Source of the DNA: a virus | Direction: 5' to 3' (one strand) | Length of the DNA stretch: 36,375 bases | IMG/VR virus record: IMGVR_UViG_3300013285_000035 | Span: 1-36,375 of that record | Shown: piece by piece, positions 1 through 36,375 of the stretch | Layout: each line of letters begins with the position of its first letter | Position numbering within the stretch: position 1 is the stretch's first letter | Program-made: the position numbers and the translations under genes | Notes under the pieces: generated by a model | Databases searched by the model: none | What the model was told of the DNA's origin: nothing | The model's input: only the letters and a program-made list of their open reading frames with translations

Positions 1-2260
1 CATTGTATGATACATCACCGTCGTATGCTTTGCTCAATGTAATAACTGGTGTGGTGCCAGGCTTTATTTCACTAAAGTTGGCAACAAAAATCTGATTACG
101 GATCGCTATGTTTGAATCGTTGGCGAATATGATTCTCGCGCCGTCAAACAAATCGTTCAGATTGCCGTCCGGAAAGTAAGCAGTGATTCCAGCTACCTGA
201 GTTAATGCATCAGTTGCAGTAAAGTCCATATAGTCAACCGGTGCCTTGCCTACGGCTCCTGAATTAAACAACTTGATGTTAGCGTAGTATTCGATGATTG
301 GGCGCTTCGCCCGGGCAGTGTTGCCGGATAGTGCAGCCTTGACCATTGGACTATTATCATTATTAGCCAGAACAGTGTTCAGAGTGTCTACGTGGAACCA
401 GCGATTACTACGACTCCATGCATTTTTACTGATGCTATTGCGATTGATAGTAATGTAGTCGCTATCCGCAGGCACAAATAATGCGTTACCATATGCATCA
501 GTGTCATATGATACATTATCAAACGGAGCAAAGAATCCCTGACCAAATGGTTCGGGTACTAATTGTTCGCTTACCGGGAGTAATGCAATACTAGTTCCTA
601 CCCCTTCAACATAATATTGATCGGAGGTGTAGTTAGCTGGTGCTACATTACCATTGAACTTTACTTTTAATCCATTCGTAAACTTAACACCGTTCGGGCT
701 AGTGTATGTCTTCTTACCTATAATGTCACTGATATTAATTGCAGCAACGCTAGGTGAATCAATTAACTTAATGATACCAAATTGTCCCGGGTTAGTGCCG
801 TCTTGGTAGTACAACACATCTAAGTTAGCAGTGATGATAGGTACTAATAATATTTCTCCGTGTGCATTACGAACAAACGTTCTAGTAACATATTGCTTAC
901 CATATTGTGCTGTGATACGTTGATCGTTAGGGATGATACCATCTTCATATACGGTAACCACCGGGTCTAGCTCGTCACCTACGTATTTTAGTTTGTAAAA
1001 ATTATCATTGATTGAGGTCAGGCCACCTTCTTCTAGCCCACCTGAATTAATAGTAGCATATAGCTTACCATTCGGATTAACCGTAGCAGTTGGCAATACT
1101 AACTCAGGGTCTGACAAGATAGTAGCAATAGTGAATTCAGTACCACTCAGTACTCTACTCACATAATATACTTGATTGTCTACGAGGTTACCAAATGTAA
1201 TACCAGTGAAGGTTACTACATCATTTACTGCAAAGGATGCAGTAGAGGTGCAGTTGATAACGTTGTCAGTAATGCCGGTCACTAGTGTGGTAACCGGTGT
1301 TACTCTATCTGGATTATCTGCGTCAAACCCAAACTCACCGTACAAATCTCCAAGATATGCTTGGGTGCCGGCTTGAGCGCCATAGAATAAAATCCTCTTA
1401 CCATCTAAGCTAGACACCCCGTCTACATCCATGAGTTCACTCATTCGTTTACCATGAATATCTGAGATGGATAATGTCGTTACTAAATCAACTGGATTAT
1501 TACCTGGATAATTGTTATTATCTTGTGCGTTCGCTAATGGCACGTTAAACGTAAGAGTTCCGGTGCTCAATCCATTAACGTCCACTCCGTAGACTTGACG
1601 GGTGCTGATATTAGTACGCAGGTTGCCGTAACCGGTAATACCCGGTTCAGTTTGAATATACAGCGGTGAAGTCTGACTCAATACAAACGTATATGAACCG
1701 CCACGAACTAACGTTATAGTAGGATTACTAACGTCAAATTTATATAAGTCTGACGTAATATTATATACCACGTTGTTAGACAACATATTGAATACACCAC
1801 TACGATACATTACTGAATTAGTGATGTTGACTGGTTCCGGGCCCTGCGGTAACCAGTAGTACTGGCTATAATTGATTAGCTTATCTAGGTCGGCGAAACT
1901 ATCCCACGAATAAAATTCATTAGAGAATAACTTAGTATGATTATCCGTGGCCGCACCTTCAAGATGCAATGCGTCAATCAATTCAGGGTACGTAATAGCA
2001 TCAATTGCAACTTGAGTGTCTTTTTTCTTAAAAACAACAGCAGGCTCCAGTTGATAATCTTTTCTAACCTTAGAAGGTTCAGCTACATACCCGGCAGTCG
2101 CGTTAACACCGTAGCCAAACTTGCTACCAATGTAACCTTGAATTCTACTAAAATTCGGAGGCTGCACTAACTGATCTAGGGTAGCAGATAAGAACTGGTT
2201 GTTTATATCTGTCTTGAAAATTTCCGGTAAAAAATCAATTGTTCTAACTCTTGTTGCCAT
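1..2260 (-). CDS. Large tail/baseplate-associated structural protein, 3'-partial (runs off left edge)
   Basis: An open frame of 753 codons with no stop reads leftward from ATG at 2260 to the window edge, so the C-terminus is missing. It lies 14 bp after the gp6 stop, with AGG about 9 nt before the ATG, and is probably co-transcribed with gp6. The N-terminus contains LPEIFKTDINNQFLSATLDQ followed by an IQGYIGSKFGYG-like stretch and YQLEP. I associate this style of opening with large virion structural proteins of cyanophage-type T4 relatives, from memory and without a search. The rest is rich in Val, Thr, Asn and Gly with short beta-strand patterns, as expected of a fibrous or wedge protein. 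T4 has gene 7 next after gene 6, but I see no T4 gp7 similarity, so the name is left open. No catalytic motif was seen. Confidence 0.75.
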   Translation of the reverse strand, partial: MATRVRTIDFLPEIFKTDINNQFLSATLDQLVQPPNFSRIQGYIGSKFGYGVNATAGYVAEPSKVRKDYQLEPAVVFKKKDTQVAIDAITYPELIDALHLEGAATDNHTKLFSNEFYSWDSFADLDKLINYSQYYWLPQGPEPVNITNSVMYRSGVFNMLSNNVVYNITSDLYKFDVSNPTITLVRGGSYTFVLSQTSPLYIQTEPGITGYGNLRTNISTRQVYGVDVNGLSTGTLTFNVPLANAQDNNNYPGNNPVDLVTTLSISDIHGKRMSELMDVDGVSSLDGKRILFYGAQAGTQAYLGDLYGEFGFDADNPDRVTPVTTLVTGITDNVINCTSTASFAVNDVVTFTGITFGNLVDNQVYYVSRVLSGTEFTIATILSDPELVLPTATVNPNGKLYATINSGGLEEGGLTSINDNFYKLKYVGDELDPVVTVYEDGIIPNDQRITAQYGKQYVTRTFVRNAHGEILLVPIITANLDVLYYQDGTNPGQFGIIKLIDSPSVAAINISDIIGKKTYTSPNGVKFTNGLKVKFNGNVAPANYTSDQYYVEGVGTSIALLPVSEQLVPEPFGQGFFAPFDNVSYDTDAYGNALFVPADSDYITINRNSISKNAWSRSNRWFHVDTLNTVLANNDNSPMVKAALSGNTARAKRPIIEYYANIKLFNSGAVGKAPVDYMDFTATDALTQVAGITAYFPDGNLNDLFDGARIIFANDSNIAIRNQIFVANFSEIKPGTTPVITLSKAYDGDVSYN

Positions 2261-2274
2261 TCTGTTTTACCTAG

Positions 2275-5200
2275 TTAATATGTTTGTAGTTCGGCCGGGG
2301 TCAATGCGCTGATAACCATGATATCAGTGGCTTGCGCTGCATTAACAAAAATCTCATATGGTGCGCTGCGAATCTCATACAGGTCACCGAATGTTAGTGA
2401 AGGATCATTGGGTACCAGTACCACTGAGTTTACTAGATCACCAATCTTAGAATGCAAGTATGCACTTAGTTCAGTAAAGTAAAAAGTATCACCAAAGCTC
2501 CAGTTGTCGATACTGAAATATGTATTCATCTCACTCAATACTGCACTGCGAATTTCACTATCACTCGCAGTAGTGCCACCAGATTTTATAACCTTGATAG
2601 TGGCACGTAACTGAGGTGCAGCTTTGTTTCCAAACAATGGTTTGAATTTTACGCTGTTTAGAATAACGCTGTCTGTTAACATTTTATAATTATTGATTTC
2701 ACTATATGCTATATTTAACTCATTGATAGTCGGGCTTGTAGGTTCCGTCAACTTGTTAGAAGTATCTTTAATCCAATTTTGATATTGAGTATAGTAAGCC
2801 TGTGTCACTACGTATAAGTCAATGATATTGGTCGTAGCTGGGTCAATACGAGTCGTATTGCTTGAATTGTGTCTGTACTGGAACGCTAATCCCTGTCTGC
2901 CTGTCTTAGCTACATAGTTACTAATCTGAACTAGATTGATAATATTACGAGTGGTCGCATCATTCACTGCTTGATAGAATGAGTTTTCTTTTGTCGCATA
3001 GTAAATTTGACCGGACGCATATTCATATCGTACTAAAGAAATTTCTGCCTTAGTAGCGTATGCGTAATTAATATTCTTGTTAGCTGCCATTTGATATCTA
3101 GTCAATAAGTTAATATCAGTAATACGCTCAAAGAAAACAAAGTGAGAGATATTTTTTGCACCAGTTTTATAACCAGTTAGATCATAAAAAAAGTCAGGAT
3201 CTTTTACGACACCGGCCACATTAGGATCAGTGCTAGCAACTTCTACACTATAATCATCTACGTATCCATCGCTCTCAACTAGTTGGCCAACAACACTGAG
3301 TCTAGAATCATTAGCGAACGGATAGTTACTATCCGGTTGACTGTTCAGTTTTAGCACATTAACGAAGTCTTGAAGTAGTTTACCAGTAGCAGGGTCATAT
3401 ATCACACTATTCTTATCGAAAGTAAAACGAACATTAGCTACACTGCCAAAGTAATATGCTAATGCTTTGTATGTCACCATGTAACGGTTGCTGCCTAAAC
3501 TAGTGAACTTGACAAAATAGTTGGTTGCATCGAATGCGTCAACTACCCAGCGAGTTTGATTGGATAATAACGTATTGTTATATGTCAACGTGAAACTTTG
3601 ATTAAGCGTGATCTGGGTAATGCAATTTTGAATAATATCTGCTGGTAATAGATTAGTAAACGAAGGTAGAATCATAGACAATACTACTCCATTTGGAATA
3701 GGATTATTGAGCACCACCGGGCCGAAGCCATTACCTAAGTTACCTTGACCATTATTGCTGCCATCACCAGTTACACTAGCGACACTAGTCCAGATGAATG
3801 TACTATCTGCTGGAGTAGGTAGACCCTCGATCAATCTATTAGATTGGTCAAAGTAGTAGCCACTCGGAGCAGTGAATCGTAACAATGCACCTTCGGTAAG
3901 ATATCTTACGTTGCCGGTACTGTACACCCCAATTGGCACTGGATCTAATCTGTTTAGAAAATAACCAGTAGACTCTAATGAGTTAAATGATGATTGGTGC
4001 CAAGTTACGGTACCATCACTCGTAGAGTTGTTAACATCATATCGTTTATAGTATTGGGTATAGTACTGAAATGACCTGTGGTTATTCAATTCGCTGTTCA
4101 AAGTCTCGGTTAAAAATGCCACTACGTCATTGGTAGTGTTCGCCGTGAAAGTAGTATAACCATCACTACTATCTAAGTAGATGCCGCCATCGTCGCTGAA
4201 ATTATTCGTACTAGAATATTTTGCACTTGGGTCTAATAAGTCAAAGTTACGGCTTACCCCAACACTACTACGGTTAAGTGCTTTACTCTTAACAATAGAT
4301 CCGTATAGCGTATACGGAAAGTTATTATAATCTTCTCCGTTAACCATTCTGTTTTGACTGTAAAATCGTTGCGGTGCACGTTGCTTAATATTTTGTAATG
4401 ACTCACGAGCCTGAGCGTTCGATACGGGTAACGTCAACTCCATACTTATCGTAAGAGTTTCTACTCTGCCCACGCGGCTTATATAGTTAATATTAACAGT
4501 AGTACCTTGAAGTTCACCTGGGTTAATCGTATATGTGAGTGCGTTACCTGCACGAGCATATGCAGTGAAGTTTCCAATTGGAATCTCCCCAAAAACGCCG
4601 TCACCGAAGGTGTAACTCACTTGATCGTTAAAGCGTGAGGTGACACTATAGATTTTTTTATTAGTACTAGCTACCTGTGCGATATTGTTAGCATAGATAC
4701 TTTCTACCTGCAACCATTGCGCAATAGTACCGGTAGTAGAATCAATATTGTATAACCAAGTATCAGTATTGTTAATACCCTGAATATTGATATCAATTAC
4801 TTGACTGCTAATCTGTTCAATTAGATTGAAATTATAGTTCCTTAGTGAACCTTGCTTGAAGTACATGAAGAACCCGGTGTTAGGGCTTCCGTAACCTAAT
4901 CTATCATTACGATAGACCATATTAAATTTGCCGTTCGGGCCAGGTGGCAGTTCATACAAGCTATCAGAGTTCAAGCTAGTTACACTAACACATTCAAAGT
5001 CCATTGCGACTCCATCAACTGTTGCATTAAAGGGTGCTGTCGCAGTAACTCCAGTGGGAATGCTAATACTGTACTCATCTGTCTTAATATCTAGTATAGT
5101 GTTCGAATTACCAGGGCGGCCAACACGCTGGGTGTCGATCAAGCACGCATTAACTATACTATTGAATTGCTCTTGCCAGTTTGGATTGGCCGGGTCATTC

Positions 5201-5631
5201 CATAATATGGTTATATTGTTGAGACTCAACCCATTAATATCTTTAACTTGCTCTGTTGTTTGGATTGATGTCAGTTTTAGGTGACCTTGGCCGGCATTGT
5301 TGCGCTTTGGGTTATAACCAACTAAATTAGCTAGCTTGATGACGCTATCTCTACGCTCTGCGGTGTCAATAAAGTTTTCACGAGTATTCAGGTCATCTCG
5401 GAAACTGAGTGCTTGACCCATGAAAGCCATCACGTCCAGCAACGCAACATATTCACTAGATTCTACATAGTCATTAAATGTTTCAGGATAGTTTTTACGT
5501 AGGTAATCTACGAACGTCTTCCGAAGGGTTTCGTAATCGTAGCTTTGGAAATCAGCTTGCTTGTAGGTTTTGTAGATTGTTTTCCAATCGTTAACCCCAA
5601 AAATACTTGACTGTCGTGAACTTGTGGCCAT
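2275..5631 (-). CDS. gp6: Baseplate wedge protein gp6
   Basis: gp6 forms the inner ring of the T4-type baseplate, linking wedges around the hub; it belongs to the baseplate J-like family. The first 120 residues are diagnostic: a start with IFGVNDWKTIYKTYKQADFQ, then a DYLRKNYPETFNDY stretch, an ALLDVMAFMGQALSFRDDLN stretch and a NLVGYNPKRNNAGQG stretch. Around residues 400-430 a RAPQRFYSQNRMVNGEDY segment matches the usual core. At 1118 aa it is far longer than T4 gp6 (660 aa); much of the extra length is a middle region (roughly residues 470-800) rich in Ser, Thr, Asn and Tyr, perhaps surface-exposed domains. A GATAAATA late promoter lies 20 nt before the ATG and the leader carries AGAG. gp25 lies immediately upstream and a large structural gene immediately downstream, the usual wedge context. 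Confidence 0.93.
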   Translation of the reverse strand: MATSSRQSSIFGVNDWKTIYKTYKQADFQSYDYETLRKTFVDYLRKNYPETFNDYVESSEYVALLDVMAFMGQALSFRDDLNTRENFIDTAERRDSVIKLANLVGYNPKRNNAGQGHLKLTSIQTTEQVKDINGLSLNNITILWNDPANPNWQEQFNSIVNACLIDTQRVGRPGNSNTILDIKTDEYSISIPTGVTATAPFNATVDGVAMDFECVSVTSLNSDSLYELPPGPNGKFNMVYRNDRLGYGSPNTGFFMYFKQGSLRNYNFNLIEQISSQVIDINIQGINNTDTWLYNIDSTTGTIAQWLQVESIYANNIAQVASTNKKIYSVTSRFNDQVSYTFGDGVFGEIPIGNFTAYARAGNALTYTINPGELQGTTVNINYISRVGRVETLTISMELTLPVSNAQARESLQNIKQRAPQRFYSQNRMVNGEDYNNFPYTLYGSIVKSKALNRSSVGVSRNFDLLDPSAKYSSTNNFSDDGGIYLDSSDGYTTFTANTTNDVVAFLTETLNSELNNHRSFQYYTQYYKRYDVNNSTSDGTVTWHQSSFNSLESTGYFLNRLDPVPIGVYSTGNVRYLTEGALLRFTAPSGYYFDQSNRLIEGLPTPADSTFIWTSVASVTGDGSNNGQGNLGNGFGPVVLNNPIPNGVVLSMILPSFTNLLPADIIQNCITQITLNQSFTLTYNNTLLSNQTRWVVDAFDATNYFVKFTSLGSNRYMVTYKALAYYFGSVANVRFTFDKNSVIYDPATGKLLQDFVNVLKLNSQPDSNYPFANDSRLSVVGQLVESDGYVDDYSVEVASTDPNVAGVVKDPDFFYDLTGYKTGAKNISHFVFFERITDINLLTRYQMAANKNINYAYATKAEISLVRYEYASGQIYYATKENSFYQAVNDATTRNIINLVQISNYVAKTGRQGLAFQYRHNSSNTTRIDPATTNIIDLYVVTQAYYTQYQNWIKDTSNKLTEPTSPTINELNIAYSEINNYKMLTDSVILNSVKFKPLFGNKAAPQLRATIKVIKSGGTTASDSEIRSAVLSEMNTYFSIDNWSFGDTFYFTELSAYLHSKIGDLVNSVVLVPNDPSLTFGDLYEIRSAPYEIFVNAAQATDIMVISALTPAELQTY

Positions 5632-5650
5632 AAGTTATTTCTCTTTAATG

Positions 5651-5658
5651 TATTTATC
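5651..5658 (-). promoter_or_regulatory. T4-type late promoter for gp6
   Basis: On the minus strand this reads GATAAATA, matching the T4 late consensus TATAAATA except at the first base. The expected start, about 10 nt past the motif centre, falls near 5645, leaving a leader of about 14 nt with AGAG ahead of the gp6 ATG. It lies in the 46-bp gap after gp25. Confidence 0.7.
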
Positions 5659-5677
5659 ATACAGAAAAGTGCCGGTT

Positions 5678-6130
5678 TTAACTACCGAACGCAGTATTAG
5701 TATTCGGGTCAAAAAAGATATTGATATTCAATGCGGTATTGAATGGTATCACTGCTAGCTCAAGCTCCATTAAGATACCGTTATCTTGATTAGAAACGGT
5801 AACTGTATTCAGATCGATCCTAGAATCCAGTGCGGCTACTCGCCGAATTTCAGTTGTCAGATCACGCTGTACGTCTATTGTGTTGGGCTCAAAAATAAAA
5901 CTCCAAAGAGTAGTACCATAACCGGGATTTCCAGGTTTCTGTCCTTGAGGAATATTTAATGCGTTGATAAAATCAGTAATAACTAGCTGTTCATCAGTAA
6001 GTTTGAAGGTCTTGCTTGCTTGGAACGGTTTAGCTAGTATACTAGAGCCACCGTCGGTTCCAGTTTGAATCTGTATAAAGTCCCTTACCTGATTGATAGT
6101 TTTAGTGCTAAAGCCGATGTATGACGCCAT
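5678..6130 (-). CDS. gp25: Baseplate wedge protein gp25
   Basis: gp25 is the small wedge/sheath-initiation protein of contractile tails (GPW/gp25 family). At 150 aa it is close to T4 gp25 (132 aa). Family-like features are the IFEPNTIDVQRDLTTEIRRV segment at about residues 80-100 (the EPN...E.R core), the preceding GTTLWSFIFEP, and a C-terminal strand pair ending in NINIFFDP. The ATG follows a good CAGGA ribosome site at about 9 nt. A CATAAATA late promoter overlaps the stop codon of the preceding hub gene. Order hub - gp25 - gp6 agrees with the T4 group. Confidence 0.9.
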   Translation of the reverse strand: MASYIGFSTKTINQVRDFIQIQTGTDGGSSILAKPFQASKTFKLTDEQLVITDFINALNIPQGQKPGNPGYGTTLWSFIFEPNTIDVQRDLTTEIRRVAALDSRIDLNTVTVSNQDNGILMELELAVIPFNTALNINIFFDPNTNTAFGS

Positions 6131-6147
6131 AATATATTCCTGTTCAG

Positions 6148-6155
6148 TATTTATG
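6148..6155 (-). promoter_or_regulatory. T4-type late promoter for gp25
   Basis: The minus strand reads CATAAATA, one base off the T4 late consensus. It overlaps the TAA stop of the gp5-like gene (6151-6153). The predicted start near 6142 leaves a short leader containing the gp25 ribosome site. Confidence 0.65.
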
Positions 6156-9100
6156 TTGCAGATTTAGATATGTCTTGCTGTATGGTTTCTATTTTTTTAA
6201 CATTAGTCTGCCATAATGTGTAGGCCGCGACAGATGCAGGATCGTCGGGTCCTTTTGTTTGCTTTAAGTCTAGGTATGCTTGATTTAATCCTCGTTGTAG
6301 ATCCTGCTGAGTTGACAAATCTGTTTTCAATGCGTCAGATGCTAGTATCTGTGCTGAAGTCGGTAGAGCAATTGCTCCTGCAGGAATAGTCCCGAACGGA
6401 ATTGCGGGAATCTTAGGATTGCCTAACAGTGCTTTAGCTTGCGCCATCATAGGGCCGAAGTCAAAGGTGTCTTTCGCTACTGTAGGTAACTTAACCTCCA
6501 CCGGTCCACCTGCACCAATCGAGTTAATCGAGCTACTCAATAACGCCATACTCTTAGCACCAAGACCAGATGATGCTAGTGCTTGTAGCCCACCTGCGCT
6601 TGCACTAAGTTTATCTTTTAATCCAGATAATGCATCAGTAACTCCACCCAGAGGTCCAGTAAGTGATCCGGTAATTTTACCCAGCTCGCCTGCTATTACG
6701 CCGGATCCGGGTATGTTTGGGATACCGGGTACACTAGGAAGACCGGGTATATCGATTGCACCAGACACTAGTTTTTTAGCAGCGTCAGTGCTATTAGATA
6801 GCGCAGTGTCTACTGAGCCAGTAGATAGACCACTTGTTAAGTCACTTGAAATCGATTTGGCAACTGGTCCTAGGTTGACTATATTTGAAATAGATGAGGC
6901 GCCACCGGGTAAGTTACCTAATCCACTAGTGTCAACACTAAATCCTTTTAGAGCAGTACCAAGAGCAGTAGTAGTAGCAGAGACTATAGCAGAAGGGTCA
7001 ATTATTCCAGTTGTAGCTGATTTTAACTTGTCACCTAAACTTCCCAATAAGGAAGCAGGTGATCCGCCTAAATTGAGACCTAACGCGCCAGTTAGTTTCT
7101 GACTCAGTGATGCGGCTGCAGCAAGTTTGTCCGGTGATGACTTATCTCCTGCACTATCCTCGGCCACTTGATCTTCATTACTCTTTGCTTTAAGTGCAGA
7201 CAAGTTGACGGGGGATCCAATTTTGCCCAATGATTTGAATGAGTCTGTTATTTTACCAAACGCTGCTGCCGCCGCCCCTTTAAGTTGATCTGCTACTGGT
7301 AGCCCACTTAGTGGGCCAGTAACCTTGTCTGCTATATTAGCTGCGAAGTTTCCACCTGATATTAGTCCTGCCACTGAACCTGACATAGCTGACAAGTTGC
7401 CCGGCAGTTTTAGGCCGCCCAGCGCTGCACCCAATGCTGTAGGATTGCTAATCGCTGATTTTGCAAAATCAAGAGTCTTATCTATACCGGCGGTAGCTGC
7501 ACTTAATACAAGTCCAGCCGTTTGCGTTGCACTTTCCGATCCGGTTATCATCCCCGTTGACTTCAGTGCTATTTCTCCTTGTTTTAGTAATGACACGGCG
7601 CCCGCCGCTTGGGCGCCCGGATTGCTGACAAGAGATGCGATACTAGTAACACCACCTAATCCCGTAAACATATTAGTGGGTATAGAATCTACCAATGACT
7701 TTCCGCTGGCAATGCCAGCGTTGGCAATAGTGTCTGCACCCGGCTTTAAGGTACCGCTAGCGACCATCTGACTAGGATTAGCTGCGTACTGACCAATAAC
7801 AGCTATCTTATCTCCGGCAACATCTACTATGCCGGCGCCAGCAGCTACTGCATCTTTAGCTAGACCAGTAGCTGCACTCACCCCTAGTTGAGAAACTAAT
7901 GCGCTGGTAGTTGCCTTATCTATCTGGCCAGATATAGCACTGACGTTTGGCACAGTTGCTGATATAGCGGGCGAGACTGCTACCGGCGGTGATGCCGGTG
8001 CGCTATTATTAACGGCCGTTAATGCCGATGAAGGCGCAGCAGGTAAGTTAGATGCAGCGCTTATATCTGTCTTGACGTTAACCCCTTGACCGGCTGCTGC
8101 CCATGGACTGTGTGCAGGGGCACGGCTTGTAATACTAGATAGTTTACCGGGTGCTGCTGCATAACCTTTTTTGCTGTCATACAGTGTATCAGTGTGTGCC
8201 ACTATCGACATTTGTTTCACATCTGCGGGCACTAGACTTGCAGTACCTGTGTTTAGATTAACCTTAGTACCATTGATGTAGGCAGTTCCACCACTCTTAA
8301 AACTACCATCACCGGCGCTAGTAAAGCTCATCCTACTACCCACTTTAACAGTAAGATCACCATTAACTTGTTGCTTGTACGCAGAGCCCACAAAGCTAGT
8401 AGTTTCTTTACTACTTTCCATTTTTATAGTTTCAGCATTAATATTGAAGTGTTTAGCTGCATGAATATTAACATCATTGTCGGCATGTAAATTTAGATCA
8501 CCCTGAGTTCTTATGTTAACGCTGTTAGTTGCGTACATATCAATCGTGCCTTCAGCTCCAAGTTCGATATAACTTTGACCGTTGGCATGAATGATGAACA
8601 ACGTTTGAATACTGTCGTTCATCATTATCATATGTCCACCTGCAGTTCTAAATCTAACCAGTTGATCTTTGCCCTTCATGTCTCCGTCATCCATAACAAG
8701 ACTGTGGCCACCCCTTCTACCGATCACTTTGAAGTTTTTGTCCGGAATTGCAGCATCCTTTACTGCGTCTGCAATAGTAGTATCATCATACCCGCCTTCA
8801 TATATAGGTCTTCCCGGAGTACTGATACCAAACACCCGACTTGGACTTTCACGCACACTAGTACTGCCTATAGTGCCTCGATCAGGGTCCCGAATAAGTC
8901 CCTGTTTGTTTAATATCGCAGCTTGGTAACTGTGTATAGGTCTCGGCTGACTAGTTAGTTGAGCATTATTATCTTGCTTTAGATTTGCGTTATTAATTTC
9001 TCCCACCGGTAATCTAGTAGCTCCACCGTAACTGTCAGCTTCGCCGGTTGTATTTGCGATAATACTATCGCTTGACCCAATGGCAGGAACCATATGCGTC

Positions 9101-9492
9101 ATGCCCTGGCCAGGGATGCATCCTATATAGTATCCAGCATCAGCTACACCATTTAAGAAAAGACACACTACCTCAGTGCCAAGATCAGGTGGAGTAGCCC
9201 AGAAACCATAACTATGCGGGTTCCCTACAAAGTCACCTGCTGCGGCCGGACTAGCAGTATTAGGAGTTGAACCAAAGAATGGACTCAAATAACTTACATA
9301 CTTCCAACCAGTCATGTCGTCTTCGTTGCCAGAATCAAGTCTTTTTATATAAACTCTAATTCGACCCGATCGAGTTGGATCTATGTTGTCTTTTACAATT
9401 CCTAAAACTGCACTAGGAATAATATTCGCACCACCCCTATCATCTTTGAAGTTTTTAAGGGTGCCGCGGACTTTTTGGATATCTTCACTCAT
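6151..9492 (-). CDS. gp5: Baseplate hub / spike protein, gp5-like, without a recognisable lysozyme domain
   Basis: The N-terminal 140 residues look like the gp5/VgrG OB-fold: AVLGIVKDNIDPTRSGRIRV, then GWKYVSYLSPFFG, WATPPDLGTEVVCLFLNG and GYYIGCIPGQG. Residues about 255-415 carry GRRGGHSLVMDDGD and then an alternating DLNLHADNDVNIHAAKHFNI pattern typical of the triple-stranded beta-helix spike of gp5C/VgrG. Residues about 470-1060 are low-complexity Ala/Gly/Ser/Pro-rich helical sequence, followed by a short charged helical C-terminus. T4 gp5 is 575 aa and has a lysozyme domain between the OB fold and the spike; I see none here, and the 1113-aa length comes from the C-terminal extension. Start ATG 9492 has an AAGAGA ribosome site. 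The gene sits between the 1044-aa structural protein and gp25. Confidence 0.8.
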   Translation of the reverse strand: MSEDIQKVRGTLKNFKDDRGGANIIPSAVLGIVKDNIDPTRSGRIRVYIKRLDSGNEDDMTGWKYVSYLSPFFGSTPNTASPAAAGDFVGNPHSYGFWATPPDLGTEVVCLFLNGVADAGYYIGCIPGQGMTHMVPAIGSSDSIIANTTGEADSYGGATRLPVGEINNANLKQDNNAQLTSQPRPIHSYQAAILNKQGLIRDPDRGTIGSTSVRESPSRVFGISTPGRPIYEGGYDDTTIADAVKDAAIPDKNFKVIGRRGGHSLVMDDGDMKGKDQLVRFRTAGGHMIMMNDSIQTLFIIHANGQSYIELGAEGTIDMYATNSVNIRTQGDLNLHADNDVNIHAAKHFNINAETIKMESSKETTSFVGSAYKQQVNGDLTVKVGSRMSFTSAGDGSFKSGGTAYINGTKVNLNTGTASLVPADVKQMSIVAHTDTLYDSKKGYAAAPGKLSSITSRAPAHSPWAAAGQGVNVKTDISAASNLPAAPSSALTAVNNSAPASPPVAVSPAISATVPNVSAISGQIDKATTSALVSQLGVSAATGLAKDAVAAGAGIVDVAGDKIAVIGQYAANPSQMVASGTLKPGADTIANAGIASGKSLVDSIPTNMFTGLGGVTSIASLVSNPGAQAAGAVSLLKQGEIALKSTGMITGSESATQTAGLVLSAATAGIDKTLDFAKSAISNPTALGAALGGLKLPGNLSAMSGSVAGLISGGNFAANIADKVTGPLSGLPVADQLKGAAAAAFGKITDSFKSLGKIGSPVNLSALKAKSNEDQVAEDSAGDKSSPDKLAAAASLSQKLTGALGLNLGGSPASLLGSLGDKLKSATTGIIDPSAIVSATTTALGTALKGFSVDTSGLGNLPGGASSISNIVNLGPVAKSISSDLTSGLSTGSVDTALSNSTDAAKKLVSGAIDIPGLPSVPGIPNIPGSGVIAGELGKITGSLTGPLGGVTDALSGLKDKLSASAGGLQALASSGLGAKSMALLSSSINSIGAGGPVEVKLPTVAKDTFDFGPMMAQAKALLGNPKIPAIPFGTIPAGAIALPTSAQILASDALKTDLSTQQDLQRGLNQAYLDLKQTKGPDDPASVAAYTLWQTNVKKIETIQQDISKSAT

Positions 9493-9511
9493 AATGGTCT
9501 CTTGTTAGTGG

Positions 9512-12500
9512 TTATTTAGGGTTAGTCCGGTCGTCATCTGCTACTGCATTATTGGTCGGTGTACTTACTGTTCCGCTTGCGTTGGTCCCCCAATTAGCAA
9601 CCATAGTATCATAATCGGTATGTGCTTTATCATTTACCGCTACCTTAGCGGTAGTCTCTGCTGATAGTGGTTTAACCACAGTATCATAACTGGCCTTCAA
9701 GCTAGACAATACTGCAATATCCTCTGGTTTAGTGTTTGGATTATTAATGAGGCCATCCCACTGAGTGGGGCCCCATCCTGCAATATTGTCCAGCGACGTT
9801 CCGCTAGGCAACGTAGCTGATACGAAAACTCTACCAAAGTTATCGGTTGCAACTAATGTAGCTCCCGCAAAAGTAGTAGTTGAATTTGTAGTAGCATTAG
9901 GCGGTACATAAGGTGGAGGTTGCGAAGGTGCAGCAGGTACATTTGGGGGAGGGCCTCCCGTAGGTGACGTATCCGGACCTGAAGAGCTTATCGGTGCAGT
10001 TTGCGTACCAGTAGCAAGTCGAGAATCAGTTGGATTTACTTCGGTACTAATCAGCGCCGTACTTATCGGTGCAGTTTGCGTACCAGTAGCAAGTCGAGAA
10101 TCAGTTGGATTTACTTCAGTAGATGCCGGTGTAGAATTATTTGTCCTGTCATTAGGGGACACCGAGCTAGGTGGAGTTACTTTGTTTACTTTACTTCTAA
10201 CAAATTCAGGAATAGTGCCTTGTATGGATTGTTCAAATTTACCTTTACTAAAGGTACTGATTACGGCATGCACTTGATAGGTCATGCCGTGTGGTTTGTT
10301 TTTCATATCTGCAGGATATGTCATGAACTGTATATCTCCGTTAGGGGCCAATAGACCAGTATTAATATTATAATCTTCTGCTTGTTGGAAATATATTTCA
10401 ATGAATACCTGACCGGTATTGGGGTTTATAGTGAAATTACTACCATACCATTTTTTTAGACCATCGGTGCCACCGGAACCAATAGCAGTCATTATATAGT
10501 CAGGGTCACCTAATATTTTACACTTGAATTTCACTAAATCTCCCGGGCTATACAAGAAAGATTTAATACTGTTAATAATATCGTTAGTACCAGACACCGT
10601 GGTAGTAGTAGAGTCTACATTCTGTCCGGCTTTATTTGCAACGGTAGCTGATTGGTTATTATTTAATTCAGCTTGACTTGAGGAGACTGCATCTAAGTGG
10701 TATAAGAATTGATAGTCTTGTTCATAGCTCAAGATTTCAGTGTTTTTTCCGGTATACCAGTAGTTGTATGTTTTATGCGGGCCGTAATACTCGGATGTCT
10801 TACTTGCATATAGCGCCCTAATATAAGGTATTTGATAATCTTGTATCGTATAGGTTATTTCATACACATAATCATTTCGAGTAGGATCTTTGCCACCCGG
10901 TAGTATCGTGACCGATGTAGATATATTAAACCAGGCTAATTGAGTTGGATTTGGATTAACATCTTCACTAGAGTCAGTATTTTTTTCCTTGTCGATAGCG
11001 GTCATCATATTTTTCAAATATTGGCTCTGATTAATAATATTATCGATTGCTTGCACTATCGGGGTACCTGAATTTAACGCAATGGTTTTTACTGACTTAT
11101 CGATACTACCTAATTTATCTGCCCAAGAAGTCCTCTCATTGCTACCGTTTGGGTGCTGAAGTGAGTTAAACGGCGTAGTAGACTTAACGTAGTAATCTGC
11201 CGGTACCATTCTAGCATCACCAATAATGCAGCCTGGTGCAAATTTAATAATATACTTGTTTGCATATTTGAACTTATTCGATTTGACAAAATCAGACTCC
11301 ATGTCATTCAGTATCTGCGCGAGGCCTTGTATTGATTTCTTAGCAGAATTTTGATTCGGACCTGATAATACATCATTGACCGTCTCTCCGGATAGAGTTA
11401 TATTTTTAGTTAGACTTCCTAACTTAGTACCCATTGCAATTTGATTTGAAACTTGCTCGGCTACCACACTATACACTGTCATTTTGTTTTCTAATCTAAA
11501 TGTAAACGTTGAAATCTGTACGGGGAAGGCTCGTTCAAATACACACTGGGGATCTGAGGTGGCTACATCTGCTTGTGGATAATCTTTCGAGGTGACGATT
11601 TTGCCATCTTTGTCGTAGCCATAAAATTTAACAGTCAGCAAGAACTTTTCAGTCAGTACATTGATAATCGCTTCCTGACCAGTAGATCCAGAGATAGTAT
11701 TACTGGCTTTTTTTCTAGCTATTTGTGCTTGCACTAGTTTATGCGGAAAACTGAATCCAAATGGTTCATAAATCTTAAACTTAAACTTAACCGAGTTTGT
11801 CGCAGATTGAGTCTCGGCTGCGGCGGTTTTAGTGGTAAATTCTAGATCATCGATATACACATCTAGATCAAGTCCGCTGGCACGGCTTTCAGCAGATCCT
11901 CCACCACTTTGTGCTACTAATTTGAATTTGCTGATTACAGTATGATCTCCATTCATATATTGGTTGAACTCATCTGAATCCATTAGGTACAAACCTATAC
12001 TATAGGTATAACTACTGAAGTCACCTAGTGGGTTGAATTTACGTTGACCAACAATTGACGCAGCGGCCGCGGTTGGGCTACTACCGGCTTTGCCTGCAGT
12101 GGTAGAACCTGCATTAGTAGTGCCTGCGGTAGTAGGGGTAGCTTGTGCGCTAGATGCGAGTCTCTGATCGGTTGGATTAGTGTTAATGTCTCCCGCTTTC
12201 TCACCATCTGCTACTGCATTGGTTGCTTTTGTTGGATCTGCTGATGGTGGCGCTGCACTATTTTTTGCTGCCTCAGTAGCCTTAGCTGCATCCGCAACAG
12301 CAGCGGTAATTGCTAATTGTACCGCAACTTTACCCGCGGGTAAATCGGTTGCGCTGGCCAAGGTAGTTACTGATTTGGATAGTGCATTTGCTGCTGCTCC
12401 ATCTTCAGCAAAGGCTGCAAGAAATACACTATTGGCTTCGGCAACTGCAGCCGTGTTACTAGCTCGAAGAGTCGCAATAGCTGCTAGGTCGCCTGCTAAT

Positions 12501-12646
12501 GCATCGAATTGTGATTGCGCATCCGTTGCTGCAGGATCAATAGATTGGTACTTTGCAAGCAATGCCACTCTAGCATCATTGTATTGATTGGCTAGAGGTA
12601 ACAGTGTATTGTTTACTATATCCGTATATTGACTTAATGCTGACAT
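9512..12646 (-). CDS. Large baseplate-region structural protein of unassigned function
   Basis: This 1044-aa protein starts 1 bp after the gp53 stop (ATG 12646, AGGA about 7 nt upstream), so the two are probably translationally coupled. Residues 1-130 are helical and Ala-rich. A Thr/Ala/Ser linker follows, and from about residue 200 comes a folded region opening with FNPLGDFSSYTYSIGLYLMD. This region continues with beta-rich, aromatic sequence (for example QDYQIPYIRALYASKTSEYY) to about residue 800. A second Pro/Ser/Thr linker near residues 815-900 holds a tandem 25-residue repeat, and the C-terminus is a short domain. Position between gp53 and the gp5-like hub implies a baseplate role, perhaps hub-associated. 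I do not recognise a named T4 counterpart. No enzyme motif was seen. Confidence 0.8.
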   Translation of the reverse strand: MSALSQYTDIVNNTLLPLANQYNDARVALLAKYQSIDPAATDAQSQFDALAGDLAAIATLRASNTAAVAEANSVFLAAFAEDGAAANALSKSVTTLASATDLPAGKVAVQLAITAAVADAAKATEAAKNSAAPPSADPTKATNAVADGEKAGDINTNPTDQRLASSAQATPTTAGTTNAGSTTAGKAGSSPTAAAASIVGQRKFNPLGDFSSYTYSIGLYLMDSDEFNQYMNGDHTVISKFKLVAQSGGGSAESRASGLDLDVYIDDLEFTTKTAAAETQSATNSVKFKFKIYEPFGFSFPHKLVQAQIARKKASNTISGSTGQEAIINVLTEKFLLTVKFYGYDKDGKIVTSKDYPQADVATSDPQCVFERAFPVQISTFTFRLENKMTVYSVVAEQVSNQIAMGTKLGSLTKNITLSGETVNDVLSGPNQNSAKKSIQGLAQILNDMESDFVKSNKFKYANKYIIKFAPGCIIGDARMVPADYYVKSTTPFNSLQHPNGSNERTSWADKLGSIDKSVKTIALNSGTPIVQAIDNIINQSQYLKNMMTAIDKEKNTDSSEDVNPNPTQLAWFNISTSVTILPGGKDPTRNDYVYEITYTIQDYQIPYIRALYASKTSEYYGPHKTYNYWYTGKNTEILSYEQDYQFLYHLDAVSSSQAELNNNQSATVANKAGQNVDSTTTTVSGTNDIINSIKSFLYSPGDLVKFKCKILGDPDYIMTAIGSGGTDGLKKWYGSNFTINPNTGQVFIEIYFQQAEDYNINTGLLAPNGDIQFMTYPADMKNKPHGMTYQVHAVISTFSKGKFEQSIQGTIPEFVRSKVNKVTPPSSVSPNDRTNNSTPASTEVNPTDSRLATGTQTAPISTALISTEVNPTDSRLATGTQTAPISSSGPDTSPTGGPPPNVPAAPSQPPPYVPPNATTNSTTTFAGATLVATDNFGRVFVSATLPSGTSLDNIAGWGPTQWDGLINNPNTKPEDIAVLSSLKASYDTVVKPLSAETTAKVAVNDKAHTDYDTMVANWGTNASGTVSTPTNNAVADDDRTNPK
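9513..9520 (-). promoter_or_regulatory. Possible degenerate late promoter for the gp5-like gene
   Basis: The minus strand reads CCTAAATA, six of eight bases of the late consensus. It overlaps the stop codon of the upstream 1044-aa gene, the same placement as the better motif before gp25, and lies 20 nt before the gp5-like ATG. The match is weak. Confidence 0.35.
9987..10117 (-). repeat. 75-bp-period tandem duplication in the 1044-aa structural gene
   Basis: A 56-nt block at 9987-10042 recurs without change at 10062-10117, a period of 75 nt or 25 codons, so the frame is kept. Each copy encodes STEVNPTDSRLATGTQTAPI. A diverged third version (NPTDQRLASSAQ) lies far upstream in the same protein, near residue 157, in the other low-complexity linker. 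Confidence 0.9.
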
Positions 12647-12647
12647 A

Positions 12648-12947
12648 TTAGAATCCTAGCGCTACACGTAAATTAGGCAACTGAGGAAGGTATATGCCGG
12701 TACCCGTAACAAAATCGAAGATCGGATCTTTTAACCTGTTTGAATTTCTCTGCGCAAACACCCACCACAATCTACTGTCGGCATACAGGTCGTGCGCTAA
12801 TAAATCAGGGCGCATATTGTAAGTCTGTGTTATTTCCCAATATATATCCGATCCGTTCAATGGGATCGGTCTATTGACCATCACATCTAAAAATTCATTA
12901 TTAAACGTTGAGGTTGCATAATAAGGGCTTGTTTGACTGTATGACAT
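12648..12947 (-). CDS. gp53: Baseplate wedge protein gp53
   Basis: gp53 joins wedges into the ring in T4 baseplate assembly. The 99-aa product contains RPDLLAHDLYADSRLWWVFA followed by QRNSNRLKDPIFDF and a G-I-Y-L-P-Q-L end, the hallmark of the gp53 family; T4 gp53 is longer (196 aa), so this is a compact form. I chose ATG 12947 over a TTG two codons upstream because GGAGG lies 9 nt before the ATG but only 3 nt before the TTG. The ATG shares one base with the TAA of the upstream gene (TAATG), which predicts translational coupling. Confidence 0.8.
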   Translation of the reverse strand: MSYSQTSPYYATSTFNNEFLDVMVNRPIPLNGSDIYWEITQTYNMRPDLLAHDLYADSRLWWVFAQRNSNRLKDPIFDFVTGTGIYLPQLPNLRVALGF

Positions 12948-14545
12948 TACCAAATTCCTCCGCCGCCGCCGGGGCGTGTTGATCGTGATAGCTTACCGGT
13001 TGCGTAATCCTTAACACTGAAGTTTTTACTTATATCGTTGCGAGTTACCACTGGGATTAGGGTCAATGTTATCGATATTTTAGTAGGAACATACGTAACT
13101 GTATCTTGACTCCCGGTACTAGTAAATGTTGCGGGAGGTTTGACTCCGGCCGGAGGAAGCCCAGCAGCTTGCATCCTAGCTGTTTTGGGTGGCACCACTG
13201 CCGTACCTTTACTAAGGTTTGTTATATCTACACCTCCCCAAGTTGCGGTTGTTCCTGCTCGAATATAATCTACATCGTTCGGTAGATTGTATGCGAAGGT
13301 AGAAACTAATAAGGGGTGATTATCAAATTGATATGCACCGTAGCCCGACAAATATAATAGCGGAGGTGGGGTGCCAGCATGAGGTGCAGAATCTTTACCG
13401 TAAAACATTTTAGTGACTGCCTTAAAGAAATGTATTACTGCTAACATATAGTTAGCTTCGGCTGTATCTTGCGCAGTAAACTCTGCGGTAAGAGAAACAT
13501 CGTCTACACTACTATTTTTATAAAAAGGTAGTTTGTAATTAGAGTGGGTTAACTCAGTTGCATCATAACTCGCTTTATACGAAGTATTGATTGTAGGTGA
13601 ATAGGGAAACACGACACCGTTGGTTGCAACTAACGGAAATAATATATTCGTAGGAGTCATGCCAGCATCGGCATATAAGTAAGTAGCAGACGGTGCTAAA
13701 CTTAGTCTTATTCTCCAGTCATCTTTTGTAAACGGTGACGTTAGTTTACCAGGTGAGATTACGGGCGGGGCAGTAGCCGGCCCTGAATTTCCGATTCCGG
13801 TCGCAGTTGATCCAGCTGGGGCTGCGCCAAGACCTACCCATATGGGACCACCGTCAGCAAGAGCCCAGCCAACATTTAATACGCCAGCGTCGTCATACGC
13901 GGGTCCATGATCAATTGAAGGATCAGTTGTAGCAGCAGGGCTGCTTGATCCAACTATGCCGGTCAATAAAGTGCCACCACCTGCTGTATTATTAGGGTCA
14001 GTTGTCGTTGCCGGTGCACTATTTTGAATCACTTCGGTTGCAGTGCTCGCCGGCGCAGGGTTTGACTCATTACTTACGGTGGTATCAGTTGATCCATCAA
14101 CTTTTGCAGTAGCTGTAGAAGAGGCCGCTGTCGTTGCGGCGGCTATATTTGTCGGTGGTGCTGCGGCGCCCTTAAGTGCCGCGATCTGTTGATTAACCGT
14201 GTTAAGACTTGCTTGTAGGGGACTTAGTACACTATTAGCTTGAGCCATAGTAGTAGTAGCCTCGGCATCTGCTGCTATGGCGGCTGCATAACCGGGGTCG
14301 GCTGCTAGCATCTTGGCGGCCGAAGGGTATGGTGCAGGTTGTCCGGCGGCTTCGGCGGCCGCGTTTGCTGCCTTTCCATTATTGTATGCAGCTTGTTTCT
14401 CCGCTGTTATCGCGGCCTCAGTAGCGGCCTGTGCTTTAGATGTTATTCTATAGGCGTCATAGGCGGCGTCACGTTGCGCTTTCAAGTCTGTTGCTTGCGC
14501 TTGCAGGGTGTCTATCTGTTCTTGATTTACCGGGGTGTCTGCCAT
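12947..14545 (-). CDS. gp48: Baseplate/tail-tube junction protein, gp48-like
   Basis: The 532-aa product has three parts. Residues 1-130 are helical and Ala-rich with coiled-coil character. Residues 130-265 are an Ala/Thr/Ser/Pro linker. Residues about 270-480 are a folded domain with DDWRIRLSLAP, GVVFPYSPTI, AEANYMLAVIHFFKAVTKMF, a PPPLLYLSGYGAYQF segment and NDVDYIRA. I recognise this combination from gp48/gp54-type tail-tube cap proteins of T4 relatives; gp48 is the better guess, on memory of the family only. It is the first gene of the minus-strand operon. A GATAAATA late promoter lies 26 nt upstream, and AAGGA lies about 12 nt before the ATG. The N-terminal helical part plus linker resembles the layout of the 1044-aa neighbour. 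Confidence 0.6.
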   Translation of the reverse strand: MADTPVNQEQIDTLQAQATDLKAQRDAAYDAYRITSKAQAATEAAITAEKQAAYNNGKAANAAAEAAGQPAPYPSAAKMLAADPGYAAAIAADAEATTTMAQANSVLSPLQASLNTVNQQIAALKGAAAPPTNIAAATTAASSTATAKVDGSTDTTVSNESNPAPASTATEVIQNSAPATTTDPNNTAGGGTLLTGIVGSSSPAATTDPSIDHGPAYDDAGVLNVGWALADGGPIWVGLGAAPAGSTATGIGNSGPATAPPVISPGKLTSPFTKDDWRIRLSLAPSATYLYADAGMTPTNILFPLVATNGVVFPYSPTINTSYKASYDATELTHSNYKLPFYKNSSVDDVSLTAEFTAQDTAEANYMLAVIHFFKAVTKMFYGKDSAPHAGTPPPLLYLSGYGAYQFDNHPLLVSTFAYNLPNDVDYIRAGTTATWGGVDITNLSKGTAVVPPKTARMQAAGLPPAGVKPPATFTSTGSQDTVTYVPTKISITLTLIPVVTRNDISKNFSVKDYATGKLSRSTRPGGGGGIW

Positions 14546-14568
14546 GGTGTGTTCTTATCCTTACTTGT

Positions 14569-14589
14569 TATATTTATCTGATAAATATA
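14569..14589. promoter_or_regulatory. Divergent pair of T4-type late promoters in a perfect inverted repeat
   Basis: A perfect 10-bp inverted repeat around one central base contains GATAAATA on the plus strand (14580-14587) and the same octamer on the minus strand (14571-14578). The predicted starts are near 14594 (rightward, toward gp55) and near 14564 (leftward, toward the gp48-like gene). One element thus serves both the baseplate operon and the gp55 side. Confidence 0.65.
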
Positions 14590-14620
14590 GTAGTCTTTTT
14601 ACCTTTTACTCATAAACCGG

Positions 14621-14649
14621 TTGCTATTCTGCAACAACTGTGTTACACT
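14621..14649 (+). promoter_or_regulatory. Host-type (sigma70-like) promoter for gp55
   Basis: TTGCTA at 14621-14626 and TACACT at 14644-14649 are separated by exactly 17 bp, a good sigma70-type arrangement. The start would be near 14656, giving a leader of about 19 nt that carries the ACGGAG ribosome site of gp55. A pre-late promoter makes sense because gp55 must exist before late promoters can fire. Confidence 0.5.
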
Positions 14650-14674
14650 ATTCTTAACATAACAACGGAGACCT

Positions 14675-15577
14675 ATGTCACTATTACCAGCACCGCGTAA
14701 ACCAATCAATTATCTAAATAATCGAGACATTCTAAAAGAGATTCACACCAGCAAGACCGACTATTGCAGCTTTTTAACCCCCGAGGATCATCGATACGAT
14801 TTCATCGTTGACATGCCCCTCGCTCCAATTGAAGAAAGTCTAGCGTTTGCTAGCACTGCCGAATCAATTCAGCTAGCACGTGAGTGCCGCGCATCACGTT
14901 TGGGACTAGAAGCAGGTGAGAAGGATTCAGTCGATCCATTGTCAATCCCAGTAACTGACTTAGTATTTCGTGTAATGACCTGGGATCATGTCCCTGTTGC
15001 GCCGAAAGCGCCTAGAAAGTCAGATAAAAAGAAAACAGCTAAGGATATCTTTGAGGTCGAAGGTGAAACAGAAGAATTGTTTGCTGATCTAGAAGACACT
15101 ACTACCAAAGCAGAAATTGATGACATGGTTCATGTCAAGGTGAACTTCCCACCATTTCAGCACTTTCGGGTAGACGCTACTAATACGTACCAGTGTATCG
15201 GCAAGAGTCATTGGAAGGGTACATTGAAGGACGGTGAGTTCAGTAAGGATCACGGAAACATTACTAACAAACTTGCCCGTATGTACATTATGATGTGTGA
15301 AAAATATGCAATGAAATACAATTGGCGTGGGTACACATACAATGATGAAATGCGCAACTCAGCCATTCTACAGCTTACATATGTCGGGTTACGATTCAAT
15401 GAAGCCAAATCTGCTAACCCATTTGCTTACTACACCGCAGCTATTACAAATAGTTTCTGTCGTGTCCTAAATACTGAAAAGCGCAATCAAAACATTCGTG
15501 ATGACATTCTGGAAATTAACGGACTGAACCCATCGTGGTCACGCCAAGCTAGTTCTAGCACTAGCTACGAAGAATAA
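14675..15577 (+). CDS. gp55: Late-transcription sigma factor gp55, with long N-terminal extension
   Basis: gp55 directs host RNA polymerase to NATAAATA late promoters, many of which are in this window. The family-like part is the C-terminal half: about residues 165-290 with FPPFQHFRVD, NITNKLARMYIMMCEKYAMK, YTYNDEMRNSAILQ, an NPFAYYTAAITNSFCRVLN segment (sigma region 2-like) and GLNPSWSRQ near the end. T4 gp55 is 185 aa; this is 300 aa. The extra length is mainly an N-terminal segment of about 160 residues, including an acidic Glu/Asp stretch (about residues 125-150), whose role I cannot assign. The ATG has ACGGAG 4 nt upstream. gp47 and gp46 follow on the same strand. Confidence 0.88.
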   Translation: MSLLPAPRKPINYLNNRDILKEIHTSKTDYCSFLTPEDHRYDFIVDMPLAPIEESLAFASTAESIQLARECRASRLGLEAGEKDSVDPLSIPVTDLVFRVMTWDHVPVAPKAPRKSDKKKTAKDIFEVEGETEELFADLEDTTTKAEIDDMVHVKVNFPPFQHFRVDATNTYQCIGKSHWKGTLKDGEFSKDHGNITNKLARMYIMMCEKYAMKYNWRGYTYNDEMRNSAILQLTYVGLRFNEAKSANPFAYYTAAITNSFCRVLNTEKRNQNIRDDILEINGLNPSWSRQASSSTSYEE

Positions 15578-15597
15578 TTTTTAATCTTTATTTAACC

Positions 15598-15622
15598 AGA
15601 GGGGTTGTTTTTCAACCCCTCT
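15598..15622. terminator. Strong hairpin between gp55 and gp47
   Basis: AGAGGGGTTG and CAACCCCTCT form a perfect 10-bp stem with a five-T loop. No T-run follows the stem on either strand, so it is not a textbook intrinsic terminator. It could be a factor-dependent terminator, an RNA processing or stability element, or a device that occludes the neighbouring promoter-like sequence. Confidence 0.4.
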
Positions 15623-15633
15623 TCCTGTATACT
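15605..15633 (+). promoter_or_regulatory. Possible sigma70-type promoter for gp47
   Basis: TTGTTT (15605-15610) and TATACT (15628-15633) are 17 bp apart. The -35-like box lies inside the hairpin stem and loop, and the predicted start is at or next to the gp47 ATG at 15640, so any transcript would be close to leaderless. Confidence 0.3.
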
Positions 15634-15639
15634 ACGTAG

Positions 15640-16656
15640 ATGAGTAATCTTTTCAAAAAAGCAGCAGTGTTTACCGATATCCACTTCGGTCTTAAGTCAA
15701 ACAGTCTACAACACAATCAAGATTGTGAGAATTTCGTAGATTGGTTCATTACCAAAGCAAAAGCTGAAGGTTGTGAAACTTGTATGTTCTTAGGCGATTG
15801 GAATCATCACCGAGCTAGCATCAACATTCACACATTACAGTTTGGACTACGTTCATTAGAAAAACTAAGTGCAGCGTTTGACCACATATATTTCATTCCA
15901 GGTAATCACGACTTATACTATCGTGACCGCCGTGACATTCACAGTGTTGAATGGGCAAAACACTTACCCAACTTGACAATCGTAAATGATTGGTTCAACG
16001 AAGGTAACGTGGTCATCGCCCCGTGGCTTGTCCAAGAAGATTACAAACAAATTAAAAAAATGACTGGCAAATATATGTTTGGTCATTTTGAGTTACCAAA
16101 CTTCTTTATGAATGCAATGATCGAAATGCCCGATCATGGTGAACTTAACAGTGACCACTTTGCTGGATTCGATATGACCTTCAGTGGTCACTTTCACAAG
16201 CGCCAAGCTAAGAAAAACATTTGGTACATCGGTAATGCTTTCCCACATAACTATGCTGACGCAGGTGATGATGCACGAGGCATGATGGTACTAGAATGGG
16301 ACAAGGATCCTGCGTTCTTTAGTTGGCCGCGTCAGCCATTGTTCAGAGTTTACAAACTCAGCGACATACTAGAAAACCCTGAAGGCTTGCTATTGATTGA
16401 CAGTCATGTTAGAGTACATCTTGACATTGATATTTCATATGAGGAAGCAAACTTCATTCGTGAAACACTAATTCCAGAACATAAACTAAGAGAGATGACA
16501 TTGATACCAATGAAGGTCGACCAGACCGAACAAACTACTGGCGGTGAAGGATTGCGATTTGAGTCAGTTGACCAAATCGTCATTGACCAGATCAACAGTA
16601 TCGAATCAGCTACCTTCGACAAAAAGATTTTGCTAGAAATTTACACCAACCTATGA
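15640..16656 (+). CDS. gp47: Recombination exonuclease subunit gp47 (SbcD/Mre11-like)
   Basis: gp47 is the nuclease partner of gp46; the complex resects DNA ends for recombination-dependent replication. All calcineurin-like phosphoesterase motifs are present: FTDIHFG (D13, H15), FLGDWNHHR, FIPGNHDLYYR, MFGHFELP and FSGHFHKRQ. At 338 aa it matches T4 gp47 (339 aa). The ATG is needed to keep the first metal motif complete, although no clear Shine-Dalgarno site precedes it (the upstream bases are ACGTAG). The stop overlaps the gp46 start as ATGA, implying coupled translation of the two subunits. Confidence 0.95.
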   Translation: MSNLFKKAAVFTDIHFGLKSNSLQHNQDCENFVDWFITKAKAEGCETCMFLGDWNHHRASINIHTLQFGLRSLEKLSAAFDHIYFIPGNHDLYYRDRRDIHSVEWAKHLPNLTIVNDWFNEGNVVIAPWLVQEDYKQIKKMTGKYMFGHFELPNFFMNAMIEMPDHGELNSDHFAGFDMTFSGHFHKRQAKKNIWYIGNAFPHNYADAGDDARGMMVLEWDKDPAFFSWPRQPLFRVYKLSDILENPEGLLLIDSHVRVHLDIDISYEEANFIRETLIPEHKLREMTLIPMKVDQTEQTTGGEGLRFESVDQIVIDQINSIESATFDKKILLEIYTNL

Positions 16657-18728
16657 GTATCACCTTAAAAAATATTACCCTCCGCAATTTTCTATCAATC
16701 GGAAATGTTTGTCAAGCAGTTGACTTTGACAAGAAGGACTTAACACTTATTCTAGGTGAGAACTTAGACTTAGGTGGTGACGGTGCGCGTAATGGTACGG
16801 GTAAGACTACTCTAATTCAGGGTCTTAGCTATGCGTTGTTTGGTGTACCCATTAACAACATTCGTAAGGACAATCTAGTTAACCGCACTAATGCTAAGGG
16901 CATGATGGTTACGCTTGAGTTTAATGCGAACGGCATTGAGTATAAGGTTGAACGTGGTCGTAAACCAAACGTGCTACGATTCTTTGTAAACAATGTTCAA
17001 CAAAAGAATCAAGACGATGCGCAAGGTGAAAACAAAGAAACCCAAGCAGCTATTGAACGTGTACTTTGCATGTCATCTGACATGTTCCGTCACATTGTCG
17101 TACTAAACACTTATTCCGAACCGTTTCTTGCACTGAAAAACAATGAACAAAAAGATATTATCGAACAGCTTTTGGGCATTACGTTATTGTCCGAGAAGGC
17201 TGAGGTCATTAAGAATCTGATTAAGGCCAGTAAGGATGGCATCCAACAAGAAGAATTCAATGTCAAAGCAGTTGAAGAGGCCAACAAGCGTGTCAAAGAA
17301 CAAATTGAAGCACTGAAGCGCAGACAAATGCTTTGGCTAAAGAGACACGATGATGATTTGAATACACTTGCATTAGATTATGATGACTTAAGTAAGATTG
17401 ACATTGACGCTGAGTTACTTGCTCATAAAGATTTAGCAGTTTATAATGAACAGAAAAAACAACAGGACACCTACAGTGCATTGGTTGCTCGTTCTACGGC
17501 TTGGCAGCAAAAACATGATAGTGATGTTTCAGTAGCCCGTACCGCTTACATGCTTAAAAATGAATATGATATTGAAAATGAATTAGAAGCATGGAAAAAC
17601 TTCAATGCGTGGATATTGTATACTGCTGAACAAAAAGTTATTGCAACTACTATCGCTACCCAAACCCAAAGTATCGACAAAGAAAAAAAATTAATTTCTA
17701 AACTCGAAAAAGAGGTTCGGTCATTAGAAGAACACACCTGCTATGCCTGTGGCCAAGACTTCCATGATGACAGTCATACTACGGTATTAACTGACAAACA
17801 AGAAATGCTATCTAATGCTGTTGCACAACTTGCTGAATTGCAAGTTAGTTTAGCTGCTGCTCAAACTCTTGTAAAAGACTTGGGTGCCAAGCCCACTACT
17901 CTCTATAAGACTGAAGCAGAGGCGATTCGTCATAGCAGTGATGTGTCTAATTTGAACACTGTATGGGAGAACAAAAAATCAGAAACGAATCCGTTCGATG
18001 AACAACTATCTGAACATACTGTGATTGTAGTGGGTCAGCAACCAGTGACGCACTACGACACTGAAACCCAAGCAATTGAACATCGTAGCAAGATTGCTAA
18101 CTTGCTGCAACAAATTGATACCAAAGTAGGTGAGGTTGATCCGTACTCAGAACAAGTATCTGAAATGGAAGCAAATGCACTGCAAGCTATTGATTTTGAA
18201 AAGATCAACAAACTAACAAAGACAATGGAACATCAAAAGTTCTTGCTGGACATTTTGACTAGTAAAGATTCGTTTGTTCGTAAGAAGATCATTGACCAGA
18301 ATCTGTCATACTTGAATGCACGATTGACACATTACTTAGATAAGATCGGTCTGCCGCATCAAGTAGTGTTTAAGAATGACTTACAAGTTGAAATCACTGA
18401 ATTAGGACGTGAACTTGATTTTGACAATTTATCGAGGGGAGAACGCAATCGCTTAATCTTAGGCTTGAGTTTTGCATTCCGTGATGTTTGGGAGAACTTG
18501 TATCAACCTATCAACACCCTGTTCATTGACGAATTGATTGACAGTGGATTAGACACAATCGGAGTCGAAAATAGTATTGCTATCCTGAAAGATATGTCAC
18601 GTAGACGCCATAAGTCAATTTGGCTTGTATCTCACCGTGAAGAACTAGCCGGTCGTGTGCCAAGTGTACTCAAAGTTATCAAGGAAAATGGTTTTACAAG
18701 CTACGCTACTAGTAGCGAGATGGAATAA
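16653..18728 (+). CDS. gp46: Recombination ATPase subunit gp46 (SbcC/Rad50-like)
   Basis: gp46 is the SMC-like ATPase of the gp46/47 end-processing complex. Walker A is RNGTGKTT (about residues 46-53), the zinc hook is CYACGQ (C363, C366) between two coiled-coil arms, the ABC signature is LSRGERNR (about 592-599) and Walker B is LFIDELIDSGLD (about 622-633), followed by a SHREEL switch histidine. At 691 aa it is longer than T4 gp46 (560 aa), mostly in the coiled coil. The start overlaps the gp47 stop (ATGA). A 20-bp hairpin begins 11 nt after the stop and could also shape the 3' end of this transcript. Confidence 0.95.
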   Translation: MSITLKNITLRNFLSIGNVCQAVDFDKKDLTLILGENLDLGGDGARNGTGKTTLIQGLSYALFGVPINNIRKDNLVNRTNAKGMMVTLEFNANGIEYKVERGRKPNVLRFFVNNVQQKNQDDAQGENKETQAAIERVLCMSSDMFRHIVVLNTYSEPFLALKNNEQKDIIEQLLGITLLSEKAEVIKNLIKASKDGIQQEEFNVKAVEEANKRVKEQIEALKRRQMLWLKRHDDDLNTLALDYDDLSKIDIDAELLAHKDLAVYNEQKKQQDTYSALVARSTAWQQKHDSDVSVARTAYMLKNEYDIENELEAWKNFNAWILYTAEQKVIATTIATQTQSIDKEKKLISKLEKEVRSLEEHTCYACGQDFHDDSHTTVLTDKQEMLSNAVAQLAELQVSLAAAQTLVKDLGAKPTTLYKTEAEAIRHSSDVSNLNTVWENKKSETNPFDEQLSEHTVIVVGQQPVTHYDTETQAIEHRSKIANLLQQIDTKVGEVDPYSEQVSEMEANALQAIDFEKINKLTKTMEHQKFLLDILTSKDSFVRKKIIDQNLSYLNARLTHYLDKIGLPHQVVFKNDLQVEITELGRELDFDNLSRGERNRLILGLSFAFRDVWENLYQPINTLFIDELIDSGLDTIGVENSIAILKDMSRRRHKSIWLVSHREELAGRVPSVLKVIKENGFTSYATSSEME

Positions 18729-18739
18729 CTATAGTCCTT

Positions 18740-18788
18740 CATAATATGCTCCTCATTCTGGCATAAATAGAATGAGGAGCATATTATG
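18740..18788 (+). promoter_or_regulatory. Perfect 20-bp hairpin sequestering the endonuclease RBS and AUG, with a late-promoter motif in its loop
   Basis: The left arm 18740-18759 is the exact reverse complement of the right arm 18769-18788, with a 9-nt loop. The right arm holds the ribosome site GAGGAG and the ATG of the homing endonuclease, so read-through RNA from gp46 would hide both. The loop and first stem base contain CATAAATA (18762-18769), one base off the T4 late consensus. RNA started there (near 18775) would lack the left arm and leave the GGAG-ATG free. The layout resembles the known late control of T4 I-TevI. Confidence 0.8.
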
Positions 18789-19868
18789 GACACAGGACAT
18801 TGGAATTTTCCGTACGAATTTATCGCAGATGATTGGTTTGGATTCGTTTACCGTATTACAGAGATTAGTACCGGAAGAGAATACATCGGTAAAAAACAAT
18901 TTCATCAATACTTAAAAAAAGCAGTCAAAGGAAAAGTTAACAAGAAAAGTGTCAAGAAAGCATCAGATTGGAAGACATACACTAGCTCATCGACACACGT
19001 TAACCTTGCCATCGAGAAATTTGGAAAAGAAAACTACATATTCATGATCGAGTCTCTTCATAAATCTAGGGCTTCATTAGTGTATGCTGAAGTTAGGTGT
19101 CAGATTCTAGAGGATGTGTTGCGAGTGAGATTGGAAGACGGCATTACTCCAAAATATTTTAATCGGCAAGTGGGTGGTATAAAATTTATACCACCCACTG
19201 AAGTATCGACCGAAACTAAAATGAAGATCAGTGCAAGTTTAGTTCAACGGTATTCTACTGACCCGCACTGGAGATCAGAATTAACAGAATCAGACCTAAA
19301 AATACTGAATGAAAAATATTATCTTAATCAGCAGCATTACTTATACCGATTAATGAATGATGAAGAACGTAGTAAATTCATAGATGATCATTTCAAAGGA
19401 GAAAATAATCCAATGCACGGAGTAGAACCGCATAACAAGGGTAAGACACTTGACGAAAGTTACGGGATTGACACTGCGATTGAGATGAGACAGAAATTAA
19501 GCGAGAAGTGCGGACGATCCGGGGAAGAGAACGGTATGTACGGTAAGACCCACACAGATGCACAGAAAGAAAAATGGAAAAATGATCCAAGAAGGGTGCG
19601 GCCCGGTGAAACAAACGGTATGTTTGGGAAATCAGTCACTGATATTATGTCTCCTGAAAAAACTAAACAATGGAAAGAGAATATAAGCAAGAGTTCTAAA
19701 GGAAGAATTCGGTCACCTGAATCTATCAATAAGATGAAAGAAACACTAAGTGTACAAGATCGATCTAGGCCAATTTTCACATGCCCCAATTGCGCTAGAG
19801 CTATCGGCGGTGAAGGTAATTTCAAACGACACACTGACATGTATTGTAGGGCAAATGAAAAAAAATGA
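18786..19868 (+). CDS. GIY-YIG homing endonuclease with NUMOD3 repeats and C-terminal zinc finger
   Basis: Free-standing homing endonuclease. The N-terminal GIY-YIG domain shows GFVYRI (19-24) and YIGKK (33-37), then SDWKTYTSSS, as in phage Seg/I-TevI-like nucleases. NUMOD3 DNA-binding motifs follow: GENNPMHG (about 205), GEENGMYGKTH (about 245), GETNGMFGKS (about 274) and a SKGRIRSPESINKMKE stretch (about 302-318). The C-terminus has a possible C2H2-type finger, CPNC...H...C (about 331-355). Start ATG 18786 has GAGGAG 6 nt upstream, both buried in a perfect hairpin. It is not inside an interrupted gene: gp46 upstream is complete. A 31-bp inverted repeat lies within the coding sequence. It is probably a selfish element acting on a related phage genome; the target site is unknown. 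Confidence 0.88.
   Translation: MDTGHWNFPYEFIADDWFGFVYRITEISTGREYIGKKQFHQYLKKAVKGKVNKKSVKKASDWKTYTSSSTHVNLAIEKFGKENYIFMIESLHKSRASLVYAEVRCQILEDVLRVRLEDGITPKYFNRQVGGIKFIPPTEVSTETKMKISASLVQRYSTDPHWRSELTESDLKILNEKYYLNQQHYLYRLMNDEERSKFIDDHFKGENNPMHGVEPHNKGKTLDESYGIDTAIEMRQKLSEKCGRSGEENGMYGKTHTDAQKEKWKNDPRRVRPGETNGMFGKSVTDIMSPEKTKQWKENISKSSKGRIRSPESINKMKETLSVQDRSRPIFTCPNCARAIGGEGNFKRHTDMYCRANEKK
19169..19199. repeat. 31-bp inverted repeat inside the homing endonuclease gene
   Basis: Two perfect 15-bp arms (19169-19183 and 19185-19199) flank a single base and would form an AT-centred hairpin in mRNA or a cruciform in DNA. It falls just after the nuclease domain (about residues 129-138) and encodes a QVGGIKFIPPT-like linker. 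Confidence 0.85.
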
Positions 19869-19897
19869 TCGGAGTTTCATGTGCATAAGTACATGTC

Positions 19898-20293
19898 ATG
19901 ACAAGAAATGCATCAAACAGTTATTATCCAAAAATTGAGTCTATGATAAATTCACTTGCAGAAGATGGAATCAATTATAGAGTCGAAACATGCGCTGACT
20001 TTCCGTGGCACTTAACTCTTTCAGGTGAGTGTAAGCAACTTGATTCATGGCTAGAACAACTGCTTGATGTAGAAGATGACGGTGATCTCAATATAGTTTT
20101 TTTCAAAATAACTAGAAAAGGTCAATACGTTGCCGTGCAAGGTAAGCTAACATGGAAAGCAGACACCTGCTTATTCTATAGTAGCAAAAAGCATGGCGAC
20201 TGGATCGTCATGGAGCATTCTAGTTTTTTTCAAAACAATGCTGAGTTTGTGAAAGCATACTCAAGCACAACACCAGACACCACGTCAAAATAA
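19898..20293 (+). CDS. Hypothetical protein, 131 aa (116 aa if started at 19943)
   Basis: I do not recognise this protein. It is a small, soluble-looking, mildly acidic product with a beta-rich middle (LNIVFFKITRKGQYVAVQGK, then WKADTCLFYSS) and no membrane segment or obvious catalytic motif. The start is uncertain: ATG 19898 has no ribosome site, and ATG 19943 has a weak GAG. A 19-codon ORF (19879-19938) with GGAG 4 nt before its ATG ends 4 nt before ATG 19943, so the shorter form could be translated by coupling. It follows the endonuclease by 29 bp and may be cargo of the same mobile segment. Confidence 0.6.
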   Translation: MTRNASNSYYPKIESMINSLAEDGINYRVETCADFPWHLTLSGECKQLDSWLEQLLDVEDDGDLNIVFFKITRKGQYVAVQGKLTWKADTCLFYSSKKHGDWIVMEHSSFFQNNAEFVKAYSSTTPDTTSK

Positions 20294-20627
20294 ACCAAAC
20301 AACACTAAACAAATAAAAGCAGACACAAAGTTCGCATAATATAAAAATTCGTCGGCTCGGTTGCGAGTCCTCCTTGAGATTGCTTTGAAAGTTACAGGCC
20401 GTCAGATTCTGGAGTATGCTTATCAGCAATGATAAGGAACATCGAGAAGGCTCTCGTCAAAGCGAACCTTCAATGAGTCTATATCCAACTCTATCTTGCG
20501 GATATAGAACATGCGTTGTCGAAGAATCAATTGAAATACATTGACAGCTTCACTACAGTCCCACTGAACTTTACAGGACAACCGATGGCGTATAATAGCA
20601 CAAAGAAGCTAATTATACGGGGAACAG

Positions 20628-20675
20628 ATGGCAAAGGATGACGGTCGTGGCAAACACACTTTTAACCATTGGTAG
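20628..20675 (+). CDS. Possible 15-aa micro-ORF MAKDDGRGKHTFNHW
   Basis: ATG 20628 is preceded by GGGGA at a 4-nt spacing and lies 10 nt after a stem (20590-20618); its stop codon (20673-20675) lies inside the 24-bp palindrome. A TATAAT at 20591-20596 with TTTACA 15 bp upstream could be a promoter, but the TATAAT is also part of the stem. No downstream gene exists on this strand for a leader peptide to control. It may be chance. Confidence 0.25.
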   Translation: MAKDDGRGKHTFNHW

Positions 20676-20698
20676 GGCAAAATTTTGCCCTACCATGG
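20666..20698. repeat. 24-bp perfect palindrome with flanking paired bases
   Basis: GGTAGGGCAAAA at 20671-20682 and its exact reverse complement at 20683-20694 abut with no spacer, and CCAT/ATGG extend the pairing across one bulged T. In RNA this gives a GC-containing stem, but no T-run follows on either strand. It could be a factor-dependent terminator or a dimeric protein-binding site. Confidence 0.7.
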
Positions 20699-20866
20699 CT
20701 TCAAATCGGCAATATGTATTAACAGATTCAGTATTAAAAAGAATACTTAAAATATCTAACCGTAAAAGATAAAGAACGAACGAAGTGAGTTCTTAGATGA
20801 ACTTCAGTTCATCTCTTAAAAGAAACAACATACCCTAAGAGATACTAGACTTAAGATAAATGAGAT

Positions 20867-20884
20867 GTTACGGATATCCGTAAC
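20867..20884. repeat. 18-bp perfect palindrome downstream of the gp51-like gene
   Basis: GTTACGGAT and ATCCGTAAC form a perfect palindrome 11 bp past the stop codon of the minus-strand gp51-like ORF and at the end of the gene-free stretch. It may separate convergent transcripts. No T-tract is present, so terminator status is unproven. Confidence 0.55.
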
Positions 20885-20895
20885 AATGTAGTTAA

Positions 20896-21084
20896 TCAGA
20901 AAAATGGGAGTTTGGTGGTCTTTGTGGTTTCCAAGTTATCTTCAATGATCTTAGTTATTGATGAGCGCTCTGATATGCTCATGTTAAGTACATCCTCATA
21001 GGATACACCGCCTCGCATATACCAAGACATTTTGAGTGCTCCATTCTTGATGGTATGGCATTCTTGTTCCATATCCTCAATCAT
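20896..21084 (-). CDS. gp51: gp51-like baseplate hub assembly / tail chaperone C-terminal module
   Basis: The 62-aa ORF carries ALKMSWYMRGGVSYEDVLNM, then SERSSITKIIEDNLETTKTT and LPFF at the end. I associate this pattern with the small gene after gp26 (gene 51 position) in T4 relatives; T4 gp51 itself is longer (249 aa). The frame stays open upstream of ATG 21084, reading GSEEIKLMIEDMEQ, which looks like protein and continues back into the end of gp26. Independent initiation looks weak, with GAGG 11 nt away inside a hairpin. I therefore infer that it is made mainly as a -1 frameshift extension of gp26, like phage lambda gpGT, although separate translation cannot be excluded. Confidence 0.65.
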   Translation of the reverse strand: MIEDMEQECHTIKNGALKMSWYMRGGVSYEDVLNMSISERSSITKIIEDNLETTKTTKLPFF

Positions 21085-21092
21085 CAGCTTAA

Positions 21093-21132
21093 TTTCCTCA
21101 GAACCGAGGAAAAGAAGCCTTAATCGAAAAAA
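21093..21132 (-). promoter_or_regulatory. Predicted -1 programmed frameshift signal joining gp26 to the gp51-like ORF
   Basis: On the minus strand the gp26 frame ends GAT TTT TTC GAT TAA. T TTT TTC (21132-21126) is an X XXY YYZ slippery heptamer in the right phase. A -1 slip bypasses the TAA and reads CGA TTA AGG CTT straight into the gp51-like frame with no stop, giving a fusion of about 350 aa. After a 13-nt spacer a perfect 7-bp stem follows (TTTCCTC 21112-21106 with GAGGAAA 21099-21093), a possible stimulator. Confidence 0.6.
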
Positions 21133-21947
21133 TCAGATATGTTTATATTGAACTGCTGATTATACTCGTGATTGCAATGTGTACACTTAACGTCCAATGG
21201 CTTTAGTTCTGTACTCTTTTTCAATTCGATATGTTTGTCCTTGATAAGATGGTGTGTATTCTTATCACAGTTTACTAAAAATTCATGAATGAACACCTTA
21301 TCAAAAACTGTACTTTCCGGGGTCTTGATATATTCTATACCGGAAGCGATCAATTCTATCGTTAACTCATTGATAGTTTTGATTATTTCAGTCGTTTTCT
21401 TGTTTCTCTCATCTGCATCTGTCACTGACTCAACTGATGCAAGTGCTCGTTGAATCTCAAACTGAGCAGTGCTAACTTTGTTTATCTCTTGATAGGTTGA
21501 TGGTCTGAACTTAATCTTTAGTCCATCAAGTTCTAGTGCAGTTGAATAATCGCCGGGCTTAAAGCTGCCTAAAATTCCAGCAAGATTGATGTCATATTTA
21601 CTAGATTCAGTACATTCCGGGCAAGTAGTTTCTAATTCCATTGTCTGTCCGTTTGTCGCCATCTTGATAGCTACTAAGATAGGGTCTAGATCAACATTGA
21701 GAATCTCCCATGGCTTTTTGATTGATGGGACGCAGCTTTTGATGATTTCAACTACAGCTAGTCCATTGAATAATGCATCAGGAGTTCTACTTGTAATCTC
21801 ATCAATTGCAGTCATCGGGTATATAGGTAACTCATTATTTTCCGGAAATTCAATAACTCCCGGAGCATATCCTATGCCTTTGCTTGGCAAAGTGAGATAC
21901 AGTGCGGGTCTACGGAAGTATTGTTTGAGTGGATTTTCTTGAGTCAT
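21120..21947 (-). CDS. gp26: gp26-type baseplate hub / tail assembly protein
   Basis: The 275-aa protein opens with PLKQYFRRPALYLTLPSKG, then ELPIYPMTAIDEITSRTPDA and an IKSCVPSIKKPW stretch, the hallmark of the T4 baseplate gp26 family. Two CxxC pairs (C109/C112 and C255/C258) could bind zinc. An upstream in-frame start at 22001 exists, but I chose ATG 21947: AGGA lies 7 nt before it, family homology begins there, and the late promoter start (near 21995) would exclude the longer form. In T4, gp26 and gp51 act in hub assembly; here they lie divergent to the tape measure gene, suggesting a lambda G/GT-like chaperone role. The last codons carry a slippery sequence. Confidence 0.85.
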   Translation of the reverse strand: MTQENPLKQYFRRPALYLTLPSKGIGYAPGVIEFPENNELPIYPMTAIDEITSRTPDALFNGLAVVEIIKSCVPSIKKPWEILNVDLDPILVAIKMATNGQTMELETTCPECTESSKYDINLAGILGSFKPGDYSTALELDGLKIKFRPSTYQEINKVSTAQFEIQRALASVESVTDADERNKKTTEIIKTINELTIELIASGIEYIKTPESTVFDKVFIHEFLVNCDKNTHHLIKDKHIELKKSTELKPLDVKCTHCNHEYNQQFNINISDFFD

Positions 21948-22001
21948 GATGTTTCCTAATAAAATACGTGTTTTGGTAACACTAAATACATTGTCACCCA
22001 A

Positions 22002-22009
22002 TATTTATA
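22002..22009 (-). promoter_or_regulatory. Perfect T4-type late promoter for gp26
   Basis: The minus strand reads TATAAATA, the exact T4 late consensus. The start is expected near 21995, giving a leader of about 48 nt to ATG 21947. A weaker ACTAAATA on the plus strand at 21981-21988 could serve the divergent tape measure gene. Confidence 0.75.
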
Positions 22010-22021
22010 AGAACTACACCT

Positions 22022-24793
22022 ATGTCAGATATTAATACAGACGAACTCGTCAAAGCATTACACGCAGCTACTATTGCATTCGACGCGCATACACGGGCTC
22101 AAGAAACTGCAATCAATTCGCAACGAACGGCAGCTGATGCATCTGATGCATTCGCCCAAGCTCAAGCTCAAGCCGCTACTGAAACAGATGCTAATTCTAA
22201 AAAGACATCGGACGCGTTGAAATCACTAGCTCAATCTATGGGCAGTTCTGCGATTGAATTTGGTAAAGCAATGTATACCGGCGGCGAAGGCACGGCTAAG
22301 TATTCCGGCGCAGTAACAGGCGCGGCAGACGCCGCTGGTAATTTTGCAGCTACAATGTTATCTGCATTCGGTCCGCTGGGCATGGTTGTTGGTACTGTTG
22401 TTAAAGTATTTGGTGCGCTAGTAGGAGCTAGCTTAAAGCAGAACGACCAATTGATGAAGTCTTACCGAGAACTATCCGAAATAGGTTCGATATCGGGTAG
22501 TCTAGAGCAACTTGATAGTGACTTACATAAAGTAGGCCTAACTGCTGCGGAAGCAGAAAAATTTGGAGCGATGCTTCAAAAGGTTGCACCTGATTTAGCA
22601 AACTTTGGTGGAAGTGTCTCTACTGGTAAAGATAAACTATTAGGTGTTATTCAGGGAATGATAGGCCCTGATAATCAAATTGAAAGAGCAATGGGTCGGA
22701 TCGGGTATAGCGCTGATGCCATGAAAGACGCAACAGCCGATTACATAGCAAAACAAACTAGATTGGGCTTGGCACAGGGTAAAACAGAAGGCCAACTACG
22801 TGATGAGTCAGTCAAATACATGATTACTCTGCGTGAGTTAGGTGAGCTTACCGGTATGAGTAGAGATGAAGCTCAAAAAATAATGGATCAGCAACAAGCC
22901 GACGCACGTTGGGCACTGACTCTTAGAAGAATGACTATTGAAGGTAGAAGTGAAGAAGCTACTGCATTGGCAGATTACATGACAACGTATCAAAAAACGT
23001 TTGGTGCAGATTCTGCTAGAGGCTTGATGGAGCAGATTGCTAACAATGGGGCCATGGTAGGTGAAGCTAGTATAAAGACAAATATAGCTACTCAAAATAA
23101 AGCGTATGAAGCCGCTATTAAAGTATCTAAGGGCCAAGCGTCTGTTCAAGCCGGATTAGCTGAAACTGCAGGCGGAGTAATGAGAAATGTCGATCAATTT
23201 GGTAAAGCTATCGATATAGCTGGTAAAGGAATGGAAAATGTAGTCGGTGACAATCAACTAATACTTGGTGCAGTAGCTGTACAAAATAAGAGCAATATTG
23301 ATGTGAATAAGAAGGTTGCTGCGCAGCAACTAGTAGGATCTGGATTATTAGAATCTAATATGAGTATAGAACAAAAGGCACGACAAGCACGAATAATAGC
23401 GGACAATTTGTTGCTTGATATAGGTGGCAAGACGGTTGGGATGTTTGAATCATTAGTTGATATTATGCATAAGTTTGCTAAATTTCTTGCTCAAACCGTC
23501 GACAAACTTAGTTTTGGAAAAACTAACTTTGCAGCCCAATTCAAAGACAAAGAAGATTTTCAAGCTGATCTAAAAGCTGCCCAAGAGGACAAAGTACGAG
23601 CAACCGAAAAGGCACTATGGCTAGAAAAACAAATTAAGGAAATTTCGGCTGATGCGACTGTCGGTGCACTTAATGCAAAGATCAAGCAACTTGAAGCAAA
23701 AGAAAAAGAGTCCGGTGCACCGGTAAAAAAATTACTCAACAATGGAAGTACTGAAGATACAATAAAAGATCCAGTAGCACACGCCCTAGCGGTTGAACAG
23801 CTAGCAGTTCTAAAAACGTTAAAAGACAACTCAGTGGCCAGAGGCGGCCTTAATTTAGACAAACTTAATACAATAAAAGAGGCAGAAGTCCTTAAGCTGA
23901 GAGAAAAGACTGCTAAAAGTGAAGCTGCAATTATAGCTGCGCAAAAAGGCTTAGGTAGCATGACGGCTGATAGAAGTTCATCAGGCGCTGCAGCGGGAGC
24001 GACACGAAAATTAACAGAAGGTACTTCAACCGCAGGAGGCGGAAGAGGAGGTCAAGGAGGTGCTACTTCAGCCGAAGCCGGCTCACCTGAAAAACTCATT
24101 GAATTTACCGGTAACTCTGGTAGTAGATCGCACTTTGATGCACTAGAAGAAGAAACTAAAAAACGATTATTAGCCGCTGCGGAAACTTACTCAGCAGCAA
24201 CTGGCGGAAAAAAGTTACAACTTAACAGTGCAAATAGAAGTTATGAAGAACAACAACGTTTGTGGGACGAAAGTGTTGCTTTAGGCACGCCCGGCATTGG
24301 CCCGACTAATATGAAGGTGGCCAAACCGGGCACAAGTAGACATGAGAGCGGCCGCGCAGTTGATATTCAAAACTATTATGATGAAGAAGCACTCAAGGCA
24401 TTAAAAGCTCAAGGTTTCACTAGACCAGTTTCCGGAGATGACGTACATTTTGAATTACCTCAAGCACGTGATGGCGGAGCATTTTCCGGTCCTACTAGTG
24501 GTTATCCGGTCGCATTGCATGGCAAGAATGAAAGTGTCTGGCCAGAAGATAAACTAAAGGCAGTATTAGCTGAAGTTCAAAAATCTAGCATTGAAGATTA
24601 TAAAAAAGAGATACTAGCAGATATGGGGCTTAACAAATCTTCACCTGCCCCTGCCCCGGCCGCCTCTCCTGTCAACTCTGACGGTATAGCGCAGATGATG
24701 GAGATGATGACTACTAAATTTGACAGCATGATTGCTCAATTAGATAGCTCTAATAGCACATTGCGTGATTTATTAACTTACACCCGCGCATAA
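22022..24793 (+). CDS. Tail tape measure protein with C-terminal M15 peptidase domain
   Basis: The 923-aa protein has the layout of a tape measure: a long Ala-rich helical N-terminus, a hydrophobic stretch around residues 110-140 (FGPLGMVVGTVVKVFGALVG), long helices to about 640, then a Gly/Ser linker. At about 740-815 comes a VanY/peptidase M15-type domain: NSANRSYEEQQRLW, SRHESGRAVDI (H774, D781) and DDVHFEL (H809), the expected zinc ligands of a D,D- or L,D-peptidase that cuts cell-wall peptide bridges. The end has GYPVALHGKNESVWP, a motif common near tape measure C-termini. It may correspond to T4 gp29 in role. No clear ribosome site precedes the ATG. The gp26/gp51-like pair, its probable chaperones, is divergent. 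Confidence 0.78.
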   Translation: MSDINTDELVKALHAATIAFDAHTRAQETAINSQRTAADASDAFAQAQAQAATETDANSKKTSDALKSLAQSMGSSAIEFGKAMYTGGEGTAKYSGAVTGAADAAGNFAATMLSAFGPLGMVVGTVVKVFGALVGASLKQNDQLMKSYRELSEIGSISGSLEQLDSDLHKVGLTAAEAEKFGAMLQKVAPDLANFGGSVSTGKDKLLGVIQGMIGPDNQIERAMGRIGYSADAMKDATADYIAKQTRLGLAQGKTEGQLRDESVKYMITLRELGELTGMSRDEAQKIMDQQQADARWALTLRRMTIEGRSEEATALADYMTTYQKTFGADSARGLMEQIANNGAMVGEASIKTNIATQNKAYEAAIKVSKGQASVQAGLAETAGGVMRNVDQFGKAIDIAGKGMENVVGDNQLILGAVAVQNKSNIDVNKKVAAQQLVGSGLLESNMSIEQKARQARIIADNLLLDIGGKTVGMFESLVDIMHKFAKFLAQTVDKLSFGKTNFAAQFKDKEDFQADLKAAQEDKVRATEKALWLEKQIKEISADATVGALNAKIKQLEAKEKESGAPVKKLLNNGSTEDTIKDPVAHALAVEQLAVLKTLKDNSVARGGLNLDKLNTIKEAEVLKLREKTAKSEAAIIAAQKGLGSMTADRSSSGAAAGATRKLTEGTSTAGGGRGGQGGATSAEAGSPEKLIEFTGNSGSRSHFDALEEETKKRLLAAAETYSAATGGKKLQLNSANRSYEEQQRLWDESVALGTPGIGPTNMKVAKPGTSRHESGRAVDIQNYYDEEALKALKAQGFTRPVSGDDVHFELPQARDGGAFSGPTSGYPVALHGKNESVWPEDKLKAVLAEVQKSSIEDYKKEILADMGLNKSSPAPAPAASPVNSDGIAQMMEMMTTKFDSMIAQLDSSNSTLRDLLTYTRA

Positions 24794-24795
24794 CA

Positions 24796-24803
24796 GATAA
24801 ATA
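24796..24803 (+). promoter_or_regulatory. T4-type late promoter for portal gene 20
   Basis: GATAAATA lies 8 nt before the gp20 ATG. The predicted start near 24810 would leave a leader of only one to three bases. Confidence 0.65.
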
Positions 24804-24811
24804 TATACACT

Positions 24812-26566
24812 ATGGCATACAAAAAACGTTTTCAAGCACCCAATGTTACTGGTGCAGTCAGCCCTATCTCAGGGGCCAATAGTAACAGAAGTGCATGGAA
24901 CGGTGAAGCCAATTCAGCCAACAGTCCCAACAACACAGACTTTGGCTACAAGAACTATCAAAGTCGTTTACCAGAAGTGTATACTGGTCATCCAAACCGT
25001 ATTGAACGTTATAATCAATATGAAATGATGGACGTAGATGCTGAAATTAATGCGTGTTTGGACATCATTGCTGAGTTCAGTACGCAAAAGAATGAACAGA
25101 ATGGTACTCCATTCGAAATCGAATTCAATGAAGACCCGACTCCGCATGAAGTCGAACTAATCAAAAAGCAATTACAACAATGGTGCAAGCTCAACGAGTT
25201 TGATACACGCACATTCAAAATCTTTAGAAACAGCATCAAGTATGGTGATCAGATTTTCGTTCGTGATCCAGAAAACTTTAAGCTATACTGGGTCGATATG
25301 ACTAAGCTAGTCAAGGTTATTGTTAACGAAAGTGAAGGTAAGAAGCCTGAGCAATATGTTATTAAAGACATTAACGTTAACTTACAGAATCTAAGTATTG
25401 CTGAAAAGACGACAACAGACTTTATGACTCAAAGTGGTTCGGGTGGCTATAATGCTGCTACTGCATACAGTGTTCCTAATAGTGGAGGCAGTAGTGGTAA
25501 CAGCGGTAGTAGATTTAACTTGAACATGAACGAGTCAGCCATCGATGCAAAGCATATTGTTCACTTGAGTTTAACTGAAGGCCTAGACAGATTCTGGCCC
25601 TTTGGTCAGTCCATCTTAGAAAACATTTTCAAAGTATACAAACAAAAAGAATTATTAGAAGATGCGATTCTTATCTATCGTATCCAACGTGCTCCAGAGC
25701 GTCGAGTCTTTAAGATTGACGTTGGTAATATGCCAAGTCACATGGCTATGGCATTCGTTGACCGTATTAAAAATGAAATTCACCAACGTAGAATTCCATC
25801 TATCCAAGGTGGACAAGCTACAATGGATGCTACGTATAACCCATTAAGTATCAACGAAGATTATTTTTTCCCTGTTACGGCTGATGGACGTGGTAGTGAT
25901 GTTACTACTCTACCTGGTGGTGACAACTTAGGACAGATTGATGACTTGCGCTACTTTAACAATAGGTTAGCTCGTGGTTTGCGAGTGCCAAGTAGCTATT
26001 TGCCGCAAGGCCCAGAAGACAGCCCGACCCCAATGAGTGATGGACGTGTTGGTACAGCAATGATTCAAGAGTTTCGTTTCAACCAATATTGCGAACGACT
26101 ACAAAAGTACATTAGTCAAAAGCTAAATGACGAATTCAAGTTGTTTATGCGTTGGAGAGGGTTGAACATTGATAGTTCATTGTTTAACATTAAATTCAAT
26201 GCACCACAAAACTTTGCTGCTTATCGTCAAAGTGAACTAGATACTGCACGTGTAACTGTATTCACCGCAATGGAAGCATTCCCTTATATTAGTAAGCGTT
26301 TTGCAATGACACGTTTCTTAGGATTGACTGAAGAAGATATTGAAGAAAATCAACGTCTATGGTTTGAAGAACGTGAAGAACCAGAAGACAGTGAAGCATC
26401 AAGTAGTGATCTACGTAGTATTGGTATCAGTTCTGGTGACATTGAATCAGACACCGAGACTATTGAAAGCACCCCCGAAGAAGGTGCTGAACAAATGTCG
26501 GGTGAAATGTCACCGGCAGTTGCTGCACCGGCTAGTATGGGTGGCGCTACAGCACCAGCTGCGTAA
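24812..26566 (+). CDS. gp20: Portal protein gp20
   Basis: gp20 forms the dodecameric portal at the head vertex through which DNA is packaged and to which the neck attaches. Family features include YQSRLPEVYTGHPNRIERYN and QYEMMDVDAEINACLDIIAE near residue 70, FKIFRNSIKYGDQIFVRDPE near 135, LEDAILIYRIQRAPERRVFK near 285 and an RVPSSYLPQG segment near 395. At 584 aa it is near T4 gp20 (524 aa). The C-terminus is acidic and then Ala/Pro-rich. No Shine-Dalgarno site lies before the ATG (the gap is ATATATACACT), and a late promoter sits immediately upstream, so late mRNA may be almost leaderless. The prohead genes follow in T4 order. Confidence 0.96.
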   Translation: MAYKKRFQAPNVTGAVSPISGANSNRSAWNGEANSANSPNNTDFGYKNYQSRLPEVYTGHPNRIERYNQYEMMDVDAEINACLDIIAEFSTQKNEQNGTPFEIEFNEDPTPHEVELIKKQLQQWCKLNEFDTRTFKIFRNSIKYGDQIFVRDPENFKLYWVDMTKLVKVIVNESEGKKPEQYVIKDINVNLQNLSIAEKTTTDFMTQSGSGGYNAATAYSVPNSGGSSGNSGSRFNLNMNESAIDAKHIVHLSLTEGLDRFWPFGQSILENIFKVYKQKELLEDAILIYRIQRAPERRVFKIDVGNMPSHMAMAFVDRIKNEIHQRRIPSIQGGQATMDATYNPLSINEDYFFPVTADGRGSDVTTLPGGDNLGQIDDLRYFNNRLARGLRVPSSYLPQGPEDSPTPMSDGRVGTAMIQEFRFNQYCERLQKYISQKLNDEFKLFMRWRGLNIDSSLFNIKFNAPQNFAAYRQSELDTARVTVFTAMEAFPYISKRFAMTRFLGLTEEDIEENQRLWFEEREEPEDSEASSSDLRSIGISSGDIESDTETIESTPEEGAEQMSGEMSPAVAAPASMGGATAPAA

Positions 26567-26571
26567 AAATT

Positions 26572-26579
26572 GATAAATA
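26572..26579 (+). promoter_or_regulatory. T4-type late promoter upstream of the small basic protein gene
   Basis: GATAAATA, 6 nt after the gp20 stop. The start would be near 26586, right at the AGGA ribosome site of the next gene. Confidence 0.65.
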
Positions 26580-26596
26580 CTTTATAGGAACTCCAA

Positions 26597-26824
26597 ATGA
26601 AGTTATTTGAAATGTACGATGCACCCACTCAAGGGTACCAAGATGTTGATCAAGACAACAGCAAACCAAAATGGAAGCAAGCCCGTAAAACCAAATTAAC
26701 CTTAAAGCAAATTCGTAAATTACGCAAGATGAATGATGTTCGAAACTACGAAAAGTCAAAAAATCTTAAGAAGATTCGAAAACAATATACACCGGCCCCA
26801 GCAGAAGGTGCACCGACATTATAA
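26597..26824 (+). CDS. Small basic protein between portal and prohead core genes
   Basis: The 75-aa product is strongly basic in its middle (KPKWKQARKTKLTLKQIRKL, then more Lys/Arg) and ends in PAPAEGAPTL. ATG 26597 has AGGA about 7 nt upstream. It lies between gp20 and the acidic core protein, where T4 has small prohead genes, so a head-assembly role is likely. T4 gp67 is acidic, so I do not equate the two. A rho-independent terminator follows. Confidence 0.7.
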   Translation: MKLFEMYDAPTQGYQDVDQDNSKPKWKQARKTKLTLKQIRKLRKMNDVRNYEKSKNLKKIRKQYTPAPAEGAPTL

Positions 26825-26854
26825 TCATTCTAGTACTAATACTACTAAAAACGT

Positions 26855-26886
26855 AAAAAATGAGTACTTAATGTGCTCTTTTTTTT
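26855..26886 (+). terminator. Rho-independent terminator after the small basic gene
   Basis: GAGTAC (26862-26867) pairs with GTGCTC (26873-26878, one G-U pair) across a TTAAT loop, with an A-run before it and eight Ts after (26879-26886). Confidence 0.8.
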
Positions 26887-26939
26887 GATACACACTAAGT
26901 AATTATTACAAAGCCATTAATCTTATAGGAGAACTCACA

Positions 26940-27782
26940 ATGGATAACAAGAAATTTGAGAAACTGATTGATTTAATTATCAATGAAAACGAAGAACAAG
27001 CCCGCGCATTGTTTCACGATATCGTGGTTGAAAAATCACGTGAAATCTACGAATCAATGATGGACGAAGAGTTAGACGAAGCTGCTGAGGAAGACGAAGC
27101 CGCGATTGAGGAATCATCTGAAGAAGATGAAGAATCAATTGAAGAAGGCATGGAAGGCGACGAAGTTGGCGGTCTATTAGATGAGATCGACTCTGAAGAA
27201 CAAGGCATGAATGAAGAAGAAGACGAATTTGCTGATATCGATATGGATGACAGCGCTATGGACGGCGAAGAAGAGCCAGAAGGCGAACTAGAAGACCGCG
27301 TAGTTGAACTAGAAGACAAACTAGACGAACTAATGGCAGAATTCGAAGAAATGATGGGTTCTGACGACGGTGAAGAAGAACAAGATTTTGATGGCGAAGA
27401 AGACTTCGGCGACGAAGATCAAGAAGAAGAACAAGGAATGATGGAAGCTGTGCAGCTACAAAAAGTTTCTGTGACTCACGGCGATAACGGTGTTAACACT
27501 AAAAGCGCAGTAGGTTCAGGACCAAAGATTCCAAGTAACGGCGCAAAAGCAGTTACTACAACTGGCGCTACAGCAGTTGGTGGAACAGTAAAAGCTCCAG
27601 CTACGATTCCAGGAACATACAAAAACGCACCAGGCAAAGGTAACTTCTCTGAAAAAGGCGAAGCAGCTCCTAAGCCAGCAAAAGGTGACGGCGGACAGAA
27701 TACTAAATCAATCGTGGGTGAGTCACGTAAGATGGTTAAGAAGCCACTTACACGACCAGTCGCTAAGAAGATTGTCAAGTAA
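26940..27782 (+). CDS. gp67: Acidic prohead core protein, gp67-like
   Basis: The N-terminal 45 residues form a helix (NENEEQARALFHDIVVEKSR) resembling the opening of T4 gp67 (ARKLFAEAMA type), followed by a very acidic Glu/Asp-rich region (about 42-165) like the acidic tail of gp67. From about residue 165 the chain turns neutral to basic, with Gly/Thr/Lys-rich sequence ending in KKPLTRPVAKKIVK. At 280 aa it is much longer than T4 gp67 (80 aa). Such core proteins fill the prohead and are cut by gp21. A strong AGGAGA site precedes the ATG. The family assignment is from layout and position. Confidence 0.7.
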   Translation: MDNKKFEKLIDLIINENEEQARALFHDIVVEKSREIYESMMDEELDEAAEEDEAAIEESSEEDEESIEEGMEGDEVGGLLDEIDSEEQGMNEEEDEFADIDMDDSAMDGEEEPEGELEDRVVELEDKLDELMAEFEEMMGSDDGEEEQDFDGEEDFGDEDQEEEQGMMEAVQLQKVSVTHGDNGVNTKSAVGSGPKIPSNGAKAVTTTGATAVGGTVKAPATIPGTYKNAPGKGNFSEKGEAAPKPAKGDGGQNTKSIVGESRKMVKKPLTRPVAKKIVK

Positions 27783-27796
27783 GGATACCTAAGATA

Positions 27797-28441
27797 ATGG
27801 CTTTGTATCTTAAAGAGCACTTAACTTTCGACCGTGCGAGCATGGAGGTCTTAAGTGAAGGTGAAGGTAGCAAGAAGTCCCTTTATATGAAGGGGATTTT
27901 CATTCAGGGCGGGGTAAAAAACGCGAATGAGCGGGTTTACCCCGTGAATGAAATCGAAAGTGCTGTCCACACGCTCAACGAACAAATCACTACAGGTTAT
28001 TCAGTCCTAGGTGAAGTTGATCACCCAGACGATTTGAAAATTAATTTGGACCGTGTCTCACATATGATTACTCAAATGTGGATGGACGGTGCAAATGGAT
28101 TTGGCAAATTAAAAATTCTACCTACTCCAATGGGACAACTTGTGTCCACGATGTTGGAGAGTGGTGTTAAACTAGGCGTATCTAGCAGAGGTAGCGGCAA
28201 CGTTAACGATGCTAATGGCCATGTCAGTGATTTCGAAATAGTCACTGTGGATATTGTTGCTCAACCGAGCGCACCTAATGCTTACCCTAAAGCAATCTAT
28301 GAAGGCATGATGAATATGAAGCATGGTCATAAATTGTTGGATATTGCAAAAGACGCTCAGGGCGATAAAAAAGTACAGAGATACCTGAAAGATGAAATGT
28401 TTCGTCTTATCAAGGACCTCAAAATCAACAAAGGGGATTAA
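27797..28441 (+). CDS. gp21: Prohead core protease gp21
   Basis: gp21 is the serine protease that matures the prohead by cutting core, scaffold and capsid proteins. The 214 aa match T4 gp21 (212 aa). The catalytic histidine is in GEVDHPDD (H76) and the serine in GVSSRGSG (S129/S130), and VTVDIVAQPSAPNA (about 150-163) is the usual third conserved block, with a likely catalytic Asp. The gene lies 14 bp after the core gene, with AAGGA upstream, and 2 bp before gp22. Confidence 0.95.
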   Translation: MALYLKEHLTFDRASMEVLSEGEGSKKSLYMKGIFIQGGVKNANERVYPVNEIESAVHTLNEQITTGYSVLGEVDHPDDLKINLDRVSHMITQMWMDGANGFGKLKILPTPMGQLVSTMLESGVKLGVSSRGSGNVNDANGHVSDFEIVTVDIVAQPSAPNAYPKAIYEGMMNMKHGHKLLDIAKDAQGDKKVQRYLKDEMFRLIKDLKINKGD

Positions 28442-28443
28442 GC

Positions 28444-29544
28444 ATGTTAGATGCTATCAAACCATTACTTGAAAGTGGATTAATCAATGATGAAACTAGT
28501 GTCGCTATCAACGAGGCATGGGAATCAAAGTTAAATGAAGCCAAAGAGCAAGTACGTGCCGAATTACGTGAAGAATTCGCACAACGTTATGAACATGACA
28601 AAAACGTAATGGTAGAAGCCCTAGATAATATGGTTACAGACGGTCTTACAACTGAAATTGAAGAATTCCAGTTCGAAAGACAAGCAATGAACGAAGACCG
28701 CGTTAACGCAAAGCGTAAGCTGCACGAAAACGCAAGTAAATTCAATAATTTCATGGTTACTAAACTATCCGAAGAAATTAAAGAGTTGCGCAATGAGCGT
28801 AAGATCCAGAAAGAAAGTCAAGAAAAGCTAGAACAATTCGTTGTTCGTGCTCTTTCACGCGAAATTAAAGAATTCGCACAAGACAAACAAGCTGTGGTTG
28901 AATCAAAGGTTAAGTTAGTTGCTGAAGGTCGTAAACAACTTGAAGTATTGAAGGCACGTTTCGTGACCGAATCTGCTGCAAGAATGAACACCGCTGTTAC
29001 TAAACATCTTAAGGGTGAACTAGGCCAATTGAAGGAAGATATTAAGACTGCTCGTGAAAACGATTTTGGTCGACGTATTTTTGAATCGTATGCAAGTGAA
29101 TTCAGCACAACCCATTTACAGGAAAAAGCTGAGACACGTAAGTTGTTCAACCAACTTAAAGCAAAAGATACACAATTAGCTGAATCCATTAAAACAATGA
29201 AAGCTGCAAAGCAATTAGTTGAAAACAAGGAACGTGAAATTCGTATCATTAAGGAATCCAATGTCCGTCAAACGACAATGAATGAATTGCTTGGAACTCT
29301 AAATCAGGAAAAAGCAACCGTAATGAAGGATTTACTAGAGAGCGTACAAACAGGACGTTTGCAAACCGCTTTCGACAAGTATTTGCCAGCAGTGCTTAAC
29401 AACATCAATGAAAAGAAAGACTCTAAAAAGTCCATGATTTCAGAGACTGTTAAAGCAGTGACCGGTGATAAATCTGCCATGACACAAGCTGAAGACCAAC
29501 CGCGTGATAACGTGATTGATCTAAGACGTTTGGCAGGGCTTTAA
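28444..29544 (+). CDS. gp22: Prohead scaffold protein gp22
   Basis: gp22 is the main internal scaffold around which gp23 assembles, later degraded by gp21. The 366-aa chain is almost entirely charged helix with coiled-coil periodicity (KLSEEIKELRNERKIQ and similar blocks), as expected, and is longer than T4 gp22 (269 aa). Several L-x-E/I-x-E tripeptides could be gp21 cut sites. Position between gp21 and gp23 and the C-terminal VIDLRRLAGL end support the call. AAGGGG about 9 nt before the ATG lies inside the end of gp21, so translation may be coupled. Confidence 0.9.
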   Translation: MLDAIKPLLESGLINDETSVAINEAWESKLNEAKEQVRAELREEFAQRYEHDKNVMVEALDNMVTDGLTTEIEEFQFERQAMNEDRVNAKRKLHENASKFNNFMVTKLSEEIKELRNERKIQKESQEKLEQFVVRALSREIKEFAQDKQAVVESKVKLVAEGRKQLEVLKARFVTESAARMNTAVTKHLKGELGQLKEDIKTARENDFGRRIFESYASEFSTTHLQEKAETRKLFNQLKAKDTQLAESIKTMKAAKQLVENKEREIRIIKESNVRQTTMNELLGTLNQEKATVMKDLLESVQTGRLQTAFDKYLPAVLNNINEKKDSKKSMISETVKAVTGDKSAMTQAEDQPRDNVIDLRRLAGL

Positions 29545-29569
29545 CAGACATAATTTAGGAGATATATAA

Positions 29570-30766
29570 ATGTCACAAGTTCTATTAGAAGGCCGTTGGG
29601 ACGAAACCAAAGAAGCCCTACTCGAAGGTCTTAAGGGTACTCGCCGTTCAACGATGGGTGTTATCTTAGAAAACACAAAAAAATCGCTACTATCTGAGTC
29701 ATCAGCTGGTACAACTACATCTGGTAATATCGCTACGTTAAATCGTGTGATTCTTCCAGTTATCCGTCGTGTCATGCCAACCGTTATCGCTAACGAGTTG
29801 GTTGGTGTTCAACCAATGACAGGACCAGTTGGTCAAATTCACACTCTACGTGTTCGCTACGCTCAGTCTTTAACAGACAACAGTTCAGCTGGAACAAGCG
29901 TATCAGCTGGTGAAGAAGCATTGAGCCCATTCAAAATTGCTCAAGCGTACTCTACACAGACTAATGCATCTGGTTCGTCAAACATCTATACTGGCAATAA
30001 TACTGCTGCTCTAGAAGGTAACGGCGGCAAGCAGATTTCTGTTCAGATTCTACGTCAAGCTGTTGAAGCTAAGTCACGTAAATTGCAAGCTCGTTGGACA
30101 TTCGAAGCTGCTCAAGACGCACAATCCCAACATGGTATTGACGTTGAAGCAGAAATCATGGCCGCTCTTGCTCAAGAAATCACTGCTGAAATCGACCAAG
30201 AAATCTTGTTATCATTGAGCACATTAGCTACGTTGGAAGAAACATTCGACCAAGCTGCTGTATCTGGTACTGCTACATTCGTTGGTGACGAACACGCTGC
30301 TCTAGCTGTTCTTATCAATCGTGTTGCTAACAAGATTGCTCAACGCACTCGTCGTGGTGCTGGTAACTGGGCTGTTGTTTCTCCAGCTGTGTTGACTGTA
30401 TTGCAATCTGCAACTACATCAGCATTTGCTCGTACAACAGAAGGAACTTTCGAAGCACCTACAAACACTAAGTTTGTTGGTACATTGAATGGCGCTATGC
30501 GTGTTTTCGTTAACACATATGCATCAGATAGCCAAGCTGTTCTAGTTGGTTACAAAGGTACATCAGAGACAGATGCAGCGGCATTCTATTGCCCTTACAT
30601 CCCATTGATGAGTTCTGGTGTTGTTCTAGATCCATCAACATTCGAACCAGTCGTATCGTTTATGACGCGCTACGGATATGTGGAATTAACCAACACCGCG
30701 AGCAGTTTCGGGAATGCCGCGGATTACTTGGGTGAAATCGACGTTGCTAACTTGACATTCAAGTAA
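29570..30766 (+). CDS. gp23: Major capsid protein gp23, short form
   Basis: The major head shell protein (HK97 fold). Conserved blocks include PVIRRVMPTVIANELVGVQP (about 64-83), MTGPVGQIHTLRVRY, EAKSRKLQARWTFEAAQDAQ (about 167-186) and GIDVEAEIMAALAQEI. A likely gp21 cut is L-S-E43|S44, matching the (L/I)-x-E rule. At 398 aa it is far shorter than T4 gp23 (521 aa); the T4 insertion domain between the GPxGQ block and the EAKSR block is reduced to a short loop. A strong TAGGAGA site precedes the ATG. Codon use is well ordered, as expected of a highly expressed gene. A 28-bp terminator follows. Confidence 0.96.
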   Translation: MSQVLLEGRWDETKEALLEGLKGTRRSTMGVILENTKKSLLSESSAGTTTSGNIATLNRVILPVIRRVMPTVIANELVGVQPMTGPVGQIHTLRVRYAQSLTDNSSAGTSVSAGEEALSPFKIAQAYSTQTNASGSSNIYTGNNTAALEGNGGKQISVQILRQAVEAKSRKLQARWTFEAAQDAQSQHGIDVEAEIMAALAQEITAEIDQEILLSLSTLATLEETFDQAAVSGTATFVGDEHAALAVLINRVANKIAQRTRRGAGNWAVVSPAVLTVLQSATTSAFARTTEGTFEAPTNTKFVGTLNGAMRVFVNTYASDSQAVLVGYKGTSETDAAAFYCPYIPLMSSGVVLDPSTFEPVVSFMTRYGYVELTNTASSFGNAADYLGEIDVANLTFK

Positions 30767-30801
30767 TCGCAAAATCGACTTCTACTATCAGGTAGTAAAG
30801 T

Positions 30802-30829
30802 AAAAAAGGGCACCTAGGTGCCCTTTTTT
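30802..30829. terminator. Strong bidirectional rho-independent terminator after gp23
   Basis: A perfect 28-bp palindrome: six As, GGGCACC/GGTGCCC arms meeting at CTAG, and six Ts (30824-30829). The A and T runs make it function-like on both strands. It ends the head operon. Confidence 0.92.
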
Positions 30830-30863
30830 GTTGGGTTGCCCAAACTCGTTCTTGCCCAATAAT

Positions 30864-30871
30864 GATAAATA
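30864..30871 (+). promoter_or_regulatory. T4-type late promoter for the first fibre-like gene
   Basis: GATAAATA after the gp23 terminator. The start near 30878 gives a leader of about 22 nt containing GGGA before ATG 30900. This restarts transcription for the fibre block. Confidence 0.65.
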
Positions 30872-30899
30872 AGATATACAATAATATTTGGGACCATAC

Positions 30900-31604
30900 A
30901 TGGCAGCAGATGCATTCAATTCAGCGGGTGGATTTTCAACAGGGATACCACCGGTACCAGTTATCGACCTCAATGGTAATATCACGGCTCCGCGTGCTAC
31001 CATTGCAGGAAATATATCAGTAGGCGGTAATGCAGCAATATCAGGGTCTATCACTGCTACTAACTTTTATGGTAATGTTCAGGGCAACATCACTGCAAAT
31101 ATCAGTATCACCGGTCCTAATGGAGCATTATTATTCAACAGCTATGGCTTAGCCGCTACTGCTGACAGCATCAAATACAATCCGGATACTAAGTCCGTTA
31201 CTGTTGAGGAAAATTTCACTGCAAACAACTTTTCACTAGGATTAGGTGATAGCCAGTTTTACACAATTTCGTCGCTGGTGGCAACTACGAACAGTGCATC
31301 CGCAGACCAAGTACTTCATAAGGTATTAGCTAGTGCGGTTTGCTCAATGGATTATACTATCATTGCAACTGATGCCGTTGCAAACACAAGACAGACAAGT
31401 AAGTTAATTGCAGGTGTATTAGGGAATGATGTTGGGTATTACGAGTATGGAACAATTGACACACCGGCTGCAAGCCCGGGCGTGGGCGATTTTAAGGTTA
31501 ATTTTGAGCCAGGCAATTTTGGTGGAAATGTGACACTAACAGTCACACCGATGTCAGCCCATCTCACGAATTATAAGATTTTGATAACAAGCTATAAAGC
31601 ATAA
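30900..31604 (+). CDS. Small fibre-like virion protein (paralogue 1)
   Basis: The 234-aa protein begins MAADAFNSAGGFSTG, sharing the x-FNS-x-x-G-F/Y-S-x-G opening and a following VID with the next two genes. A repetitive IAGNISVGGNAAISGSITAT stretch suggests a beta-helical fibre. The C-terminal 85 residues resemble the C-terminus of the next protein (GDFKVNF...LTVTPMS...NYKILI), perhaps a trimeric tip domain. I chose ATG 30900 (GGGA 6 nt upstream) over an in-frame TTG at 30888 because it matches the paralogue starts. Confidence 0.75.
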   Translation: MAADAFNSAGGFSTGIPPVPVIDLNGNITAPRATIAGNISVGGNAAISGSITATNFYGNVQGNITANISITGPNGALLFNSYGLAATADSIKYNPDTKSVTVEENFTANNFSLGLGDSQFYTISSLVATTNSASADQVLHKVLASAVCSMDYTIIATDAVANTRQTSKLIAGVLGNDVGYYEYGTIDTPAASPGVGDFKVNFEPGNFGGNVTLTVTPMSAHLTNYKILITSYKA

Positions 31605-31624
31605 CAAAAATAAGGAAAATAAAA

Positions 31625-34039
31625 ATGGCAATAAGAACGTTTAATTCAGTTGGTGGTTTCTCGGTAGGTGAACTAGCTACTACAGTAATCGATAGTACCG
31701 GTATCGGTAGTTTCACTAGTATCAAGACAGACCATCTGTATTATGCAAATGGTAATGCTTGGGACTTGCAAGAAGCAGCAGGAAGTAATGGCTTCATTCA
31801 GTTCAACGTAAGCAACAACTTTGCAGCAACTGCAAATCTAACCTTTGTAACTAGTACTGACTATGCCAATAGTCTTGATGCATTCAGAGTCATTGGAAAT
31901 ATTTCTTCAAACAATATCTCGGCAAGCAACTCTATCTCGGCTATTGGAAACATTACTACTAACGGTAATTTCAGTGCTCAAGGTAATGTATCTATCGGTG
32001 GAAATGTGTCCATCACTGGAAACATGAGTGTTGGTACTATCACTGGTAACTTGATCGGTAACGTAACTGGTAACTTTGCTGGTAATGCGACTGGTAACTT
32101 TGCTGGTAATGCGACTGGTAACTTTGCTGGTAACTTCTCTGGTAACATCACTGGTGGTGCAACAATTTCTGCACCTGGATCTGATAAAGAAATAATTTTC
32201 AACGATGGTAACACCATTGAAGCAGCATCGGGATTTAAGTATTTCAAGGCTGATAGCAGTGTTGAAGTAACTGGTAATATCAAAGTAGGTGCAGTTGCAC
32301 ATATCGTAGGGAATGCTACCTTTGATAGCACATTGGACGTTACTGGTGCGGCAACATTAAGCAGTCTATCTGCAACTACTGGTTTGTTCTCAAGTACATT
32401 GGGTGTTACTGGCGCAGCTAACTTATCAAGTACGTTGAATGTTACCGGTGCAGCTAACTTGTCAAGCACATTAGGTGTTACTGGTGCAGTTAGTTTAGCA
32501 AACACATTAGGTGTCACTGGAGTCTCTACGTTAGCAAATGCAGTCATTACGACTGATGCATCTGTTGGTAATACACTAACTACAAAGAACTTAACAATCA
32601 CCGGTACTGTTACTGGTGACTTGAATCCTACTGTAAATTACGGTGGTAATCTTGGCAATGCAACTCATGCATGGAAAGATTTATGGTTGTCTGGCAGCAC
32701 TATTAATTTAGGCTCACAGACCCTATCATCTAATGTTAATGGTACTACATTGTCTGGTATCACTGCAATGACTACTGCGGTTATAACAGGTGTTAACACT
32801 ACCGCTGATGCATCGACTGGTGCTCTAGTAGTTGCCGGCGGAGTTGGTATCGGTGGAAATATCTATGTAACAGGTACTGCAAAATTAGAACATGATGTTC
32901 TAATTGGTAAGTCTGGTGCCGTTGCTAATGCAAACGTAACTGGTAAGTTACAAGTAGGCGGCGATGCTGCTATTACCGGTAATGCAGACATTACTGGTAA
33001 CATTACTATCACTGGTGACTTAACTGTTGGTGGTAATACAACCTATGTAAACACAACTAACACTAGTATCAAAGATGCTATCATTGATTTAGGCGGTGCT
33101 GGCTCAGGTGGTGATATTACTGGTTCGGCGACCGGTGATCGCGGTTTATTACTTCACGGTAGTAATTCAGTTAATCAGTTTGTAGGCTGGAGCACCGGCA
33201 ACAGCGAATTTCAGATGCTTACTGCTACTACACTACCCGGCGGCGTTGCAACAGGTAGTTTAGCAACTTTAAGAATTGACACATTACGTGGTACTCATGT
33301 ATATGGCACTATCGAAACTGATACTCAGCCTAACGTTAAAGTTATGCTAGGTCTTACTGATACTAATACCGGTAATGCAAACGTTACTCTTGGTAAAATT
33401 GCCACATTATATGCAAGTGGATTGAAGTACCCAACAGCAGACGGAGCAATTCCTGCATCTAATGAAGTTACAGTATTGAAAACTGATGGTGCTAACACCT
33501 TAGGATTCTCAACTATCCACACTGATAGAATTGCAAATGCTTCTAGCATGGTGATGGTTAACATAGACGGAAGCACTGATGTAACTGCAAATGGGGTATT
33601 ATCATTCAGTGTTATCAAAACTGGTGCTGCTGTAACTGGTGATTTAGCTGTCAGTGGTGTTGTTAACGTTCCTGCTGTTAATGCTCCTACAGTTAACACA
33701 TCTAAGGTGTCAATTGGTAGCACATTCATTTATTCAGCAAGGCTAGAAACTACTACGACAAGTGCTACTGTTATCGCAACTGTTGATTCTGGGACGTGCC
33801 GCGCAGTTGATTTCTTTGTTAAGGGTGAGAACACAAACGGTAGTAAGTATACAGTTGCGACTATTACTGCAATTTATTATGGTACCAACGTAGATTATAC
33901 AGTTCACAGTAAATTAAGTGCTGGTACTGGATCAGCCGGTTCATTTACTGTAGTATTGAGTGGTACTGACATACAGCTTATTGCTACTCCGACTAGTACT
34001 GCAAGCACGATCTGGGTTACCCAAATCAGAACTATATAA
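31625..34039 (+). CDS. Repetitive fibre-like virion protein (paralogue 2)
   Basis: This 804-aa protein starts MAIRTFNSVGGFSVGE, then carries G-N-rich repeats (NFAGNATG units), four 12-residue units of the STLGVTGAANLS type, and a module with SIKDAIIDLGG, DRGLLLHG, FVGWSTGNSEF that is familiar from T4-like fibre proteins. The C-terminal about 110 residues resemble those of paralogue 1. Overall it looks like a trimeric beta-helical fibre. ATG 31625 has AGGA 8 nt upstream and follows paralogue 1 by 20 bp. Location next to gp23 rather than the tail genes leaves open whether it decorates the head, whiskers or tail. Confidence 0.8.
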   Translation: MAIRTFNSVGGFSVGELATTVIDSTGIGSFTSIKTDHLYYANGNAWDLQEAAGSNGFIQFNVSNNFAATANLTFVTSTDYANSLDAFRVIGNISSNNISASNSISAIGNITTNGNFSAQGNVSIGGNVSITGNMSVGTITGNLIGNVTGNFAGNATGNFAGNATGNFAGNFSGNITGGATISAPGSDKEIIFNDGNTIEAASGFKYFKADSSVEVTGNIKVGAVAHIVGNATFDSTLDVTGAATLSSLSATTGLFSSTLGVTGAANLSSTLNVTGAANLSSTLGVTGAVSLANTLGVTGVSTLANAVITTDASVGNTLTTKNLTITGTVTGDLNPTVNYGGNLGNATHAWKDLWLSGSTINLGSQTLSSNVNGTTLSGITAMTTAVITGVNTTADASTGALVVAGGVGIGGNIYVTGTAKLEHDVLIGKSGAVANANVTGKLQVGGDAAITGNADITGNITITGDLTVGGNTTYVNTTNTSIKDAIIDLGGAGSGGDITGSATGDRGLLLHGSNSVNQFVGWSTGNSEFQMLTATTLPGGVATGSLATLRIDTLRGTHVYGTIETDTQPNVKVMLGLTDTNTGNANVTLGKIATLYASGLKYPTADGAIPASNEVTVLKTDGANTLGFSTIHTDRIANASSMVMVNIDGSTDVTANGVLSFSVIKTGAAVTGDLAVSGVVNVPAVNAPTVNTSKVSIGSTFIYSARLETTTTSATVIATVDSGTCRAVDFFVKGENTNGSKYTVATITAIYYGTNVDYTVHSKLSAGTGSAGSFTVVLSGTDIQLIATPTSTASTIWVTQIRTI
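32069..32140 (+). repeat. 24-bp tandem repeats in the fibre gene
   Basis: Units at 32069-32092 and 32093-32116 are identical (GGTAACTTTGCTGGTAATGC plus GACT), and a third, partly diverged unit is at 32117-32140. Each encodes GNFAGNAT. Recent slippage or unequal exchange is likely. Confidence 0.9.
32390..32533 (+). repeat. Four 36-bp tandem repeats in the fibre gene
   Basis: Units start at 32390, 32426, 32462 and 32498. They encode 12-residue units of the form S-S-T-L-G-V-T-G-A-A-N-L with gradual divergence, consistent with rungs of a beta-helix. Confidence 0.85.
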
Positions 34040-34042
34040 ATA
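34035..34042 (+). promoter_or_regulatory. Perfect T4-type late promoter for the third fibre-like gene
   Basis: TATAAATA, the exact consensus, overlaps the TAA stop of the previous gene (34037-34039). The start near 34049 leaves a leader of about 20 nt with AGAGA before the ATG. Confidence 0.75.
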
Positions 34043-34068
34043 GATGTATAAACTAAAAAGAGATACTC

Positions 34069-36375
34069 ATGGCAATTAAACAGTTTAATTCAGTAGCCGG
34101 ATACTCGGTGGGTGAAGACCCACGTAGTGTCATAGATGCCAATGCTAATGTAGCAGCTAACGCACTATCAGTTAGTGGTGATGCTAGCATTACTGGTAAC
34201 TTAGTAGTTAATGGTACTTTCACTTATCTTGAAAGTACTGTAACTTATGTAACCGACCCTATCGTTGAACAAGGTGGAGCCTCAAAAGGTAACGTCCTAA
34301 CATCCAACGATAATCATGACAGAGGAACAGTACTTCACTATTATGACGGCATTGCAAACAGTGCTGTCAATGCATTCATTGGCTGGGATAACAGTGCGTC
34401 AGAATTTGCATTAGCTAGCAACATAGCTCTTGCGGACAATAATGTCACATTCAACAAATATGGTAACTTGCGTGTTGATAACATCAACATGGCAGGTAGC
34501 ATTGTTGCTAAAGACGTTACTTCTACTGGCAACTTAGTTGTTACTGGAAGTATTTCTGCTACTGGTGGCTTTACCGGGGTGTCTGGTAATACTGTTCCGC
34601 TCGGTTCTGCTCTAGATGGTAACTTAATCAGCCCTGGCACAATTACATCATGGACATCAGCTACCAAAGTAACTGACGCAATCGATGACCTCAATGAGGC
34701 AATGGAAAATGTACGTAATAGCACATATGTAAAGAGTGTTGCATTCACCGGAACACCTACTGCAAGTGGAGTGGGTTCTACGGTAACGTTGGTAATTACT
34801 AGTGTTGGTAATCCAAATCGATATGATATAAATTGGGGCGATAGTAGCTACAGTAATGCAGTTTCTATTGTTAATCCTACTCACGTGTACACTACTAGTT
34901 CAACTACTCCATACACTGTAATCGTGCGTGGTTACAACAATGCAGGTGTTGGTACCGGTAGCGAAGCAACTGCTACTCAATCAAACTACATCACAATCTA
35001 TACAGCTAATCCTGTAGTAAGCTATAGTCTATACCGTGCAAGTACTGGCGGAACTGCTCTAACAGGCAGCACTCTGTATGCTTCAGAAGGTGAAACAATC
35101 TATCTTGAGAACTTGACAACCAATACTACTGGCGCAACTGTTACATATACAGTTAACTGGGGTGACGGAGTTACTGAAACTATCACAGGTGATAGTTCAG
35201 CGGGTGGAGTTGGCGGCGGTAGAAAGAGTCACGTTTATGCAACAGGTCAGAATTCTGGTACTGGAACAAAAACAATTACATTGACCCTAACTGCGCACAA
35301 TACAGCTACACCATCATATATTGCAACTGGTCCTAATAGTACTAGTGCAATCAAAGTGTACAATCCAAGTATCTCTGCACCAAACGGATTAGGTACAAAA
35401 ACTGTAACATTCAGTTCTAGCGTTGGTACTAGTCCATATCTTGCTGCTAACTTTGCTAACAATGCAGGTGGTGCAACAACTTATGTAGCTGGTGTAAGCG
35501 TTAACAGAACGATTGCTACTACTGGAACTATTGAAACAATAACATTGACTTCAGTTGCATATGACGGTGATAGCGGAGTGTTGAGTTCTATTGTAAATAG
35601 TGCTGACACTGGTAATATCACTCTTACTACTGCAAATAACGCGGGAACAAATGGTTCACTTGTATTAGTTGCTGAAAGTGATTATAACTTGTTGACTAGT
35701 GCAGGTGTTGCGACTACATTTGGTCTGTCAACTTACAGCCCTTCATTGTACAAAGGCTTCACTGCCAAAGTAGCTACTGCTGCATCTGGTACAAGTACCG
35801 GGTTAAACAACATGAAATTATCTCACAGCATTAGTGGTAACACTAATATCGTAGAGTTCATTAAAGATGATGTAATCTTAGCTCCAACTATTGACTTAAC
35901 TACTGCAACTCTTGCTAATGCAACGAATGGAACATATCGTTATATTTCAGGTGTGCCGTACTACAACACTGGATCTCCTACAATTACACTAGCTAGTGCT
36001 AACATCTATAACTGGATTGGTCAAACATACCAGAACACAGCTACCCCGTTTCAAATCGAAGCTGGTACAAATGATGAAAGCACAACTGGTAACGTAGTTA
36101 CTTCACAGACTAAAACGTATGCAAACTTAGATGGTGCATCAACATTCTTGTCTGGCGGAATACCAAAAGCTAATACTGGTAACACTGTTAGTAGCCCTTA
36201 TACAATCGGAAGTCAACCAATCAGTATTACTGCATCAAGTATTGCAGCAGTACAGACTGTTAAGTTTTTAGCTACTAACGTAAACGGTACTGGTTCATAT
36301 GCAACTCATGCTAAGAAAGTTCAAGTGTTTACTGCTGCGCCTACTGGATTCATTGAAGATAGTATTGCATGTGCA
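34069..36375 (+). CDS. Large fibre-like virion protein with PKD/Ig-like domains (paralogue 3), 3'-partial
   Basis: An open frame of 769 codons runs from ATG 34069 off the right edge. It starts MAIKQFNSVAGYSVGE like paralogue 2 and has the same fibre module (IVEQGG, DRGTVLHYYDG, FIGWDNSASEF) near residues 65-110. Two PKD-like Ig folds follow: YDINWGDSS...THVY (about 245-275) and YTVNWGDGV...SHVY (about 360-390). Further beta-rich Ser/Thr/Asn repeats continue to the edge. PKD and Ig domains on phage surface proteins are thought to bind carbohydrate or host surfaces weakly. The function is inferred; this may be a head or tail fibre. Confidence 0.8.
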   Translation, partial: MAIKQFNSVAGYSVGEDPRSVIDANANVAANALSVSGDASITGNLVVNGTFTYLESTVTYVTDPIVEQGGASKGNVLTSNDNHDRGTVLHYYDGIANSAVNAFIGWDNSASEFALASNIALADNNVTFNKYGNLRVDNINMAGSIVAKDVTSTGNLVVTGSISATGGFTGVSGNTVPLGSALDGNLISPGTITSWTSATKVTDAIDDLNEAMENVRNSTYVKSVAFTGTPTASGVGSTVTLVITSVGNPNRYDINWGDSSYSNAVSIVNPTHVYTTSSTTPYTVIVRGYNNAGVGTGSEATATQSNYITIYTANPVVSYSLYRASTGGTALTGSTLYASEGETIYLENLTTNTTGATVTYTVNWGDGVTETITGDSSAGGVGGGRKSHVYATGQNSGTGTKTITLTLTAHNTATPSYIATGPNSTSAIKVYNPSISAPNGLGTKTVTFSSSVGTSPYLAANFANNAGGATTYVAGVSVNRTIATTGTIETITLTSVAYDGDSGVLSSIVNSADTGNITLTTANNAGTNGSLVLVAESDYNLLTSAGVATTFGLSTYSPSLYKGFTAKVATAASGTSTGLNNMKLSHSISGNTNIVEFIKDDVILAPTIDLTTATLANATNGTYRYISGVPYYNTGSPTITLASANIYNWIGQTYQNTATPFQIEAGTNDESTTGNVVTSQTKTYANLDGASTFLSGGIPKANTGNTVSSPYTIGSQPISITASSIAAVQTVKFLATNVNGTGSYATHAKKVQVFTAAPTGFIEDSIACA

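Follow-up and report, generated by a model that had tools for sequence, protein, structure and literature searches.

How is a homing endonuclease gene expressed when its Shine-Dalgarno sequence and start codon lie inside one arm of a perfect inverted repeat? The case comes from IMG/VR record IMGVR_UViG_3300013285_000035, a 36,375 nt stretch of a T4-like phage that we analysed at full length and call the window. The major capsid protein encoded there shares 68% identity with its counterpart in Vibrio phage 2.275.O and 65% with those of the Pseudomonas PA5oct group, both being jumbo phages; near-identical DNA to the window was absent from the phage collection. On the + strand the gene order is gp55-type sigma factor, gp47, gp46, GIY-YIG endonuclease and a short ORF. 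The first three are a gp55-type late sigma factor gene (14675-15577; phrog_12791 'sigma factor for late transcription', 5.8e-70), an SbcD-like gp47 gene (15640-16656; phrog_100, 1e-63) and an SbcC-like gp46 gene (16653-18728, stop codon at 18726-18728; phrog_77, 2.8e-103), the last being the presumed source of RNA reading through into the endonuclease. The endonuclease itself (18786-19868, + strand, 360 aa) is a free-standing enzyme of the SegE type. It matches SegE_GIY-YIG PF19835 at 1.2e-31, with 109.9 bits against a curated cut-off of 25, and the homing endonuclease family phrog_7363 at 1.1e-16, and the GIY-YIG core residues G19, Y22, Y33, G35, E102 and N126 are invariant among 22 homologues. 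Elsewhere in the window, 22022-24793 encodes a long late protein (923 aa) whose C-terminal part is a VanY-type peptidase domain (PF02557, 7e-9).

The hairpin is confirmed. Its left arm (18740-18759) and right arm (18769-18788) are 20 nt each and 100% complementary, and they enclose the 9-nt loop GGCATAAAT (18760-18768). The right arm contains the Shine-Dalgarno sequence GAGGAG (18774-18779) and ends with the endonuclease ATG (18786-18788). The loop together with the first stem base forms CATAAATA (18762-18769), which resembles the -10 element of a T4-type late promoter. The preliminary description of this locus had reported both the buried start region and the motif in the loop, and all of its coordinates are right. 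No other perfect hairpin of the window is as long, the runners-up having stems of 14 and 12 bp. When folded, RNA 18730-18830 reaches -42.3 kcal/mol, compared with -16.8 +/- 2.7 for shuffled sequences (z = -9.3), so the folding check proposed with that description favours the hairpin as well.

The ATAAATA motif is very probably the late-promoter motif of this phage, because it is specific to positions upstream of genes when compared with permuted motifs, and because a gp55 gene is nearby. The window has 10 copies, which is not above the number expected by chance, and seven of them lie 3-40 nt ahead of a gene ATG in the sense direction. For eight permuted motifs of similar composition, 0-2 of 5-15 copies are found in that position. 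The same holds for two large relatives, with 62/134 and 71/162 ATAAATA copies ahead of an ATG, compared with 8-28 among 122-250 occurrences of the permuted motifs. Among 31 homologue-carrying contigs tested, 25 encode a gp55-type sigma factor and 19 encode Gp23. In the run of gp47 and gp46 leading to the endonuclease there is no ATAAATA between 14588 and 18762, and sigma-70-like sites in the gp47-gp46 region are at chance level; we assume from T4 that these two genes are transcribed early or in the middle period. At 14571-14587, in the interval between the gp55 gene and a leftward gene (12947-14545), two divergent ATAAATA copies almost touch within an inverted repeat.

We propose that the hairpin acts as a translational lock of the T4 type and brings a late promoter of its own, a reading to which we give a probability of about 0.85. 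The pairing kept in 32 homologues described below, the behaviour of the motif and the gp55 genes in 25 of the 31 contigs all support what the preliminary description had suggested here. RNA reading through from gp46 would carry both arms, and since the hairpin covers the Shine-Dalgarno sequence and the AUG, no endonuclease would be made from it. Once active, RNA polymerase programmed by gp55 would start from CATAAATA in the loop, near 18775, the sixth base after the motif according to T4 late-promoter geometry. The resulting RNA, with an 11-nt leader, would be without the left arm, leaving AGGAG exposed about 6 nt ahead of the AUG and open to translation, so that the endonuclease would be made late only. 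A lock of this class is recognised by the burial of Shine-Dalgarno sequence and AUG in RNA from an upstream promoter, by a late promoter so positioned that its transcripts lack the 5' arm, and by a gp55-type late sigma factor encoded by the phage itself. Here the computed probability of being unpaired in the read-through RNA is 0.000 for GGAG and 0.026 for the AUG, the promoter has that placement with respect to the predicted 5' end, and the sigma factor gene is the one at 14675-15577. In the predicted late RNA from 18775, the corresponding probabilities are 0.46 and 0.11. In silico this bears out in part, for GGAG, the earlier expectation that late RNA leaves GGAG and AUG free; the AUG would still be held mostly by pairing with coding sequence further downstream, in a weak fold of -10.1 kcal/mol. 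The first base of the hairpin is 12 nt past the gp46 stop codon, which would be about the edge of the footprint of a terminating ribosome, and such a ribosome should therefore just fail to open the hairpin.

If pairing over the start site matters, it should be kept in relatives with other sequences, and the preliminary description had pointed to compensatory changes at the same locus in related phages. Two scans for SegE-family homologues gave 49 distinct upstream regions, of which 44 have the motif. Because stem lengths and loops are too variable for counting covariation in aligned columns, we used an arm-swap permutation instead, in which each right arm is paired with its own left arm and with all other left arms. 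We distinguish a far class of 32 homologues, with the motif starting 16-44 nt ahead of the ATG, from a near class, the 16-nt boundary having been set post hoc with the data already seen. In the far class, own arms pair at a mean of -17.3 kcal/mol and swapped arms at -9.3, a difference that none of 20,000 permutations reaches. For the 17 members that are stringently non-redundant (at most 55% alike), the values are -17.4 and -9.7, again with 0/20,000. Complementarity of own arms in the divergent homologues is borne out by arm swapping, not by alignment of the same locus. Stem sequences, stem lengths and loops all differ among far-class homologues though pairing is kept, and many, such as L167, L278, L286, L159, L241 and L251, have hairpins of unrelated sequence in which the arms enclose the motif and the right arm holds the Shine-Dalgarno sequence, the AUG or both.

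For ordinary late genes of two relatives (n = 55), own arms pair at -8.0 compared with -6.9 for swapped arms, and 7/55 beat all swaps. Locks are few on such genes and therefore not a general property of late promoters; they are concentrated on the SegE-type endonuclease family. Two of those on ordinary genes precede genes for gp6-like baseplate wedge proteins. Wedge genes of this type with a promoter-in-loop lock are found at L105:15070-18447, at L146:9165-12533 and in L130 near 19282, and the hairpin of the window's own gp6-like gene (5631-5657) is much weaker. In the relative G003, an HNH endonuclease gene (L111:17084-17422) has a promoter-in-loop hairpin stopping just short of the Shine-Dalgarno sequence, a leader reminiscent of that of seg43(25) in Aeromonas phage 25.

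The surroundings of the gene fit an invasion of the junction between gp46 and a resolvase gene, in which the resolvase would have lost its catalytic half. The closest relatives that lack the endonuclease (L013-L016, gp46 83-87% identical) have an intact PDDEXK / RusA-like resolvase gene directly after gp46 and represent the uninterrupted state of the site; the L013 protein matches PF24608 and phrog_244. In the window a C-terminal remnant of this gene is found on the + strand at 19898-20293; over 107 aa it is 82% identical to the L013 protein (residues 70-176). Only these C-terminal 107 residues are left, behind a new start, and the catalytic N-terminal half is gone. L264 and L234 have an insertion site similar to that of the window, and among relatives at the same site the L264 group and L239 have no hairpin, which counts against the proposed lock, as do three left-arm mismatches in L234, the homologue nearest in sequence. 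In L159 and L263 the endonuclease is convergent with gp46, and a short resolvase-like N-terminal stump, ended by a stop codon, lies just before the hairpin. A 15-bp palindrome within the endonuclease ORF (19169-19199, AGTGGGTGGTATAAAATTTATACCACCCACT) was considered as a second element and rejected, as it is conserved no further than the L264 group; in L264 it has 8 bp with changed sequence, and it is absent in the other homologues. No SegE-family homologues were found in bacterial genome contigs.

A perfect palindrome round a promoter is also a natural operator. A dimeric protein could bind it as DNA and repress the late promoter, possibly the endonuclease itself, as I-TevI does, being a transcriptional autorepressor according to a reference cited in PMC3014915. 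The weak strand preference of the pairing is compatible with such an operator, since sense-strand pairing is only modestly stronger (-1.8 compared with -1.0 for swapped arms). However, an operator shared by the family would be expected to be conserved in sequence, and the homologues keep complementarity while stem sequence, length and loop vary. Moreover, the right arm always extends to the Shine-Dalgarno sequence and/or the AUG, and the homologue nearest in sequence, L234, breaks the palindrome at three mismatches, all in the left arm. We regard an operator as unlikely.

Two further readings concern the hairpin as the end of the gp46 message or as a by-product of insertion. Operon ends are often marked by stable hairpins, and this one begins 12 nt past the gp46 stop, so it could terminate transcription or serve as an element for RNase processing or stability. 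An intrinsic terminator at 18740-18788 was nevertheless rejected, as no U-run follows either arm and there is no terminator call at the site. Furthermore, in about 80 gp46 relatives no such hairpin is found downstream of gp46 unless the endonuclease comes next (most of these loci are without it, hence without the hairpin), and hairpins of the same kind accompany homologues inserted beside genes other than gp46. This makes a role in ending the gp46 message very improbable. Insertion of the endonuclease evidently rearranged the spot between gp46 and the resolvase, and templated repair can create hairpins, so the repeat might instead have no regulatory role and be due to chance, or be left behind neutrally by homing or recombination. 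Such an origin is already disfavoured, and we find it hardly credible, given independent hairpins of unrelated sequence at the same place across the family, the 0/20,000 permutations, and the fact that the family hairpins always enclose the promoter and cover the Shine-Dalgarno sequence or the AUG.

The translational lock is one of two arrangements in the family. Homologues without a lock mostly have the motif 4-7 nt from the ATG. In the near class, 12 homologues in which the motif ends 4-7 nt ahead of the ATG, there is no complementarity between arms (-5.2 compared with -4.8 kcal/mol), a result partly built in because the right segments are short. Most of these genes have no Shine-Dalgarno sequence for a read-through RNA. 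Assuming the promoter-to-start spacing of T4, their late RNA is predicted to begin on the AUG or no more than about two bases from it, and would thus be leaderless. The distance between motif and ATG is bimodal in two large relatives, with peaks at 4-5 nt and at about 16-27 nt, and the short-distance peak is above that of permuted motifs (27 and 35, compared with 1-12). Many motifs 4-5 nt ahead of an ATG are found in L102-L118 and L134-L153, from the relatives G003 and G001; the portal gene of the window (24797-24812) has a gap of 8 nt. From these distances, the late mRNAs of these T4-like jumbo phages are predicted to include a large leaderless class. In T4, between 75 and 124 kb, no TATAAATA is nearer than 14 nt to a start. 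On the tree of the endonucleases, genes with the lock and genes predicted to be leaderless are intermingled; the state has changed at least nine times, and well-supported branches force five of these changes. The family may be a mobile cassette that brings its own switch for late-only expression, either as a hairpin lock with the promoter in its loop or as a late promoter close enough to the AUG for the late RNA to be leaderless and the sole readable one. The two forms would be interchangeable, and the leaderless one would be used widely for late genes in related T4-like jumbo phages, unlike in T4; we consider the odds of this wider picture to be even. In the literature searched, with subscription journals largely outside it, we came across no account of leaderless late promoters of the T4 type, which is weak evidence of novelty.

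The mechanism itself is already known from phage T4. The arrangement is common to I-TevI, I-TevII, I-TevIII, T4 segB and Aeh1 mobE, and e, soc and 49 have it in part (PMC2988022, PMC3014915). Among the T4 leaders that we folded, those of e and I-TevII carry the late promoter in the loop, and those of segB and I-TevI carry it in the left arm. The lysozyme gene e has a hairpin over the Shine-Dalgarno sequence and start region with TATAAATA in the loop, and its late RNA is without the left arm (PMC3014915); it differs from our case in being a lysis gene with a second late promoter further upstream and a stem that is far shorter (the folded segment gives -15.1 kcal/mol). I-TevII shares the GIY-YIG class of homing endonuclease, a late promoter at the loop and a Shine-Dalgarno sequence in the right arm (PMC2988022), but it is intron-encoded and its AUG is outside the main stem. 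T4 segB is a free-standing GIY-YIG gene with AUG and Shine-Dalgarno sequence in the right arm and the late promoter within the hairpin (PMC2988022), although in the left arm rather than the loop, and it is inserted among tRNA genes. Aeh1 mobE, from an Aeromonas phage, is a free-standing homing endonuclease gene whose hairpin has been shown to hide the ribosome binding site (PMC3014915); mobE, likened here by review description only, encodes an HNH enzyme and lies inside a split nrdA. I-TevI, the best-studied case, follows the same logic (PMC2988022, PMC3014915) and is intron-encoded with its promoter in the left arm. The comparison with I-TevI in the preliminary description therefore stands as to logic, and the loop position is a difference only against I-TevI. 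The novelty it implied does not survive these precedents, control of a free-standing gene being known earlier from T4 segB and Aeh1 mobE (PMC2988022, PMC3014915) and a promoter in the loop being present already at T4 e and I-TevII.

New here are the member itself, with a stem of very high stability, and the pattern across the family. A form of control described for a handful of T4-group genes is extended to uncultured T4-like phages, where it covers a broad family of free-standing endonucleases. The dozens of independent sequence solutions show selection for pairing. Homologues without the lock are predicted to be translated from leaderless late RNA, and the pattern as a whole suggests that selfish genes of this kind generally need to be expressed late only.
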